NCBI RefSeq assembly: GCF_900109545.1
Contig: NZ_FOAP01000025.1
Span: 1 to 64,000 of the forward strand
Direction: 5' to 3'
Source: Stigmatella aurantiaca
GTDB taxonomy: Bacteria > Myxococcota > Myxococcia > Myxococcales > Myxococcaceae
Length of the DNA: 64,000 nucleotides
Shown: piece after piece, positions 1-64,000 of the stretch
Position numbering within the stretch: the stretch's first letter is position 1
Layout: every line of letters begins with the position of its first letter
The notes under the pieces: generated by a model
Database searches by the model: none
The model's input: only the letters and a program-made list of their open reading frames with translations
Told to the model about the DNA's origin: nothing
Translations under genes and position numbers: made by a program

Positions 1-410
1 GTGTTGGCCGCGTCCACCAGCGCCCGGTAGGTGTAGAAGCCGTTGCGGCTGGGGAACATGGAGTTGAAGGTGTCCTCGCTCAGGACCGAGGCGATGCCGT
101 TGCCCGTGGGGGGAGGGGGAGGGGGCGGGGGCGGGGGATTCGTGCCACAGTCGCCCCCCGTCTTCCAGAGCGACGGTGCTGCCACAGGATTCCATCCACA
201 ACCGACGCAAGCGGTATGGGGTTGGATGGCCGAATAGCTCCCTCCGTTGTAACTCACGCCATCGCCAATGTTGTAGGACGACCCTTCCGTCCAGGCGCCT
301 CGACACGCCGCTGCGGCTTCATCCGGTGCAAATACAACCACCGTTGAAAAGAACAGCATTGCCGCACCCAAGAGGCGCTTCGAAACGCCACGCAATTCCT
401 GTCGCCACAT
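1..410 (-). CDS. Secreted family 19 chitinase, 5' part only (runs off the window)
   Basis: The minus strand reads from ATG at 410 to the window edge without a stop (about 136 codons). The start is supported by AAGGAG nine bases upstream; an in-frame ATG at 419 directly abuts that site and is less likely. The first ~35 residues form a signal peptide ending in EAAAA. Next comes a carbohydrate-binding module of the 5/12 (ChtBD3) type, with the aromatic pattern AWTEGSSYNIGDGVSYNGG. A ten-proline linker follows, then SEDTFNSMFPSRNGFYTYRA, the typical opening of a GH19 chitinase catalytic domain. GH19 enzymes hydrolyse chitin by inversion; the catalytic glutamates lie outside the window. Export and chitin or peptidoglycan attack during predation is inference. 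Confidence 0.88.
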   Translation of the reverse strand, partial: MWRQELRGVSKRLLGAAMLFFSTVVVFAPDEAAAACRGAWTEGSSYNIGDGVSYNGGSYSAIQPHTACVGCGWNPVAAPSLWKTGGDCGTNPPPPPPPPPPTGNGIASVLSEDTFNSMFPSRNGFYTYRALVDAAN

Positions 411-575
411 AGTGAACATCTCCTTCTGAAGTCAGTGTGTTGCAGGGTCATCCGGGATGAAGGCATCAGCCCGGCACCTCTCTTGAGGGGTTTGCTGATT
501 TTTTCGGGTTTAATCTTGTTGGCGGGAATCACGGCAGATTGGCGGCGGTGTGGCGGCGTGCTCTAAAGAAGGCCC
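411..575. promoter_or_regulatory. Divergent intergenic region between chitinase and GFA-family gene
   Basis: This 165-base spacer separates two divergently transcribed genes. It contains a locally AT-rich stretch around 491-525 that stands out from the high-GC surroundings, so promoters for both genes probably lie here. I could not fix convincing -35/-10 boxes. Confidence 0.35.
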
Positions 576-968
576 ATGAACCTGGGTGGCTGCTTTTGTG
601 GTGCGATTCGGTACGAGGTGAGCCTTCCGATGACGGCGGTGGCGTACTGCCACTGCTCGAAGTGCCGCCGGTGGCATGGGCACGTCGGCGCCTACACGGC
701 GGTGGATCGCGAGGGCTTCCGGCTCACGGAGTCGCGCGGCCTCAAATGGCACTCGGTCTCGTCCACGGTCCGGCGCGGCTTCTGCGTTGAGTGCGGTTCG
801 AGCGTGCTGTTTGACGAGACCCCGGATCCGAAGATGTCGATCTGCGCCGGCACGCTCGACGCGCCCTCCGGCGTTCGCGAGAAGGCCCACATCTTCGCGG
901 CCAGCAAGGGCGACTACTACGAGATCTCAGGCGAGCTTCCGAAGTACGACACCCTTCCCAAGAAATAA
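576..968 (+). CDS. GFA / CENP-V family zinc protein
   Basis: 130 residues matching the GFA (glutathione-dependent formaldehyde-activating) family in length and motif order. A CFCGAIRYEV motif lies near the N-terminus, then CHCSKCRRWHG around residues 25-35, and FCVECGSS around residue 70. These cysteines form the two zinc sites of the fold. Many members, probably including this one, have no demonstrated formaldehyde activity, so the family name should not be read as a function. It is a monocistronic gene, divergent from the chitinase and followed by a 120-base gap. The cytoplasmic location is inferred from the absence of a signal peptide. Confidence 0.85.
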   Translation: MNLGGCFCGAIRYEVSLPMTAVAYCHCSKCRRWHGHVGAYTAVDREGFRLTESRGLKWHSVSSTVRRGFCVECGSSVLFDETPDPKMSICAGTLDAPSGVREKAHIFAASKGDYYEISGELPKYDTLPKK

Positions 969-1090
969 CCGGACCCCGCGGTTTCAACTTCGGAACAGTC
1001 GCGCGAGAAGGGAGAGGGACGGCGCGTCCGTCCGCGCTCGCCGGGGTATGAGCGTCCGTTCGCCAGCCGATGGGCGAAAAGGAGACGTTC

Positions 1091-3190
1091 ATGGATTGCC
1101 GTACGCAGCGAGTCCTGTTGAGGAAGCTACTGGGGGTTGCCACCCTGTTCTGGGGGGCCGCCTGTGGGTCCGGGGCCGTGCCCGAGTCCCCCGAACCACA
1201 ACCCCAGAGCGCGGCGCTCGCCGCGGGCGAGCCGCTCGTGAGTGTGTCGAGCGGCCGCTGCCTCGACGTGGCGCAGGAGAGCCGCACGCCCGGCGCAGGG
1301 CTGCAGATTTACGGCTGCCATGGCGGCACCAATCAAGCCTTCACCTTTACCGCCGCGGGTGAGCTGCGCGCCTACGACAACACGCTGTGCGTGGACACGG
1401 CCTCGGGGCAGACGGCCCCGGGCGCACGCGCCGTCATCGCCACGTGCACGGGCTTGCCTGCGCAGAGGTGGGTCTTCAACGCGAACGGCTCCGTGGTCCA
1501 CACGGCCAGCGGCCTGTGTCTGGACGTGGAAGGCGGGAAGACCGCGAACGGGACCTCCGTCATCGTCTGGACCTGCAATGGGCAGACGAACCAGAAGTGG
1601 TCCCGTCCCGCGGCCCCGGACACGCAAGCGCCCACGCCGCCGAGCAACCTCGTGACGAGCAACCTCACCTGCAACTCGGTGACGCTGAGCTGGACGGGCT
1701 CGACGGACAACGTGGGCGTTGCCTTCTACGACGTGTACCACGACGGTCAGCTGATGAAGTCCGTGGACGGCAGCACGCGCTCGACGCAGCTCACGGTGGT
1801 GCCGGGCGCCAACTGGGGACTGTATGTGAACGCGCGTGACGCCGCGGGCAACGTCTCGCAGGCAAGCCCCACGCTGCCGTTGGCGCCGCCGCAGTGCGAG
1901 CTGGACACCACCCCGCCGGCGGCCCCGTCTCAGCTCTCGGGCAGTGCGTCCGGAACGAGCGTGACGTTGAGCTGGAACGCCTCGACGGACAACGTGGGCG
2001 TCTCCGGCTATGACGTGCTCCGCAACGGCACCAAGGCTGGCACCTCGACGGGTACCACGTTCGTGGACAGCGGGCTCGCGACGAGCACCGCCTACACCTA
2101 TACGGTCGTGGCGCGGGACGCCCAGGGCAACGTGTCCACGGCGAGCAACGCGCTCACGCTCACCACGGGCGCGGCGTGTACCAACCCCATCTGCTCGGTG
2201 ACGCAGGTTGCGGCGGACACGGACATCCCGTGGGGGCTCGTGGCGCTCGCGGACGGGACGGTGCTCTACAGCCGCCGGGATGCGCAGGACATCGTGCGCT
2301 TGAATCCCGTGACGGGTGTGAAGACGGCGCTGGGCACGGTGCCCAACGTGCAGAGCACGGACGGAGAGGGCGGTCTGCTTGGGCTTGCCGTCTCGCCGGC
2401 GTTCGACACGGACCGCTGGCTGTACATCATGCACACGTCGCCCACGGACAACCGCATCGTGCGCATCAAGGTCTCGGCCGGCTTCACGCTCGATCTCGCG
2501 AGCCAGCAGGTGCTGGTGCAGGGGTTGTTGCGCAACAAGTTCCACAACGGCGGCCGCCTGCGGTGGGGCCCGGATGGCAAACTGTACGCCAGCACGGGCG
2601 ACGCGCAGAACGGCGCCAACGCGCAGAACACCTCCAACCTCGCGGGCAAGGTGCTTCGCATCAACCCGGACGGCTCCATTCCCAGCGACAACCCGTTCGG
2701 GAACTTCGTCTGGAGCTATGGCCATCGCAATCCGCAGGGGCTGGCATTCGACTCGAGCGGTCAGCTCTGGGCGCAGGAGTTCGGGAACTCGGTGATGGAC
2801 GAGACCAACCTCATCGTGAAGGGCGGCAACTACGGCTGGCCCAACTGCGAGGGCACGGTCTCCCAGGGCGGAAGCGGTTGTGCGACGCCGGGCTACATCG
2901 CGCCCAAGCAGACGTATTCCACGGCCGAGGGCTCGTGCAGTGGAATCGCCGTCGTGCGTGACGTGCTCTACGTGGCGTGCCAGCGCGGCACGCGGGTGTA
3001 CCGGGAGGTCATCTCGGGCTCGAACCTCACCAACGTGACCCCGTACTTCGTCGGAACGTACGGCCGGTTGCGCACGGTCGAGCCGTCCGTGGACGGCAAC
3101 CTCTGGCTCACCACGAGCAACTCGGGCGACAAGGACAGCATCCCCAACAACAGCAACGAAAAGATCTTCCGCGTGCTGCTCGGCAATTGA
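1091..3190 (+). CDS. Lipoprotein: ricin-type lectin, two Fn3 domains and sugar (sorbosone/glucose) dehydrogenase propeller
   Basis: About 699 residues. An in-frame ATG exists at 1070, but AAGGAG at 1079-1084 sits seven bases before ATG 1091, which is preferred. The N-terminus is a lipoprotein signal with lipobox GAAC. Residues ~40-175 are a ricin-B beta-trefoil with repeated QxW-type motifs (QKW, QRW, NQAF). Two fibronectin type III domains follow (~180-365), both containing the phrase LSW..STDNVGV. The last ~330 residues are a PQQ-dependent soluble glucose/sorbosone dehydrogenase-like beta-propeller, with HNGGRLRWGPDGKLY and YGHRNPQGLAFD. The protein probably sits on the cell surface, binding a glycan through the lectin and oxidising a sugar; the substrate is unknown. 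Confidence 0.85.
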   Translation: MDCRTQRVLLRKLLGVATLFWGAACGSGAVPESPEPQPQSAALAAGEPLVSVSSGRCLDVAQESRTPGAGLQIYGCHGGTNQAFTFTAAGELRAYDNTLCVDTASGQTAPGARAVIATCTGLPAQRWVFNANGSVVHTASGLCLDVEGGKTANGTSVIVWTCNGQTNQKWSRPAAPDTQAPTPPSNLVTSNLTCNSVTLSWTGSTDNVGVAFYDVYHDGQLMKSVDGSTRSTQLTVVPGANWGLYVNARDAAGNVSQASPTLPLAPPQCELDTTPPAAPSQLSGSASGTSVTLSWNASTDNVGVSGYDVLRNGTKAGTSTGTTFVDSGLATSTAYTYTVVARDAQGNVSTASNALTLTTGAACTNPICSVTQVAADTDIPWGLVALADGTVLYSRRDAQDIVRLNPVTGVKTALGTVPNVQSTDGEGGLLGLAVSPAFDTDRWLYIMHTSPTDNRIVRIKVSAGFTLDLASQQVLVQGLLRNKFHNGGRLRWGPDGKLYASTGDAQNGANAQNTSNLAGKVLRINPDGSIPSDNPFGNFVWSYGHRNPQGLAFDSSGQLWAQEFGNSVMDETNLIVKGGNYGWPNCEGTVSQGGSGCATPGYIAPKQTYSTAEGSCSGIAVVRDVLYVACQRGTRVYREVISGSNLTNVTPYFVGTYGRLRTVEPSVDGNLWLTTSNSGDKDSIPNNSNEKIFRVLLGN

Positions 3191-3317
3191 GCCGCCACCG
3201 CACCTTCAAAATCCCGCCACCGCGATTGGCGCCTTTCTGAACGACGGGCCGTGAGGCGGTGTGGATACTGGGCATGCGTCTGCACGCACGCAGGCGCATT
3301 GCCCGGGAGGATGGGAC

Positions 3318-3701
3318 ATGACGGCATGGATGCTCATTGGCTTGGCGTCACTCAGCACGGCGGCGGCGGAAGTACAGGTCTCCACGGCCACCTGCACGGC
3401 CACCATCACGGGGCCGCACTTCGGTCTACCGCCCAACGGCTTGATGTACTTCCACTTCACCACCACGTGTGATGTTCCGGTGGAGAGCATGACGGTGACG
3501 GGGACCATCACCGGGACGAGCGGAGGCTCCGGATCCAAGACCTGTACCAACACGAACACGTGCCGGTACACGCTGGGCATTCATGCCTCGTCGCCAGGGA
3601 GCTGGGCCTGGACCAACAGCACCGTCTACACGGGCGGGACGGTCTCGGCGACGGGCGGCATGACCTGGGGCTCTCTGGTTCAGTCACCCACTCCGTTCTG
3701 A
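3318..3701 (+). CDS. Small secreted protein of unknown function
   Basis: 127 residues starting at ATG 3318, seven bases after GGGAGG. An in-frame ATG at 3261 has no binding site. A short signal peptide (MTAWMLIGLASLSTAAAE) is followed by a Thr/Gly/Ser-rich, beta-rich sequence with four cysteines in two close pairs, TTCDVP and KTCTNTNTCRY. I do not recognise the family; composition and size suggest an extracellular beta-sandwich. Its 3' end overlaps the convergent DinB-like gene by 18 bases. Confidence 0.7.
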   Translation: MTAWMLIGLASLSTAAAEVQVSTATCTATITGPHFGLPPNGLMYFHFTTTCDVPVESMTVTGTITGTSGGSGSKTCTNTNTCRYTLGIHASSPGSWAWTNSTVYTGGTVSATGGMTWGSLVQSPTPF

Positions 3702-4214
3702 CACCGCCAGGACGAACCGCGCATAGCCAATCTCGGCCGCGTTCTTCATCAGCTCGAGATTGACCCAGGCCACGATGTCGGCAAAGGGCCTGTCCTTCAG
3801 CGGCCAGCGCGTCCGGCCGGTGGAGCGCAGGTCTTCGTCGCCGAGCTGATCGACCGAAGTGCGCCAGCCGGCATGCAGCCGTGTCAGCCAGGCGCGCACC
3901 TCCTCGGCGGTTCCAGGCCAGGACACCTGCTGCTGCTGCAGGCTGGCATCTCCGAACGAGTGGTTCTGCACCATGGACCACCAGAATCCCAGATGCCACG
4001 TCAGCCACGCGATGCTCGCGGGTCCCAGGCTGTAGCCTTCGTGCTCGGGCCAGTCCGCACGCCAGTGCCCATCCGCGCCGCGATTCACGTGCAATCCCAC
4101 CTGGGCCGGACGCCGCAGGCACTCCTCGGTGGTCAGTCCCTCCAAGTGGTAGCGGGTGAGCGCCCACGCCGTTTCAAGCTGCCCAAGGAGGGTGTCTTTG
4201 AGGGGGTTCGCCAT
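3684..4214 (-). CDS. DinB-like (DUF664-type) four-helix protein
   Basis: 176 residues, cytoplasmic. The pattern DTLLGQLETAWALTRYHLEG at the start, AWLTWHLGFWW in the middle and a helical C-terminus with DIVAWVNLELMKNAAEIGYA resemble the DinB/YfiT superfamily. These are four-helix bundles that usually bind a divalent metal through three histidines and include thiol S-transferases. I can see candidate histidines (HVN, WHLG, QNHS) but cannot assign the metal triad. It is divergent from the S9 peptidase gene across 74 bases. Confidence 0.72.
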   Translation of the reverse strand: MANPLKDTLLGQLETAWALTRYHLEGLTTEECLRRPAQVGLHVNRGADGHWRADWPEHEGYSLGPASIAWLTWHLGFWWSMVQNHSFGDASLQQQQVSWPGTAEEVRAWLTRLHAGWRTSVDQLGDEDLRSTGRTRWPLKDRPFADIVAWVNLELMKNAAEIGYARFVLAVSERSG

Positions 4215-4288
4215 GGGCCTCAGTGTACTGTGTGGCCTCGTTGCTCAACAGGCTGGGTTTGTCTGGCTCGCCAGCGGAGGATGGACCG

Positions 4289-6367
4289 ATGAAGAACCGG
4301 ACCCTGGAGTTTCCCGCGGCGCGACGCGATCCAGAGCGTGGCTACACGCTGCTGGGCAGGTGGTTTGACGATCCTTATGCCTGGTTGGAACGGCTCGATG
4401 CCCCGGAGACCCAGTCATGGCTCTCCGCGCAGGAGGCCGTCACGCGCGCTGTCCTGCAGGCGGTGCCGGGACGCGAAGTGTTGCGGAATGCGGCCGCTCG
4501 CTCGGCATGTTACGCCCGGCTTTCGCCGCCGGTTCCGGCCGGGCCGCCCGGGCGTGAGTTCTTCTGGCAGGCGGATGCTGACGGCGAGAAGCTCAAATTC
4601 ATGCTCCGGCGTGGCAAGGGCGCACCGCTCGAAACGGTGCTTGACCCGAACACGTGGGCGAGCAACGAGGCCCTGGTTTTCGCGGTGCCGTCACCTGACG
4701 GGATGCGGCTCGCGTTCGGGAAGTCCGTTGGAGGGACGCATGCCGCGATCATCCATGTGCTCGATGTCGAGACAGGGCGGCTGCTTCCTGACCGGCCTCG
4801 TGGAACGAGCCACGCATCTGTGGCGTGGAGGCCCGATGCGTCGGGGTTCTTCTACGCGGCGTGTCCCGAGCCGGGCGAGGTGCCTCCCGGCGACGAGGCC
4901 CACTGGAACGCGATTTACGAACACAGGCTTGGGTCAGGTGAGCCTGCCCGCAGGGTCTTCGGCGACGAGCACGAGAAAGCGTACTGGTGCTCTGTCCAGA
5001 TCAGCGAGTGCCGCCGCTTCGCCGTGCTCTACAAGTGGGACTATGTGCACGCCAACGCTGTCTACCTTCTGCGTCTCGCGGATGACAGGCTCGTGCCGGT
5101 GGCGCCCACCCTTCGGGCTCTCAACCAGGTGCAGGTCATTGGGGACTTGCTGCTCATCCGGACGGACCTCGATGCGCCACGTGGCCGGCTGTGTGTAGCA
5201 CCGCTGACTGCGCCAGAGCACTGGCGGACGCTCATCCCAGAAGGCTCGGACACGCTGCAGACCGTTACAGGCGTTGGTGGCCGACTCTACGCCGTCTACT
5301 CGCACGCGGCCTCGCATCGCGTGCGCATTCACGCCGAAGATGGCACCTACCTTCGCGACCTCCCGCTGCCTGCCCTCGGTTCTGTCAATCGCAACGAAGG
5401 GGAAGGCACCGTCAGCGGCATCAGCGGTGCCTGGAGCGGTGACGAGGTGTGGGTGAGCTTCATGTCGTATGTGCAGCCGCCCTCGGTCTACCGGTATGAC
5501 TTTGCGGCGGATCGCCTGTCTCCGTACCATGTCCCCGATGCCGGGCTCGACGCGTCCAAGTATGTGACGGAGCAGGTCTGGTACGAGTCGCTCGACGGTA
5601 CGCGGGTCTCGATGTTCCTCGTTCACAGGAGGGATTTGCCTCGGGATGGGCGCCAGGCCGTGCGTCTGAGCGGCTACGGTGGCTTCAACATCGCACTGGA
5701 ACCGCGCTACTCGGCGCTCAACGCGGCCTGGCTGAAGCTGGGCGGCGTGCTCGCCTTCGCCCACGTGCGTGGTGGCGGAGAATACGGACGCGCCTGGCAC
5801 GAGGCGGCATGCAAGACACGGCGGCAGAACGCCTTCGACGATTACATCGCGGCGGCCCGGTGGCTTGTCTCGGCGGGCTATACGACGCCCTCCAAGCTCG
5901 TCTCGCGCGGTAACAGCAACGGCGGGTTGCTCGTCGCCGTCACCGCCATGCAAGCGCCCGAGGCCTTCGGCGCTGTCTATTGCCGGGCGCCCATCCTCGA
6001 CATGCTGCGCTTTCCGAATTTCAGCCACCTGAGTTCGGCGACCGTTGAGTTTGGCTCCCCTGAAGATCCCGTGGAGGGCGCGTATCTCGCGGGATATTCG
6101 CCCTATCACAACGTCCGGGCCGATCGCCGTTATCCCGTCATGGCCTTCGCGCCGGCGTTGAACGACCAGGTCGCTCCGCCACATGATCCGCTCAAGATGG
6201 CCGCTAGACTTCAAGCGGAGGGCACCCAGGGAGGACCCTATTTGCTGCTGCCGCTTCGCGACTCGGGACACGGCGGGGGGACCACGCTGACGGCGCTCAT
6301 CGAGCAGGATGCCGATGAGCTGAGCTTCTACTGCTGGGCTCTCGGCCTCGCGCCGCCCGAGCCGTGA
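4289..6367 (+). CDS. Prolyl oligopeptidase family (S9) serine peptidase
   Basis: 692 residues from ATG 4289, which has GGAGG eight bases upstream; the longer in-frame start at 4223 lacks one. There is an N-terminal S9 beta-propeller domain (RYDD-like WFDDPYAWLERLDAPETQSW) and a C-terminal alpha/beta hydrolase domain. The nucleophile elbow is GNSNGGLL near residue 550, the acid lies in ALNDQVAPPHD and the catalytic histidine in LRDSGHGGG. All three members of the triad are therefore present. The family cleaves short peptides after proline. No signal peptide is evident after start correction, so it is probably cytoplasmic or periplasmic by an unseen route. Confidence 0.9.
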   Translation: MKNRTLEFPAARRDPERGYTLLGRWFDDPYAWLERLDAPETQSWLSAQEAVTRAVLQAVPGREVLRNAAARSACYARLSPPVPAGPPGREFFWQADADGEKLKFMLRRGKGAPLETVLDPNTWASNEALVFAVPSPDGMRLAFGKSVGGTHAAIIHVLDVETGRLLPDRPRGTSHASVAWRPDASGFFYAACPEPGEVPPGDEAHWNAIYEHRLGSGEPARRVFGDEHEKAYWCSVQISECRRFAVLYKWDYVHANAVYLLRLADDRLVPVAPTLRALNQVQVIGDLLLIRTDLDAPRGRLCVAPLTAPEHWRTLIPEGSDTLQTVTGVGGRLYAVYSHAASHRVRIHAEDGTYLRDLPLPALGSVNRNEGEGTVSGISGAWSGDEVWVSFMSYVQPPSVYRYDFAADRLSPYHVPDAGLDASKYVTEQVWYESLDGTRVSMFLVHRRDLPRDGRQAVRLSGYGGFNIALEPRYSALNAAWLKLGGVLAFAHVRGGGEYGRAWHEAACKTRRQNAFDDYIAAARWLVSAGYTTPSKLVSRGNSNGGLLVAVTAMQAPEAFGAVYCRAPILDMLRFPNFSHLSSATVEFGSPEDPVEGAYLAGYSPYHNVRADRRYPVMAFAPALNDQVAPPHDPLKMAARLQAEGTQGGPYLLLPLRDSGHGGGTTLTALIEQDADELSFYCWALGLAPPEP

Positions 6368-6374
6368 GCTGGCA

Positions 6375-6473
6375 TCACGGCTCCTCGAGGGCATCGCGGA
6401 GGATGCGGGCATTCTCCGCGCAGGCGGCGTTCACGGTTGCCTCGTCCGCCGGGAGGACGGCCTCCAGAACCTT
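6375..6473 (-). pseudogene. Probable 3' remnant of a deleted gene
   Basis: Between the S9 peptidase and the macroglobulin-like gene, one minus-strand frame reads 32 codons to TGA with nearly every third base G or C. It gives a protein-like helical sequence (KVLEAVLPADEATVNAAC then AENARILRDALEEP). An in-frame TAG lies immediately upstream and no start codon or ribosome site is present. The simplest reading is the C-terminal tail of a gene whose front was lost. I do not recognise the parent family. Confidence 0.4.
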
Positions 6474-6492
6474 CTATCTGTCTTCCCAGGTC

Positions 6493-9400
6493 CTACCGCC
6501 TGGGCGCGATGACCACTCTCACCCCGTCGAGCCACGTCTTGTGCTCGTCCGTGTAATAGAGGTAGGCGCGGCTGGCCGGGCCTGTGTAAGTGCCAGGAAC
6601 CGCCGCCATCAGGGACAGGGGAACGCTGAGCCGCTTCCGGGGCTCCATTCCCCGCCAATAGAGGACCACGTCGCGGCCGATCACTTCGTAAGAGTCCACC
6701 TTTTTCTGTTTCACCAGCTCCTTGAGCTGATCGTGCCGTACTTCCAGTCCCCCAGGCACACCGAAGATGGCCACCGACGTGGGCAGCGCCTCATCGGTCT
6801 TGTTCGAGACGGTGACGATGGCCTCGGTGGGCTCTCCCTCGGTGAGCTCGCTCTTGGCCAGGGCCGCCTCCAGCGTGAGCTTCGTCTCCGGCGAGCTGGC
6901 GGGAATCATCGCGTGATAGACGACCTCCATCGAGTACGGGAGCTCCGAGCCGCCCTCCATCCGCAGCTCGAGCTTCCGCTGCCCTGGGGCGAGCAGCTCG
7001 GACACGTCGGGGAGCTTGAGGGCCTCCTGGGCGGTGGCGGTGAAGGGGACCGCGCTGCCCACGGGCTGGCCATCGACATAGATGCGCACCGAGCCCGGGG
7101 CGCGCTTCGCCGCGCGCGCCTTGTCGTAGGCGATGATGGCGCGCAGCGCGAGCACCGTGCTCTGGGTGGAGCCGTAGCGGCCTCCCTGGCACGAGTCCGC
7201 CAGGAACTTCATCGAGCGCTGCACGTTCGCCGCGTGCGTGGGCTCCCGCAGCCAGGCCAGTACCGCCAGCGCGGTGGTTTCGATGGCCAGGGCGTCGCCC
7301 TGGCTGCCGACGATGGACTGTGTGCCTCCCTCCACCGTGCCCCCGGCGTTCTGCTTTTCGGCCAGCCGCTGCATCAGCTTCCGGGCCTCGGTGTGGTCTC
7401 CCGTGAGCGCCATCACGTTCGCCGCGAGCGCCAGCACGTAGCTGTTGCGGCTCTTCGCCGCCGACTGCTTCAGCGCGGCCACCTCCCGGGACAGCTCTTT
7501 CGCCGGCGAGGCCTGGCGGCCCGCGCTCTCCATCAGGGCCCAGAGGATGTAGGCGTTCGAGGTATCAGGATCCTCCAGCCACGTGTGCAGCGCCCGGCGC
7601 TTGCGCGAGAAGCCTCCCTGGCCATCGCGCTGCCGCAGCAGCCACGCCCGCGTGCGCTCGAGCATCGCCGCGTCCACCTCGCGCACCTGCTGCATGTCGG
7701 TGAAGTGCAGCAGGCCGAAGGCCGTCAGGGCCTCGTGGCCGGGGTTCTCCCCGAACCACTCGTAGCCCTTCTCCGGGCACTCGAAGCCCGTCAGCCGCTT
7801 GTAGCCCGCGTCCAGCTTCTCGCGCGCCGAGGCCACCAGCTTCGGATCCACCCCGCTGTGGGACTGGAAGTACTGCTGCGCCATCGTCATGGGGTAGGTG
7901 GTAGAGCTCGTCTGCTCGAAGCAGCCCGAGGGCTCTTGAATGAGCCGCGCCAGGGACTCCGTCATGTTGGCCAGCGGGGTGGGGTACACGGTGATGGACG
8001 TCTTGACACTGCCGCGCACCAGGTTGGCCGGGAGGCTCACGGTGTGGGCCGCGGGGTTCCGGGCCGACAGGAGCCCTCCGAAGGAGGCGCGCAAGGGAAA
8101 GCCTTGCGGTTGGATGGTCAGCGTGCGCGTCACCGTGTCCGCGTAGTCTCCAGCGGTAGCCGCGAGCGTCAGCGCGAGGGGCTTCGACTCCTGGCCAATC
8201 TTCAGCTCGATGAGGCGCCGGGCGCGCTCTTTCGCGGCGAGGTCCACCGTCCCCACGCTGGAGACGCGGACATCGCCCGTCAGGAGCGCTTTCACCGATG
8301 CGCCCCGGAGGGGGGCCGCGGTGCCATTCACCAGGGCCACCGGGAGCTGGATGACGTCTCCGGAGGTGACCTCCAGCGGGAGCTTCGGCTCGGCGTAGAA
8401 AGGCTGCACGGATTCGAGGCTTGCCACCGTGGAGCCGAGCGCGCCATTGGCGCCCACCGCGCCGGCGAAGGCCTTGAAGGTGGTGACCGAGTCATTCAGC
8501 GCGAAGGAGACGCGGGCCTCGCCCGTTTGGGCATCGGTGCGCACCCCGGCGTTCCAGTACAGCGTCTCCGCGAAGTCCACGCGGTCGCCCGGCTTGCGGC
8601 CAGGCCGCACGGTGTGGGCGTACTCGCGGAGGTAAACCACGGGCGGCTGCCACGCCCGTTTCTCCATCATCAGCCCGTCTTGGAGCACGGGCCGGGGGGC
8701 CCTTCGCTCCGCCCGGTTCAGGGCGGGCTTGGCCGCGGCCAGATCTTGTTTGGCCTTGGGGGCAGGGGCGGCCGGTGCGGCCGGGACGGGAAGTGGTGCG
8801 GCCGGGGGGGGAAGCGGTGCAGCCTGGGCGACTTCTTGGAGCACGGCCCCTCCGAAGAGGGATTCGGGCATGGCGGTGGGCGTGGGCACGGCCTGGACCC
8901 GGATCGCCAGCGCTCGCTGGGCCGCGTCTCCATGCTGGGAGAGGAACTGCTCGGGATGGGCGAGCGCGAACCTGCGCCAGCCTTGGGTGCCCAGCAACAG
9001 GTCCACGGCGGCCTTGGCCTTGGGGTTCTTCTCGTCGAAGTAAACCTGGGCGTCGGCGAGTTCCTGCACCTCGGGCTCCAGCAGCACCATCACCGGGAGC
9101 GAGGGGGCCTGGTCGCGTTTTTCGATGAGCTCCAGCACCGCATCGTCGGTGACGGTGAGCATCACCAGCGCGGAGACCGGCTTGCCGTCCTGGGTGGTCC
9201 GGGCAGTGAGCCGCACCGTGTCCCCCGGCACGTAGCCCTGCTTGTCCGGGCGAAGCTCGACGGTGAGTGCCTTCGCGGGTTGACGGAACACGAGCCGCTC
9301 CGCCAGGGGGCGGCCGTCCGGAGCCCAGAGCGTGGCGACGAGCACGCCGTCAGCGCCCTTGGGATCGAGCGTCACGGTGCCCTGGGGGCCCACGTTGGCC

Positions 9401-10545
9401 GAGGCGACCTCCACCTCGCGCTGGCTCAGCGTCAGCTTCGCCCGGGCCATGCCCGCGAGCGCCACGGAGAGCGAGACAGGCTTGCCCGCGGGGATGACGT
9501 CCTCGTTCGCGCGGAGGGTGGCGCCCTGGGCCTTCACGGTGGGCAGGGGAAACGTCTTCCGGATGCCCGAGGGCTCATCGATGCGCAGCGCGTACGCCAC
9601 ACCGGCTTGGGGCGTCAGCTCGAAGCGGCCGCGCCCCTCGTGCTCCGAGCGGACCCGGGAGACTTCCTGGCCCGTAGCGGTGTTGATCACCACGCCCACC
9701 AGGTCCGCGGGCTTCTGGGCGGGAGTTCTCGCCTGGAAGTAGACGCGCGAGGGCAGCCCCGCGACGAGCTCGCCGCCCTCGGGGTAGAGGGCGATGTCCA
9801 GGGTTTGCAGGAGAATGGGCAGGGTCTTCGCCGCGGTCTCCACCACGCCGCCATCCTCGATGGCGAAGGCCAGGGTGCCCTCGCCGCGCTCGATGGCTTT
9901 GGGCAGCGTGAAGCGCACGGTGCAGAGCCCCTGCGCGTTGACGGTGCCCGGCACCTTTGCCACGGAGATTCCATCAACGAGTGCGGTGGCGGTGACCTTG
10001 GCGCCCTCGGGCACGCCGCCTTCGGCGCGCTTCACGTCGAGGGTCGCGGTGACCGTGTCTCCAGGGCCATAGCCATCCCGGAGGAATTCGATCTGTGACT
10101 TGAGCCGGGGCGCCCGGTAGGCCCGCACGTCGAACTTCCGCTCGGCGGGGGCATCCCCCTGCCAGGGGAAGGTGACCTTGAGGGTGTACTCTCCGCCTGC
10201 AGTGCCCTCCGGGACGGGCCACTGGAAGCCCCAAGCGGCGTCCTGTACCTGGACCTGAGCGGAGGTCACCACATCCCCCTTGGGCCCTCGAATCTCGACG
10301 GTGGCCTGCCCGGTGCCTGCGTAGGGCTTGCGGCTGTGCGCTTCGAGCATCAGGCCCCGGGCCAGCACCTGTTCGCCGGGCCGGTACAGAGGCTTGTCGG
10401 TGCTGACGAAGGTCAGGTGGCGAGTGGGGCCTCCGAGGGTGTCCGGGGATGCCCGGGCGGCGAGCACGGAGGGAAGCAGCGCCGGAACGGTCAGGCCCAG
10501 GGCGAGCAGCGTCAGCAGGGCTCGCGGCGGGAGAGAGAAGAGCAT
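6493..10545 (-). CDS. Bacterial alpha-2-macroglobulin-like protein with thioester motif
   Basis: 1350 residues with an N-terminal signal peptide (~30 residues). An MG2-type domain follows with STDKPLYRPGEQVLARG near residue 50, then further MG domains. A Pro/Ala-rich stretch (~570-600) lies about where a bait or linker region would be. An alpha-2-macroglobulin core domain is followed near residue 875 by GCFEQTSSTTYP. This keeps the Cys and Gln of the C-x-E-Q thioester, followed by the alpha-alpha toroid (thioester domain) and a receptor-binding-like C-terminus. Such proteins are thought to trap attacking proteases in the envelope. There is no lipobox, so it is probably periplasmic. The common partner penicillin-binding protein 1C is not adjacent. 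Confidence 0.88.
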   Translation of the reverse strand: MLFSLPPRALLTLLALGLTVPALLPSVLAARASPDTLGGPTRHLTFVSTDKPLYRPGEQVLARGLMLEAHSRKPYAGTGQATVEIRGPKGDVVTSAQVQVQDAAWGFQWPVPEGTAGGEYTLKVTFPWQGDAPAERKFDVRAYRAPRLKSQIEFLRDGYGPGDTVTATLDVKRAEGGVPEGAKVTATALVDGISVAKVPGTVNAQGLCTVRFTLPKAIERGEGTLAFAIEDGGVVETAAKTLPILLQTLDIALYPEGGELVAGLPSRVYFQARTPAQKPADLVGVVINTATGQEVSRVRSEHEGRGRFELTPQAGVAYALRIDEPSGIRKTFPLPTVKAQGATLRANEDVIPAGKPVSLSVALAGMARAKLTLSQREVEVASANVGPQGTVTLDPKGADGVLVATLWAPDGRPLAERLVFRQPAKALTVELRPDKQGYVPGDTVRLTARTTQDGKPVSALVMLTVTDDAVLELIEKRDQAPSLPVMVLLEPEVQELADAQVYFDEKNPKAKAAVDLLLGTQGWRRFALAHPEQFLSQHGDAAQRALAIRVQAVPTPTAMPESLFGGAVLQEVAQAAPLPPPAAPLPVPAAPAAPAPKAKQDLAAAKPALNRAERRAPRPVLQDGLMMEKRAWQPPVVYLREYAHTVRPGRKPGDRVDFAETLYWNAGVRTDAQTGEARVSFALNDSVTTFKAFAGAVGANGALGSTVASLESVQPFYAEPKLPLEVTSGDVIQLPVALVNGTAAPLRGASVKALLTGDVRVSSVGTVDLAAKERARRLIELKIGQESKPLALTLAATAGDYADTVTRTLTIQPQGFPLRASFGGLLSARNPAAHTVSLPANLVRGSVKTSITVYPTPLANMTESLARLIQEPSGCFEQTSSTTYPMTMAQQYFQSHSGVDPKLVASAREKLDAGYKRLTGFECPEKGYEWFGENPGHEALTAFGLLHFTDMQQVREVDAAMLERTRAWLLRQRDGQGGFSRKRRALHTWLEDPDTSNAYILWALMESAGRQASPAKELSREVAALKQSAAKSRNSYVLALAANVMALTGDHTEARKLMQRLAEKQNAGGTVEGGTQSIVGSQGDALAIETTALAVLAWLREPTHAANVQRSMKFLADSCQGGRYGSTQSTVLALRAIIAYDKARAAKRAPGSVRIYVDGQPVGSAVPFTATAQEALKLPDVSELLAPGQRKLELRMEGGSELPYSMEVVYHAMIPASSPETKLTLEAALAKSELTEGEPTEAIVTVSNKTDEALPTSVAIFGVPGGLEVRHDQLKELVKQKKVDSYEVIGRDVVLYWRGMEPRKRLSVPLSLMAAVPGTYTGPASRAYLYYTDEHKTWLDGVRVVIAPRR

Positions 10546-10638
10546 GTAGTCCTCGAAGGGGAACGGAACCTCACCGGGAACGGACCATCGCGCGGAAAGT
10601 TCTCTCGCGTCCGCCGCGTCTCGCGTTGCGTGGGCTCC

Positions 10639-11628
10639 CTAGCGGTTCAGGAGCTTCATCATCGCCTCGGGGTAGCGCGTCCCGGCGGCGGCGTCCTGGG
10701 GGAACACCGCCTCCAGGGCCTTCAGGTCCCCTTCCGTCAGTGAGACGTCCAGCGCCTGGAGGTTCTCCTCCAGGTACTTGCGCCGCTTGGTTCCGGGGAT
10801 GGGCACCAGGTCCTCGCCCTGGGCCAGCACCCACGCCAGGGCGAGCTGGGAGGGCGTACACCCCTTCTGGGCCGCCAGATCCTTCACCTTCTGGACGAGC
10901 TCCAGGTTCTTGTGGAAGTTCTCTCCCTGGAAGCGCGGGGAGTGGCGCCGGTAGTCATCCGGCTCGAAGTCCTCGGGCCGGGTGAAAGCGCCCGTGAGGA
11001 AGCCACGCCCCAGCGGGCTGTAGGGCACGAAGCCGATGCCCAGGCGCCGGCAGGTGGCGAGCACGCCCTGCTCGGGATCCCGCGTCCACAGCGAGTACTC
11101 GCTCTGCAGCGCCGTGATGGGGTGGGTGCGGTGGGCACGCTCGATGATGTCTGGGGAGGCCTCGCTCAGCCCGAGGTAGCGGACCTTGCCCTGCTTCACG
11201 AGTCCGGCCATGGCGCCCACCGTCTCCTCGATGGGAACCGAGGGGTCCACCCGGTGCTGGTAGTAGAGATCAATCGTCTCCACGCCCAGCCTCCGGAGGC
11301 TGCCCTCGCACGCCTGGCGCACGTACTCTGGTTTGCCGCTCACGCCCCGGGCGGAGGGATCCTTCGGGTCCCTCACGATGCCGAACTTGGTGGCGAGGAA
11401 CACCTGCGAGCGCTTGCCCTGGAGGGCCCGCCCGACGAGCTGCTCGTTGAGGTGGGGCCCGTAGACATCCGCGGTGTCGAGGAAGGTGACGCCCAGCTCC
11501 AGCGCGCGGTGAATCGTGGCGAGGGATTCCGCCTCGTCGCGCCCGCTGTAGAACTCACTCATGCCCATGCAGCCCAGCCCGAGGGCGGAGACCTGCGGAC
11601 CCTGCCGTCCCAGTTGTCGCAGTTTCAT
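10639..11628 (-). CDS. Aldo/keto reductase
   Basis: 329 residues starting [20 protein letters not shown]. An upstream in-frame ATG at 11688 would add a non-conserved basic leader. This is an NADP(H)-dependent TIM-barrel oxidoreductase with the catalytic tetrad in place: Asp and Tyr in DTADVYG, Lys in ATKFG, His in YYQHRVD. The phosphate-binding end carries PIPGTKR. The closest general groups are the IolS/YajO or AKR13-like enzymes; the physiological substrate cannot be read from sequence. No operon partner: 93 bases separate it from the macroglobulin-like gene. Confidence 0.92.
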
Positions 11629-11700
11629 GCCGCGCACCCTACTGCGCGGAAGACAGGGGGGACATGCTCCCTGTCCGGCACGAGACAACCCGGGGTGAGC

Positions 11701-11838
11701 TCAGTAGGGCCAGCACATGACCCATACCCACACGGGGGACCACACCGCGGAGGGCTGGGGAGGACGGGGGGCCGGAGGGCTCACGGCCCGGCGCTTGCGG
11801 AACTCTTCGAGATCAATGACAGCGGATGCTGGGTTCAT
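11701..11838 (-). CDS. 45-residue small protein with IDLEEFRKRR motif
   Basis: A complete short gene, ATG 11838 to TGA 11701, with GGGGG six bases before the start and strong GC at third positions. The protein opens MNPASAVIDLEEFRKRRAVS, continues with a proline-rich stretch and ends in a Trp/Val-rich tail (VWSPVWVWVMCWPY). I recall similar short IDLEEFRxRR proteins from myxobacterial genomes but cannot name a function. The aromatic tail could touch a membrane. The leader can fold so as to mask the ribosome site (see 11845-11900). Confidence 0.62.
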   Translation of the reverse strand: MNPASAVIDLEEFRKRRAVSPPAPRPPQPSAVWSPVWVWVMCWPY

Positions 11839-11844
11839 GGCAGA

Positions 11845-11900
11845 CCCCCTTTCCGGGTGGAGGCCGTCGAAGGCACTCACAGGAGTTATCGGAAAGGGGG
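11845..11900 (-). promoter_or_regulatory. Leader hairpin able to sequester the ribosome binding site of the 45-residue gene
   Basis: A perfect 11-base inverted repeat, CCCCCTTTCCG (11845-11855) and CGGAAAGGGGG (11890-11900), separated by 34 bases. On the minus-strand transcript the downstream arm contains the AAAGGGGG ribosome site of the small gene. Pairing would therefore block translation. Whether a protein, ligand or temperature opens it is unknown. Confidence 0.5.
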
Positions 11901-11949
11901 GCCTGTCAGTTGCGCGGAACTTTGTCCGCCCTAGCGGAGGGCCCCTGGT

Positions 11950-12342
11950 TTAGCGGGAGGCCCAGGCCGGCCCCTGGGGCCGGCGCGACGGGGCAGGCAC
12001 CCACACCCACTCCTCCACCGTCTCGTAATGGCCGGGCACCTGGCGCTGCTGGTAGTAGCCGCCCTCGCACCGCTCGCCCCGGCGGTGCCGGTGGTTCGTG
12101 CACTCGCGCTGCACCCACACCTTCTCGGTGTAGCCGGGCACCCACTTCTTCACGCTCTTGAGCTCGTAGCGGCCCTGCGCCTTCGCCGGGGGCGGGGGCT
12201 GCTGCGGCCGGCGGCCACGGAGGCTCTGGGTCTGCGTCGCGGGGCTGGCGGCGTGCTGCGAGGCCTGGGGGGCGGCGTGCGCGGCGGAGCCCAGGAAGAG
12301 GGCGCCGAGCGCCAGAAGGGAGAGTCCAGTCTTGAGAGCCAT
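11950..12342 (-). CDS. Small secreted basic protein
   Basis: 130 residues from ATG 12342, preceded by GAGGGAGGA. A clear signal peptide (MALKTGLSLLALGALFLGSA, cleavage near AHAAP) is followed by a Gln/Pro/Arg-rich segment. The C-terminal domain has KWVPGYTEKVWVQRECTN, GERCEGGYY and VPGHYETVEEWVWVPAP. The repeated W-V-P-G-[YH] phrase and two cysteines resemble small myxobacterial envelope proteins of unknown role. It lies 92 bases from the M50-like gene on the same strand. Confidence 0.72.
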   Translation of the reverse strand: MALKTGLSLLALGALFLGSAAHAAPQASQHAASPATQTQSLRGRRPQQPPPPAKAQGRYELKSVKKWVPGYTEKVWVQRECTNHRHRRGERCEGGYYQQRQVPGHYETVEEWVWVPAPSRRPQGPAWASR

Positions 12343-12434
12343 GGTGCTGTTCCTCCCTCGGGGGTGAGCTGTCCGAGTTGTACCTTCTGACGGGGCCCCC
12401 CCCGGGACATTCACGGGGGCCGGAGGGGGGGCGC

Positions 12435-13169
12435 TCAGAAGCGCCGCGAGGGCATGGACATGGAGGAGAACGGCGAGGCGGGCCGCGCGTGCATGGAGAT
12501 GTAGGCGGCCCATCCCAGCAGGAGCACGCCGAGCAGCGTCCACAGCGCGGCCCAGGCAATGGCGGGCACCCACGTGTGCTGGGCCAGCAGCGCCGCGTCG
12601 CTCAGGGAGCGGATGGAGCTGTCCCAGAGATCGTCCCGCAAATCGAACAGCGCGTAGAGCGCGGTGAAGGCCGCCAGGAAGAGGTTGAGCACATCCACCG
12701 CCCCCTGCGGCAGGAACCGCGCCGCCAGGCCCAGCACCACCGACGTGCCCACACAGAAGGCCAGGGTGAAGGGATCTCTCGCGTAGAGGATGCCCATGAC
12801 GCCCAACCACACACATGTGGCGCCCAGCACCCACCGCCGCAGCCGGAAGCGGAACGTGGCCAGCAGCAGCCCCGCGCCCACCACCGCGCTGCCCAGGTAG
12901 CCGCCGGAAAAGACGAAGATTTTCCGGAAGATGCCCGGGGGCAGGCTGGACAGGCAGGCCCCGGACTGGTCGAGCCGCAGGGTGATGTGCTCCACGGAGC
13001 CACCCACGAGCAGGGTGGCGATCGCGTGTCCGCTCTCGTGCATCATCACCACCAGCAGCTTCAGGGGAAGCAGGGCGGCCGTGTCCCAGAAGTACCACCC
13101 CGCCCCCAGGAACAGGAGGAGCAGGAGGATTCGGCCTGCGTTCAGCTTGGCGCCACTGGCAGTCTGCAT
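12435..13169 (-). CDS. M50-like membrane metallopeptidase
   Basis: 244 residues, start ATG 13169 with AAGGAG just upstream. There are six or so hydrophobic segments. The zinc motif HESGHA lies in the second (LLVVMMHESGHAIATLLVGG, near residue 45), as in the M50B-like/DUF3566-type peptidases of Actinobacteria and Myxobacteria. The usual second-site NPDG motif is not obvious, and the D in VDVLNLFLAAF may serve. Site-2-type proteases cut transmembrane substrates, but no substrate is suggested by the neighbours. Divergent from the S46 peptidase. Confidence 0.75.
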   Translation of the reverse strand: MQTASGAKLNAGRILLLLLFLGAGWYFWDTAALLPLKLLVVMMHESGHAIATLLVGGSVEHITLRLDQSGACLSSLPPGIFRKIFVFSGGYLGSAVVGAGLLLATFRFRLRRWVLGATCVWLGVMGILYARDPFTLAFCVGTSVVLGLAARFLPQGAVDVLNLFLAAFTALYALFDLRDDLWDSSIRSLSDAALLAQHTWVPAIAWAALWTLLGVLLLGWAAYISMHARPASPFSSMSMPSRRF

Positions 13170-13273
13170 GGGTCTCCTTCCCCCTCGAACACGCGGGCGG
13201 GCCCCATCTTCCGGGAAAAAACCGGAGGAACCCAGGGGTCGCCAGCGGGCGCCAGACAGGGTAGGGAAGGCCC

Positions 13274-15448
13274 ATGAAGACGATGTGGCTGCTGCTGCTG
13301 TGGGTGGCGCTCCCGGCGTTCGCCGGCGAGGGCAAGTGGACTCCCCAACAGGTGCTGGAGCTGGATCCGGCCTGGCTCAAGGCGCAGGGGCTTCAGCTGC
13401 CCCCGGGGAGGCTGTGGGATGCCCAGCGGGGCACGGGCCTGCTGGCGGGGGCGGTGAACGTGGGCGGGTGCTCGGGGGCCTTCATCTCCTCCACGGGCCT
13501 GGTCATCACCAACCACCACTGTGTCTTCTCCATCATCCAGGAGCACAGCTCGCCCCAGCGGGATTTGATTTCCCAGGGCTTCCTGGCCGCCAATCGCGAG
13601 GCGGAGCTGCCGGGCAAGGGCGCCCGCATCCTCGTGCCCCGGGCGTTCACGGACGTGACGAAGCAGGTGCTGGCCGCGGTCCCCGCGGGGGCGGATGACC
13701 TGGCGCGCTTCAAGGCCATCGAGCGTCAGCAGAAGGAGCTGGTCGCCGCGTGCGAGAAGCGTCCGGCCACGCGCTGCCAGCTGGCGGCGTTCGACGGCGG
13801 CTCTCAGTACGTGCTGGTGGACTCGGTGGAGCTGGCGGACGTGCGGCTCGTCTATGCCCCGCCGCGCGCGGTGGGCGAGTTCGGCGGGGAGGAGGACAAC
13901 TGGATGTGGCCCCGCCACACCGGGGACTTCGCCATCGTGCGCGCCTACTCCGCGCCGGATGGGGCCGCGGCGGCCTACAGCGAGAAGAACGTGCCCCACC
14001 GGGCGGAGTTCTTCTTCCCGCTCGCCCCGCAGGGCGTTCAGCCCGGAGACTTCGTCATGGTGCTGGGCTACCCCGGCATCTCGTTCCGCGCCCTGCTGGC
14101 CGAGGAGATGGCGGAGCGCCAGGCGCGCTTCTACCCCCGGGTCATCGACTTCTATGGCGAGGCCATCCGCATCCTCACGGAGGAGGGGGCGAAGGATGCG
14201 GCGGGGAAGATCGCCGTGGCCTCCACGCTCAAGAGCCTCCACAACCGGGCGAAGAACGCCAGCGGCCAGCTCGCCGGGCTCGCGCGGGGGCGCATCATCG
14301 AGAAGCAGCAGGAGCACGAGGCCGCCGTGGTGCGGTGGGCCCAGGCCCGTCCCGAGTATGCCGGGGCGCTGGTGGGCCGCGAGGAGCTGCGGGAGTCCCT
14401 GAAGGAGGAGGCCCTCACGTGGGAGCGCGAGTTCCTGCTCAACAACCTCCGGGCGGGGGCTCGCGGGGTGTCCATGGCCGCGACGCTGGGCCAGCTGGCG
14501 CGCGAGCGGGCGAAGCCCGACATGGAGCGCGAGCCCGAGTTCATGGAGCGGGAGCTCGTGCGGCTGAAGGACCAGTTCGAGCGCGAGCAGAAGAACCTCT
14601 TCGTGCCCGCCGAGAAGCGGCTGCTCCAGGCCTTCGTGCGCCGCGCCCAGGCGCTGGGGCCCGCCGAGCGCATCGCCGCGGTGGACAAGCACTTTGGCCG
14701 CACCTTCTCGGAGAAGGCCGTGACGGCGAAGATCAACGCCCTGTACGCCACGACGAAGGTGCTCACGCTGAGCGAGCGCATGGCCATGTTCCAGGCCTCC
14801 GAGGCCCAGCTCCAGGCCCGCAAGGACGCGCTGCTCGCCTTCGGGTTGGATCTGGCCACCGAGCTGACCGCCCTGGACGCGGTGAAGGACCGCCGCGAGG
14901 GTGCCCGGCGGCGCCTGCGCCCGGAGTGGCGGCGCGCGGTGCTGGCCCACGCGGGCAAGCCCGTGGCCCCGGATGCCAACGGCACCCTGCGCGTTACCTT
15001 CGCCAAGGTGGAGGGCTACTCGCCGCGTGACGGCGTCTTCTACACGCCCCAGACGACGCTCTCCGGCGTGCTCGCCAAGCACACGGACGCCGAGCCCTTC
15101 GATGTGCCGGACAAGGTGCTCGCCACGGCCCGGGAGAGGCGCTTCGGGCCCTGGGCGGACGCGGCGCTCAAGGACGTGCCGGTGGACTTCCTGTCGTCCG
15201 CGGACACCACGGGCGGCAACTCCGGCAGCCCCACCGTGAACGGCAAGGGCGAGCTGGTGGGCGTGAACTTCGACCGCGTCTGGGAGAACGTGGCCAATGA
15301 CTTCGGCTACAACCCGGACGTGGCGCGCAACGTGAACGTGGATGTCCGCTACGTGCTGTGGATGCTGGACCAGGTGGAGAACGCGGATGGGCTGCTGCGG
15401 GAGCTGGGTGTCCGCAAGGGGCCTTCCATGCCGGGGGAGAAGCGCTGA
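13274..15448 (+). CDS. S46 family dipeptidyl-peptidase, DPP11-like
   Basis: 724 residues, the normal S46 length, with signal peptide MKTMWLLLLWVALPAFAGEG. The chymotrypsin-like triad can be placed: His in VITNHHCVFS (~residue 80), Asp in the RHTGDFAIVRAY region (~220) and Ser650 in TGGNSGSPT. Eighteen residues after Ser650 is Arg668 in NFDRVWE, the same Ser-Arg spacing as Ser655/Arg673 of Porphyromonas DPP11. That arginine selects acidic P1 residues, whereas DPP7 has Gly. The enzyme should release dipeptides from peptide N-termini in the periplasm. The stop overlaps the next gene (TGATG), indicating coupling. Confidence 0.9.
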   Translation: MKTMWLLLLWVALPAFAGEGKWTPQQVLELDPAWLKAQGLQLPPGRLWDAQRGTGLLAGAVNVGGCSGAFISSTGLVITNHHCVFSIIQEHSSPQRDLISQGFLAANREAELPGKGARILVPRAFTDVTKQVLAAVPAGADDLARFKAIERQQKELVAACEKRPATRCQLAAFDGGSQYVLVDSVELADVRLVYAPPRAVGEFGGEEDNWMWPRHTGDFAIVRAYSAPDGAAAAYSEKNVPHRAEFFFPLAPQGVQPGDFVMVLGYPGISFRALLAEEMAERQARFYPRVIDFYGEAIRILTEEGAKDAAGKIAVASTLKSLHNRAKNASGQLAGLARGRIIEKQQEHEAAVVRWAQARPEYAGALVGREELRESLKEEALTWEREFLLNNLRAGARGVSMAATLGQLARERAKPDMEREPEFMERELVRLKDQFEREQKNLFVPAEKRLLQAFVRRAQALGPAERIAAVDKHFGRTFSEKAVTAKINALYATTKVLTLSERMAMFQASEAQLQARKDALLAFGLDLATELTALDAVKDRREGARRRLRPEWRRAVLAHAGKPVAPDANGTLRVTFAKVEGYSPRDGVFYTPQTTLSGVLAKHTDAEPFDVPDKVLATARERRFGPWADAALKDVPVDFLSSADTTGGNSGSPTVNGKGELVGVNFDRVWENVANDFGYNPDVARNVNVDVRYVLWMLDQVENADGLLRELGVRKGPSMPGEKR

Positions 15449-16101
15449 TGCCTGATGACTTGCCCACCGCGCTGCCCGTCTTCCAGCCGGAAGAGCGGGT
15501 CTGTGGCAACTGCAAGCTGTGGAGCGCTCACTCGACGGACCACCGCGGGTGGGTGGGGCCCTGCCGCATCTACCCGGGGCGCGGGCTGTTTCCGCCCTCG
15601 GCGCCCATCTGTGGGGATGCGTTCGCGCCCAGGGGCGGGGTGAGCGCCCAGGCGCCGGTGGCCTCCTCGTCCCGGGCGCGGGCCGCGCGCACCGTGGCCC
15701 CCGTGGTGCGGCGCAAGAGAGAGCCCAATGAGCTCGTCGAACTGGGAGACCTGAACATGACGCGTGAAGAGCTGATGGAGATTTTCCGGGAGGCCGCGGG
15801 CGAGGGCGAGGCCCCGCCGCTCGCGGGCAAGTGGGAGGGGGGGACGATCAAGCTCGTTCCCGGCAAGCCGGAGGTGCAGGGCAAGGACCTGCCCATCGAC
15901 AACCTCTTCCACAAGGTGGTGATGGTGCGCGACCGGCTCCGCACGCTGGAGCAGAAGCTCAACGCCCACCCGAAGCTGACGGATGCCGAGAAGGTGGAGA
16001 TGCAGTCCTACATCACCCGCGTCTACGGCTCCCTCACGAGCTTCAATCTCCTCTTCCGGGAGAAGAATGATCAGTTCGTGGGCCAGAAGGGGGACGAGTA
16101 G
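15448..16101 (+). CDS. Conserved-type hypothetical with N-terminal Cys motif
   Basis: 217 residues, overlapping the S46 peptidase stop by one base. The first 50 residues hold four cysteines in CGNCKLW...GPCRIYP...APICGD, a likely zinc- or iron-binding pattern. A flexible Ala/Arg linker follows, then a helical region (MTREELMEIFREAAGEGE) and a C-terminal coiled coil (VVMVRDRLRTLEQKL). No signal peptide. I do not recognise the family. The operon position suggests co-expression with the dipeptidyl-peptidase but does not say why. Confidence 0.72.
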   Translation: MPDDLPTALPVFQPEERVCGNCKLWSAHSTDHRGWVGPCRIYPGRGLFPPSAPICGDAFAPRGGVSAQAPVASSSRARAARTVAPVVRRKREPNELVELGDLNMTREELMEIFREAAGEGEAPPLAGKWEGGTIKLVPGKPEVQGKDLPIDNLFHKVVMVRDRLRTLEQKLNAHPKLTDAEKVEMQSYITRVYGSLTSFNLLFREKNDQFVGQKGDE

Positions 16102-16107
16102 CCTCGC

Positions 16108-16716
16108 TCAGTACCGGTCGTCGCGGGCCTGGCGCCGGTCCTCGCGAGACTCCCGGCGGTCCTCGCGGATCTCCTTCCGGTTCTGGGCCTGTTCGGCGCG
16201 CGCCAACTGGAGGAGCTCCATCATCAACGCGCGCTTGTGGTGCAGGCTGTTGCGGTCCATGCGGCCATAGAGGTCCTCCAGCTCGCGCTGGATGACGCGG
16301 GTCCGCTTCAGGGACTCGGACTCCCTGCGCACATCGCGCACGTCATCGCGGCGGTCGTGCTGGGCGTCCTGGAACTCTCTCCGGCCGCGTGCATCGTGCA
16401 GCTCATGGTGGTCCCGCCGCACTTCCGACTGGGCGTCGGAGAGCTCATACCGGGTCTCCTTCAGCTCCAGGGCTACGTAGGCACGCAGGTCCGCGTCCAC
16501 CTGCCGCAGGGCGTCCCGGTGGCGGTGAGACGTGGCCGTGTCGAAGCGGGCAATGAGGTTCTCCAGTTGCTTCAGGTCCCACCGGTCATCGCGCTGCTCC
16601 TGGCGGTTCTGCTGGGCCTCCTGGCGGTTCTCGTGCCGCTCTCGCCGGTCATGGGGGCCCGCGAGCGCCAGGGAGGGGAGAGCGAAAGCCATCGTTGCCA
16701 GCAGCCACTTCGACAT
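16108..16716 (-). CDS. Secreted highly charged helical protein
   Basis: 202 residues: signal peptide (MSKWLLATMAFALPSLALAG), then almost entirely Arg/Asp/Glu/Gln/His in helical heptads. The C-terminal tail repeats a RRESREDRRQARDDRY-like pattern. No enzyme motif is visible. It is probably a periplasmic coiled coil. AGGAG stands eight bases before the ATG. Convergent with the preceding Cys-motif gene, six bases away. Confidence 0.7.
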   Translation of the reverse strand: MSKWLLATMAFALPSLALAGPHDRRERHENRQEAQQNRQEQRDDRWDLKQLENLIARFDTATSHRHRDALRQVDADLRAYVALELKETRYELSDAQSEVRRDHHELHDARGRREFQDAQHDRRDDVRDVRRESESLKRTRVIQRELEDLYGRMDRNSLHHKRALMMELLQLARAEQAQNRKEIREDRRESREDRRQARDDRY

Positions 16717-16749
16717 GGGGGGAACTCCTGAGTGTTGCGTTCTGCCTTC

Positions 16750-16797
16750 AAGACGCGCCAGGCCCGGGAAGATTCATCGCCCGGGCACAAGCGTCTT
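16750..16797 (-). terminator. Nested inverted repeat downstream of the SGNH/serine-hydrolase operon
   Basis: Outer arms AAGACGC (16750-16756) and GCGTCTT (16791-16797) enclose inner arms GCCCGGG (16762-16768) and CCCGGGC (16780-16786). Located directly after the serine hydrolase stop, it probably ends that transcript. It could also act in the leader of the charged-protein gene that starts at 16716. Confidence 0.5.
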
Positions 16798-16799
16798 TC

Positions 16800-18950
16800 C
16801 TAGGGGACCGTGGGGCTTGGACCGGGGGGCGGTGGGGCGGCCAGGGTCCGTGCCTGAGACAGGGCGGCCTCCGCCGGCTTCACGTTGCCCAGGGCCCGCT
16901 CCCGCGCCGCGAGCGCCTTCCACAGGGCCACCGAGCTGGGGTGCAGCCGCACGGAGAGCCGCAGCAGCTCCGCCGCCAGGGGGCTCCGGTTCGCCCGGGC
17001 CAGGAGCTTCTCGGCGGAGAGCTGCTCGGGCCCCAGGGGCCGTGCCAGGGCCCGCCGGTACAGCAGCTCCGCGGCCTCGGCATCTCCCCGCCGGAGGAAG
17101 TCCTCGGCGCGGGCCTGCAGGACGGCGATGCTCCCGGGGTGGGTTTGCCAGGCCCATTCGAGCAGCAGCGCCGCTTGCGCGGCGGAAGTGCCCGGGGCCT
17201 GGGCGAGCGCCAGGGCCTCCTCGGAGAAGTCCGGGTGCAGGGGCGCGCCGCTGAAGGCACGCTGGATGGATTCGAGCGCCCCGGGCAGCTCGGGCCCCGC
17301 GCGCAGCGTCTGTGTGCGGACGGCCTCGGCGTTGGCGGTCTTCCAGGGGGCCGCGAGCCGGGCGATGTCCGCCCGCAGCGCCGGGGTGAACTGGAGGGCT
17401 TCGGCGCACGGGGTTTGTGCGCAAACGCGCAGGTAGTCCTCGAAGAAGCGCAGGGCCCCCTCGGCGGGATAGGCCGCCAGGGCCTCGGGGCCGAGCGCGG
17501 CGGCGAGCTGCTCCGCCATGTGGATGCCCACGCGGATGAACAGCCGCCCCGCCCGGGGCTGGTGCGCTTGCTTCAGCGTCTTCAGCGCGGCGTGGGGATC
17601 CGCGGTGAGGCTCTCCCGGGACAGCAGCGCGGACACCTCGGCGAACGCGGCCTGCACATCCCCTGGCTCGGGCGGGGCCGCGAAGCCCGCGCGGTGGAAG
17701 GTCTCGAAGGCCCGGCCGTAGGTGAAGATGCGGTAGAGCCCCTCGTGGAGCACCTCGTCCACGGGGTCCTCGGTGGAGATGGGCCGCCGCCGCGAGCCGC
17801 CCTCCAGGAGCTGCGCGGCGATGGCGCTGGCGAGCTCCTTGAGCAGCTCCCCCTGGTCCTCCACGTTCGCGGACAGTGCGATGGCCAGGCGCTCCGCGGG
17901 AATGAGCATCAGGAACGTGCTCGTCTCGGGCTGGCCGCCCGCGTGCGCCACCACGTAGTGCCCGCGCACGGGGTAGGTGGCCCAGCCCATCCCGTAGTCG
18001 GTCAGCCGCCCGTCCCGCGTCTCCATGGAGACCTGCATCCGGCGCGTCGTCTCGGGCTGCACGAGCGTGCTGGCCATGGCCGCCCGGCCAAAGGCGAGCA
18101 GGTCCACGACCGTGGAGCGGGCCCCTCCGCCGGCGAAGCGGGACGAGACATCCAGCCGGGCGGAGCGCTGCAAGGTGCCGTTCACCCGGCGGTAGCCCAC
18201 GGCGTGGTGGCTGTCCCGGGTGCGGACGTCATCCAGCGCCGTGTTCGTCATTCCCGCCGGGGCGAAGACCTTCTCCTGGAGGTATTTCCCGTAGGGCATG
18301 CCCGAGGCGTTTTCGATGAGCGCGCCCAGCAGGTTGAAGCCATACGAGGTGTAGACGAACTCCGTGCCGGGCTCGGCGGCGAGCGGCCAGTCCTTGAAGA
18401 GCGCGAGCGCCTCGGAGGTGTTCATCCGCTGGGTGAGGTGGTTCTCCCGGGCCGGATCCCGGTAGTGGCTCACCCCGCCCAGGTGCCCGAGGAGCTGGCG
18501 CACCGTGACGGGCCAGGCCTTGGCGGGAAACTCGGGCACCCAGCGCTGGATGTCATCGTCCAGGCCCACGGTGCCCGCCTCCACGAGCTGCATCACGGCC
18601 ATGGCGGTGAAGGACTTGGAGATGGAGGCCGTGCGGTACGTCGTCCTCGGCGTGGCCGGGCGCCGCTGGGCGATGTCCCGGAGGCCATAGCCCGCCGTCC
18701 AGGCCTGGTCCCCCCGGGCCACGCCCACCGAGAGCCCCGCCAGAAGCCGGCCCTTGAGCTGCTCGCGCAGGAGGGCCTCCAGCGCCTGGATCTGCCCGGT
18801 CGGCAGTGCCTCGGTGCCAGGGGGCAGCAGCGCGGGCGCGGTGCGGCTCCGGACGGGGGCCTCGGGCCGTGGGGCCGCCGAGGCACTGCCCACCAGCAGC
18901 ACCACCCAGAGCACCCAGCCCGTGCGGTGGCCTCGGCGCGATCCGCTCAT
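16800..18950 (-). CDS. Class C beta-lactamase-like serine hydrolase with TPR-like C-terminus
   Basis: 716 residues with a signal peptide. Residues ~45-390 form a beta-lactamase/serine hydrolase domain: the S-x-x-K nucleophile lies in TASISKSFTAMAV (~residue 108), the Tyr motif in YTSYGFNLLG, and VVAHAGGQPETSTF supplies the third motif (HxG type). The C-terminal ~300 residues are Ala/Leu-rich helical repeats resembling TPRs (for example ALARPLGPEQLSAEKLLARA), an unusual extension suggesting protein partners. Such enzymes act as esterases, DD-peptidases or amidases rather than true beta-lactamases. Its start overlaps the SGNH gene stop by four bases (ATGA). Confidence 0.85.
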   Translation of the reverse strand: MSGSRRGHRTGWVLWVVLLVGSASAAPRPEAPVRSRTAPALLPPGTEALPTGQIQALEALLREQLKGRLLAGLSVGVARGDQAWTAGYGLRDIAQRRPATPRTTYRTASISKSFTAMAVMQLVEAGTVGLDDDIQRWVPEFPAKAWPVTVRQLLGHLGGVSHYRDPARENHLTQRMNTSEALALFKDWPLAAEPGTEFVYTSYGFNLLGALIENASGMPYGKYLQEKVFAPAGMTNTALDDVRTRDSHHAVGYRRVNGTLQRSARLDVSSRFAGGGARSTVVDLLAFGRAAMASTLVQPETTRRMQVSMETRDGRLTDYGMGWATYPVRGHYVVAHAGGQPETSTFLMLIPAERLAIALSANVEDQGELLKELASAIAAQLLEGGSRRRPISTEDPVDEVLHEGLYRIFTYGRAFETFHRAGFAAPPEPGDVQAAFAEVSALLSRESLTADPHAALKTLKQAHQPRAGRLFIRVGIHMAEQLAAALGPEALAAYPAEGALRFFEDYLRVCAQTPCAEALQFTPALRADIARLAAPWKTANAEAVRTQTLRAGPELPGALESIQRAFSGAPLHPDFSEEALALAQAPGTSAAQAALLLEWAWQTHPGSIAVLQARAEDFLRRGDAEAAELLYRRALARPLGPEQLSAEKLLARANRSPLAAELLRLSVRLHPSSVALWKALAARERALGNVKPAEAALSQARTLAAPPPPGPSPTVP

Positions 18951-20803
18951 GGGGCCTGCCAGGCGGTGGCCAGGGTGTCATACCGGACGAGCTCCGCCAG
19001 GAGCCAGGCGCCGACCACGCTGCCGCGCTGGAACGGATCCTGAACCCCTTCGGAAAACGGAGGCGGCGTCACGGGAAGGCAGCCGCTGCCGTCGGCCGCC
19101 ACGCCCAGGCGGGGCACGAGCGTCGCGCACCGCAGGGACGAGGGCTCCGCCAGGGAGAGCGACGCGGAGGCGTCCCGGGCGCGCGCGGTGTCGAGCACGC
19201 GCCGCACGCCGTCCGTCCAGGGGCCTTCCGGCGCACCGGGCAGCAGCGCCACGCTCCGCGTCTGGCGCGAAGGGTGGGGCGCGTGGGACAGCAGCTCCAC
19301 GCCGAGCAGCGTCGTCCACGCCCGCGCCAGCGCGGCGGAGGGCTCGGTGCGGGGGGTGTCCTCCCAACTGCGCAGGAGCCCCCGGCTCAGCAGGGCCCCC
19401 AGCACATCCAGTCCACGCCCCTTGGGGTGCACCAGGTCGTCGTGCATGAAGCCCCGGGTGTGGAAGCGCTGGATGGCGCCCGTGCCGCCCATGGCCGCGA
19501 ACATGTCGAAGAAGGCGCACCCTTCCTCCAGGGCAATCTCCCGCTCCATGCCGATGACTTCCTCCAGGTGCTCGCGCTGCTGGAAGGGCTTGGCGGCCCC
19601 GGGGCCCAGGACGGCATCCACCGGCCCCACCACCAGGCACGCCGCCTCGGGCGTGGCGCGCGTCACCCGCTGGAGGAACCGGCGCAGGTCCCGCTCCACC
19701 TGGCTGGACGTGGAGCGCTTCCACTGGAGGCGCTTCACCTCGTTGCCCCCCAGCATGACGAGGACCAGCGCGGGCGCGCGCGCGCGGAGCTGATCGGCCA
19801 CCATGGCCTCGTCCGCCCGGAGGAAGAGGCTCGCGTCCGCGGACGGAACGCCCAGCGTGTCCAGGACGATGCCCGGGCCGGGCTTGTCGAGCGCCAGCCC
19901 CTGGAGGGCCGTTCCCCGCTGCGGGGCGATGAGCTCCAGCGTCTTGGCGCCCGGTGGCAGCGTGAAGTCCTCCTGCTGGTGCTCGCCCCCGTTCTGGGGC
20001 TGCGTCTGGAGCAGGGGGTGGCCGTCGACGCGCAGCTCCAGGGGGCCGGAGTCCTGGTCCAGCCAGAACAGCGTTCCCTGGCGCTCGCCGGAGAGGCTGA
20101 AGCGGGAGCGCGCGCGGGGCTGGCTGGAGACGTGCACCACGCCCGAGAGGCCGATGGGCCAGGGCGAGTCCTTCAGCTCTCCCACCGTGTGCACGGACCA
20201 ACCCTCCGCGGTGCCGGTGCGCGTCCGGGGGCCGTAGGGCGCGAGCCGGTCGATGAGCAGCAGGCCCCGGCCGCCGTCCCCGAACCGGCGCACGAACTGC
20301 TCGCGGACGATGTCGACGATCCGGTCTCCGGCGATCAACGAGTTGCCAAAGGCCGCGATCCGCACGGGCGAGGACGCCTGACCCGAGCGCAGGCCATCCA
20401 GCGCGGAGAAGAGCGGCTCGAGCACCGTCCGGGTGCAGAACGGCCCGGTGCGCTCCACGCACGGGTTCTCGATGCCCGCGCCAGGGGCCTGGAGCGAGGC
20501 GGCCAGCTCCAGCAGGGACTGCTCCTCCGGGGAGAGCTCCGTCAGCCGCCGGGAGTCCGCGGGCGCCAGCGCGCGCGCGATGACCTGGGCCGCGGCGAGC
20601 CGCGCCTGACGGCTTTCCCGCGAAGGGGCCCCTGCCGCCGCAGGGCGCTCACCCGCTGCGGGAGGGGGGCTGTCCACGGGCGGCGCGGGGTGAAAGGCCA
20701 TCAGGCCCCCCACGGCCGCGAACGAGGCGAGGATGGTGGTGATTGCGCGTCCCCTGGGCAGCAGATGCCTCGGGGAGGGTCCCTTCCGGTGCGGCGCGTC
20801 CAT
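18947..20803 (-). CDS. SGNH-type hydrolase with membrane anchor
   Basis: 618 residues. One N-terminal hydrophobic segment (~22-40, AITTILASFAAVGGLMAF) follows a basic start, so the protein is probably anchored with its body in the periplasm. SGNH blocks are visible: AAFGNSLIAGD (GNS in place of GDS), MLGGNEVKR (block III GxN) and HDDLVHPKG (DxxH), which completes a Ser-Asp-His triad. The family includes O-acetyl esterases of cell wall and exopolysaccharide. It is translationally coupled to the serine hydrolase, so the two probably modify the same envelope polymer; that is inference. Confidence 0.78.
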   Translation of the reverse strand: MDAPHRKGPSPRHLLPRGRAITTILASFAAVGGLMAFHPAPPVDSPPPAAGERPAAAGAPSRESRQARLAAAQVIARALAPADSRRLTELSPEEQSLLELAASLQAPGAGIENPCVERTGPFCTRTVLEPLFSALDGLRSGQASSPVRIAAFGNSLIAGDRIVDIVREQFVRRFGDGGRGLLLIDRLAPYGPRTRTGTAEGWSVHTVGELKDSPWPIGLSGVVHVSSQPRARSRFSLSGERQGTLFWLDQDSGPLELRVDGHPLLQTQPQNGGEHQQEDFTLPPGAKTLELIAPQRGTALQGLALDKPGPGIVLDTLGVPSADASLFLRADEAMVADQLRARAPALVLVMLGGNEVKRLQWKRSTSSQVERDLRRFLQRVTRATPEAACLVVGPVDAVLGPGAAKPFQQREHLEEVIGMEREIALEEGCAFFDMFAAMGGTGAIQRFHTRGFMHDDLVHPKGRGLDVLGALLSRGLLRSWEDTPRTEPSAALARAWTTLLGVELLSHAPHPSRQTRSVALLPGAPEGPWTDGVRRVLDTARARDASASLSLAEPSSLRCATLVPRLGVAADGSGCLPVTPPPFSEGVQDPFQRGSVVGAWLLAELVRYDTLATAWQAP

Positions 20804-20874
20804 TCGCCCCGGAGTCTAGCCAGATGGGCCTTCAGGTCCACCCAGGGGCATGCCTGCCCGGATGCTTCCGCCCG

Positions 20875-21981
20875 CTACAGCCCCTCCAGCAGCCCCATCC
20901 GATCCTTGAGCCGGAGGACACGCCGCACCGCGGTATCCAGGCGCTCCCGGTTCTCGGGGCTCGCCTCGGCCAGCGCCGTGAGGATGCCGAAGTAGTCCAG
21001 GCCCTGGGCCCAGTCGGGCGGCGCGGTCGTCAGGATGAGATCATTTCCCGCCAGGAACGCCTGCCGCAGTACCTCCGCCGGCTCGGCGCCGATCTGATCG
21101 GCCAGGGCGCGGATGGCCACGTCGTCCGTCACGCTGAGCCCTCCGAGCTCGTGGGCCAGGGCGACCAGGGCCGGCTCCAGGATGGCGGGCTTGGGGCCGA
21201 ACCGCGAGTAGACGATATTCGAGAGCATCACCCCGCCGAGGAACCGGTCCGCTGCCCGGAATGCGCTGGCCTCCCGGCGCACGCGCGCCTCGTCCCAGTC
21301 GACGGTGGCGCGCTCATGGTCCGAGTCCGCCTCCAGGTCCCCGTAGCCCGGGAAGTGCTTGCCGATGGCCACCACCCCGGCCTGGGCCAGGCCCCGCGCG
21401 AACGCGGTGGCCTTCTTCTTCACCACCTCGGGATCTCCCGAGAAGGCACGCCCATTGCGGAACATGTGCCCCCGGGGGGCCACGTCGAACACGGGGGCCA
21501 GGTTCATGTTGAGCCCCACCTCGCGCATGGTCCGGCCCACCTTCAGCCCCCAGGCTTCCACCTCGCTGTCCTCCAGCGCGGCCATCTCCCGGGCGAGCGG
21601 AAGCCCCTTGAGGGACGGGTGCCGCTCCAGCCGGTTGAAGCCGCCACCCTCGATGTCCACCGCGAAGAAGGGGGGCACCCGGGCGCGCTCGCGGCTCGAC
21701 TGGATGCGGGCTTTCGCCGCATCGAGCTTCTTGAGGGTGCCGCCCACGAACAGCACCCCGCCTACCTCCACCGGGCCCTCCTTGTTCAGCTGGGGGTAGG
21801 CGAGCAGCAACTGCCCCACCTTCTCACGCGGGGACAGGGAGGCCAGGACGCGCTCCACGCGCGCCTCATCCGGCTTCCGGTGGCTGAAGGCCTGCGGCCT
21901 GCGGGCTTGTGCGGCGGCTTGCCCAGGTGGCAGCAACGCGAGCGCGAGAAGGACGAGGGTGGACGAGAGCACGGCGCGCAT
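20875..21981 (-). CDS. Glycoside hydrolase family 3 protein, NagZ-like but with altered active site
   Basis: 368 residues with signal peptide (MRAVLSSTLVLLALALLPPG). Single-domain GH3 layout: FFAVDIEGGGFNRL, NLAPVFDV, GKHFPGYGD and the nucleophile Asp in LSVTDDVAI. In NagZ the acid/base His sits in D-S-H after the KHFPGHG motif. Here the aligned residues are D-S-D followed by H, so the His position is occupied by Asp. NagZ releases GlcNAc from muropeptides; this exported variant may have a different substrate or mechanism. Divergent from the CAP-domain gene. Confidence 0.82.
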   Translation of the reverse strand: MRAVLSSTLVLLALALLPPGQAAAQARRPQAFSHRKPDEARVERVLASLSPREKVGQLLLAYPQLNKEGPVEVGGVLFVGGTLKKLDAAKARIQSSRERARVPPFFAVDIEGGGFNRLERHPSLKGLPLAREMAALEDSEVEAWGLKVGRTMREVGLNMNLAPVFDVAPRGHMFRNGRAFSGDPEVVKKKATAFARGLAQAGVVAIGKHFPGYGDLEADSDHERATVDWDEARVRREASAFRAADRFLGGVMLSNIVYSRFGPKPAILEPALVALAHELGGLSVTDDVAIRALADQIGAEPAEVLRQAFLAGNDLILTTAPPDWAQGLDYFGILTALAEASPENRERLDTAVRRVLRLKDRMGLLEGL

Positions 21982-22049
21982 GAGCACAGTCTCGCCCTCA
22001 AAACACCGCTTTACGACGTGATTTCTCTGGTGCAGTATTTCCAGCGAAG

Positions 22050-22071
22050 CCAGCAATACGAGTATTGCTGG
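22050..22071. promoter_or_regulatory. 22-bp perfect palindrome between GH3 and CAP-domain genes
   Basis: Arms CCAGCAATAC and GTATTGCTGG with a two-base centre, in an unusually AT-rich spacer between divergent starts (21981 and 22093). It ends nine bases before the AAAGGAG of the CAP gene. Symmetry fits an operator for a dimeric repressor. As RNA it would form a 10-bp hairpin just before the ribosome site. Confidence 0.55.
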
Positions 22072-22092
22072 AAAATTATAAAGGAGCAAACC

Positions 22093-22710
22093 ATGGTGCG
22101 GATGAATCGTTCGGGAGTCGTGCTGGTGGGGCTGGCGCTGCTGGCGGGATGTGGTGCCGAGGAGCGCGTCGAGGTCACGCCGGACGGGGTGGTGGGCGAG
22201 GGCATGGCGATGGAGACGGTGGAGGCCGTAGGCGGGGAGTACACGGCCCAGGCCTACTGTGACGACGTCACCACGTGGGATGCGAACTGGGCCTCGTTCG
22301 AGACCCAGGTGCTGAATCTGGTGAATCAGCGGCGCGCGGCGGGAGCAACCTGTGGGGGCGTGGCGAAGCCCGCGGTCCCCGCGGTCGCGCTCGACACGCG
22401 GCTGCGCTGTGCCGCGCGCAAGCACTCCAAGGACATGGCGGTGAACAACTTCTTCAGCCACACGGGCACGGGCAACACCACGCCCTGGGACCGGATGAAG
22501 TTGGCGGGCTACACCTACAACGCGGCGGGTGAGAACATCGCCGCCAACCAGGCCACGCCCGAAGCCGTGATGACGGGCTGGATGAACAGCACCGGCCACT
22601 GCAACAACATCATGAACGGCAGCTTCAAGAAGCTGGGCGTGGGCTACTACTACCGGGCCTCTGGCGCGACCTACAAGCACTACTGGACGCAGGACTTCGG
22701 CGCCCCGTAG
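22093..22710 (+). CDS. CAP-domain (SCP/PR1-like) lipoprotein
   Basis: 205 residues, ATG 22093 six bases after AAAGGAG. Lipoprotein signal with lipobox LAGC at residue ~20, then an acidic linker. A CAP domain occupies ~70-205: LNLVNQRRAAGATCGG, LRCAARKHSKDMA, FSHTGTGNTTPWDRMKLAGY, GENIAANQATPEAVMTGWMN and a YWTQDFG end. The CAP metal and cleft residues (two His, two Glu) are represented by H in ARKHS and FSHTG, E in GENIA and a later H in GHCNN. Bacterial CAP lipoproteins are of unclear function; some are implicated in proteolysis or lipid binding. Confidence 0.9.
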   Translation: MVRMNRSGVVLVGLALLAGCGAEERVEVTPDGVVGEGMAMETVEAVGGEYTAQAYCDDVTTWDANWASFETQVLNLVNQRRAAGATCGGVAKPAVPAVALDTRLRCAARKHSKDMAVNNFFSHTGTGNTTPWDRMKLAGYTYNAAGENIAANQATPEAVMTGWMNSTGHCNNIMNGSFKKLGVGYYYRASGATYKHYWTQDFGAP

Positions 22711-22723
22711 TCCCCGCAGGTGG

Positions 22724-22749
22724 CTGGGGGCAGCTCCTGCCGCCCCCAG
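22724..22749. terminator. Hairpin between convergent CAP and GST genes
   Basis: Stem CTGGGGGC (22724-22731) with GCCCCCAG (22742-22749) and a ten-base loop. There is no T-tract, as usual in high-GC genomes. Its place between two convergent stops supports a bidirectional terminator. Confidence 0.5.
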
Positions 22750-22770
22750 TCCCGGCTCCGCCGCGAGGCC

Positions 22771-23382
22771 TTACGACTTGAGCAGCCCTTCGGCCTCCAG
22801 CGCGGCCTTGACGGCGGGCCGCGCGCTGACGCGCTCGTGGAAGGCCTTCAGCGAGGGCCACTGGGCGATGTCCGGGCCCATGTTCTTGGCCCAGCTGAGC
22901 ACCACGAACAGGTAGGTGTCCGCCCCGGTGAGGTGCTCGCCCAGCAGGAACTGCTTGCCCTCGAGGTGCTTGGCGACGAACTCGAAGCGCTTGCTCAGCT
23001 TGTCGAGCGCCGCCTGCTTCGCCTCGGGCGCGATGGCCGGGTTGAACATCGGGCTGAACGTCTTGTGCAGCTCGGTGCCGATGAAGTTCAGCCACTCCTG
23101 CATGCGGGCCCGCTCGAAGGAGCCCGCCGTGGGCGCCAGCTTCGTCTCCGGCTTCTGGTCGGCGATGTACTGGACGATGGCCGGGCCCTCGGTGAGCACC
23201 TGGCCGTTGTCCAGCTGCAGCGCGGGCACGTACCCCTTCGGGTTGATGCTGTAGTAGTCCGCGCCTTTCTCGGTCTTGTGCGAGCGCAGGTCCACCTTCT
23301 CCAGCTCGAACTTCAGACCCGACTCGCGCAGCACGATGTGGGGCGACTGCGAGCAGGCACCCGGGGTGTAGTAGAGCTTCAT
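22771..23382 (-). CDS. gst: Glutathione S-transferase, beta-like (GstA type)
   Basis: 203 residues from ATG 23382, with AGGAG ten bases upstream. The thioredoxin-like N-domain begins MKLYYTPGACSQSPHIVLRE, with Cys10 of the bacterial beta class, cis-Pro in KGYVPALQLDNGQ and the glutathione contact in LTEGPAIVQYIAD. The all-helical C-domain includes LTGADTYLFVVLSW (N-capping box). It conjugates glutathione to electrophiles in the cytoplasm. It lies 69 bases downstream of the ECF sigma gene on the same strand, so it may be in the sigma factor's own transcript. Confidence 0.93.
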   Translation of the reverse strand: MKLYYTPGACSQSPHIVLRESGLKFELEKVDLRSHKTEKGADYYSINPKGYVPALQLDNGQVLTEGPAIVQYIADQKPETKLAPTAGSFERARMQEWLNFIGTELHKTFSPMFNPAIAPEAKQAALDKLSKRFEFVAKHLEGKQFLLGEHLTGADTYLFVVLSWAKNMGPDIAQWPSLKAFHERVSARPAVKAALEAEGLLKS

Positions 23383-23451
23383 GTTCGGCGGTCTCCTGGA
23401 CAGCGGGAAGGGCCGCTGCATACAGGAGCCTGGGCAAGCTCCGGAAGCCCC

Positions 23452-23961
23452 TTACGGCCGTTGGTCTCGCGCCGCCAACACTTCCAGCGTCCGCACCCGC
23501 CCCCGGTGGAGCGCGCTCTTCACGGTCCCCTCGGGCACGTGCAGCACCTGGGCGATCTCCGGGTAGCTGAAGCCGCGCACCTCCCGTAGCCACAGCACCT
23601 GGCGCTGCAGCTCGTTGGCCTCCTTCAAGGCCTCGCCAAAGTGCCGCTGCATCTCCTGGCCCACCGCCAGGGCCTCGGGCGAGGCGGGCTCCTGCGGCTC
23701 GTGGCTCAGGCGCTCCCGGCGCTTGCGTGCCCGGAGCCAGTTGATGCTGCTGTTGACCATGACGCGGTGCAGCCAGGTGGTCCACGCGGCCCGGCCCTGG
23801 AAGTTCTCGGGCTGGCGGGCCAGACGGGCGAACACATCCTGGACGACATCCTCCGCGTCGTCCGAGTCCCCCACGATGCGCCGCGCGATGGCCAGCGCCC
23901 GGGTGCGATGCATGCGGTAGATCTGCGTGACTGCGGGTAAACCCACGACACCGGCGGCCAT
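23452..23961 (-). CDS. ECF-type RNA polymerase sigma factor
   Basis: 169 residues, AGGAGG before ATG 23961. Sigma region 2 covers ~18-85 (IVGDSDDAEDVVQDVFARL, WTTWLHRVMVNSSINWLRARKRR). Region 4 covers ~108-160 (LREVRGFSYPEIAQVLHVPEGTVKSAL), giving a helix-turn-helix for the -35 element. No anti-sigma gene is adjacent, so the input signal cannot be read from context; the downstream GST hints at an electrophile or oxidative role, which is speculative. Confidence 0.93.
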   Translation of the reverse strand: MAAGVVGLPAVTQIYRMHRTRALAIARRIVGDSDDAEDVVQDVFARLARQPENFQGRAAWTTWLHRVMVNSSINWLRARKRRERLSHEPQEPASPEALAVGQEMQRHFGEALKEANELQRQVLWLREVRGFSYPEIAQVLHVPEGTVKSALHRGRVRTLEVLAARDQRP

Positions 23962-23977
23962 GACTGCCTCCTGAAAC

Positions 23978-23993
23978 CCCCCGCATAAGGGGG
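23978..23993 (-). promoter_or_regulatory. Short hairpin in the ECF sigma gene leader
   Basis: CCCCC (23978-23982) pairs with GGGGG (23989-23993) across six bases, just upstream of the AGGAGG ribosome site. It could influence translation; the stem is only five pairs. Confidence 0.25.
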
Positions 23994-24066
23994 CTTCTGG
24001 AGATGTAACGCGCGAGCCGGGGAAACGTTTTGTCCCTGCCCGGGGCCGGTCATGTCGGTGGAAGGA

Positions 24067-25710
<1,644 letters not shown>

Positions 25711-25835
25711 GCCGGCCTCCAGAAGCGCCACCGCCGGGGGGCTTTACACGACGCGGCCCGGTCTTTTCAACCTGCTGGGTGGGGAGGGGGCGGGGCACCG
25801 GCCCAGGTAGGATGGCGGGTTCCGGGAGGGCGCCC

Positions 25836-26843
25836 CTACCGCTTGGGCAGGAACGACAGCTTGCCCATCGAGCCACTCAGCCGGGCCGCGCGGAACTTCG
25901 GATCATCCTTGTCGGGGGGCAGGAACGAGAGCCCCGCGCCCGCGACGCCCAGGTTCTTCACCAGCTCCGGCTCGACGCGCAGCTTCACGTCCAGCGCCGG
26001 CTCGGTGTACTGGAGCCGCGGCTTGAGCCGCAGCGTGCCCGTGGCCTGGAGCTCCACCTGGTCGCTGCGCAGCTGGAGCGTGTCCACGGTGCCCTGGCCC
26101 TTCTCGAAGCGGATGACGCCCTGAAGCTCTCCCAGCGGGATGGCGGGCAGCCCTTCGGGGAACGCCAGCGCCACGGGGCTCTGTCCCACCAGCCCCACGC
26201 CCGGCACGCTGCCCTTGAGCTGCAAGGCCTGGCCGTCCAGCGCCAGCTCTCCGTCGGCCTGGGCCAGGTCTGGCTCTCCGGGCCGGCCGCCCGTGCCCAC
26301 GCCCGCGGGCAGGCGCAGGTCCAACGAGCCGTTCAGTCGGCCCTCCATGTCCAGGCCGGTGAAGTTCTTGAGGTTGCCCTGGGACGGGTCCAGCCCCGAC
26401 AGGCGCACCTTCACCCGCCGCTCGGACCTGCCGCCCACGGAGCCGCTCACCGTGCCCCCCATCACCTGGGCGTGGAAGGCCACGCCGGGGGGAAACAGGG
26501 TGGGGCGCGCGAAGACGGAGTCGATGAGGATGGGCTCGCCCAGCTCCGCGGGCGCCAGCATCCGCGCCGCGTCCGCATCCCCGCTGGTGAGCGCCGCCAC
26601 CGTCTCCGGGCTCAGCGCGCCGGGCGGCACGCTCAGGCGCACGTCCCGGGCCGTCAGCCCCACGAGCCCCGGCCGCAGCGAGCCGATGCGCAGCGCGTAG
26701 CCCGCGCGAAGCGCCTCGGTGGCCGCACGGGCGCGCAGCGCGCTGTACGGGAAGGTGAGCAGAAAGCACAGCACCAGGGCCAGCACCGTGAAGGCGCTGT
26801 AGCCCAGGACAATCTTCCAGCGGGCGGGTTTTTCGGTGGCCAT
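25836..26843 (-). CDS. gspN: Type II secretion system protein GspN
   Basis: 335 residues, start ATG 26843, 17 bases after gspM. A short cytoplasmic N-terminus, one membrane span (~10-32, IVLGYSAFTVLALVLCFLLTF) and a periplasmic beta-rich body with repeated LxLxGxxL patterns, as in GspN/AsmA-like proteins. GspN is optional in Gammaproteobacteria but regular in myxobacterial and other deltaproteobacterial T2SS loci. Last gene of the gsp operon. Confidence 0.85.
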   Translation of the reverse strand: MATEKPARWKIVLGYSAFTVLALVLCFLLTFPYSALRARAATEALRAGYALRIGSLRPGLVGLTARDVRLSVPPGALSPETVAALTSGDADAARMLAPAELGEPILIDSVFARPTLFPPGVAFHAQVMGGTVSGSVGGRSERRVKVRLSGLDPSQGNLKNFTGLDMEGRLNGSLDLRLPAGVGTGGRPGEPDLAQADGELALDGQALQLKGSVPGVGLVGQSPVALAFPEGLPAIPLGELQGVIRFEKGQGTVDTLQLRSDQVELQATGTLRLKPRLQYTEPALDVKLRVEPELVKNLGVAGAGLSFLPPDKDDPKFRAARLSGSMGKLSFLPKR

Positions 26844-26860
26844 GGGTTCGCGGGGGCTCG

Positions 26861-27418
26861 TTACGGCTTGAGCTTGTAGGTGGAGACGGTGGTCCAGGCC
26901 GTGAGGGACTCGGAGGCGGGGCGGGGCTCGACGCGCAGGTACTTCACCTTGACGATGCCGGGGCCGCTCTCCACCGAGCGCAGGAAGTCGGTCAGCTTGC
27001 GCAGGTCCACGTCCGTGAAGGTCAGCTCCATGCTGCTCTCGACGATCTTCCCATCCCCGATGCCCACCTCGCCCTTGGGCGTCATGTTGGGCACCTCGAG
27101 GCCGGAGGCGGTGGCCTTGTCGGAGATGTAGCTGAGCAGGCGCACGTCGCTGGCGGTGAGCTGCTGCTCCACCGACTTCCGGGCCTGCGTGGCCTCGTTG
27201 TAGCTGGCGGCCAGCTGCTGCACCTGCTGGAGCTTGGCCAGCTTGTCCTGGGTGCGGCGCCGGTAGCCCGAGGCGCTGGAGGAGAAGGACCACAGGGTGA
27301 TGAACAGGATGAAGGCCGTCACGGCGGCGCCGGCCACCGTGACGAGCCGGCGCTCGCGGGGGCTCAGCTGGTCGAACCGGGTGCGCGCGTCGGTGAGCAG
27401 TTGGCGAAGCTTGTCCAT
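26861..27418 (-). CDS. gspM: Type II secretion inner-membrane platform protein GspM
   Basis: 185 residues. Cytoplasmic N-terminus, one span (~27-45, LVTVAGAAVTAFILFITLW), then a coiled coil (QDKLAKLQQVQQLAASYNEA) and a periplasmic ferredoxin-like domain ending in FLRSVESGPGIVKVKYLRVE. This is the GspM layout; GspM pairs with GspL to form the assembly platform. Four bases separate it from gspL. Confidence 0.88.
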   Translation of the reverse strand: MDKLRQLLTDARTRFDQLSPRERRLVTVAGAAVTAFILFITLWSFSSSASGYRRRTQDKLAKLQQVQQLAASYNEATQARKSVEQQLTASDVRLLSYISDKATASGLEVPNMTPKGEVGIGDGKIVESSMELTFTDVDLRKLTDFLRSVESGPGIVKVKYLRVEPRPASESLTAWTTVSTYKLKP

Positions 27419-27422
27419 GACC

Positions 27423-29018
27423 TTAGCTCTCCACGACGGGCTGGTTGGGGCACTGCACCTGGATGTCCAGGCGGAAGGAGACCTTGGTGCCGTCGCGCGT
27501 CTTCTCCACCTTGCCCGGGTTGACTTCCTTGAAGCAGCGGTGGCCCTTGAGCGCGGTCGTCAGCGTGTCGATCTCCTTGGAGCTGTCCGTTTCGCCCTGG
27601 AGGATGATGCGCTCCAGGTCGATCTGGATGCGGTCCAGCTTCACCGGCACCTCGGCGGGGATGCGCTGGGTGACTTCCGCCAGCAGGTTGATGGCCGACT
27701 GCTGGGGCAGGGCCGCGGCGGGGCTCTCCACGCCGCGCAGCAGGTTGAGCGCGCGGTCGTAGTTCGTCTCGCACGTGCCGAGGATGCGCTGGGTGGTGGC
27801 GCACAGCAGCGCGTCCACCTGGGCCTCGCGCCGCGCGAGCACCGAGTTGCGCACCACGTTGCTGGCGATGAGCAGCAGCAGGATCGTCGCGGCGAAGGAG
27901 GCCAGCAGCCCCACCTTGTCCTTCACGTAGTCATAGTCGCCCTTGAAGGCGAACTCGCCACGCCGCAGGTTGAAGCGGGGCGCCTTGGCGCCAGAGGCCT
28001 GGCCGCGCAGCGCCAGCGAGTACGCCTGGGCCGCCTGGGGCTGGGCCTCGGCGGGCACCGCCGAGCTCGCCTCGTTGGGCAGGCTGAGCACCCGCGAGGG
28101 CATGTGCAGCTCCCGGCCGAGCTGCTCGGCGAGCCCCGGCATGCGCGCGGTGCCGCCGCACAGCACCACGGCGCCCACCTGGCGCCGGCTGCGCGCCGTG
28201 AAGGACTTGAAGGTGGGGCGCAGCTCCCGGAGGATCGGCTGGAGCCCCCGGAGGAAGGCCCCGGCGGCGCGCTCGGCGTCCGGCCCGTTCGCCGCGGCCA
28301 CGCTGGCCATCGCCCCGTGCACCTCTTTCCACTGGTGCGCCTCGGGCAGTGGCGTCTGGAACTCGGTGGCCAGCGCGCGGCTCAGGTCCTTGCCGCCCCC
28401 GGAGAAGGTGCGGGCGAACTCCAGCCCCACCCCCGGCCGGCCAATGGCCACCGTGGTGCGCTCGTGGCCAATGTCCACCACGGCCACCGCCTCCGCCGCG
28501 TCCAGCCCCTCGAAGGCCGTGGGGAGCTGGAGGAAGAGGTTCTGGTAGGTGATGCCCGGGTGGGTGACGATGCGCGGGGTGATGTTCAGCCCGGTGAGCG
28601 TCCCCAGCAGCGAGGACAGCTCCTCCTTGCGCACCACGCCCACCAGCACGTCGCTGGCCGTCTTGTTGTCCTTCTGGCCCGTCACCTGGTAGTCGAAGAC
28701 GACGTCCGACAAGTCGAAGGGCAGCTGGCTCTCCACCTCGAAGGGCAGGGCGGCCTCGATGCGCTTCGGGTCACCGAAGGGCAGGGTGAAGGTGTGCGTC
28801 ATCAGCGCGGGGCCGGGCAGGGCGACGATGACCTGGTCGGCCTGGAGCGCGGGGTTGGCCATCAGCTCCTGCAGGGCCGCCTTCAGCGTCTCGGTCCGGT
28901 CTCCCTCCGCGCGGCGCACCTCGGCGTAGGCCTTGGTGGCGTATCCCCTCATGTTCGACTCGAACAGCACGCCCTTCACGGCGTAGCTGCCGAGGTCCAG
29001 GCCGAGAATCCGGGCCAT
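27423..29018 (-). CDS. gspL: Type II secretion platform protein GspL (actin-like/PilM-type)
   Basis: 531 residues. The cytoplasmic part is actin-like, beginning ARILGLDLGSYAVKGVLFES with a PilM-like nucleotide-site signature, DIGHERTTVAIG (~195) and VVLCGGTARMPGLAEQLGRE (~300). A membrane span follows (~375-395, LLASFAATILLLLIASNVV), then a periplasmic GspL C-domain. It would connect the GspE ATPase to GspM. It is larger than Vibrio EpsL because the actin-like fold is complete. Three bases from gspK. Confidence 0.9.
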   Translation of the reverse strand: MARILGLDLGSYAVKGVLFESNMRGYATKAYAEVRRAEGDRTETLKAALQELMANPALQADQVIVALPGPALMTHTFTLPFGDPKRIEAALPFEVESQLPFDLSDVVFDYQVTGQKDNKTASDVLVGVVRKEELSSLLGTLTGLNITPRIVTHPGITYQNLFLQLPTAFEGLDAAEAVAVVDIGHERTTVAIGRPGVGLEFARTFSGGGKDLSRALATEFQTPLPEAHQWKEVHGAMASVAAANGPDAERAAGAFLRGLQPILRELRPTFKSFTARSRRQVGAVVLCGGTARMPGLAEQLGRELHMPSRVLSLPNEASSAVPAEAQPQAAQAYSLALRGQASGAKAPRFNLRRGEFAFKGDYDYVKDKVGLLASFAATILLLLIASNVVRNSVLARREAQVDALLCATTQRILGTCETNYDRALNLLRGVESPAAALPQQSAINLLAEVTQRIPAEVPVKLDRIQIDLERIILQGETDSSKEIDTLTTALKGHRCFKEVNPGKVEKTRDGTKVSFRLDIQVQCPNQPVVES

Positions 29019-29021
29019 TGT

Positions 29022-30356
29022 TTATTCCTCTCTCCAGTACAGGAGCCGGCCGAGCGTGTCGTCGAGCCGGACCACGGCGGTGAGCGTCTTCTGGACGCTG
29101 CCCGCCTCTCCCACGGATTTGATGGTGAAAGTCTGGCTCTTGTCACCCACGAGCCGGTTGTTGTTCGCCGCGTTGCGGTTCACCGAGGGGTTGACGCTCG
29201 GGTTGATGGGCACCCCGGCGGCGGCGACGATGTTGACGAAGTCCGCCACGGACATGCCCATGAAGCTGAACATGCGCGCGGTACGAATCTGGGTAATCAG
29301 CTCCTGGATGAACACCGGATCCTGCAGCCGCGGGTCTGGCTTCGTCTGATCCGCCACGGACAGGATGGCCATGTACATCATCATCGGATCATCCGTGTTG
29401 ATGTTGGGCCGGGAGTTGATGTCCGGGTAGACGGTGAGCCGGTCGCGGAACGCGGCCATGAAGCGGTCCGTCACCCCATGCACCCGGTAGAGCTCATCCA
29501 GGCTGTCGAAGCGGGCGTTCTTCGGCTCGTAGCGCGGCTCGAACCGGTCGTAGTGCATGCCCTCGTCGGCGAAGCCGGAGGCGAACGGGTTGACGGGGTC
29601 CACCAGGTTGAGGCCCGACTGTCCCTCGTCCTCGTCCACCCAGTCCTTGAGCGCGATGACGACGTCCTTGGGCGTGACGCGCACCTTGTTGGAGTCCTCC
29701 TTCTCGAAGAGGAACTCGAAGCGCTTGTCGCCAAACAGGTCCATCATGCGCGCCGCGGTGGGCAGCGCATCCGTGGCCAGCGACGAGAGCCGGTGCACGT
29801 TGAGCTTCTCCTCCTCGTCGCTGATGCTCGCGAGGAAGCAGCCCTCGAAGCCGCCGAAGGAGCGCCGGATGGGGGCCGCGGACAGCTCCGCGCCCTCGCC
29901 CTCGCCCTCGTCCTCGTCCATCTGGAAGTTCGAGTCCTGGGCGGGCGCGCCCTCCGCGGAGGTGTCGCTGTTCACCAGCCCCTTGAGCATGTGGCAGTCC
30001 ACACGCGCCAGCTTCCAGAGCTGGATGTTGAGCGAGGAGGCGCTCGGCGTGCCCGCGGCGGGCGCGGCGCCGCCCAGGGCCGCCTGCATCATCCCGCCGA
30101 GGTTCGGAATGGGCGTCTGGTCCACCTGCCGCTGGAAGCGCAGGAGGAGCCGGCCGAGCGCGATGCCGGAGCGCGCCATGTAGAAGGCCCGCACCTCGTC
30201 GCGCTGGTTGGCCGCCAGCTGCAGGTCCACCCGCGTGTTGTAGGCGAACTCGGTGGCCACCACCGTGAGCAGGGTGATGGAGACGACGGCGATGATGAGC
30301 GCCACGCCGCGCGTGCGCTGGGCCCTGGAGGCCTTCTGGGAGAAGTGTCCGCGCAT
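29022..30356 (-). CDS. gspK: Minor pseudopilin GspK
   Basis: 444 residues. The prepilin-type start QRTRG/VALIIAVVSITLL has no Glu at position 5, as expected for GspK. An inserted alpha-helical domain typical of GspK follows, with an extremely acidic stretch near residues 140-155. GspK caps the pseudopilus tip with GspI and GspJ. The start overlaps the gspJ stop by one base (TGATG). Confidence 0.9.
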   Translation of the reverse strand: MRGHFSQKASRAQRTRGVALIIAVVSITLLTVVATEFAYNTRVDLQLAANQRDEVRAFYMARSGIALGRLLLRFQRQVDQTPIPNLGGMMQAALGGAAPAAGTPSASSLNIQLWKLARVDCHMLKGLVNSDTSAEGAPAQDSNFQMDEDEGEGEGAELSAAPIRRSFGGFEGCFLASISDEEEKLNVHRLSSLATDALPTAARMMDLFGDKRFEFLFEKEDSNKVRVTPKDVVIALKDWVDEDEGQSGLNLVDPVNPFASGFADEGMHYDRFEPRYEPKNARFDSLDELYRVHGVTDRFMAAFRDRLTVYPDINSRPNINTDDPMMMYMAILSVADQTKPDPRLQDPVFIQELITQIRTARMFSFMGMSVADFVNIVAAAGVPINPSVNPSVNRNAANNNRLVGDKSQTFTIKSVGEAGSVQKTLTAVVRLDDTLGRLLYWREE

Positions 30357-31027
30357 CAGAACCTCGGCAGCTCCGTGTTCAACATGATCCGGGCCTGGGT
30401 GGTGTAACGCGCTTCCTTGCCGTTTTCGTCCAGGGCCGTCACGGTGATGCGCACCCGGGTGGGCAGGATGGACTTGCGCTCATTGCGGCGCGTGTCCCAC
30501 TCGTCCTCCCACTCCTTGCGCTCGGAGTCCCAGTAGGCGAACTCCACCTTCTTCACGCCCTCGAAGAGCACGTCCGTGGTGCCCCCGCGGTCCATCCGCT
30601 CGCCGATGTTGGGGTTTACCCGCCGCTTCAGGTCCTGCCGGCCCCGTGCCGTCTTCTCCGTGGAGTTCTCCACGAAGTACTCCACCACCGCCTGGTCGGA
30701 CTCCTTGGAGTCCGTGTAGAGGCGCTGGTGCGAGAAGGTGGTGAACAGCAGCCGGTCCTCCTCGCCCACGAAGTTGGTGGGCCGGTCGTTGGCGTCCCGG
30801 TAGCGCTTGGGATCATACCGGTCGCTGACGAACGCCGAGCCCACCTCGCGCGCCATGCGGTTGAGTGCGATGCGCACCATGCGGTAGCGCTCCGCCTCGC
30901 CCTCCACCAGCTCCTTGGCGCGGAAGCCCGTCTGGAAGGCCATGGACACGATGGTGCCGATGAGCGCGGTGATGGCCACCGCCACCATCACCTCCATCAG
31001 CGTGAAGCCCCGGAGCGCGCGCCTCAT
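30356..31027 (-). CDS. gspJ: Minor pseudopilin GspJ
   Basis: 223 residues. Prepilin motif RRALRG/FTLMEVMVAVAITAL with Glu5 is present, so the GspO peptidase (not encoded here) should process it. The body has the GspJ pattern MVRIALNRMAREVGSAFVSD and late VEFAYWDSERKEWEDEWDT. It forms the pseudopilus tip complex with GspI and GspK. Overlaps gspI by four bases. Confidence 0.9.
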   Translation of the reverse strand: MRRALRGFTLMEVMVAVAITALIGTIVSMAFQTGFRAKELVEGEAERYRMVRIALNRMAREVGSAFVSDRYDPKRYRDANDRPTNFVGEEDRLLFTTFSHQRLYTDSKESDQAVVEYFVENSTEKTARGRQDLKRRVNPNIGERMDRGGTTDVLFEGVKKVEFAYWDSERKEWEDEWDTRRNERKSILPTRVRITVTALDENGKEARYTTQARIMLNTELPRF

Positions 31028-31770
31028 CGGATGGCCCCCTGGTTCGGCAAGGAGGGATTGCCATTCGGGTTGAGTCCACCCGGATTGATGCCGCCCGGAT
31101 TGATGCCACCGGGGTTGGTGCCGCCCGGGTTGGTGCCCGTGGCGCTGCCGTTGCGGTCCGAGCCCGGCCCCAGCGACACCATGTGCGTCACCACGTCGAT
31201 GCTCTCCACCTGGTTGCCTTCCTTCCAGGTGACGGTGAGGTGCACCTCGCGCACGGCCTTGGTGAGCTGGTCCACCATCTGGGTGAACATGGGCTGCGCC
31301 ATGCCCATGGCCATGCCCGCCATGCCCCCGCCGGCCGGCGTCTGGCCACTGGGCAGGTTGGTGCCCTGGCCGTCCTTGCCCGAGGAGCCACCAAACATGG
31401 CGCCCAGGCCGCCCAGGTCTCCCATGTCACCGATGGGCAGGTTGAAGATGGCGCCGATGAGCTGGTCGGGCGAGACGCCGTCCGTCTTGGGCGCGATGAT
31501 CTTCGCGCGCCACTTGAAGCGGGGCCAGCCCTCCTCGGAGAAGTCGCCGGACTCCTCGTCATCGTCCACGGAGAAGCCGTCGTCGTAGAGCTGCTGCTCC
31601 AGGTCCGTCATCTTCGAGCGGGCCAGGAGCGAGGCCACCGTGAGGTGCTTGCTGTAGACGTGGTTGGAGACGGCGCCGGAGTTGAGATCGAAGATGGCCA
31701 TGAGCGCCAGGGCCAGGATGGCCAGCGCCACGACGGTCTCCAGCAGGGTGAAGCCGCGGGTGCGCTTCAT
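31024..31770 (-). CDS. gspI: Minor pseudopilin GspI with repeat tail
   Basis: 248 residues, about twice the usual GspI length. Prepilin motif MKRTRG/FTLLETVVALAIL with Glu5. The central part carries an inserted Gly/Met-rich segment (GGMAGMAMGMAQPMFTQ), then HLTVTWKEGNQVESIDVVTH, the usual last strands of GspI. A C-terminal tail follows with five [TIL]NPGG-like repeats. Start at ATG 31770, overlapping gspH by four bases. The insertion and tail should protrude from the tip complex. Confidence 0.88.
   Translation of the reverse strand: MKRTRGFTLLETVVALAILALALMAIFDLNSGAVSNHVYSKHLTVASLLARSKMTDLEQQLYDDGFSVDDDEESGDFSEEGWPRFKWRAKIIAPKTDGVSPDQLIGAIFNLPIGDMGDLGGLGAMFGGSSGKDGQGTNLPSGQTPAGGGMAGMAMGMAQPMFTQMVDQLTKAVREVHLTVTWKEGNQVESIDVVTHMVSLGPGSDRNGSATGTNPGGTNPGGINPGGINPGGLNPNGNPSLPNQGAIR
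31061..31135 (-). repeat. Five tandem 15-bp repeats encoding NPGG pentapeptides in gspI
   Basis: Five 15-bp units starting at 31061, 31076, 31091, 31106 and 31121 differ mainly at wobble and one residue position. They encode NPGG-T, NPGG-T, NPGG-I, NPGG-I and NPNG-L in order (gene orientation reads from the high coordinate). In-frame unit length means copy-number change would not disrupt the gene. Confidence 0.8.
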
Positions 31771-32462
31771 GACTTGGGCACCTCCAGCTCCTCGCCCGCC
31801 ACCATCACCTTGCCGGTGAGTGGCGAGAGGCTGAGCGTCCAGACGTTGTCCCCCTGGCGCACGTACACCTGGGCCTTCTCCGTGTAGCCCTGGGGGAAGA
31901 AGTAGAGGTAGGCCACGCCCTCGTCCACCGGCTCCTTCTGCTGGCGCGTCCACACCGAGAGGCTCACGCTGCTGGGCAGCTCCCGCGGCGCCAGCTCCTC
32001 GCTGGTGTAGCTGGAGAAGCGCGCCGCCTCCTCCACCCGGTTCTGCTCCTGCGCCATCAGCTCCTGGAGGCTCGGGGCCCCGCCGCTGTTGGAGGAGGTG
32101 AAGTTGCGCCGCTCGTCGGCGCCGTAGCGGGCCTCGTCCTCGCGCGAGCGGTTCTCCGTCTTGAGGGCCTCGTCCCGGTCGCGCGCCGTGGTGACGCCGC
32201 CCGCGGCGCACTCGGCGTGGTAGCGCACCACCTCCTCGCTCTTGGGGTTGGGCAGCTCGAACACCAACCGGCACGTCTTTCCCGACAGCGCGGCCGTGTC
32301 GTAGAGCGAGCGGATGATGCCCGCGAGCTCCGCCGCGGCCGCCTTGGCCTTGCTGCCGGTGATGGCGCCCACGCTCGTCACCACCGCGGAGAAGAGCACC
32401 GCGGCGATGAGCAGCGCGATGGCGATCTCGATGAGCGTCAGCCCGCGCTCTGCACGTCTCAT
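31767..32462 (-). CDS. gspH: Minor pseudopilin GspH
   Basis: 231 residues from ATG 32462. Prepilin motif RRAERG/LTLIEIAIALLIAAV with Glu5. The globular domain contains a charged insertion (RDRDEALKTENRSREDEARY) and the late strands VAYLYFFPQGYTEKAQVYV. GspH joins the pseudopilus shaft to the tip. Four-base overlaps with both neighbouring genes indicate coupled translation. Confidence 0.87.
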   Translation of the reverse strand: MRRAERGLTLIEIAIALLIAAVLFSAVVTSVGAITGSKAKAAAAELAGIIRSLYDTAALSGKTCRLVFELPNPKSEEVVRYHAECAAGGVTTARDRDEALKTENRSREDEARYGADERRNFTSSNSGGAPSLQELMAQEQNRVEEAARFSSYTSEELAPRELPSSVSLSVWTRQQKEPVDEGVAYLYFFPQGYTEKAQVYVRQGDNVWTLSLSPLTGKVMVAGEELEVPKS

Positions 32463-32893
32463 GGCCGCGTCTCCTCGAGCCCGCCGCTGGTGACATCCGC
32501 GGCGTCTCCCTCTCCCCCCGGTACCCCGTCCGAGCCATAGGAGATGATGCCGGCGCGCGCGTCGTTCATCCGGTACACGTACGGGTTGCCCCACGGGTCC
32601 ATGGGCGGGGTGTCCATCACCTTGGCCTGGATGAGCGGGGTGAAGCCCTCGGCCTCGGTGGGAAAGCGCCCCGTGGCGCGGTGGAAGGCCTGGAAGTAGC
32701 CCTCCAGGCGGCGAATCTGCGCCCGCGCCCGGCGCTGCTTCTGGCCCAGGGCGTCATCCTGCGTCAGGTACACCAGCCCGAAGGCCAGTGCCGTGCCGAG
32801 GAAGAAGACGATGGCGAGCGCGATCCGCCCTACCCGGGCCGGGTGGGCCGTGCTCACGGGGGGCTGGGGGGAGACGTGCTCGGCCATGGCCAT
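32459..32893 (-). CDS. GspG-like protein without prepilin cleavage site
   Basis: 144 residues (ATG 32893; a second ATG at 32887 fits the GGAGG slightly differently). One membrane span (~20-42, GRIALAIVFFLGTALAFGLVY) is followed by a GspG-type C-domain: LEGYFQAFHRATGRFPTEAE, DTPPMDPWGNPYVYR and ISYGSDGVPGGEGDAADV. The last motif matches the calcium-binding loop of major pseudopilins. The N-terminus has no G/F-T-L-x-E signal, so it cannot be processed and polymerised like a normal pseudopilin. It lies between gspG and gspH and may be a stationary membrane-bound partner of GspG. Confidence 0.75.
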   Translation of the reverse strand: MAMAEHVSPQPPVSTAHPARVGRIALAIVFFLGTALAFGLVYLTQDDALGQKQRRARAQIRRLEGYFQAFHRATGRFPTEAEGFTPLIQAKVMDTPPMDPWGNPYVYRMNDARAGIISYGSDGVPGGEGDAADVTSGGLEETRP

Positions 32894-32906
32894 GGGTCCT
32901 CCGTGC

Positions 32907-33326
32907 CTACTTGCCGGCCGGGTTCGCGTCGCGCGACGAGATGTCCGCGTCCTGGCCCTCGCCGCCCGCGGTGCCGTCGCCACCGTAGGAGATGATGACG
33001 GGCTTGCCGCCCTCGTTCAGGTACACGTACTCGTTGTTCCAGGGGTCCCTCGGGATGGCCTCCAGCGCCTGGATCTCCACGAGTCCCCGCAGGCCCGTGG
33101 CCGTGTCGGGGTAGTTGCCCTTCTTCGTGTAGTAGAGCTTGAGCGCGTTCTGGATGCTCTTGATGTCCAGCTCGGCGCGGTCCCGGCGGGCCTGGTTGAG
33201 CTGGGGGATGACCGCCACGCCCACCGCCGCGGCGATGAGGCCGAGGATGGTGATAACGACCATGATTTCGATCAGGGTCATGCCGCGGTTGCGGCGGCGG
33301 CGCTGCTGCTTCTTCGTCGTGTCCAT
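32907..33326 (-). CDS. gspG: Major pseudopilin GspG
   Basis: 139 residues from ATG 33326 (GAGG six bases upstream; ATG 33329 is adjacent and equally in frame). Prepilin motif RRRNRG/MTLIEIMVVITILGL with Glu5. Then the GspG body: IKSIQNALKLYYTKKGNYPD, IPRDPWNNEYVYLNEGGK and calcium loop YGGDGTAGGEGQDADI. It polymerises into the pseudopilus shaft that pushes substrates through the secretin. Confidence 0.95.
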   Translation of the reverse strand: MDTTKKQQRRRRNRGMTLIEIMVVITILGLIAAAVGVAVIPQLNQARRDRAELDIKSIQNALKLYYTKKGNYPDTATGLRGLVEIQALEAIPRDPWNNEYVYLNEGGKPVIISYGGDGTAGGEGQDADISSRDANPAGK

Positions 33327-33405
33327 CATGTCCCTCGATTGACTTTCTGGCAGACGCTGGCGGTCTGCCCATGCCTTTGTGTCAAAAGTCTCAACAGTGC
33401 CGCGC

Positions 33406-33552
33406 TCAGGGCTCGCCGCGGGGGGCGGCCGGAGCGCTGGCCTGCGAGTCCGAAGCGTACAGCGCGGCACCCACCCCCATCAGGGCCGCCGCCAGGGCCA
33501 GCAGGGCCGCCAGGGTGACGCCTTGGACCCACCTGTTGAGCGTGTCGTTCAT
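33406..33552 (-). CDS. 48-residue single-span membrane protein within the gsp operon
   Basis: Complete short gene, ATG 33552 to TGA 33406. AAGAGG begins immediately after the gspF stop codon and lies seven bases before the ATG. One membrane span (~10-33, QGVTLAALLALAAALMGVGA) and a small Ser/Ala/Pro-rich tail. No family recognised. Tight placement between gspF and gspG suggests an accessory of the assembly platform. A gap of 79 bases to gspG allows a separate ribosome site there. Confidence 0.68.
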   Translation of the reverse strand: MNDTLNRWVQGVTLAALLALAAALMGVGAALYASDSQASAPAAPRGEP

Positions 33553-33563
33553 TGCCGCGCCTC

Positions 33564-34820
33564 TTACCGGATGGCCGAGTTCACCTGCAGGATGGGCATC
33601 AGGATCGAGAAGGCGACGAATGCAATCACCGCGCCCATGAACACGATGAGGATGGGCTCGAGCAGCGAGGTGAGGGCGCCGATGCGCACGTCCACCTGTG
33701 TCTCGTAGCTGTCCGCCACCGAGAAGAGCATCTCCTCCAGCTGGCCGGAGCGCTCGCCGATGGCAACCATGTGGTAGACGAGCGGGGGGAACTCCCCGGA
33801 GCGCTTGAGCGGGTTGGCGATGCTCTCGCCCTCGCGGATGGCATCGCGCGCCTTCTCCACCACGTCCGAGAGCACCGAGTTGGTGATGACCGCCTTGACG
33901 ATGTCCATGGCGGCCAGCAGTGGCACGCCGCTCTTGAGCAGCGTGGCCAGCGTGCGCGCGAAGCGCGAGATGGCCAGCAGCCGCACGAGGCTGCCGAACA
34001 CGGGCGCCTTGAGTGCGAACCGGTCCCAGATGGGCTTGCCGCGCGGACTGCGCAGGAATGCCACCAGCCCGAAGATGCCCAGGCCCAGGGTGGGGAAGAT
34101 GAGGAACCACCAGTTCTGCAGGAAGTTGCTCACCGCGATGAGCACCCGCGTGGTGAAGGGCAGGGTGGCGTTCATCGTCTCGAAGATCTTCGTCACCTTC
34201 GGCACGACGATGGTCATCAGCAGCACGAGGATGCCGCCGCCCACCACCAGCATGATGGCGGGGTAGAGCATGGTGCCGACGATCTTCTGGCGCAGCTTGG
34301 CCTGGCCCTCGGTGAAGTCCGCCAGCCGCTGGAGCACCGTGTCCAGCGCGCCCGAGGCCTCGCCGGCGCGCACCATGTTCACGTAGAGCGAGCCGAACAC
34401 CTTCTGGTGCTGGCCCAGCGCGTCGGCGAGCGAGGAGCCCTCGTTCACCCGCTGCTTGATGTCGGACAGGATGCGCTTGAAGCGCTCCTTCTCCACCTGG
34501 TCCACCAGCGCGGTGAGCGACTCCACCAGGGTGACGCCCGCGCCCAGGAGCGTGGCGAGCTGGCGCGTGGTGATGGCGATGTCCTCGGTGGTGACACGGC
34601 CGCGCGCCACCTTGCGCAGGTCGATGTCACGCTCGGCGAGCGCGGCGCCCGCGCCCTTGCGCACCGCGCCCCGGCTGCCCTCGGCCTGGCCGAGCACGTC
34701 CGTGAGGAAGATGCCATCCTTGCGCAGCTGGCTGCGCAGGGTCTTGGGCGAGTCTGCCTCCAAGAGCCCCTTGATGGTTTTTCCCGCGCTGTTGAGACCT
34801 CTGTACTCGAAGACCGGCAT
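33564..34820 (-). CDS. gspF: Type II secretion inner-membrane protein GspF
   Basis: 418 residues, the usual length. Starts MPVFEYRGLNSAGKTIKGLL. Two repeats of the T2SSF domain are visible (ITTRQLATLLGAGVTLVESL near 85 and RFARTLATLLKSGVPLLAAM near 285), with three membrane spans. It is the polytopic core of the assembly platform and contacts GspE and GspL. Confidence 0.95.
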   Translation of the reverse strand: MPVFEYRGLNSAGKTIKGLLEADSPKTLRSQLRKDGIFLTDVLGQAEGSRGAVRKGAGAALAERDIDLRKVARGRVTTEDIAITTRQLATLLGAGVTLVESLTALVDQVEKERFKRILSDIKQRVNEGSSLADALGQHQKVFGSLYVNMVRAGEASGALDTVLQRLADFTEGQAKLRQKIVGTMLYPAIMLVVGGGILVLLMTIVVPKVTKIFETMNATLPFTTRVLIAVSNFLQNWWFLIFPTLGLGIFGLVAFLRSPRGKPIWDRFALKAPVFGSLVRLLAISRFARTLATLLKSGVPLLAAMDIVKAVITNSVLSDVVEKARDAIREGESIANPLKRSGEFPPLVYHMVAIGERSGQLEEMLFSVADSYETQVDVRIGALTSLLEPILIVFMGAVIAFVAFSILMPILQVNSAIR

Positions 34821-34862
34821 GTGTGGCTCACCCCCGGCCCCTTCCCGTAGGAGGGGAGGCGG

Positions 34863-36674
34863 TTAGATGTCCTCCTGCGTGATGCTGAGGACCTCGGCGA
34901 TGGTTGTCTCTCCCAGGGCCACCTTGCGCGCGCCGTCATCCAGCAGGGTGAGCATCCCCTTGCTCATGGCGGACTTCTTGATGGTGGACGCGTCCACGTT
35001 CTTGAGCACCAGCTGGCGCACGTCGTCATCCACCAGCAGGAACTCGTAGATGCCCGTACGGCCGCGGTAGCCCGTGCGGTTGCAGTTGGGGCAGCCCGCG
35101 GCCTTGTAGATGCGGTCCACGCCGTAGCGCTCCTTGAAGGTGGCGCGCGTGTGGGCCAGCTCCTTGAGCTCCACGTCGTCGGTGGAGGTGGGCACGCGGC
35201 AGTCCGGGCACACGCGGCGCACCAGGCGCTGGGCCAGGATGGCGGTGAGCGAGGAGGCCACGAGGAAGGGCTCCACGCCCATGTCCACCAGACGCGTGAC
35301 GGCGCCCGCCGCGTCGTTGGTGTGCACCGTGGAGAGCACCAGGTGGCCCGTGAGCGACGCCTGGATGGCGATCTCCGCCGTCTCCTTGTCGCGGATTTCG
35401 CCGACCATGATGACGTCCGGGTCCTGGCGGAGGAAGGAGCGCAGGCCCTGGGCGAAGGTGAGGCCAATCTTCGGGCTGATGGCCATCTGGCCAATGCCCT
35501 TGAGCTGGTACTCGACCGGGTCCTCGACGGTGAGGATGTTGAGGTCCGGGGTGTTGATTTTCGACAGCGCGCCGTAGAGCGTCGTCGTCTTGCCGGAGCC
35601 CGTGGGGCCCGTCACCAGGATGATGCCGTGCGAGCGCTTGATGACGGCGCTGATCCCCGAGAGCGTGTGCTGGCTCATGCCGATCTCGGCCAGGTCCAGC
35701 AGCGTCGCGGTCTTGTCCAGCAGACGCATGACGATGCGCTCACCGAACGTGGTGGGGATGGTGGACAGACGGATGTCGATGTCGCGGCCGGCGAGCTTGA
35801 TGCGGATGCGGCCGTCCTGGGGCAGGCGCTTCTCGGCGATGTTGAGCTGCCCCATCACCTTCACGCGGCTGACGATGGAGTTCTGGTAGCGCTTGGGCGG
35901 CTTGATGACCTCCTGCAGCACGCCGTCCACGCGGAAGCGCACCAGCAGCTCGCGCTCCATGGGCTCGATGTGGATATCGCTCGCGCGCTCCTTGGCGGCG
36001 CGGAAGAGGATGGAGTTGACCAGCCGGATGACGGGCGCTTCGTCGTCCGTGTCGAGCAGGTCCTTGGGCTCCTCCAGCTCGTGCGCGAGCGAGTCGAGGT
36101 CCGCCTCCTCCATCTCGTCCACGAGCTGCTCGGCCTCGTTGATGGACCGGTCGTAGACGGCGTTGATGGCATCCACGATGGTGGAGCCCAGCGCGATGCG
36201 CGGGCTGATGTTCAGGCCGAGCAGCAGCCGGGCGTTGTCCAGCACCGCGGTGTCCAGCGGGTCCGCCACGGCGATGATGACCGTCTCGTCTTCGAGAGCG
36301 AGCGGCAGGAGCTTCGCCTGCTTGGCGAAGTTGATGGGCACGCGCTTGACGAGCTCCGGGTCCACCTCGTCCACGAAGATGCGCTGGAGGAAGGGCAAGT
36401 CCAGCTGGGTGCCCAGCGCCTTGGCCACGTCGTCCTCGGTGACCGCCTTGAGCCCCACGAGCACTTCACCGATGCGGCCCCCCTTCTCCGCCTGGACGGC
36501 GAGCGCCTCCTGGAGCTTCTCCGCGGAGAGCGAGGCGGTGGCCTGGAGAATCTCACCCAGCGGGCGGCCGGACAGGTAGGCCTGGCTGTGCGCGACGATC
36601 TGCGTGGCGTCGTTGCGCGACGCACTGGGGGCCGGCGTGGGGGCTGGAAGGGTGGGATCGGTGGTCAGGCTCAT
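34863..36674 (-). CDS. gspE: Type II secretion ATPase GspE
   Basis: 603 residues. Two N-terminal GspE_N-type regions; the central hexamerisation region has SDIHIEPMERELLVRFRVDG. Walker A is GPTGSGKTTT near residue 358, the Asp box VEDPVEYQLKGIGQ, Walker B PDVIMVGEIRD and His box GHLVLSTVHTND. The zinc module is CPDC near residue 491 and CPNCNRTGYRGR. It powers pseudopilus growth from the cytoplasm. Five bases from gspD. Confidence 0.95.
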   Translation of the reverse strand: MSLTTDPTLPAPTPAPSASRNDATQIVAHSQAYLSGRPLGEILQATASLSAEKLQEALAVQAEKGGRIGEVLVGLKAVTEDDVAKALGTQLDLPFLQRIFVDEVDPELVKRVPINFAKQAKLLPLALEDETVIIAVADPLDTAVLDNARLLLGLNISPRIALGSTIVDAINAVYDRSINEAEQLVDEMEEADLDSLAHELEEPKDLLDTDDEAPVIRLVNSILFRAAKERASDIHIEPMERELLVRFRVDGVLQEVIKPPKRYQNSIVSRVKVMGQLNIAEKRLPQDGRIRIKLAGRDIDIRLSTIPTTFGERIVMRLLDKTATLLDLAEIGMSQHTLSGISAVIKRSHGIILVTGPTGSGKTTTLYGALSKINTPDLNILTVEDPVEYQLKGIGQMAISPKIGLTFAQGLRSFLRQDPDVIMVGEIRDKETAEIAIQASLTGHLVLSTVHTNDAAGAVTRLVDMGVEPFLVASSLTAILAQRLVRRVCPDCRVPTSTDDVELKELAHTRATFKERYGVDRIYKAAGCPNCNRTGYRGRTGIYEFLLVDDDVRQLVLKNVDASTIKKSAMSKGMLTLLDDGARKVALGETTIAEVLSITQEDI

Positions 36675-36679
36675 GGGGA

Positions 36680-39214
36680 TTACTCGCCCTCTCCCGTGTC
36701 AGGCTGGATGCGCAGTTGTTCCGGGGATTCGGGAGGGGGCGTTGACCCTTCTGAACCCGGGGACGAGGACGCGGCTTCCCGCACCTCCGTCCCCACCGGC
36801 AGGCCCTCCGAGGCCCCGGGAGCCTGCCCGCCCGGCGAGGGCGGGTTCGCGGGCGTGGAGGCCGGAGCCTCGCCCGCGGGGGTGATGACGCGCTCGCCCG
36901 CGGCACCGGGGCCGCCGTTCTCCGCCTTCTGCTGCTCGCGGAGCACCGTCTGGTTCATGCGCGACAGGGGGCCCGGCTTGCGGCTGAAGTCGATGGGCAC
37001 CTGGTAGCCCGCCACCTGGCCGTAGAACTGCTCCACGAACTGCTGCCGCTCCTTCATCTTGCGCTCGAAGATGGTCCGGAAGTCGCTCTGGTTGCGGATG
37101 ATGTAGGGCGTCAGGAACAGGAGCAGGTTCGTCTTCGTCTTGCGGCGCGTGGTCTCCCGGAACAGGTGGCCCAGCAGGGGGATGTCGCCCAGCACGGGCA
37201 CCTTGGAGACGCTCTCGATGGTGCGGTCCTGCATGATGCCGCCGATGACGACCGTCTCCTGGTCCTTGGCCACCACCGTCGTCTTCGCGCTGCGCTTGGA
37301 GGTGGTGGGGCCGAGCACGGGATCGCTGGAGGCGATTTCCTCCGTCTGCTCGGTGATGACCATGCGGATGAAGTCGCTCTCGTTGATCTGCGGCTTGACG
37401 GTGAGCTTCAGCTCCACGTTCTGGCGGGTGATGGGGGCAAACGAGGAGCCCAGGCCGAGCAGCGCGCTGCTCAGGCCGCCGTTGGTGCCGCCGGAGATGC
37501 CGCCGATGTTGCCGATGCTGCCGCCCAGCGAGGTGGGGGAGAAGCCGGCCTGGAAAGGCACGTTCTGGCCCACGGTGATTTCCGCCTCCTCGTTGTCGCT
37601 GGTGAGCAGGTGCGGGGTGGACAGCACGTTCACGTCCGAGTTCTGCTGGAGCGCGTGCAGCACCACGCCGAAGGCCGGCACGTCGATGCCCAGGTTCTTC
37701 AGCTCGGGGATGACGGGGCCCTGCAGGCCCGCGAGGAAGCCGCCCAGGTTCACCAGCGAGCCCAGGCTCAAGGAGGGCGGCGCGCCCTGCTTGGTGTACT
37801 TCGTGCCGACGATGCCCGTGGCGGGCCCGTCGCTGGTGTCCAGCTTGTAGCCGGAGTGGACGTTGATGCCGAACTCGGAGTTGCGGTCGAGGTTGACCTC
37901 CATGATGACCGCCTCGACGAACACCTGGCGGCGCGGGATGTCGAGCTTCTCGATGACGCGGACGATGTTCTTGTAGTCCGCCTGGCTGGCGACGATGACG
38001 AGCGAGTTGGTGGCCTTGTCGGCCGACACCTTCACCTCGCCGGAGAACAGCTCGGCGGCCACGGCCGAGTTCTGGCGCGGCACGCCCGGGGGCTGCTGCT
38101 GGGGCGTGGTGCGCGGCCGGTTGGCGGTGCCCTGCGCCAGCGTCTGCAGCGTGCTGGCCAGCTCCTCCGAGTCCGCGTTCTCCAGCGGGTAGACGTTGAT
38201 GCGGCCCCCGGAGTCGGTGGGGATGTCCACCTCCTTGACGATCTCCTGGATGCGGTCGAACGCGCCCGGGCTGGCCACGATGATGAGCTTGTTGGTGCGC
38301 TCATCCGGGATGATCTGCGAGAGCGTCACCGGGCCGTTGCTCTCCCCGCCGCCCTGGGACATGTCGGGCGGCACGCCGCCCGGGCTGGGGCTGTTGAAGC
38401 TGCCCGGGCGCTGGCCGGGGCGGCTCGCCTTGGACTCGAAGAGCTTCTGCACCGTGCCGGCCACTTCCTGGGCGCTGGCGTACTGCACCTGGATGATGCG
38501 CATCTCATCGCTGGCGGAGCGGGCATCCAGCTGGTTGATGATGCGCTCCAGGCGGTGCATGTTGGAGCCCACGTCGTTGACGATGATGGTGTCCGGCGGG
38601 TACGGGATGGTGTCGCCGTCCTTCGACACGAGCTGCTGGAGCACCCCGCGCAAGGGCTCCACCTCCACGTGCTGGATGCGGAAGAGCTTCGTCACCATCT
38701 GCTCGTTGGTGGTGTAGGCCGTGTCCCCGTCGATGATGGTGGGGATGGGGTTCTGCTTGGCCGAGCGCTTGTCGACGATCTTCAGGAAGCGGCCGTGCGG
38801 GTAGACCGACAGCCCGTTGGCGTCGAGGGCCGCCAGGAACGCGGCGTAGAACGAGTCGGCGTCCACCTCCACGCGGCCATTCTCCGGGCCGATGATGGAG
38901 ATCTTCCCGCGCACGTTCTCCGGAAGGATGAACGTCTTGCACGTGGCATCCGACACCGTCTGCACCAGCTTCTCGATGTCCACCTTGTCGAAGTAGATGC
39001 CGTAGCGGGCGCGGCGCCGGGCCTCCTCGCAGCTGGGGGTGGAGCGCACGGTGGCGGAGGTGCCCTCGCCCGTGGCCGTCGCCTGCGGGGCGATCTGCCG
39101 CTCCCCGGCGGTGTCGGGGTTGGTGTTTTGCGAGAGGGGGCGGCGCTGGGCCCAAGCGGGCGGGGTGGCCAGCACCAGGCACAGAAGGAGCGACCAGGAC
39201 GGGAGCGTCTTCAT
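36680..39214 (-). CDS. gspD: Type II secretion outer-membrane secretin GspD
   Basis: 844 residues with signal peptide (MKTLPSWSLLLCLVLATPPA). Periplasmic N0-N3 domains follow, including TIIVNDVGSNMHRLERIINQ and the repeats IIQVQYASAQEVAGTVQKLF and INVYPLENADSEELASTLQT. The secretin channel has VLSTPHLLTSDNEEAEITVG and VPVLGDIPLLGHLFRETT. A Pro/Gly/Ser-rich C-terminal tail of ~80 residues follows. No separate pilotin is visible here. It forms the exit pore for folded exoproteins. Confidence 0.95.
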   Translation of the reverse strand: MKTLPSWSLLLCLVLATPPAWAQRRPLSQNTNPDTAGERQIAPQATATGEGTSATVRSTPSCEEARRRARYGIYFDKVDIEKLVQTVSDATCKTFILPENVRGKISIIGPENGRVEVDADSFYAAFLAALDANGLSVYPHGRFLKIVDKRSAKQNPIPTIIDGDTAYTTNEQMVTKLFRIQHVEVEPLRGVLQQLVSKDGDTIPYPPDTIIVNDVGSNMHRLERIINQLDARSASDEMRIIQVQYASAQEVAGTVQKLFESKASRPGQRPGSFNSPSPGGVPPDMSQGGGESNGPVTLSQIIPDERTNKLIIVASPGAFDRIQEIVKEVDIPTDSGGRINVYPLENADSEELASTLQTLAQGTANRPRTTPQQQPPGVPRQNSAVAAELFSGEVKVSADKATNSLVIVASQADYKNIVRVIEKLDIPRRQVFVEAVIMEVNLDRNSEFGINVHSGYKLDTSDGPATGIVGTKYTKQGAPPSLSLGSLVNLGGFLAGLQGPVIPELKNLGIDVPAFGVVLHALQQNSDVNVLSTPHLLTSDNEEAEITVGQNVPFQAGFSPTSLGGSIGNIGGISGGTNGGLSSALLGLGSSFAPITRQNVELKLTVKPQINESDFIRMVITEQTEEIASSDPVLGPTTSKRSAKTTVVAKDQETVVIGGIMQDRTIESVSKVPVLGDIPLLGHLFRETTRRKTKTNLLLFLTPYIIRNQSDFRTIFERKMKERQQFVEQFYGQVAGYQVPIDFSRKPGPLSRMNQTVLREQQKAENGGPGAAGERVITPAGEAPASTPANPPSPGGQAPGASEGLPVGTEVREAASSSPGSEGSTPPPESPEQLRIQPDTGEGE

Positions 39215-39241
39215 TGTCGGAAAGGGCGTACGCTGCGGGGG

Positions 39242-40168
39242 TTAACGAACGTTGTACGTCTTGCGGATCGGCGCTCCGTTGCGCTCGATCTCGATCTCGA
39301 TGCGGCCGGCTTCCTTCAGCTTGGAGTAGACCTCCAGGGCCTTCTCGGGACTGTTGAGCTCGAAGCCGTTGATGCGGCGGATGACGTCCCCATTCTGGAC
39401 GCCGATCTTCGAATAGATGGAGTCCGGGCGGATGGAGAAGAGCTTGAAGCCCTGCGCCTGGCCGTCCTTGAAGGCCGGCACGATGCGCGCCTGCATCGCC
39501 ACCTCGTTGAGGTTCGACAGGGTGCGGTCGATCTCCGTGCGGGGCACCTCGTACTCGTTCTCGCCCGTGGAGCGGATGCCGTTGCCCAGGCCGTTGTTGG
39601 GGGGGCCCGCGGGGGGAGCCGTGGCCACGGCCGGGGGCGGGTAGGTGGGCACCGGCGCGGCGCCATCGCCCGGCTGCCCGTCGATGAACTCCCGGCGGCC
39701 GTTGTTGAGGATGATGACGCGCTCGCGAAGGATGTCCGTCACCTCGGCGCCCTGGATGCGGTCACCCACCATGTACGTCTGCGAGCGCTGGGTGCCCATG
39801 TCCTGCACGGACGCGAAGGACCAGAGCTTGTCGGCGGCCACCAGCGTGCCCAGGAGCTTCACCCGCAGGCCGCTCTTCACGGGCTCGGCGTTCTCGTCCA
39901 CGGGCGGGGCAGAGGAGGGCTCCTGAACGGCGACCTCGGGCTCGGGGATCTTGATGCCCGTGAGCCGCGAGAGGGTCTCCATGTCCAGCATGGCTTGCTG
40001 GGTGGCCGCGTGGGTCCGCTGCGGCATGCGTGCCATCTGCTCCGAGCCGAGGCCGGGTGCGATGGCGGATTCCACGAACAGGTTCGCCGTGCGCGCCACC
40101 ATCCAGGCGACGAGCAAGATGAACACCAGGTTCACGGTCCAGAAGTATTTACGAAAGAAGAGTTCCAT
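39242..40168 (-). CDS. gspC: Type II secretion protein GspC with PDZ domain
   Basis: 308 residues from ATG 40168. The in-frame start at 40207 would overlap the sigma-54 promoter and is rejected. One span (~7-28, FWTVNLVFILLVAWMVARTA), a homology region (GLRVKLLGTLVAADKLWSFA) and a C-terminal PDZ domain (AFKDGQAQGFKLFSIRPDS, NGDVIRRINGFELNSPEKAL). GspC links platform to secretin and helps select cargo. It is the first gene of the operon, about 20 bases after the predicted transcription start. Confidence 0.92.
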   Translation of the reverse strand: MELFFRKYFWTVNLVFILLVAWMVARTANLFVESAIAPGLGSEQMARMPQRTHAATQQAMLDMETLSRLTGIKIPEPEVAVQEPSSAPPVDENAEPVKSGLRVKLLGTLVAADKLWSFASVQDMGTQRSQTYMVGDRIQGAEVTDILRERVIILNNGRREFIDGQPGDGAAPVPTYPPPAVATAPPAGPPNNGLGNGIRSTGENEYEVPRTEIDRTLSNLNEVAMQARIVPAFKDGQAQGFKLFSIRPDSIYSKIGVQNGDVIRRINGFELNSPEKALEVYSKLKEAGRIEIEIERNGAPIRKTYNVR

Positions 40169-40197
40169 CACGCGTCCAGAAGGGCTGCCCGTCATTG

Positions 40198-40213
40198 AGC
40201 AAGCCAAGTGCCA
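40198..40213 (-). promoter_or_regulatory. Sigma-54 (-24/-12) promoter for the gsp operon
   Basis: Minus-strand sequence TGGCACTTGGCTTGCT matches TGGCAC-N5-TTGCW at every position, with GG and GC exactly ten bases apart. The predicted start is near 40187, about 20 bases before the gspC ATG. The gene immediately upstream encodes a sigma-54 activator. Confidence 0.85.
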
Positions 40214-40254
40214 CCCCTGGGGCGGCGTGAAACCGGTGGCCTACGGCCAAGTGC

Positions 40255-40269
40255 CCGGAATTATTCCGG
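40255..40269. promoter_or_regulatory. 15-bp palindrome upstream of the gsp promoter
   Basis: CCGGAAT-T-ATTCCGG, 42-56 bases upstream of the -24 element. It could bind a second regulator or a DNA-bending protein. Alternatively it may be a terminator element for the upstream response regulator gene. Confidence 0.4.
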
Positions 40270-40315
40270 CAGTGGGCCCCCTCGGCTGCCCGGGGGAAGC
40301 GGGCGGGGGCCGCGT

Positions 40316-40358
40316 GGACAATTTGTCAAAGCCGGTGGGGGCATCGCCTGACGGGCTG

Positions 40359-40361
<3 letters not shown>
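40316..40361. promoter_or_regulatory. Paired enhancer-like dyads (GAC-N5-GTC) upstream of the gsp promoter
   Basis: GAC-AATTT-GTCA at 40317-40328 and GAC-GGGCT-GTCA at 40350-40361 share the same half-sites and spacing. Their starts are 33 bp apart, about three helical turns, so they lie on the same DNA face. They are centred roughly 135 and 168 bases upstream of the predicted start, a normal distance for NtrC-type enhancers. The second overlaps the stop codon of the regulator gene. Confidence 0.55.
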
Positions 40362-41777
<1,416 letters not shown>

Positions 41778-41826
41778 GGATGGAAGGCCTCCCAACAGGG
41801 CCCTGCAATCCTTATTCCCACCGGGG

Positions 41827-43200
41827 CTACAGGCCGAACGGATAGGTGTCGGGGGCGTCCTCCTCCTCGTGCCCTGCGTCCGCGTCCAGGGGCTGGAGGG
41901 CCCACGTCTCGTCGTAATGCACCACGGCATCGAACTGCGCGGGCAGGTCGGCCAGGAAGTAGTGGCTCCAGCGCTCCGTGCGGGGGGCGTACACCACGCC
42001 GATGGCGCGCTCCAGCCGCCGCTCGCGCAGGCCCGAGGCGGCCTCGCCCAGGTCCTTCGTGCGCAGCAGGAAGCGCCCGAGGTCCACCTCGTGGAACAGG
42101 TGCTCGTAGCTGCCGGGCAGGGCGGGGCGGATCTTCCGGCGCACCCCGGGCCCATCCCACTCGTGGGCCGCGAGGACGGTGCCCGTGTACGTGGTGAAGC
42201 CCACGTTGTAGGTGGCCCGGCCGTGCCGCTGCCGCAGGAGCTGGCCCAGGTTCAGCTCCCCCTGGTCTCCGAGCTGCGTGGCGCGTGCATCCCCCAGGTG
42301 GGAGTTGTGGGCCCACACCACCATCTTCGCGGGCCGTCCCGTCTTCTGGCTCATGTGTCCGGCGAGCGCGTCCGCCGCGTCCGCCATGTGGGTGTCGCGC
42401 AGGTTCCAGCTCTCGTGGCGGCCCGCGTACATCGCCCGGTAGTAGGCCTCCGCGTTCCGGGCCAGCCGGGCGTTTTGTTCGGCGAAGAAGCGCGCGTCCA
42501 CGTCCCGGGCGTGGAGGGGCGGGCGCCGCTGCAGCTCCAGGAGCTGCGCCACGGCCTTGGCCTCACAGGGGCTGGCCCGGCCCGAGGCCACGGCGTGCCC
42601 GTAATGCTGGGGATCATCTCCGAAGCGCTCGAAGCAGGCATAGCGCTCGCGCGCCCGTTGGGCCGCCTCGGGGTCCACTTGCTCCAGGTAGTCCACCACC
42701 GCGCGCATCGAGGCGTGCAGGCTGTAGAGATCCAATCCGTAGAAGCCCGCCTGGCGCTCCGGAGGCTGGGAGGCGTTGTGATTCCGCAGCCAGCGCACCA
42801 GCTCCACGGTGTCCTGGTTGCGCCACATCCACCGGGGGAAGCGCTGGAAGTCCCCCAGCGCGCGCTCCTCGTCCGGGTCGTTTCCCTCGCCATGGACGAA
42901 GGCGTTGACGCGCAGGGCGTCCGGCCAGTCCGCCTCCACCGCCACGGCGGTGAAGCCGTGCTCGGCAATCAACTGGCGGGTGAGGGCCGCGCGCAGCGCA
43001 TAGAATTCATGGGTTCCGTGGGTCGCCTCGCCCAGCAGGACGAAGCGCGCATCGCCGATGCCCTCGATCAGCGCATCCAGATCCGCGGCGGCACCCGTCA
43101 GCGGAACGGCCGCCGAGCGCACGCCGTTGAGCAAGTCCTGCGAGATGTCTGGCTCATCGAAGAGGGGGACCATGCCCACAAGGTGGGCAGGATGCAGCAT
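41827..43200 (-). CDS. Erythromycin esterase family protein
   Basis: 457 residues; an alternative start at 43173 would give MVPLFDEPDISQDLL. Family motifs in order: LLGEATHGTHEFYALRAALT, VAVEADWPDALRVN, GFYGLDLYSLHASM, VWAHNSHLGDAR. The histidine and glutamates of the Ere-type active site are therefore kept. Ere enzymes open macrolide lactones, but chromosomal relatives are mostly of unknown substrate. No resistance role should be assumed. No signal peptide. 49 bases upstream of the response regulator gene on the same strand. Confidence 0.88.
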   Translation of the reverse strand: MLHPAHLVGMVPLFDEPDISQDLLNGVRSAAVPLTGAAADLDALIEGIGDARFVLLGEATHGTHEFYALRAALTRQLIAEHGFTAVAVEADWPDALRVNAFVHGEGNDPDEERALGDFQRFPRWMWRNQDTVELVRWLRNHNASQPPERQAGFYGLDLYSLHASMRAVVDYLEQVDPEAAQRARERYACFERFGDDPQHYGHAVASGRASPCEAKAVAQLLELQRRPPLHARDVDARFFAEQNARLARNAEAYYRAMYAGRHESWNLRDTHMADAADALAGHMSQKTGRPAKMVVWAHNSHLGDARATQLGDQGELNLGQLLRQRHGRATYNVGFTTYTGTVLAAHEWDGPGVRRKIRPALPGSYEHLFHEVDLGRFLLRTKDLGEAASGLRERRLERAIGVVYAPRTERWSHYFLADLPAQFDAVVHYDETWALQPLDADAGHEEEDAPDTYPFGL

Positions 43201-43315
43201 GCCGCCCAGTCACCGGGAGCCAGCAGGCACGGGTCCAGGCAAGCACTCAGGCCCTCTCTCTTCCCCCCGGCGGATGAGGCCCTGAAGCAGTTCCGGCGCG
43301 GCTGTATTCACGGAT

Positions 43316-43334
43316 TGTCAATTTCATTGTGACA
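43316..43334. promoter_or_regulatory. TGTCA-N9-TGACA dyad in divergent spacer
   Basis: In the AT-rich 217-base region between the esterase-family gene (minus) and the nuclease gene (plus), TGTCA (43316-43320) and TGACA (43330-43334) form a dyad. It may be an operator. The minus strand also reads TTGACA here, a possible -35 for the esterase gene. Confidence 0.35.
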
Positions 43335-43417
43335 CCGGCTGTTTTATCGAGTTCATTGCCTCACGCCGTATCCTCGACACTCCGAAGCTCCCCCCCAAGA
43401 GAGTGAAGAGAACGCGC

Positions 43418-44167
43418 ATGAGAAAGCTGCTTGTGGTGATGCTGTCCGGCCTGTGTCTCGTTGGCTGTGGCGCCCAGCACCTGGGAGGCGAAGAGGCCGT
43501 CAGCCAGCTCGAGCAGGACTTTGGTGGTCCCGGCGGACTGATGGACTTCTTCGAGAGCCACTCCGAAGACGAGATCCGCTGGGCGATGGCGCCCTACGGC
43601 GTCGGGTTCATCACCCCGGCCGCCATCACCGAGTGTCCGCAGTTCTTTCCGGCGAGCGACCGGAATGCCTGGCACAGCTTGAATGGCATGTACCACTTCA
43701 TTGACAGCTCGGGCCGGCCGCACCGGGCCTACGCGTACTTGCCGCCGATCGCCGCGGCGGCGCGCGCCGAGACGTGCCAGACCAACGTGGGCCGGTGGGG
43801 GGATGCGGCGGACCCCAGCAACGACTATGACGGGGGACACCTCATTGGCTCTCAGCTCGGAGGGTGGGGCGGGCGGGCGAACCTTGTCCCGCAGGATGCC
43901 AATTTCAATCGCGGAAACTGGGTGGTGCTCGAGAACAAGATGGCCAAGTGCGCGGTCCTGCCCAATCGCCGGATGCGCTACTACGTCGGTGCGAACTACC
44001 CGGACATCAGCAGCATCGTCCCCAACGCCCTGATCATGGAGCTGCGCAACCAGGCCACCGGCGACAGCGTGTCGCTCTCCTTCTTGAACACGGACGCAGG
44101 AGGCCCGAACGGAGTGGCCGAGAAGAACCGGGGCGTGAGCTTCCTCACCAGTGCGGGGTGCAATTAA
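43418..44167 (+). CDS. Lipoprotein DNA/RNA non-specific endonuclease
   Basis: 249 residues from ATG 43418 (an in-frame GTG at 43403 precedes it). Lipoprotein signal with lipobox LVGC at ~17. The catalytic region near residues 135-170 reads DYDGGHLIGSQLGGWG, then NLVPQDANFNRGNW. This is the DGGH/N-x-R layout of secreted non-specific nucleases related to the DRGH family: His as general base and the later Asn as magnesium ligand. Surface-attached nuclease activity on extracellular or prey DNA is plausible. Confidence 0.85.
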   Translation: MRKLLVVMLSGLCLVGCGAQHLGGEEAVSQLEQDFGGPGGLMDFFESHSEDEIRWAMAPYGVGFITPAAITECPQFFPASDRNAWHSLNGMYHFIDSSGRPHRAYAYLPPIAAAARAETCQTNVGRWGDAADPSNDYDGGHLIGSQLGGWGGRANLVPQDANFNRGNWVVLENKMAKCAVLPNRRMRYYVGANYPDISSIVPNALIMELRNQATGDSVSLSFLNTDAGGPNGVAEKNRGVSFLTSAGCN

Positions 44168-44290
44168 CGCCCCGGAAAACGGGTCTCCTGGACAGCGAAT
44201 CGTTGCCCACAGCTGGTTTTTACTTTCAAGAGCGCAAGCACCCGGCGAATCGGCTACACGGCCCGCACTTTTCCCCGCCGAGTGCTCGCG

Positions 44291-45472
44291 ATGCCTGTCT
44301 CTGCTTCTTCTGAAAGTCCCTCTCTTTCCCCTCGTCCCGCCAGCAATCGAAAGGGGTGGATCCTCGGCATCCTGGCTTTGCTGGGAGTCATCGCCGTGCT
44401 CGTGGGCATCAAGGCGGCGCAGATCGGCGCGATGATCGACGCGGGGGCCTCCTATGTCCCGCCCCCCGAGTCCGTCACCTCGGCCAAGGCCGAGGCCATC
44501 ACGTGGCAGGCCTCCCAGCGGGCCGTGGGCACGGTGCTCGCGGTCCGGGGCGTGACGCTGGGCGCCGAGCTGTCCGGCATTGTCCGTGAAATCGGCTTCG
44601 AGAACGGCGCGCGGGTGAAGAAGGGGCAGGTGCTCGTCCAGCTCGACACCGCCAGCGAGGCGGCCCAGTTGGTGGGAGCCGAGGCGGACGCGGAGCTGGC
44701 CCGGCTCACCCGCGCCCGCGTCCAGTCTCTGGCCACCCAGGGCTCCAAGCCCCAGGCGGACCTCGAGGCCGCCCAGGCGCGCGCGGTCCAGGCCGAGGCC
44801 ACGGTGACCCACCTGCGCACCCTCATCGCCAAGAAGGTCATCCGCGCGCCCTTCGATGGCCGCATCGGCATCCGCCAGGTGGAGCTGGGCCAGGTCGTCT
44901 CCCCGGGCAGCCCCATCGCCTCCCTCCAGTCCATGGATCCCGTTCATGTGGAGTTCCTCCTGCCGCAGCAGGCCCTGGCGGACGTGAAGGAGGGGCAGAA
45001 GGTGCGGGTCCAGGTCGATGTCTTCCCGAAGGACACCTGGGAGGGCGCGCTCACGACCATCAACCCCGAGGTGGAGCTCTCCTCCCGCAACGTGCGCATG
45101 CGCGCCACCGTGTCCAACACGGACGGGCGGCTGCTGCCGGGCATGTTCGCCTCCATCGATGTGCTCTCCGAGGACGCGCGCCAGGTGGTGGCCATCCCCA
45201 CCACCGCCGTGCTCTTCGCCCCGTATGGGGACTCGGTGTTCGTCCTCGAAGAGGGCAAGGATGCCGCCGGGAAGCCGAACCTCGTGGCGCAGCAGCGGTT
45301 CACGCGGCTGGGCGAGCGGCGGGGGGATTTCATCGCGGTGACCTCGGGGCTGAAGCCCGGGGAGACCGTGGTCAGCAACGGCGTCTTCAAGCTGCGCAAC
45401 GGCGCGGCCGTCGCCGTCAACAACGCGCTGGCGCCGCAGGCCGAGACCGCGCCCCAGCCCGTCGCCCCGTAG
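44291..45472 (+). CDS. RND efflux periplasmic adaptor (membrane fusion protein)
   Basis: 393 residues. One N-terminal span (~25-45, GWILGILALLGVIAVLVGIK), then lipoyl/barrel-sandwich halves (GAELSGIVREIGFENGARVKKG and APFDGRIGIRQVELGQVVSPG). These flank a short coiled-coil hairpin; a beta-barrel and membrane-proximal domain follow. It links the inner-membrane pump encoded 19 bases downstream to an outer-membrane channel not encoded here. Confidence 0.92.
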   Translation: MPVSASSESPSLSPRPASNRKGWILGILALLGVIAVLVGIKAAQIGAMIDAGASYVPPPESVTSAKAEAITWQASQRAVGTVLAVRGVTLGAELSGIVREIGFENGARVKKGQVLVQLDTASEAAQLVGAEADAELARLTRARVQSLATQGSKPQADLEAAQARAVQAEATVTHLRTLIAKKVIRAPFDGRIGIRQVELGQVVSPGSPIASLQSMDPVHVEFLLPQQALADVKEGQKVRVQVDVFPKDTWEGALTTINPEVELSSRNVRMRATVSNTDGRLLPGMFASIDVLSEDARQVVAIPTTAVLFAPYGDSVFVLEEGKDAAGKPNLVAQQRFTRLGERRGDFIAVTSGLKPGETVVSNGVFKLRNGAAVAVNNALAPQAETAPQPVAP

Positions 45473-45491
45473 TGGAACGGAAGACGGCCCC

Positions 45492-48400
45492 ATGAACTTC
45501 ACCGATCTCTTCATCCGGCGTCCCGTGGTGGCGCTGGTGGTCAACCTGCTCATCATCATCGCGGGTCTCCAGGCCATTCAGTCGCTCAACGTGCGGCAGT
45601 ACCCGCGCAGCGAGAACGCCGACATCGTCGTGACGACGGCCTATATCGGCGCCAGCGCGGAGCTGGTCCGGGGCTTCATCACCACGCCCCTGGAGCGCGT
45701 CATCGCCTCCGCGGACGGCATCGACTACGTCGAGTCCCAGAGCGCGCAGGGGGTGTCCACCATCCGCGCCCGGCTCAAGCTCAACTACGACTCCAACCGC
45801 GCGCTCAGCGAGATCAGCTCCAAGGTCGACCAGGTGCGCGGCGACCTGCCCCCCGAATCCCAGGTCCCCGTGCTCAGCATCGAGTCCGCGGACAGCCAGG
45901 CCGCCATGGCCTACCTCAACTTCTCCTCCGATTTCCTGAAGCAGAACGAAATCACCGACTACCTCGTGCGGGTGGTGCAGCCGCGGCTGTCCGCCATCGA
46001 GGGTGTGCAGCGCGCGGACATCCTCGGGGCGCGCACGTTCGCGATGCGCGTGTGGCTGAAGCCGGACCGGATGGCCGCGCTCAACATCAGCCCGGCGCAG
46101 GTCCGGCAGGCGCTCGCGAGCAACAACTATCTGGCCGCGGTCGGGCAGACGAAGGGCTCGCTCGTCCAGGTGAACCTCACGGCGAACACGGACCTGCGCT
46201 CGGTAGAGGAGTTCCGGCAGCTCATCGTGCGCCGGGACGGCGGCGCGGTGGTGCGGCTCTCGGACATCGCGGACGTGGTGCTCGGGGCCGAGGATTATGA
46301 CAACGACGTCCGGGCGGGCGGGAAGGAGGCCGTGTTCATCGGCCTGTGGGTGCTGCCCCACGCCAACTCCCTGGACGTCCTGAAGCTCGTGCACGCGGAG
46401 ATGAACGCGCTGCAGAAGGAAATGCCGGAGCAGATCCAGGGGGGCATCACCTTCGATGGAACGGAGTACATCCAGGACGCCATCGATGAGGTGGTGAGCA
46501 CGCTGGTGGAGACGCTGATCATCGTCGTGGTGGTCATCTTCCTGTTCCTCGGCTCCGTGCGCTCGATTCTGGTGCCGGTGGTGGCCATCCCGGTGTCGCT
46601 CATCGGCACGGTGTTCCTGATGCAGCTCTTCGGGTTCACCGTGAACCTGCTCACCCTGCTGGCGGTGGTGCTCTCGGTGGGATTGGTGGTGGATGACGCC
46701 ATCGTCGTGGTGGAGAACGTGGAGCGCCACCTGCGCGAGGGGCTGCGGCCCGTCGAGGCCGCCCTCCGGGGAGCGCGGGAGCTGGCCGGGCCCATCATCG
46801 CGATGACCCTCACGCTCGCCGCGGTCTATGCGCCCATCGCCTTCCAGGGCGGGCTCACCGGCTCGCTGTTCCGCGAGTTCGCGCTCACGCTGGCCGGGGC
46901 GGTGACCCTGTCGGGGGTGGTGGCGCTGACGCTCTCGCCGATGATGTCCGCGGCCCTGCTGCGCGCGGGGCACGAGGACCAGGGCCTGCCGGGGTTCATC
47001 AACCGGACGTTCGAGCGCCTGCGGGCCGCGTACGCGCGTTCGTTGGACCGCGCGCTGCGCGCCCGGAGCGTGGTCTACACCGCGTGGGCGGTGCTGAGCG
47101 TGCTCGCGCTCCTCATGTTCTCGCAGTCGCCGCAGGAGCTTGCGCCCACGGAGGACCAGGGCATCGTCTTCGGCATCGTCAACACGCCGTCCAACTCCAC
47201 GTTGGATCAGCTCCTCCCGTCCGTTCAGGAGGTGCACCGGACGGTGATGGAGATGCCGGAGGCGGCCTCTACCTTCCAGATCACCAGCCCGGGCTTTGGG
47301 TTTTGGGGCCTGGAGCTGAAGCCGTGGTCGCAGCGGCAGCGCTCCGCGGCGGAGGTGCTGGCCGAGACGCAGGCGCGGGTCAGCGCCATCCCGGGCATTC
47401 AGACCTTCCCCATCCTGCCCTCGGCGCTGCCAGGCGGCGGCAACTTCCCGGTGGAGTTCGTCATCGCCTCCACGGCGGAGGCGGAGGAACTGCTGGGGTT
47501 CGCGCAGCAGCTCCAGGAGAAGGCGGCCCAGAGCGGGCTGTTCGCCTTCCCGCCGCTCATCGACGTGAAGATCGACCAGCCCCAGTCTCAGGTCGAGATC
47601 GACCGCGAGAAGGTGGCGCAGCTGGGGCTGAACCTCACCACGGTGGGGCAGGACCTGAGCGCGGCGGTGGGCGGCAACTTCGTCAACCGGTTCAACATCG
47701 CCGGGCGCAGCTACAAGGTCATTCCCCAGGTGCTCCGGGTGTCCCGGCTCAACCCCGAGCAGTTGAAGGACATTCATGTGACGGGCCCCAACGGCCAGCT
47801 CGTGGCGCTCTCCTCCATCGCCTCCATCCGGGACACGGTGGCGCCCCGGTCGCTCAACCGCTTCCAGCAGCTCAACGCGGTGAAGCTGAGCGGCGTGGCC
47901 ATCCGGCCGTTGGATGAGGCGCTCACCTACCTGGAGACGGAGGCGTCCCGGATTCTGCCCAAGGGCTACAGCATCGATTACACGGGCGAGTCGCGGCAGC
48001 TGCGCGTGGAGGGCAACAAATTCCTCCCGGCGTTCCTGCTCGCGGTGGTGCTCATCTTCCTGGTGCTCGCGGCCCAGTTCAACAGCTTCCGGGATCCGCT
48101 CATCATCCTCGCGGGGTCCGTGCCGTTGGCGCTCTTCGGGTCGCTGCTGACCACGTTCCTGAAGATGCCGAACCCGAACATGACGTTCTTCACCGATGGG
48201 TTCACCACCACGCTCAACATCTACTCGCAGGTGGGGCTGGTGACCCTGATGGGGCTCATCGCGAAGAACGGGATTCTCATCGTCGACTTCGCCAACCGGC
48301 TCCAGGAGGAGGGCCACACGAAGCTTGAGGCCGTGAGGGAGGCTGCCTCCGAGCGCCTCCGTCCGATTCTGATGACGACCGTGGCGACGGTCGCGGGCCA

Positions 48401-48608
48401 CTTCCCGCTCGTCCTGGTGGAGGGGCCGGGCGCGGCGGCGCGCAACAGCATCGGGCTCGTGCTGGTGACCGGCATGGCCATTGGGACGATCTTCACGCTC
48501 TTCTTCGTCCCGGCGATTTACCTCCTCATCGCCCGGACGCGTACGGTGCCCGCCGGCAGCGAGGCGCCGCTGCTCGTCTCAACGCCCGCGCCTCAACAGG
48601 GACACTGA
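45492..48608 (+). CDS. RND family multidrug-type efflux permease
   Basis: 1038 residues, typical of the HAE-1 group. Twelve spans with two large periplasmic loops, starting MNFTDLFIRRPVVALVVNLL. The proton-relay Asp pair is in VGLVVDDAIVVVENVERHLR (TM4), and the second half has GLIAKNGILIVDFANR. Forms a trimeric proton-driven pump with the adaptor upstream. Substrates cannot be inferred. No TolC-like gene or local TetR/MarR repressor is present. Confidence 0.95.
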   Translation: MNFTDLFIRRPVVALVVNLLIIIAGLQAIQSLNVRQYPRSENADIVVTTAYIGASAELVRGFITTPLERVIASADGIDYVESQSAQGVSTIRARLKLNYDSNRALSEISSKVDQVRGDLPPESQVPVLSIESADSQAAMAYLNFSSDFLKQNEITDYLVRVVQPRLSAIEGVQRADILGARTFAMRVWLKPDRMAALNISPAQVRQALASNNYLAAVGQTKGSLVQVNLTANTDLRSVEEFRQLIVRRDGGAVVRLSDIADVVLGAEDYDNDVRAGGKEAVFIGLWVLPHANSLDVLKLVHAEMNALQKEMPEQIQGGITFDGTEYIQDAIDEVVSTLVETLIIVVVVIFLFLGSVRSILVPVVAIPVSLIGTVFLMQLFGFTVNLLTLLAVVLSVGLVVDDAIVVVENVERHLREGLRPVEAALRGARELAGPIIAMTLTLAAVYAPIAFQGGLTGSLFREFALTLAGAVTLSGVVALTLSPMMSAALLRAGHEDQGLPGFINRTFERLRAAYARSLDRALRARSVVYTAWAVLSVLALLMFSQSPQELAPTEDQGIVFGIVNTPSNSTLDQLLPSVQEVHRTVMEMPEAASTFQITSPGFGFWGLELKPWSQRQRSAAEVLAETQARVSAIPGIQTFPILPSALPGGGNFPVEFVIASTAEAEELLGFAQQLQEKAAQSGLFAFPPLIDVKIDQPQSQVEIDREKVAQLGLNLTTVGQDLSAAVGGNFVNRFNIAGRSYKVIPQVLRVSRLNPEQLKDIHVTGPNGQLVALSSIASIRDTVAPRSLNRFQQLNAVKLSGVAIRPLDEALTYLETEASRILPKGYSIDYTGESRQLRVEGNKFLPAFLLAVVLIFLVLAAQFNSFRDPLIILAGSVPLALFGSLLTTFLKMPNPNMTFFTDGFTTTLNIYSQVGLVTLMGLIAKNGILIVDFANRLQEEGHTKLEAVREAASERLRPILMTTVATVAGHFPLVLVEGPGAAARNSIGLVLVTGMAIGTIFTLFFVPAIYLLIARTRTVPAGSEAPLLVSTPAPQQGH

Positions 48609-48641
48609 TAGGCTGAGGGCGACTCGGAGCGAGGAGCCAGG

Positions 48642-49112
48642 ATGAACAGTCTCCCGTCGTTGGCCGTGCTGGTGTCGTGTGGTGTCCTGGGGTGTGCCCA
48701 CACCCCCTCGGTGCCCGTCCGCCATGTGGTGAGCAGCGCGGACGCGCCGGCCTTCCTCCTGCCGGGAGGCAAGGGCACCGCGCGCCTGCTGGTCAACGCG
48801 GAGACCGGGGCGAGCGCGGCATCGTTGGGCATCCTGGAGCTCCAGGCAGGCGCCGGGGTGCCCGAGCACGTCCATGAGCACAGCGTGGAGATGCTCTACG
48901 TCGAGGAAGGCCACGTGGAGATGTCCATCGAAGGCCGCGCGCTGTCCGTGCAGCCAGGGGATGCGGTCTATATCCCCGCAGGCGTCCGCCACCTCGCGCG
49001 CGTGCCCGAGGGCGCCCCCCGCTTCCGGGCCGTGCAGATCTACGTGGGCCCGGGCCCCGAGCAGCGCTTCCGCCAGGGCGAACCCGTGAAGGCCGCTGTC
49101 TCGCCCGAGTGA
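48642..49112 (+). CDS. Cupin-domain lipoprotein
   Basis: 156 residues. Lipobox LGC at ~18, then one cupin barrel: motif 1 PEHVHEHSVEMLYVEEGHVEM and motif 2 PGDAVYIPAGVRHLARV. The metal-ligand set His, His, Glu and His is present. It begins 33 bases after the RND permease and may be co-transcribed. Function unknown; a surface metal-binding or sensing role is possible. Confidence 0.85.
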   Translation: MNSLPSLAVLVSCGVLGCAHTPSVPVRHVVSSADAPAFLLPGGKGTARLLVNAETGASAASLGILELQAGAGVPEHVHEHSVEMLYVEEGHVEMSIEGRALSVQPGDAVYIPAGVRHLARVPEGAPRFRAVQIYVGPGPEQRFRQGEPVKAAVSPE

Positions 49113-49185
49113 GGCTTCACTGGGCGTGCGTCTGCTGGGCCCGCTCGGGCATACTCCGGGCCTCTCGCTGAACCGAGGAGTCCGC

Positions 49186-49464
49186 ATGAAGACGGCGTCC
49201 CCGTGGGTGGTGGTATCCCTCCTGTCCCTGAGCCTGGCGGCGTGTGGTGGTGCCGGGGAGGGAGAGGAAAGCATTCCGGAGGTGGAAGCCGGCTCCCAGA
49301 CGTCGGCGGCCGCAGCGGGGTGCAGCATCACCTGTGACGATGGGCGGACCGGCTATTACGCGAATGCGTCCACGCCCAACCGGTGCCTCTCCTACGCCTA
49401 CAACTTCTGTGCTCCCGTGGGAGGCACCGTGCTCGTGCCGGGCTACCCCGGGGTGTCCTGGTAG
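49186..49464 (+). CDS. Small lipoprotein of unknown function
   Basis: 92 residues from ATG 49186, with GAGGAG five bases upstream. Lipobox LAAC at ~20, an acidic linker (GEGEESIPEVEAGSQTS), then a small domain with four cysteines (GCSITCDDGRTGYYA, NRCLSYAYNFC). These probably form two disulfides. Family not recognised. Confidence 0.7.
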   Translation: MKTASPWVVVSLLSLSLAACGGAGEGEESIPEVEAGSQTSAAAAGCSITCDDGRTGYYANASTPNRCLSYAYNFCAPVGGTVLVPGYPGVSW

Positions 49465-49474
49465 CCCGCTGAGC

Positions 49475-49494
49475 CATCGCCCCTGAGGGCGGTG
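49475..49494. terminator. Hairpin between convergent small-lipoprotein and DUF2000 genes
   Basis: CATCGCCC and GGGCGGTG pair (one G-U) around a CTGA loop, ending at the base before the DUF2000 stop codon. Its position supports a bidirectional terminator. Confidence 0.5.
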
Positions 49495-49911
49495 TTACTT
49501 GTGAAGGCTCAGCCCCTTCACGGCCTTGTCGACCTGCTTGCGGTCGCCACGGACGGCGAGGCCCACCAGGTCGAGGTCCTCCGGGTTCTCCTTCCGGAAG
49601 ACCTCGCGGTTGGCCTCGTCATGGCCCGTGGAGAACATGGCGCCGACATAGACCGTGGCGGCCAGCTCCCGTTCAAGCGCCACGCGGTGCGCGTCCTGGA
49701 GTTGCGCGCGGGAGGCGCTGAAGATGAGCATCGGCTGGCCGAGCATCCGGCTGTAGCGCCGCCCTGCGGCATCTTCATAGGACTCGCCCAGGGCCTCGGG
49801 CGCCGAGGCGGTGACGCCGGAGGCCAGGAAGGCGGCGACATTCAACTTCTGCCATCCGGCGAGGTCCTCGCGCACGATGAGGGCAATCTTGGTGGTGAAC
49901 GGCTCGGGCAT
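49495..49911 (-). CDS. DUF2000 family protein
   Basis: 138 residues, cytoplasmic. KIALIVREDLAGWQKLNVAA at the N-terminus, MLIFSASRAQLQDAHRVAL in the middle and LDLVGLAVRGDRKQVDKAVK at the end match DUF2000, which shares the peptidyl-tRNA hydrolase 2 fold. Biochemical role unknown. It follows an AraC-type regulator by 27 bases on the same strand, so the regulator probably controls it. Confidence 0.82.
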   Translation of the reverse strand: MPEPFTTKIALIVREDLAGWQKLNVAAFLASGVTASAPEALGESYEDAAGRRYSRMLGQPMLIFSASRAQLQDAHRVALERELAATVYVGAMFSTGHDEANREVFRKENPEDLDLVGLAVRGDRKQVDKAVKGLSLHK

Positions 49912-49938
49912 GGGGGTCTCCTCTGTGGAGGAGAATCC

Positions 49939-50838
49939 TCAGCGCGGGAGCCCCTGCCCGTCTGGAACGTTTGTGCACAGGGCGCGGTAGGCCGCCGGGG
50001 TGAGGCCGAACGCCCGGCGGAACCAGCGGCCCAGGTGGCTCTGGTCGGCGAACCCCACGGAGGCCGCGACGTCCGCGGGGGCCTCCCCGGCCGCGAGCCG
50101 CTGGCGCGCGGCGGAGAGGCGAAGCTGGACGAGGTAGGCATGTGGCGGCAGCCCGTAGGCCGAGCGAAACGCCCGGGAGAGCTGGAACCGGTCCGCCCCA
50201 CACAGCCGGGACAACTCGTCGAGCCCGAGGTCCTGCTCCATCCGCTCCCACAGCAGGTCGCGGGCCCGGCGGGCGGCGCGGGTGGCCGCCTCCCCCGTGC
50301 GCAGCACCACCGAGGCTCCGAGGTGTGGGTTGAGCGAGGCGGCCAGCGCATCGAGCGCCTCGTCTCGCGCGAGCCGGGACTCGGGGGCGTGAAGCCTCCA
50401 GAACGCCTGGCGGATGGTGGCCGCCAGGTGGGGCTCGTCCTTGAGGGTGGTGCTGAAGCCCGCCTGGCGGTCCGGAAAGCGGCCGTCGGCTGCCCGGCTG
50501 CACGTCTCGGCCAGCCAGGACGGCGGCAGGTAGAGCATCAGATAGGTGAAGCCCGCCGCCTCCGGGGCGTTTCCGTCATGGGTCTCGCCGGGCTCGATGA
50601 GGATGGCGCGTCCAGGCGTGCTGCGGTGGAGCGCGCGGCGGCACGAGAACTCCTGGAGCCCCTGCTCCGTCACGCCCACGAGGTACGCGTCGTGGAAGTG
50701 CGGATCATAGGCGTGGCCCGTGAAGTGGGCCCGGATGGTCTCGATGCCCGTGGCCCCATCCCGCGTGACATCGACCCAGTTGCGGCTGGGCCGGGAAGCA
50801 CGGGCACGCTCCAGGGAGGGTGATCGCGGTCCGGACAT
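49939..50838 (-). CDS. AraC family transcriptional regulator
   Basis: 299 residues from ATG 50838. N-terminal AraC cupin sensing domain (HFHDAYLVGVTEQGLQEFSC, IEPGETHDGNAPEA). The C-terminal double helix-turn-helix has LDELSRLCGADRFQLSRAFR and PADVAASVGFADQSHLGRWF. In this subgroup the partner gene is usually the adjacent one, here the DUF2000 gene. Effector unknown. Confidence 0.9.
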   Translation of the reverse strand: MSGPRSPSLERARASRPSRNWVDVTRDGATGIETIRAHFTGHAYDPHFHDAYLVGVTEQGLQEFSCRRALHRSTPGRAILIEPGETHDGNAPEAAGFTYLMLYLPPSWLAETCSRAADGRFPDRQAGFSTTLKDEPHLAATIRQAFWRLHAPESRLARDEALDALAASLNPHLGASVVLRTGEAATRAARRARDLLWERMEQDLGLDELSRLCGADRFQLSRAFRSAYGLPPHAYLVQLRLSAARQRLAAGEAPADVAASVGFADQSHLGRWFRRAFGLTPAAYRALCTNVPDGQGLPR

Positions 50839-50882
50839 CTTGCGCCGGGACGCTACCACGGCCGTGGCGGCGGGCGGCTCCG

Positions 50883-51938
50883 CTATTGGACTCGGACGCC
50901 GGCGGAGAAGGTGTCCGTCAGCGCCCCACCCGGGTATTCCCGGGAGCTGGTCGCGGTCAGCAGGCACACGGACCCAGGGAGCGCCGAGTTGAAGAAGAAG
51001 TTGGCGAAGCACGTCGTGGTTCCGCAGGTCTGCGTGCTCGACGTCGCGTAGGTGGAGGTGCCGTTGCACGTCACCAGCAGCTTGTTGACCCAGCCTTCGT
51101 TGGTTTCGATCTGGAACTGCATCTTCTTCAAGGCGGGCATGGGCGGGAAGTTGCCCGGCGTCTGGGAGCCGGGGGCCCCCCGGGTCACGACGCCATTGTA
51201 GGCCGTGCCTCCCGAGAAGTGGGTCATGGTGAGCTTGGTGATGTACGGCCGGGGAACGTAGGTCGCGGCGGTATTCACGGTTCCGGGGCTGGGCTGGACG
51301 GTGACCGACACGGAGGAGGTGACGCTCTTGTCGGCCACCGAGGCAGTGAGGGTGAGGGCGCAGGTGCCCGCGGCGCTGCCGGTCCACGTGGTGGTGGCGG
51401 CCGAGGCATCGCTGAACGTGCCGCCGGTGCAGGTGCTGGTCCAGGCGTAGGTGATGGCCGCCCCCGTGGGGTGAACCACATCCGAGGTGAGCGTGATGGC
51501 TTCACCCGTCAGGGGATTGGCGTTGGAGGCCGTGAGCGACTTGATGATGGGCTCGAGCGTCTGCTGGCCCGGGTCCGGCGCCGGGTCCAGCATGTAGATC
51601 ATCACGGCGGAGGTGGCGCCCGCGGTGACGGTGACGTTGGCGGAGCCGGAGGCGACGGCCGACTGAGAGGGGTCGGCGGTGAAGGCCTCGGCGGTCAGCA
51701 CGTACTGACCTTCGGGAAGGGTGAGGGTGCCCTGGAAGAATTGGTTGGGAGGCGTGCGCGTGAGGGTGGCGGAGACGCCCGAGGGCTGAGCGGTGACGAC
51801 GACCCGGTCAATCTGGTCGAGCGAGAGCCCTTGGATGGTGAGCGACACGCCCGACGGAGCCGGAGTGGGCTCCGTTTCCTGGCCACAGGCCAGGAGGGTG
51901 GTGACGGCAAGCAGGGGCAGGAGTGAGGCGATTCTCAT
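50883..51938 (-). CDS. Lipoprotein with Ig-like repeats
   Basis: 351 residues. Lipobox LLAC at ~18. Residues ~28-115 form one beta-sandwich (VSLTIQGLSLDQIDRVVVTA, LPEGQYVLTAEAFTADP). Then a PKD/Ig-like module (ITYAWTSTCTGGTFSDASAA) and a C-terminal domain with paired cysteines (TQTCGTTTCFANFFFNS). No catalytic motif. Probably a surface structural or adhesive protein, of a type common in myxobacterial lipoproteomes. Confidence 0.72.
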   Translation of the reverse strand: MRIASLLPLLAVTTLLACGQETEPTPAPSGVSLTIQGLSLDQIDRVVVTAQPSGVSATLTRTPPNQFFQGTLTLPEGQYVLTAEAFTADPSQSAVASGSANVTVTAGATSAVMIYMLDPAPDPGQQTLEPIIKSLTASNANPLTGEAITLTSDVVHPTGAAITYAWTSTCTGGTFSDASAATTTWTGSAAGTCALTLTASVADKSVTSSVSVTVQPSPGTVNTAATYVPRPYITKLTMTHFSGGTAYNGVVTRGAPGSQTPGNFPPMPALKKMQFQIETNEGWVNKLLVTCNGTSTYATSSTQTCGTTTCFANFFFNSALPGSVCLLTATSSREYPGGALTDTFSAGVRVQ

Positions 51939-52247
51939 GGGGATGGGGCCTTTTCTTCACGGCAGGGCGGTAGACGGCTCCGCCAGGAGAAAGGGTGCTC
52001 TTTGGCAAAATGAAATGTCAATCACCGGACCCTGGACCAGGACAGCTTTCAGCGGAATGTCAGGGAAAGCGGGCGGGAGGGGCGCACTGGCGCGCCGCAT
52101 CATGTGGCTCATGCGTGAGAGGGTTTCCGCTGGGTGTTGGACGCCAGACAGTGGCACTCGGGGTTCGTCAAGGCGGCGGCATTCGTCCCTCCCTCGGGGA
52201 CGGAGCGGGTCAGACAGGAGGGATAGAGAGGGCACCTGGGGGCCCGC
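51939..52247. other. 309-base divergent intergenic region
   Basis: It separates the Ig-like lipoprotein gene (minus) from the haloperoxidase gene (plus). The part near 51990-52050 is less GC-rich and may hold promoters. Open frames that cross it lack coding character. I see no RNA gene or strong hairpin. Confidence 0.5.
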
Positions 52248-53804
52248 ATGTCCGGGGCCCCGTGTCAGGAGACACCCTTGGCTCACTTGCATTCGACTCC
52301 GCTCCCACGGCTTCTCGTCTTTCTCGCCGCGCTTGGGTTGTTGATTCCCTCCGCCCACGCGGAGCCCATGTTGCCGGCCCACGGCAATGCCCCCTCTGAC
52401 GCATACCGGTGGGTGGACATCGCGCTCGAAGCCACGGCCCGGGAGGTGGAGCGGCGGGGCGCGCGGCCCACGGTCATCTCCCGCTCCCACGCCATCGTGG
52501 TGACCGCCATGTTCGACGCCTGGGCGGCGTATGACGCGCGCGCCGTGGGCACCCGGCTGGGGGGCACCCTGCGCCGGCCCCCCGTGGAACGGACCCTGGC
52601 CAACAAGCGCAAGGCCATCGCCTATGCCGCCTACCGGGCCCTGGAGGAGCTCTTCCCGGAGGACTCCGCCTGGCTCGCGGACCAGATGCGGCACATGGGG
52701 TACGACCCGGACGACACCTCGACCCAGCCCTCGACCCCCCAGGGGGTGGGAAACACCGTGGCGGAGGCGCTCCTGTCCTGGCGGCGGCACGATGGCGCCA
52801 ACCAGCTGGGGGATGCGCCCGGCTCCAGCGGCCCGTACTCCGACTACACCGGGTATACCCCCGTCAATCCGCCCAACGTCATCATCGACCCGGACCGGTG
52901 GCAGCCCATCTCCTTCGAGGATGGCAACGGCGGCACCGTCACCCCCGGCTTCCTGACCCCCCACTGGTACCTGGTGAAGCCGTTCGCGCTCGCGTCCAGT
53001 GACCAGTTCCGCCCCCCGCCTCCGCCGAAGGTGGGCTCGCGCGCGCTCGCCCGGGAGGTGCGGGAGATCATCCGGTTCAACGCGAACCTCACCCCGGAGC
53101 AGAAGGCCCTCGTCGAGTTCATGCGCGACGGCCCCCGGTCCACGGCCCAGTCGGGCCACTGGCTGCGGTTCGCGCAGGACGTGTCCCGCCGCGATGGGTA
53201 CGGCCTGGACCGGGACGTGAAGCTCTTCTTCACCGTGGGCAATGCGGCCCTGGATGCCTTCATCGCCGCGTGGGAGTCCAAGCGCTTCTACGACTCCTCC
53301 CGCCCGTGGACGCTCGTCCGCTATTACCGCGAGGGCGGCGAGCTGATGGGCTGGGTGGGGCCGGGCCAGGGCGTGGACCGGATTCCCGCCGAGGAGTGGC
53401 GTCCGTATTCGCCCTCCACCTTCATCACGCCGCCGTTCCCGGGCTACGTCTCGGGCCACAGCACGGTGAGCGCCGCGTGCGCCCGGGTGCTGGAGCTGTT
53501 CACGGGCAGCGACACCTTCGGCAAGGTGGAGCACCTCACCGCCGGTGCCCTCACGGAGCCGGGTTTTGCCTGCAACATCATCCAGCAGCGCCGGGGCCGG
53601 CCCTCCAACGACACGCCCGAGGACTGCGAGGTGACCCTGGAGCTGCCGACCTTCAGCGAGACGGCGGAGCTGGCGGGCATCTCGCGGGTGATGGGCGGCT
53701 ACCACATCCAGTCGGACAACATCGCGGGCCTGGAGCTCGGACGCGACGTGGCGGACTTCCTCTGGCCCCGGGCGCGGGCGTACTGGGCCCCCGAGGCGCC
53801 CTGA
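52248..53804 (+). CDS. Vanadium-dependent haloperoxidase-like protein (PAP2 superfamily)
   Basis: 518 residues from ATG 52248. A TTG at 52278 has AGGAG six bases upstream and would make the signal peptide (LPRLLVFLAALGLLIPSAHA) begin almost at once, so it may be the true start. The vanadate-binding residues are present: Lys and Arg in ESKRFYDSSRPWT, SGHST with the acid/base His, and R...H in ISRVMGGYHIQSDN. Family members oxidise halides with peroxide or act as acid phosphatases. The protein is exported. Transcribed alone, divergent from the Ig-like lipoprotein gene. Confidence 0.86.
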   Translation: MSGAPCQETPLAHLHSTPLPRLLVFLAALGLLIPSAHAEPMLPAHGNAPSDAYRWVDIALEATAREVERRGARPTVISRSHAIVVTAMFDAWAAYDARAVGTRLGGTLRRPPVERTLANKRKAIAYAAYRALEELFPEDSAWLADQMRHMGYDPDDTSTQPSTPQGVGNTVAEALLSWRRHDGANQLGDAPGSSGPYSDYTGYTPVNPPNVIIDPDRWQPISFEDGNGGTVTPGFLTPHWYLVKPFALASSDQFRPPPPPKVGSRALAREVREIIRFNANLTPEQKALVEFMRDGPRSTAQSGHWLRFAQDVSRRDGYGLDRDVKLFFTVGNAALDAFIAAWESKRFYDSSRPWTLVRYYREGGELMGWVGPGQGVDRIPAEEWRPYSPSTFITPPFPGYVSGHSTVSAACARVLELFTGSDTFGKVEHLTAGALTEPGFACNIIQQRRGRPSNDTPEDCEVTLELPTFSETAELAGISRVMGGYHIQSDNIAGLELGRDVADFLWPRARAYWAPEAP

Positions 53805-53811
53805 GGCGCGG

Positions 53812-53842
53812 GGACGGGGCCCCGGGTTGCCGGGCCCCGTCC
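53812..53842. terminator. Strong hairpin between convergent genes
   Basis: GGACGGGGCCC (53812-53822) and GGGCCCCGTCC (53832-53842) form an 11-bp perfect stem with a nine-base loop. It lies between the haloperoxidase stop and the stop of the small minus-strand gene. Confidence 0.6.
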
Positions 53843-53847
53843 GCACT

Positions 53848-54093
53848 TCATGGGTTGGGGGAGCGCATCGACCGCCCGCCGAAGGGCGGGTCGGCCTGGA
53901 TGGCCTGGGCCAGCCGGTCCGAGAAGGCGCGTCCCTCCCGGGCGAAGGCCGCGGCCTCGTCCGGGGTCAGGCGCACGCGCACCTCGAACTGGACGATGCC
54001 GCCCACCAGCACCTCGATGGACAGCGCCCCGTCCTGGCCTCTCAGCACGCGGTACAGGAGGGGGCTCTGGAGGAGCACCTCCTCGGCGCTCAC
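53848..54093 (-). CDS. 81-residue protein coupled to the upstream lipoprotein gene
   Basis: GTG start at 54093 overlapping the upstream stop as GTGA; no ATG fits. The sequence opens SAEEVLLQSPLLYRVLRGQD and continues SIEVLVGGIVQFEVRVRLTP, then a helix with EGRAFSDRLAQAIQA. It looks like a small beta-then-helix cytoplasmic protein. Family not recognised. The four-base overlap implies co-expression with the 214-residue lipoprotein, perhaps as an immunity or accessory partner, which is speculation. Confidence 0.65.
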   Translation of the reverse strand: MSAEEVLLQSPLLYRVLRGQDGALSIEVLVGGIVQFEVRVRLTPDEAAAFAREGRAFSDRLAQAIQADPPFGGRSMRSPNP

Positions 54094-54734
54094 GGAATCT
54101 CCGCCACCTGCGTCCCGGCCACCGGGGCGTTGATGACCATCATCTCCGGCACGCCGCCGGACGTGTAGCCGCCGAACTTGAAGCAGTCCTTCTCCTCGGG
54201 CGTGGTGCACTTCCACACGCCCGGGTCCGCCTCCACCGGCAGCCGCGCGCAGACCTTCTGCGCCGCCAGGTCCAGCGTCATCATCCGCAGCGGGCCCTCG
54301 AAGTTCTGCGCGGGCAGGCCCAGCGCCTGGCCCAGCACCGCCGGATCATGCTTCCCGTCCGGCGTCTTCGCCTTCTCCACCGCGCCCTGGATGGTCGCCG
54401 CCGGCGCCGCGAACAGGTAGCAGGCCACGTCGTTGCAGCGGCCGAAGTTCTTCGCGCCCGTCTGCACCACGAACTTCTGGTAGGCGCTGTCCGTCATCAG
54501 CCACGACACCTTGCGGCCGGAGAAGTTCTTCTCCACGTGCTGATCGATGCCGTAGGGGCTCGCCATCGCGTCCGCCTGCTTGGAGATCTCCTTCTGCGTG
54601 TCATCGCAGTTCTCCACCAGGGACCCGGGGCCAGGCGCGCCCGTGTCCGGCGGCTGGGTGCCTCCCCTCATGGATGCACAGCCCACCAGGGCCGTCAGAC
54701 AGGTCATCAGCATGGCGCGGAACATCGGCTTCAT
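54090..54734 (-). CDS. Lipoprotein of unknown function
   Basis: 214 residues from ATG 54734. Lipobox VGC at ~19. The body contains ENCDDTQKEISKQADAMASP, GRCNDVACYLFAAPAATIQG and KCTTPEEKDCFKFGGYT. Six cysteines after the lipobox suggest disulfides in the periplasm. No enzyme motif recognised. Start of a two-gene unit with the 81-residue gene. Confidence 0.72.
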   Translation of the reverse strand: MKPMFRAMLMTCLTALVGCASMRGGTQPPDTGAPGPGSLVENCDDTQKEISKQADAMASPYGIDQHVEKNFSGRKVSWLMTDSAYQKFVVQTGAKNFGRCNDVACYLFAAPAATIQGAVEKAKTPDGKHDPAVLGQALGLPAQNFEGPLRMMTLDLAAQKVCARLPVEADPGVWKCTTPEEKDCFKFGGYTSGGVPEMMVINAPVAGTQVAEIP

Positions 54735-54884
54735 GGTCAGTTCTCCGGAAGCGTTGGGGTGAGGGGGGCCGGATATCACAGGGCGTGTGGGAGGTGCGCG
54801 CGGCCCGCGTGAGCGATTCTGCGGCACGGCGTGGGAGGGCCCAGTAGAATCCAGCGCACCTGGCGCTTTCTTTGGGGATTCCTC

Positions 54885-56504
54885 ATGCAGAGCCTCCTCG
54901 ACAACCTCTTCTCCTCGGTGGATGCGGTCCCTGCGTCCGCCCGTATTCCGGACTTCACCGAGCAGCGCGAGTACCTCATCGGCGGCAAGCTGCTCACCTG
55001 GCAGGGCGAGCTCAATCCCGTGCGCAGCCCCGTGTGTGTGCAGACGGTGCGGGGGCTCGAGCAGAAGGTCATCGGCAGCACGCCGCTGCTCACCTCGAAG
55101 GAGTCGCTGGCCGCGCTGGATGCGGCGGTGCAGGCGTATGACCTGGGCCGCGGCCTCTGGCCCACCATGCGGCTGGCCGAGCGCATCGAGCACGTGGAGC
55201 GCTTCATCACGCGGATGCAGGAGCAGCGTCAGCCCGTCGTGAACCTGCTCATGTGGGAGATCGGCAAGACGCAGAAGGACGCCGAGAAGGAGTTCGACCG
55301 CACGCGGGACTACCTCGTCGAGACGCTGTCGGCCCTCAAGGAGCTGGACCGCAACTCGGCCCGGTTCGTTCAGGAGCAGGGCATCATGGGGCAGGTGCGC
55401 CGCGTGCCGCTGGGCGTGGCCCTGTGCATGGGGCCCTACAACTACCCGCTCAACGAGACGTTCTCCACGCTGTTCCCCGCGCTGCTCATGGGCAACACCG
55501 TGGTCTTCAAGCCCGCCAAGTTCGGCGTGCTGCTCATCCGCCCGCTGCTGGAGGCGTTCCGGGATAGCTTCCCGCCGGGCGTCATCAACATCATCTACGG
55601 CCGGGGCCGGGAGACGGTGGGCGCGCTCATGGAGAGCGGCAAGGTGGACGTGTTCGCCTTCATCGGCACCAACCAGGGCGCCAGCGAGCTGAAGCGGATG
55701 CACCCCAAGCCGCACCGGCTGAAGGCGGTGCTCGGCCTGGATGCGAAGAATCCGGCCATCATCCTTCCGGACGCGGACCTGGAGAACGCGGTGAACGAGT
55801 GCGTCCTGGGCTCGCTGTCCTTCAATGGCCAGCGGTGCACGGCACTCAAGGTCCTGCTGGTCCACAAGAAGATCCTCGGGCCCTTCCTGGAGAAGTTCAT
55901 CGCCGCGGTGGGCAAGCTCAAGCCGGGCCTGCCCTGGGAGCCCGGCGTGTCGCTCACGCCGCTGCCGGAGCCGGGCAAGCCCGCCTACCTCAAGGGGCTC
56001 GTGGACGATGCGGTCCGGCACGGGGCCCAGGTGCTCAACCCGAACGGCGGGGAGGCCCGCGGCTCCTTCTTCTATCCGGCCATCGTGTCGCCGGTGAACG
56101 AGCAGATGCGGCTGTACTACGAGGAGCAGTTCGGCCCGGTCATCCCCATTGTCCCCTTCGAGGAGGACGCGGAGGCCATCCGCTACGTGGTGAACTCGCC
56201 CTATGGGCAGCAGTTGAGCCTCTTCGGCAAGGACGCCAAGCGCATGGGCGCCCTGATCGATGCCTTCGCCAACCAGGCGGGCCGCATCAACCTCAACACC
56301 CAGTGCCAGCGCGGGCCGGACACCTTCCCCTTCAGTGGCCGCAAGGACTCGGCCGAGGGCACCCTGTCGGTGGCGGACGCGCTGCGCGTGTTCTCCATCC
56401 GCACGCTGGTGGCCACCAAGACGACGGCGGAGAACAAGGCCCTGGTCCAGCACATCCTCACCGAGCGGGACTCGGCCTTCCTCACGACGGACTACATCTT
56501 CTGA
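54885..56504 (+). CDS. Aldehyde dehydrogenase family protein, GapN-like
   Basis: 539 residues from ATG 54885 (GGGGA seven bases upstream; ATG 54831 would add an unconserved leader). Rossmann and catalytic domains include LCMGPYNYPLNETFSTLFPA with the oxyanion Asn. The thiol is Cys318 in NGQRCTALKVLLVH, and RGPDTFPFSGRKDSAEGT is close to non-phosphorylating glyceraldehyde-3-phosphate dehydrogenases. The usual general-base Glu, 34 residues before the Cys in GapN (Glu250/Cys284), is Gly284 here (VLGLDAKNP instead of ELGGKNP). The activity is therefore uncertain. Divergent from the lipoprotein unit. Confidence 0.82.
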   Translation: MQSLLDNLFSSVDAVPASARIPDFTEQREYLIGGKLLTWQGELNPVRSPVCVQTVRGLEQKVIGSTPLLTSKESLAALDAAVQAYDLGRGLWPTMRLAERIEHVERFITRMQEQRQPVVNLLMWEIGKTQKDAEKEFDRTRDYLVETLSALKELDRNSARFVQEQGIMGQVRRVPLGVALCMGPYNYPLNETFSTLFPALLMGNTVVFKPAKFGVLLIRPLLEAFRDSFPPGVINIIYGRGRETVGALMESGKVDVFAFIGTNQGASELKRMHPKPHRLKAVLGLDAKNPAIILPDADLENAVNECVLGSLSFNGQRCTALKVLLVHKKILGPFLEKFIAAVGKLKPGLPWEPGVSLTPLPEPGKPAYLKGLVDDAVRHGAQVLNPNGGEARGSFFYPAIVSPVNEQMRLYYEEQFGPVIPIVPFEEDAEAIRYVVNSPYGQQLSLFGKDAKRMGALIDAFANQAGRINLNTQCQRGPDTFPFSGRKDSAEGTLSVADALRVFSIRTLVATKTTAENKALVQHILTERDSAFLTTDYIF

Positions 56505-56529
56505 GGCGCCCGCGCGGGGGAGGGCGGAC

Positions 56530-57408
56530 TTAAGCCTTCTCCTGCGCGGAGACCTTGGCCGGTGCCGCCCCGGTGCCGCGCACCCCCACCACGGTGCGCC
56601 ACGCGGTGGCCAGCAGGATGATGGAGCCTCCGACGAGGGCCCAGGGGCCGGGCTGTTCGCCGGCGAAGACAAAGGCCCAGACGGGGTTGAGCACGGGCTC
56701 CAGGAGGACCAGCAGCGAGGCCTCCACCGCCGGCACGTCGCGCAGTCCCCGTTGAAAGAAGGCATAGCCCAGGCCGAGCTGGAAGATGCCGAGGAAGGCC
56801 AGCAGCCCGGCGTCCATGAGGGTGGGCGAAGGGCCGGACAGGGCAGGCGTCAGCAGGCCGAAGCCGGCGATCAGGTTGCCCCAGAACAGGATGGCGGAAC
56901 CCTCGGTGCTCGCCGCGCGCATGCCGAGAATCGTGAGCGCGAAGGCCACGCCCGAGCCCAGCGCGACGAGGTTGCCCTGGAACTGGCCCGGGGAGAGCTG
57001 GTCCAGGAAGAACAGGCTCAAGCCGAGCAGGAAGATGGGCACCGCGGCCAGCTCGCCCCGCGAGGGCCGCTCCCGGAGCAGCAGCGGCGAGAGCAGGAGG
57101 ACGTAGAGGGGGGCGGTGTCCTGCAGGAAGATGGCGTTGGCGGAGGTGGTGAGCTTGTTGGCGAAGATGAACAGCACCACCGTGGCCGCGTACGCCGCCG
57201 CCACGGCGAGCATCCGGAGGTTCGGCCGCCGGCGGCTCTCGGGGAAGATGAGGAAGAGCACCCCGGCGGCAATCAAGGATCGCCCGGAGGAGAGCTGAAA
57301 GGCGTCGAGGTGGGACAGCTTGATGGCGGCGCCCGCCGTGGACCAGAGCGCGGCGGCACCTAGCAGGTAGAGTCGGGGACGGAGCATGGGGCGGTGGCGG
57401 CGGGACAT
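56530..57408 (-). CDS. EamA/DMT family membrane transporter
   Basis: 292 residues from ATG 57408 (57387 also possible); a far upstream start at 57540 gives an implausible leader. Ten spans in two EamA repeats: LLGAAALWSTAGAAIKLSHL opens the first, ALGSGVAFALTILGMRAAST the second. LLEPVLNPVWAFVFAGEQPG is the classical late EamA motif. It probably exports small metabolites or amino acids. Convergent with the aldehyde dehydrogenase gene. Confidence 0.9.
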   Translation of the reverse strand: MSRRHRPMLRPRLYLLGAAALWSTAGAAIKLSHLDAFQLSSGRSLIAAGVLFLIFPESRRRPNLRMLAVAAAYAATVVLFIFANKLTTSANAIFLQDTAPLYVLLLSPLLLRERPSRGELAAVPIFLLGLSLFFLDQLSPGQFQGNLVALGSGVAFALTILGMRAASTEGSAILFWGNLIAGFGLLTPALSGPSPTLMDAGLLAFLGIFQLGLGYAFFQRGLRDVPAVEASLLVLLEPVLNPVWAFVFAGEQPGPWALVGGSIILLATAWRTVVGVRGTGAAPAKVSAQEKA

Positions 57409-57548
57409 AGCGGGCCTGCCGCCGCGAGTCCATGCGCAGGACATGCAGGCGCCCCGGGCGGTGCTTGTTAACCCCTTGAGTTTTGGCTGGATGAGGACAT
57501 AGGAACGCGCTCCCCCTCCTTTCTGAGGGCTCCCGGGCAACGCTCAGC

Positions 57549-59402
57549 ATGGAAACCGGTTCACCGCGCGCTTACCTTCTTCCCGCCCTGGGCTGGTGCT
57601 TGCTCCACGGCCTGTGCGCCCTGCCGCTCTTCGGCGCGGAGTTGCTGCGGGCCCTCGAGCGCGCCCCGGCGGACCCGCGCGCCGCGCTGGCGGTGGGGTT
57701 CTTCGTGCAGGCGCTCTTCCTGGGCCTGGTGGCCTTCACCGCGACGCTCCCGTTCCTCGTGCTGCGGCGTGGGTACGTGTGGGCGGCCTCGCTCGTCACG
57801 GCCCTGCTGCTGGCCTTTCTGGTGCTGGATTCCCTGGTCCACGCCTCCATGGGCTTCCACGTGAATGGGCTGGTCATCGCGGTGGCGATGCAGGCCTCCG
57901 CCATTGGGGAGACGGGGCTGCGGCGGGAAGAGGTGATGGAGATCGCCGCCATCGGGGCCGTGGTGATGGCGCTGGATGTGTGGGTGGGCGCGTGGGTGAT
58001 GCGCCGGTTCGCCACGCCGCGCGGCCCGTGGCGCTGGGTGCTGGCACTCGTGCTGCTCTGGGGCGCGGAGCGGGTCACCACCGCCTACCTGCTGTTCTCG
58101 GCCGGGGAGTCCGTCCAGGCCGCGGCCACCATTCTCCCCCTCCAGCCGCCCGTGCGCATGAACCGCATTCTGGCGTCGCTCACCGGCCGCCCGGCCTCGC
58201 AGGGGCTGCGCTTCGGGGCGACGCCGCAGGCGGGCACCTCCGCGGCGAAGGTGGCGCCCTCCGAGGTGCGCTTCACCCGGCGGCCGGACGTGGTGCTGTT
58301 CCTGGCCGAGAGCATGCGCGCGGACTTCTTCACCCCGGAGGTCATGCCGCTCATGAGCCGGCGTGCCGAAGGGGGCACCACCTTCCTGCGCCACTACAGC
58401 GGGGCCAGCTCCACGGACTACTCCCTCTTCAGCCTGTTCTACTCGCTGGATGCCCAGCGGCGCGACGCGGTGATGGGGGCAGGGCAGACGCCGCTGCTCT
58501 TTCCCGTGCTGCGTCAGAATGGCTACCGGGTGGCCCTGCTCGCCGCCTCCTCGGTGGACTGGATGGGGCTGAAGGACACCGTGTTCCGCGATGTCCGGGA
58601 CGGGTTGATCACCAATTACGAGGGGAAGCACCGCATCAAGGATGCCGCGATGGTGGAGGATGCCCGGCGCATTCTCCGGGACACGCCGGTGGATCAGCCG
58701 CTGTTCCTCTTCGTCTTCTTCGTGGGCACGCACTTCAACTACGACTATCCGCCCCGGGCCGCGGTGTTCTCGCCGGCGTGGGATGGGAAGGGCTCCCTGT
58801 CCGCCACGCAGATTCCCGCAGAGCAGCTGCGCGCCCGGGCCCAGAACGCCGCCTACGAGGTGGACCTGAAGATCGACGAGCTGCTCACCGAGATGACGGA
58901 GACCCGGGGGCGTGCGCCGCTCATCGTCTTCAGCTCCGATCATGGGGAGGAGTTCCGGGAGCATGGCCGGGTGGGCCACGGCTCGGACGTGACCAGCTCC
59001 CAGCTTCATGTCCCCATGGTCATCATCGACGAGCGGATGCCTCCGGGCCGGGTGGAGACCCTCACGGGCCACATCGACGTGGTGCCCACGCTCTTCGCGC
59101 TCCTGGGGGACACGCATGACCCGGCGCTGTTCGGGGATGGAGCCTCCATGCTCACCCCGGACCCGACGCGCTATCTGCTGGCCACCGTGGGGTGGGAGCC
59201 CCGCTACGCGCTGATTGGCCAGTCCCTCAAGGTGGTGTTCGGCCCCGCCCAGCCGGGCACGCTCATCACCACCCCGGATGACCGGCCGCTCCTGGATGCG
59301 AGCAGCCGCTTCGCCGCCGAGGTGCCCCGGCTCCTGCGCCGGCTGCGCGACGGGGGAAGCGCGCCTTCCACTCCCGGTTCCACCCAGGTCCCCGGGGGGT
59401 GA
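57549..59402 (+). CDS. Membrane-anchored sulfatase/phosphotransferase-family protein
   Basis: 617 residues. Five N-terminal spans (residues ~8-185), then a periplasmic alkaline-phosphatase-fold domain. It contains DVVLFLAESMRADFFTPEVM, the expected nucleophile region GASSTDYSLFSLFYS, VFFVGTHFNYDYPP and SSDHGEEFREHGRVGHGS with metal-binding D-H and H. The plan resembles YejM/PbgA and LtaS-type enzymes, which act on lipid or glycan headgroups. Metal residues appear intact, so it may be an active phosphoglycerol or phosphoethanolamine transferase. Substrate unknown. Confidence 0.82.
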   Translation: METGSPRAYLLPALGWCLLHGLCALPLFGAELLRALERAPADPRAALAVGFFVQALFLGLVAFTATLPFLVLRRGYVWAASLVTALLLAFLVLDSLVHASMGFHVNGLVIAVAMQASAIGETGLRREEVMEIAAIGAVVMALDVWVGAWVMRRFATPRGPWRWVLALVLLWGAERVTTAYLLFSAGESVQAAATILPLQPPVRMNRILASLTGRPASQGLRFGATPQAGTSAAKVAPSEVRFTRRPDVVLFLAESMRADFFTPEVMPLMSRRAEGGTTFLRHYSGASSTDYSLFSLFYSLDAQRRDAVMGAGQTPLLFPVLRQNGYRVALLAASSVDWMGLKDTVFRDVRDGLITNYEGKHRIKDAAMVEDARRILRDTPVDQPLFLFVFFVGTHFNYDYPPRAAVFSPAWDGKGSLSATQIPAEQLRARAQNAAYEVDLKIDELLTEMTETRGRAPLIVFSSDHGEEFREHGRVGHGSDVTSSQLHVPMVIIDERMPPGRVETLTGHIDVVPTLFALLGDTHDPALFGDGASMLTPDPTRYLLATVGWEPRYALIGQSLKVVFGPAQPGTLITTPDDRPLLDASSRFAAEVPRLLRRLRDGGSAPSTPGSTQVPGG

Positions 59403-59441
59403 CGTTTCCAGCCCGGCAACGGAGCGGGTTAAGAAGGCGCG

Positions 59442-60533
59442 ATGAAAAAGGTCAGGTGCCGGAGCGGGTGGGGACTGTGGCTGGTCCTGTGGCTGTCGGG
59501 CTGCGCCACGAGTGCTGCCCACCGCCGCGTGGCCGGGGAGGTGGACGCGCTGACGGCGAGACCGGACTTCCACGGCGTCGTGCTGGTGGCCGCCGGGCGG
59601 GGGCAAGCGCCGTATCTTCGTGCCCACGGCATGGCCAACGCCGAGGCCGGTGTGGCCGCCACGGCGGCGACGCGCTACCAGATCGGTTCCGTATCCAAGT
59701 GGCTGACGTCGATCGTGGTCTTGCGCCTCGTGGAGAGGGGAACGCTTGGCCTCGACACGCCCATCGGGCAGTGGCTGCCCTTCCTGCCGGAGCAGACGCG
59801 TGAGCGGGTGCTGCTTCGCCACCTGCTGTCGAACACGAGCGGCATCCCCAACGGCGTCATGGAGGCCTACAAGAAGGACCGGAGCATGGCGCTCCGGCAG
59901 ATGTCCGCCGCGGAGGCCGCGCTCACCTACGGCTCCGGGGCGCTGCAATCCGTGCCCGGCACCACCTGGGAGTACTCCCTGACCAACTGGGTGCTGGTGA
60001 GGGCTCTCATCGAGCAGGCCAACGGCAAGTCCTTCGAGCAGACCGTGGACGAGGAGCTGCTCCGTCCGCTGAACCTGAGGGACACGGGCCTGCCTGCCGG
60101 GAGCTTCGCGGACGTGCCGGGGGCCGCCATGGGCTACACCGCCTTGCAGCCGGTTCCTCAGCGCAAGCTGGAGCCGGTGCCCGCCTATGCGGCGGCCTCG
60201 GGCACGTTCTACAGCACCGCGGAGGACCTGCGCCGTGTCGCCGAGGCCATCGATGGGGGCGGGTTCCTGTCGGCGGACTCCGTGCGGGAGCTGTCGACGG
60301 TCACCGTGCCCGAGGCCCGCTATGCGCTCGGCGGCCGCGTCGAGACGGTGCTGCTGGGTGGCCGGAACCGGGAGGTGGCGTGGGAGACCGGCCAGTTGGG
60401 GGCCTTCAAGTCTGTTGTGGCCCACGTGCCGGGTGGGGGCGCCACCGTCGTGATTCTCAACAACACGGACCTCCCGCAGTCCGAGCTGGGAGCGGCCGCT
60501 CAGCGCCTCTTGCAGGCGATCGAACCGCGTTAA
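59442..60533 (+). CDS. Beta-lactamase class C-like serine hydrolase lipoprotein
   Basis: 363 residues. Lipobox LSGC at ~21. S-x-x-K motif in YQIGSVSKWLTSIVVLRL (~82), Tyr motif in WEYSLTNWVLV, and the third motif region as ETGQLGAFKSVVAHVPG. Penicillin-binding-protein-like hydrolase of esterase, DD-peptidase or similar type. It lies 40 bases after the sulfatase-like gene and could share its transcript. It is a second member of the family in this window, only distantly similar to the one at 16800-18950. Confidence 0.85.
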   Translation: MKKVRCRSGWGLWLVLWLSGCATSAAHRRVAGEVDALTARPDFHGVVLVAAGRGQAPYLRAHGMANAEAGVAATAATRYQIGSVSKWLTSIVVLRLVERGTLGLDTPIGQWLPFLPEQTRERVLLRHLLSNTSGIPNGVMEAYKKDRSMALRQMSAAEAALTYGSGALQSVPGTTWEYSLTNWVLVRALIEQANGKSFEQTVDEELLRPLNLRDTGLPAGSFADVPGAAMGYTALQPVPQRKLEPVPAYAAASGTFYSTAEDLRRVAEAIDGGGFLSADSVRELSTVTVPEARYALGGRVETVLLGGRNREVAWETGQLGAFKSVVAHVPGGGATVVILNNTDLPQSELGAAAQRLLQAIEPR

Positions 60534-60578
60534 CGCGTCCTCCGCTACCAGTCTTGGGGAGATTCACGGAGAGTAATT

Positions 60579-60612
60579 ATCTCAAGATTGAATTTTTCTT
60601 GTTAATTGAGAT
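60579..60612. promoter_or_regulatory. AT-rich inverted repeat upstream of the subtilase gene
   Basis: ATCTCAA (60579-60585) and TTGAGAT (60606-60612) flank a 20-base AT-rich stretch, strikingly AT-rich for this genome. It probably marks the promoter/operator region of the protease gene. Confidence 0.4.
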
Positions 60613-60656
60613 CCAACGCGCCGCGCTCCACGCAATCTCCAGATGTAGTGCCCACA

Positions 60657-60680
60657 ACGGACGCTTTTCGGAGCGTCCGT
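60657..60680 (+). promoter_or_regulatory. Leader hairpin of the subtilase gene
   Basis: ACGGACGCT and AGCGTCCGT form a nine-pair stem with a six-base loop, ending 19 bases before the ATG and just before the TGGAG ribosome site. It could stabilise the mRNA, tune translation, or end transcripts from the upstream hydrolase gene. Confidence 0.45.
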
Positions 60681-60699
60681 ATCCCCCTGGAGTTGCCGC

Positions 60700-62289
60700 A
60701 TGAAGAAGTCCTCCGTGTTTGCCGCGCTGATGCTGCTGTCCGCCTGCGGGACGGGTCCCCTGGATGAGGGAGCCCCCCAGGCCGAGCCCGGCGTGGATAC
60801 CGCCTCGTTGGAGTCCTCGGGCCGCTACCTGGTGGCCTTCAAGAACCGGCCGGGGGCCGCCGAGCACGCGCTGCTCAAGCAGATGGGCGCCCACATCCGC
60901 AAGGACTTCTCCGAGCTGAACGTGGCTGCCGTGGAGATGAAGCCGTCGAAGATGGCCGCGCTGATGCGCTCCAACCTCATCGACGCCATCGAAGAGGACG
61001 CCATCCGCATGCCGCTGGGGCTCGCCACCAGCCAGCTCACCCCGTCCACGGGCAATGGCCTCTACGGCCTCATCACCACCCAGTCCACCGCGGTTCACGC
61101 CCGGGGCATCACCGGCGCCGGCATCAAGATTGGCGTGGCGGATACGGGCCTGGACTACACCCACCCGGACATCGCCCCCATCTACAAGGGCGGCATCGAC
61201 ACGGTCAGCAATGACTCGGACCCGTGGTGGAACAACGACGTGAACGAGACGCATGGCACCCACGTGGCGGGCACCATCGTGGCGGCCAACAACAGCGCGG
61301 GCGTCTACGGCGTGGCCTACGGCGCCCAGCTGTACCACGCGCGCGTGCTCGGCCCCAACGGCGGGACGACCTCGGACATCATGGACGGCGTGCGCTGGCT
61401 GGTGGAGACGGCGGGCTGCAAGATCGTCAACCTGAGCCTGGGTGGCGGCATGAAGTCGCGCATCGAGGAGAACTTCTACAATGAGATGCGCTCCAAGGGC
61501 GCCCTCATCGTCGCGGCCACGGGCAATGATGGGGCCACGAAGCTCTCCTATCCGGCCGCTTACGCGACCAACATCGCCGTGGGCGCGGTGGATGTGAACA
61601 ACGCCCTGGCCACCTTCTCCAACCGGGGCACCAACATCGACGTGGTGGCGCCGGGCGTGATGGTGCTTTCGTCGGTGCCCGGCGGGACGGGCAGCGAGGC
61701 GTCGGTGTCCACCTCCGCCACCTTCATGGGCCTGGGCTTCGAGTTCGCGGGCCGCACGGCGGGCGTCACCAAGACGATCGTCCACTGTGGCCTCGGCCAG
61801 GTTGGGGAGTGCCCGGCCTCGGTGAGCGGCAACATCGCCCTCATCCAGCGCGGGACGATCAACTTCTCGGACAAGGTGCTGAACGCGATGAACCAGGGGG
61901 CCGTGGCGGCCATCCTCTATAACAACATCGCGGGGGAGTTCAGTGGCACGCTGGGCACGGCCACCACCGCCGACGGCCGCGCGTGGATCCCCACCATCGG
62001 CGTGTCCGACACCACCGGTGCCAGCCTCAAGGCCCAGGCGGGCGCCAGCGGCACCGTGGTGAACCAGGCCTCGGCGTGGGACCTCTATGACGGCACCTCG
62101 ATGGCCACCCCGCACGTGGCCGGCGTCCTGGGCCTCATCTGGTCCTCGAAGCCCGCGCTCACCAACACCCAGGTGGAGACCCACCTCTTCAACACGGCGA
62201 CGAACCTGGGCGCCGCGGGCTACGACACCACCTACGGCTACGGGCTCGTGAACGCGAGCGCCGCGGTCAAGGCGGCCTCCGGCCTGTAG
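60700..62289 (+). CDS. Subtilisin-family (S8) lipoprotein protease with inserted PA domain
   Basis: 529 residues. Lipobox SAC at ~16. An I9 propeptide-like domain (~40-105, YLVAFKNRPGAAEHALLKQM) precedes the S8 catalytic domain: Asp in IGVADTGLDYTHPD, His in NETHGTHVAGTIVA, oxyanion Asn in VAATGNDGATK and Ser in DGTSMATPHVAGVLG. A protease-associated (PA) domain is inserted between Asn and Ser (~340-445, SGNIALIQRGTINFSDK). The protease is complete and should mature on the cell surface. It fits a role in prey protein digestion. Confidence 0.93.
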   Translation: MKKSSVFAALMLLSACGTGPLDEGAPQAEPGVDTASLESSGRYLVAFKNRPGAAEHALLKQMGAHIRKDFSELNVAAVEMKPSKMAALMRSNLIDAIEEDAIRMPLGLATSQLTPSTGNGLYGLITTQSTAVHARGITGAGIKIGVADTGLDYTHPDIAPIYKGGIDTVSNDSDPWWNNDVNETHGTHVAGTIVAANNSAGVYGVAYGAQLYHARVLGPNGGTTSDIMDGVRWLVETAGCKIVNLSLGGGMKSRIEENFYNEMRSKGALIVAATGNDGATKLSYPAAYATNIAVGAVDVNNALATFSNRGTNIDVVAPGVMVLSSVPGGTGSEASVSTSATFMGLGFEFAGRTAGVTKTIVHCGLGQVGECPASVSGNIALIQRGTINFSDKVLNAMNQGAVAAILYNNIAGEFSGTLGTATTADGRAWIPTIGVSDTTGASLKAQAGASGTVVNQASAWDLYDGTSMATPHVAGVLGLIWSSKPALTNTQVETHLFNTATNLGAAGYDTTYGYGLVNASAAVKAASGL

Positions 62290-62297
62290 TCCTCTCG

Positions 62298-62327
62298 GGA
62301 CGCCTGCTCCACCCGGGGCAGGCGTCC
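62298..62327. terminator. Hairpin between convergent subtilase and histidine kinase genes
   Basis: GGACGCCTGC (62298-62307) pairs perfectly with GCAGGCGTCC (62318-62327) around a ten-base loop, nine bases after the protease stop. Confidence 0.6.
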
Positions 62328-62378
62328 GGGGAGTCCATCTGGCACCGGGCGCGACCGCGCCTGCGCGGCCTTTCCTTT

Positions 62379-63488
62379 CTAGGTTGATGCGGCAGAAGCC
62401 CCCGGAAGCGTGAACGCGAAAGTGCTGCCCTTGCCAGGCTGACTCTCGGCCCAAATCCGCCCACCGTGCGCTTCAACAATGCCCCTGGCGATGTAGAGCC
62501 CGAGCCCCAGCCCTCTCCGGTCTTCGCGGCGGGCTTGCCAGAAACGCTCGAACACAGCCTCCAACTGATTGCCCGGAACTCCGGGGCCCGTGTCCGTCAC
62601 CGAGAAGCGAACGTCCTGGCCCACCGGCTCTACCAGAAGCGAGATCCTGCCTCCTGCGGGGGTGAACTTGATGGCATTGCTCAGCAGGTTGGCGAGCACC
62701 TGGAGGATGCGCTCATGGTCAAACCTCGCCATCAGCGTGTTCCCGCGTATCTCCACCTCAAGCGAGAGGCCCTGGGCGGAGGCCTGAGGCTGGAACGCCT
62801 CGACGGACTCCTGCACGAGCGCGGTCGCATCCTGCAACTCGGGGGCGACACGGATCTGGCCCCGCTCAATGCTGGCCACATCCACCAGATCTCCGATCAG
62901 CCGGTTCATCCGTGCGGTGAATCGCTGGATCTTCTCAGCGGCTTGGACGCTCCTCCTGCCCTCCTCGTGTCCGGCAGCGCCCCGCTTGAGCAAGGCCGCT
63001 TGCATCGCGATGCCCCCGAGGAGCGTGCGCAAGTCGTGGCTGACCATGCCCAAGAATTCATCCCGCGTCGCAAGCCCCTCGTCGGCGCGCGTCCGCTCCG
63101 TCAGCAACCGCAGATCGGTTTCCGCTCGTTCCAGGTGGAGCAGGGTCGCCAAGACACGCTTGTGCTCGGCGCGTTCGTCTCGCAGTTCAGTGTCAGCGGC
63201 CGCACGTTCTTTATGCAAGGCGGCGTCCTCGAGTGCCCGCTCCCGCGAGACGCTCACCCGCGCAGTTACGGGCGCCTCACCCTGTTCCAAGTTCGTATCG
63301 GCGTGTTCGCGGGCCACGCGTAAGGTTTCATCCGCCCTTCCCCGGGCTTTGTGGATGGCGGCATCTGCCCCCTCTTCAATCTCGGTGGAGCTGGTGGCGT
63401 ACTCATGGTCAGACTTCTCGCGCTCCAGGCGCAGGCTTTCATCCGTGTGGGTACGCTCAGGTGGCGGCTTTTTGTCCTTGGAGGACAT
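62379..63488 (-). CDS. Histidine kinase with long N-terminal charged coiled coil
   Basis: 369 residues from ATG 63488, with GGAGGG eight bases upstream. The first ~145 residues are Arg/Glu/Ala-rich helices with repeated A-x-x-x-L-R phrases and no recognisable PAS, GAF or membrane segment. HisKA has the phosphorylated His in LGMVSHDLRTLLGG (~151). The HATPase domain has LLSNAIKFTPAGG (N box), VTDTGPGVPG (G1), RRGLGLGLYIARGIVEAHGG (G2) and GSTFAFTLPG. It is soluble, and the signal must enter through the coiled coil or a partner. No response regulator is adjacent. Confidence 0.9.
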   Translation of the reverse strand: MSSKDKKPPPERTHTDESLRLEREKSDHEYATSSTEIEEGADAAIHKARGRADETLRVAREHADTNLEQGEAPVTARVSVSRERALEDAALHKERAAADTELRDERAEHKRVLATLLHLERAETDLRLLTERTRADEGLATRDEFLGMVSHDLRTLLGGIAMQAALLKRGAAGHEEGRRSVQAAEKIQRFTARMNRLIGDLVDVASIERGQIRVAPELQDATALVQESVEAFQPQASAQGLSLEVEIRGNTLMARFDHERILQVLANLLSNAIKFTPAGGRISLLVEPVGQDVRFSVTDTGPGVPGNQLEAVFERFWQARREDRRGLGLGLYIARGIVEAHGGRIWAESQPGKGSTFAFTLPGASAAST

Positions 63489-63544
63489 GGAGAGGGCCCT
63501 CCTTCGCAGCCCCAGCAGCGGGAAAGGTAACACACAAGGGCTCC

Positions 63545-63676
63545 ATGCCGGCCGCCGTCAGCTCACCCCGCACCGCGCATGGTCCTGAAATGACTGGGGT
63601 TCGAGGCCGGCAGCTGTTCAAGACGGACAAGCCCAGCAAGCTCAAACAGGACAAGCGCCGCACCGGGCGTCCGTGA
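63545..63676 (+). CDS. Possible 43-residue Lys/Arg-rich small protein
   Basis: ATG 63545 with AAGGG four bases upstream, TGA at 63674. Third positions are strongly G/C in the last 25 codons, which encode GRQLFKTDKPSKLKQDKRR and then TGRP. A shorter start at 63590 exists. It lies in the 290-base spacer between the two sensor-kinase genes. No family recognised; it may be spurious. Confidence 0.3.
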   Translation: MPAAVSSPRTAHGPEMTGVRGRQLFKTDKPSKLKQDKRRTGRP

Positions 63677-63778
63677 TCCTGTGGCGCCACGCCCATGCAA
63701 CCTCCCGGCCGGGCGGGCGCTCCCTCCATGGCCTTTGGCTGCCAGGAGGAAGGCGTTCTTTTAGATTTACCGGACGCC

Positions 63779-64000
63779 ATGAGTTCTGCCTCGGTGCCAT
63801 TGCCTCCCTTTCTTCCCTCCTTGGACCCTCGCGTGCAGGCGGATGTGGCGGCCATTGCCCGGATTGGCGCGGTGCAGTCCGTGCTGCGCGTGTTGTTGCA
63901 GCTCACCGGCATGCGGCTCGCCGTGGTGGCGCGTGTGACGGACGAGTCGTGGACGTGCTGTGCGGTGCTGGACGAGACGAACTTTGGCCTCCGTCCGGGC
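63779..64000 (+). CDS. GAF-domain sensor protein, probable histidine kinase (5' part)
   Basis: Open from ATG 63779 to the window end, 74 codons. After a short proline-rich start (LPPFLPSLDPRVQADVAAI) the sequence enters a GAF domain: IARIGAVQSVLRVLLQLTGM, then LAVVARVTDESWTCCAVLDE. Myxobacterial genes starting this way commonly continue as GAF-HisKA-HATPase kinases, but the kinase part is outside the window. The ribosome site is weak. Confidence 0.75.
   Translation, partial: MSSASVPLPPFLPSLDPRVQADVAAIARIGAVQSVLRVLLQLTGMRLAVVARVTDESWTCCAVLDETNFGLRPG

Follow-up and report, generated by a model that had tools for sequence, protein, structure and literature searches.

A membrane-anchored GspG-head protein lacking a prepilin motif is encoded between gspG and gspH in type II secretion operons of Myxococcaceae-level genera

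Within a 64,000-nucleotide stretch of DNA from Stigmatella aurantiaca (NZ_FOAP01000025.1; referred to in the following as the window), the type II secretion system (T2SS) operon contains, between gspG and gspH, a gene for a protein of 144 amino acids that joins the head domain of the major pseudopilin GspG to a membrane anchor in which we found no prepilin motif. This protein, designated here as G2 (32459..32893, minus strand; ATG at 32893, stop codon at 32461-32459), had been noted in a preliminary description of the window as a GspG paralogue inside the gsp operon that keeps the GspG head and calcium-loop sequence on a plain anchor, and our data bear out each of these points. We tentatively regard G2, with somewhat less than even confidence, as a tethered T2SS accessory that docks on pseudopilins and either limits the length of the pseudopilus or anchors it; we infer this topology, the lack of cleavage, the docking and the role from the comparative analyses reported below.

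The gsp operon is located on the minus strand of a genome of 9.37 Mb and runs from gspC (at 40207) through gspD, gspE and gspF, the gene for the inner-membrane platform (33564..34820), into a gene for a small single-span membrane protein of 48 amino acids (33406..33552; a neighbour of G2 and not a part of it). It then continues with gspG (32907..33329), G2, gspH (31767..32462) and gspI, J, K, L, M and N, the identity of gspN resting on its place only as it has no Pfam match. While gspG codes for a canonical major pseudopilin (RG-MTLIE) and is, most likely, the parent paralogue from whose duplication G2 arose, gspH codes for a canonical prepilin. The G2 reading frame begins 13 nt past the gspG stop codon, and its own stop codon overlaps the start of gspH by 4 nt (ATGA, 32462-32459), an arrangement present in 34 of the 64 loci measured (L032, a stretch without gspF, was left out, and the gspH start was not found in L031). 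As read from their sequences, GspG, GspH, GspI and GspJ of this operon possess a Gly-[M/L/F]-T-L-x-E site; GspK has Gly-Val at the expected cleavage site, lacks Glu5 and contains a T2SSK domain. Since all five pseudopilins are present beside it, G2 substitutes for none of them.

Orthologues of G2 without internal stop codons occur in 65 of 147 genomes of the class, and these represent all 65 genomes examined from nine Myxococcaceae-level genera, Myxococcus and Corallococcus included; the gene order gspG-G2-gspH is maintained in every one of them. A profile search across 195 genomes of the phylum recovered the same 65 proteins with 201-249 bits, the best GspG-type match reaching 101 bits, and a divergent G2 copy from outside the nine genera (G092; 104 bits) that is also positioned between gspG and gspH. 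Among the 31 other genomes of the family, the gspF locus was found in 29 (for G088 and G089, no gspF passed the threshold applied), and in 27 of these loci gspG is followed by gspH with no T2SSG open reading frame between them; the remaining two harbor the divergent copy of G092 and a degenerate T2SSG remnant (G122), respectively. Absence from closely related operons, a scenario raised in the preliminary description, consequently does not apply to the nine genera and does apply to most of the other loci of the family; G2 is not a core component because these 27 loci manage without it. The remnant in G122, which is read on the minus strand of L100 at about positions 3360-3633 between gspG and gspH, is perhaps a decayed or an independent duplicate. 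In a tree of the GspG family (83 rows, with 17 of the 65 G2 proteins plus the divergent copy taken in), G2 forms a single clade of 18 rows (100/96). The G2-bearing loci likewise form a single clade, of 22 rows (99/95), in a tree of GspF (50 rows, 21 of them G2 loci, one the divergent locus and the other 28 without intact G2, G122 included; rooted at the midpoint for drawing). One gain of G2 with no loss among the genomes examined is the simplest reading. When plasmids were searched, 34 records matched, all with less than 60% identity; of the five listed, three carry a gspG annotation and two carry none.

The relationship of the G2 head to GspG is evident both from its sequence and from its predicted fold. 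G2 matches the T2SSG domain of Pfam (E-value of 2.4e-15), which was found in all 65 orthologues, and it scores 47.2 bits against the GspG equivalog TIGR01710, under the cut-off of 88.85 bits that the adjacent GspG passes with 95.3 bits. The T2SSK domain, the mark of GspK, gave no match in G2, and the operon has a GspK of its own. The best structural match to an AlphaFold model of G2 (74-row alignment, pLDDT 87.4, superseding a single-sequence run with a pLDDT of 65.6) is the Vibrio vulnificus GspG protein 3gn9_A, with a Z of 12.3 and an rmsd of 3.3 across the 96 residues 46-141, and Foldseek compared the model with GspG at an E-value of 4e-6. Since 71 of the 74 alignment rows are GspG proteins, the model may be pulled towards GspG; yet the sequence alone also points to GspG.

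The model comprises a helix (residues 21-43), a break (residues 44-50, pLDDT about 71), a stalk helix predicted to be periplasmic (residues 51-74; 32672..32743) with the invariant residues F67 and R72, and the GspG head. Residues 119-134 (32492..32539) correspond to the GspG calcium-loop sequence YGSDGVPGGEGDAADV, of which G120, D122, G123, G126, G127, G129 and D133 are invariant in all 65 orthologues. From an alignment to EpsG, we take D122 and D133 to be putative calcium ligands, and the head of G2 is probably stabilized by calcium. Alteration of the coordinating aspartates of GspG is described in a review as crippling the system (PMC10574481). Close to the C-terminus, an SGG segment (residues 136-138; 32480..32488) contributes G137 and G138, which are invariant in G2 and not in GspG; altogether, 29 residues, the DPWG motif among them, are invariant in the 65 orthologues.

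The N-terminal part of G2 begins with a predicted cytoplasmic tail (residues 1-21; 32831..32893), which is variable and, on the membrane side, Arg-rich, with R20 present in 53 of 65 orthologues. It leads into a conserved [Gly/Ala][Arg/Lys/Gln] pair at residues 22-23 (32825..32830; G64 A1, R58 K4 Q3), which alone qualifies as a candidate site of atypical cleavage. There follow a single hydrophobic anchor (residues 24-43; 32765..32824), in which A37 and F38 are invariant and A33 is found in 61 of 65 proteins (an A-x3-A packing motif), and the helix break (residues 44-50; 32744..32764) with the invariant signature T44-x-D46-x-x-L49. The N_methyl model had no match in the window copy, nor in any of the 65 orthologues at an E-value of 0.1 or below. 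A strict scan of the whole open frames for G/A-x4-E plus a hydrophobic segment detected the prepilin motif in 0 of 65 G2 frames versus 65 of 65 gspG controls, and the G2 count stayed at 0 of 65 when any residue was accepted at -1 and +1. Three matches emerged from a looser scan of the G2 frames, all of them in the Ser/Thr/Pro-rich tail, and they are false because Ser, Thr and Pro had been counted as hydrophobic. Eight or fewer open codons lie upstream of the chosen start in 15 of the 65 frames. A missed upstream start that restores a prepilin motif, a possibility considered in the preliminary description, or a frame error is ruled out by the motif-free whole frames. Among the best matches listed for loci of GTDB genomes, a sample that is biased by this very mode of selection, 80 of 83 open reading frames with at least 40 bits contain the prepilin motif, as do all 78 in the 77 loci not titled as myxobacterial; the three motif-less ones are G2 of Myxococcus vastator, G2 of Corallococcus exercitus and one Pyxidicoccus protein.

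Does the missing motif imply that G2 escapes processing? In the register of the model, residue n of G2 corresponds approximately to residue n-20 of GspG (residue 46 of G2 to residue 26 of GspG); with this offset, R20 of G2 takes the -1 position and A25 the +5 position. Structural register and alignment agree in placing G22 at +2 and an Arg at -1, a position held in prepilins by the Gly (or Ala) decisive for cleavage; the Gly there has been reported to be critical (PMC4471445). The +1 residue of GspG, when left unrestricted, is M, F, I, L or V in all 161 rows in which a site was found, and never R, K or Q (162 rows were examined; the site was missed in L154, which begins at its +1 Phe). The N_methyl model, which itself favours a pattern of F/M/L at +1 plus Glu5, finds ten prepilins in this genome, and all of them display F, M or L at +1 together with Glu5. 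At residues 22-23, the G2 protein of G042 carries Ala-Gln, and the divergent G092 copy reads Gly-Val-Arg at this site. We do not accept the conservation of G22 as proof of cleavage, as both the register and the +1 chemistry oppose it. On balance, we judge it more likely that G2 remains uncleaved.

The preliminary description went further and held that G2 can neither be cut by GspO nor enter the filament as a pseudopilin. This wording is too strong: Glu5 is reported to be always dispensable for prepilin processing, and Glu5 mutants to be able to co-assemble with wild-type subunits (PMC4471445), and the [Gly/Ala][Arg/Lys/Gln] pair is kept in all 65 orthologues. With tip subunits lacking Glu5 having been described (PMC10191384), and with the GspK protein of the same operon likewise devoid of it, G2 might instead be an atypical minor pseudopilin that is cut by prepilin peptidase after G22, exposes an Arg at +1 and serves, without Glu5, as a rare or GspK-like tip subunit. 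We judge this to be unlikely in view of the absence of a charged +1 residue from the GspG rows, the uniform +1 and Glu5 residues of the ten genomic prepilins (subject to the preference of the N_methyl model just mentioned), the +2 rather than -1 position of the conserved Gly, and the variants of this site in G042 and G092.

Residues through which pseudopilins touch each other are retained in G2. In PulG, neighbouring subunits are reported to be held together by contacts of E44 and D48 with R87 and R88 (PMC6692295), and the D48/R87 contact is described in a second study as well (PMC4434193). The corresponding salt bridge between subunits of the myxobacterial GspG reads K48/E87, a polarity opposite to that of D48/R87 in PulG. 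GspG proteins of G2-bearing genomes have K48 in 63 of 63 cases and an acidic residue 87 in 63 of 63 (63 of the 65 proteins were counted, as the leaders of L022 and L023 missed the pattern); for family genomes without G2, both counts are 26 of 29. GspG rows from outside (67 of 68 counted) possess D or E at position 48 (48 of 67 rows) and, less often, K or R at position 87 (29 of 67 rows), the alignment at the latter position being less sure due to a loop insertion. G2 follows the polarity of its own GspG, with K or R at position 48 in 61 of 65 orthologues and D or E at position 87 in 48 of 65. Position 48 is represented in G2 by residue 68 (K60 R1 Q4, the window copy being one of the four with Q), position 44 by E64 (E63 D2), and position 87 of PulG, the acidic partner site of position 48, is aligned with D94 (32612..32614; D35 E13 K11 of 65). 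Changes fixed in G2 itself lie nearby and are, in GspG numbering, F47 (65 of 65), E44 (63 of 65) and R52 (65 of 65). The kept contact polarity would fit a docking of the G2 head on GspG; part of it may simply have been inherited from GspG.

From these features, a working model for G2 can be sketched. Its uncleaved N-terminal anchor (N-in) would fix the protein in the inner membrane, with the head residing in the periplasm, and this head, having retained the docking face of a pseudopilin, would be able to engage GspG (or GspH) on the assembly platform. Assembly of the pseudopilus is reported to run from tip to base, the Glu5 of a subunit to pair with the N-terminal amine of the one above it, and PilT to have been lost in T2SS (PMC10191384). 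Because it lacks Glu5 and, if uncleaved, also a free amine, G2 should not be drawn in as a normal subunit and no subunit should be added below it; we propose, therefore, that the tethered protein caps or seats the pseudopilus at its base, by which the length would be limited or the filament held in the membrane. A fixed subunit without Glu5 or free N-terminal amine would best fit such a stop or anchor. That a copy of a filament subunit has been turned into a permanent stop, and thus into a built-in length control in a family without the PilT motor, is a more speculative extension to which we attach rather low confidence. A membrane-retained look-alike of its subunit would offer a genetic handle on how pseudopilus length is set and the filament reset without a retraction motor, and this in Myxococcus, a genus tractable in the laboratory. 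The preliminary description had envisaged a fixed GspG-like accessory, and with a plain-anchor paralogue conserved in the operon this was the right kind of idea; any of the roles of nucleator, chaperone and stop that it listed may apply.

Of these, a chaperone or storage partner acting ahead of assembly would pair with GspG or GspH in the membrane, keep its client folded and calcium-loaded and pass it on to the GspE/F/L/M platform. The contact residues, the calcium-loop sequence and the place in the operon that G2 shares with the pseudopilins are compatible with such a task, and the small-x3-small motif of its anchor (A33, A37) is suited to helix pairing. However, a full GspG head is not required for this role, and the gsp loci of most relatives lack the presumed helper, so that we consider it a doubtful assignment.

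Anchored GspG heads are not confined to gsp operons. We found ten prepilin-less GspG-head proteins in nine stretches of Myxococcaceae-level genomes outside these operons, three of them adjoining paired genes for HtrA-like proteases. These three are encoded directly after two look-alike protease genes in genomes with the Myxococcus genus code (L198, 5192-7669; L203, 2724-5228; L209, 5407-7899), the trypsin/PDZ (HtrA-like) assignment by Pfam referring to the L198 pair, the sole pair scanned. The genome under study itself encodes two motif-less GspG heads on plain anchors, one beside a gene for a di-haem oxidoreductase-like protein (contig C9; L192, 7415-6927, minus strand) and one beside a response-regulator/cyclase gene (contig C3; L193, 7457-7062, minus strand); no gsp genes were seen beside either. 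In L205 (G076), two such genes are found close together (5158-5583 and 6760-7200, both on the plus strand). A shared origin of G2 and the other anchored heads would correspond to a tree node of 96/0 with long branches. GspG heads are seemingly usable outside filaments, a property hidden by domain-only annotation. By analogy with these proteins, and considering the G2-specific invariants F67, R72 and G137-G138, G2 might be a substrate or envelope receptor whose head has abandoned its pilus function and binds cargo, GspC/GspD or calcium; the placement of G2 between gspG and gspH in every one of the 65 genomes argues against this, and we find it quite improbable.

Median NG86 dN/dS values, which are rough here as third codon positions are very rich in G+C, amount to 0.60 for G2, 0.40 for gspG and 0.47 for gspH, and G2, evolving faster than gspG, is therefore less constrained. 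The faster evolution of G2 and the remnant at the same place in G122 could be taken to indicate a functionless, decaying duplicate, but this is highly improbable for a gene that is intact in 65 of 65 genomes and hence lost in none of those examined from nine genera, preserves 29 invariant residues and yields dN/dS values of 0.12-0.35, all under 1, for the four close pairs compared.

How does G2 compare with known proteins? It resembles GspG/EpsG/PulG (PF08334, TIGR01710) in the fold of its head, the calcium-loop sequence, the DPWG signature and its place beside gspG, but differs from them by the lack of a class III signal and of Glu5, by the R, K or Q that follows the conserved Gly, and by a score under the TIGR01710 cut-off. 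With GspK it shares the lack of Glu5; GspK, however, has a Gly-Val site and a T2SSK domain, neither of which is present in G2, and G2 has a GspG head. The mitochondrial GspG1/GspG2 proteins of Naegleria and others are, like G2, GspG paralogues, and belong to a system in which maturation is unusual; they are described as keeping a polar anchor and Glu5; the peptides of Naegleria GspG1/GspG2 reported as detected lie past the processing site (PMC8134430). Searches of open-licence papers turned up no account of a bacterial gsp operon that encodes a GspG without a prepilin motif. While the family and the domain are known, the tethered, motif-less and operon-fixed form appears to be undescribed.

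In M. xanthus, gspD corresponds to MXAN2514 (PMC3222651), and Nla28 is reported to bind a promoter at MXAN2511, which belongs to a T2SS locus of 10 genes whose activation sets in at 1 h of development (PMC9765219). If the genes are counted downwards from gspD, gspG would correspond to MXAN2511 and G2 to MXAN2510, and the 10-gene locus probably starts with gspG. Lastly, the 48-residue protein encoded between gspF and gspG has no Pfam match in its window copy. A search with the pattern MND..RW[IV]Q revealed it in 63 of 65 G2-bearing loci, a looser pattern in 7 of 29 other loci, and a protein search in 16 of 39 relatives, G084 and G122, both missed by the pattern, being among them. It is probably an unnamed T2SS microprotein that predates G2.
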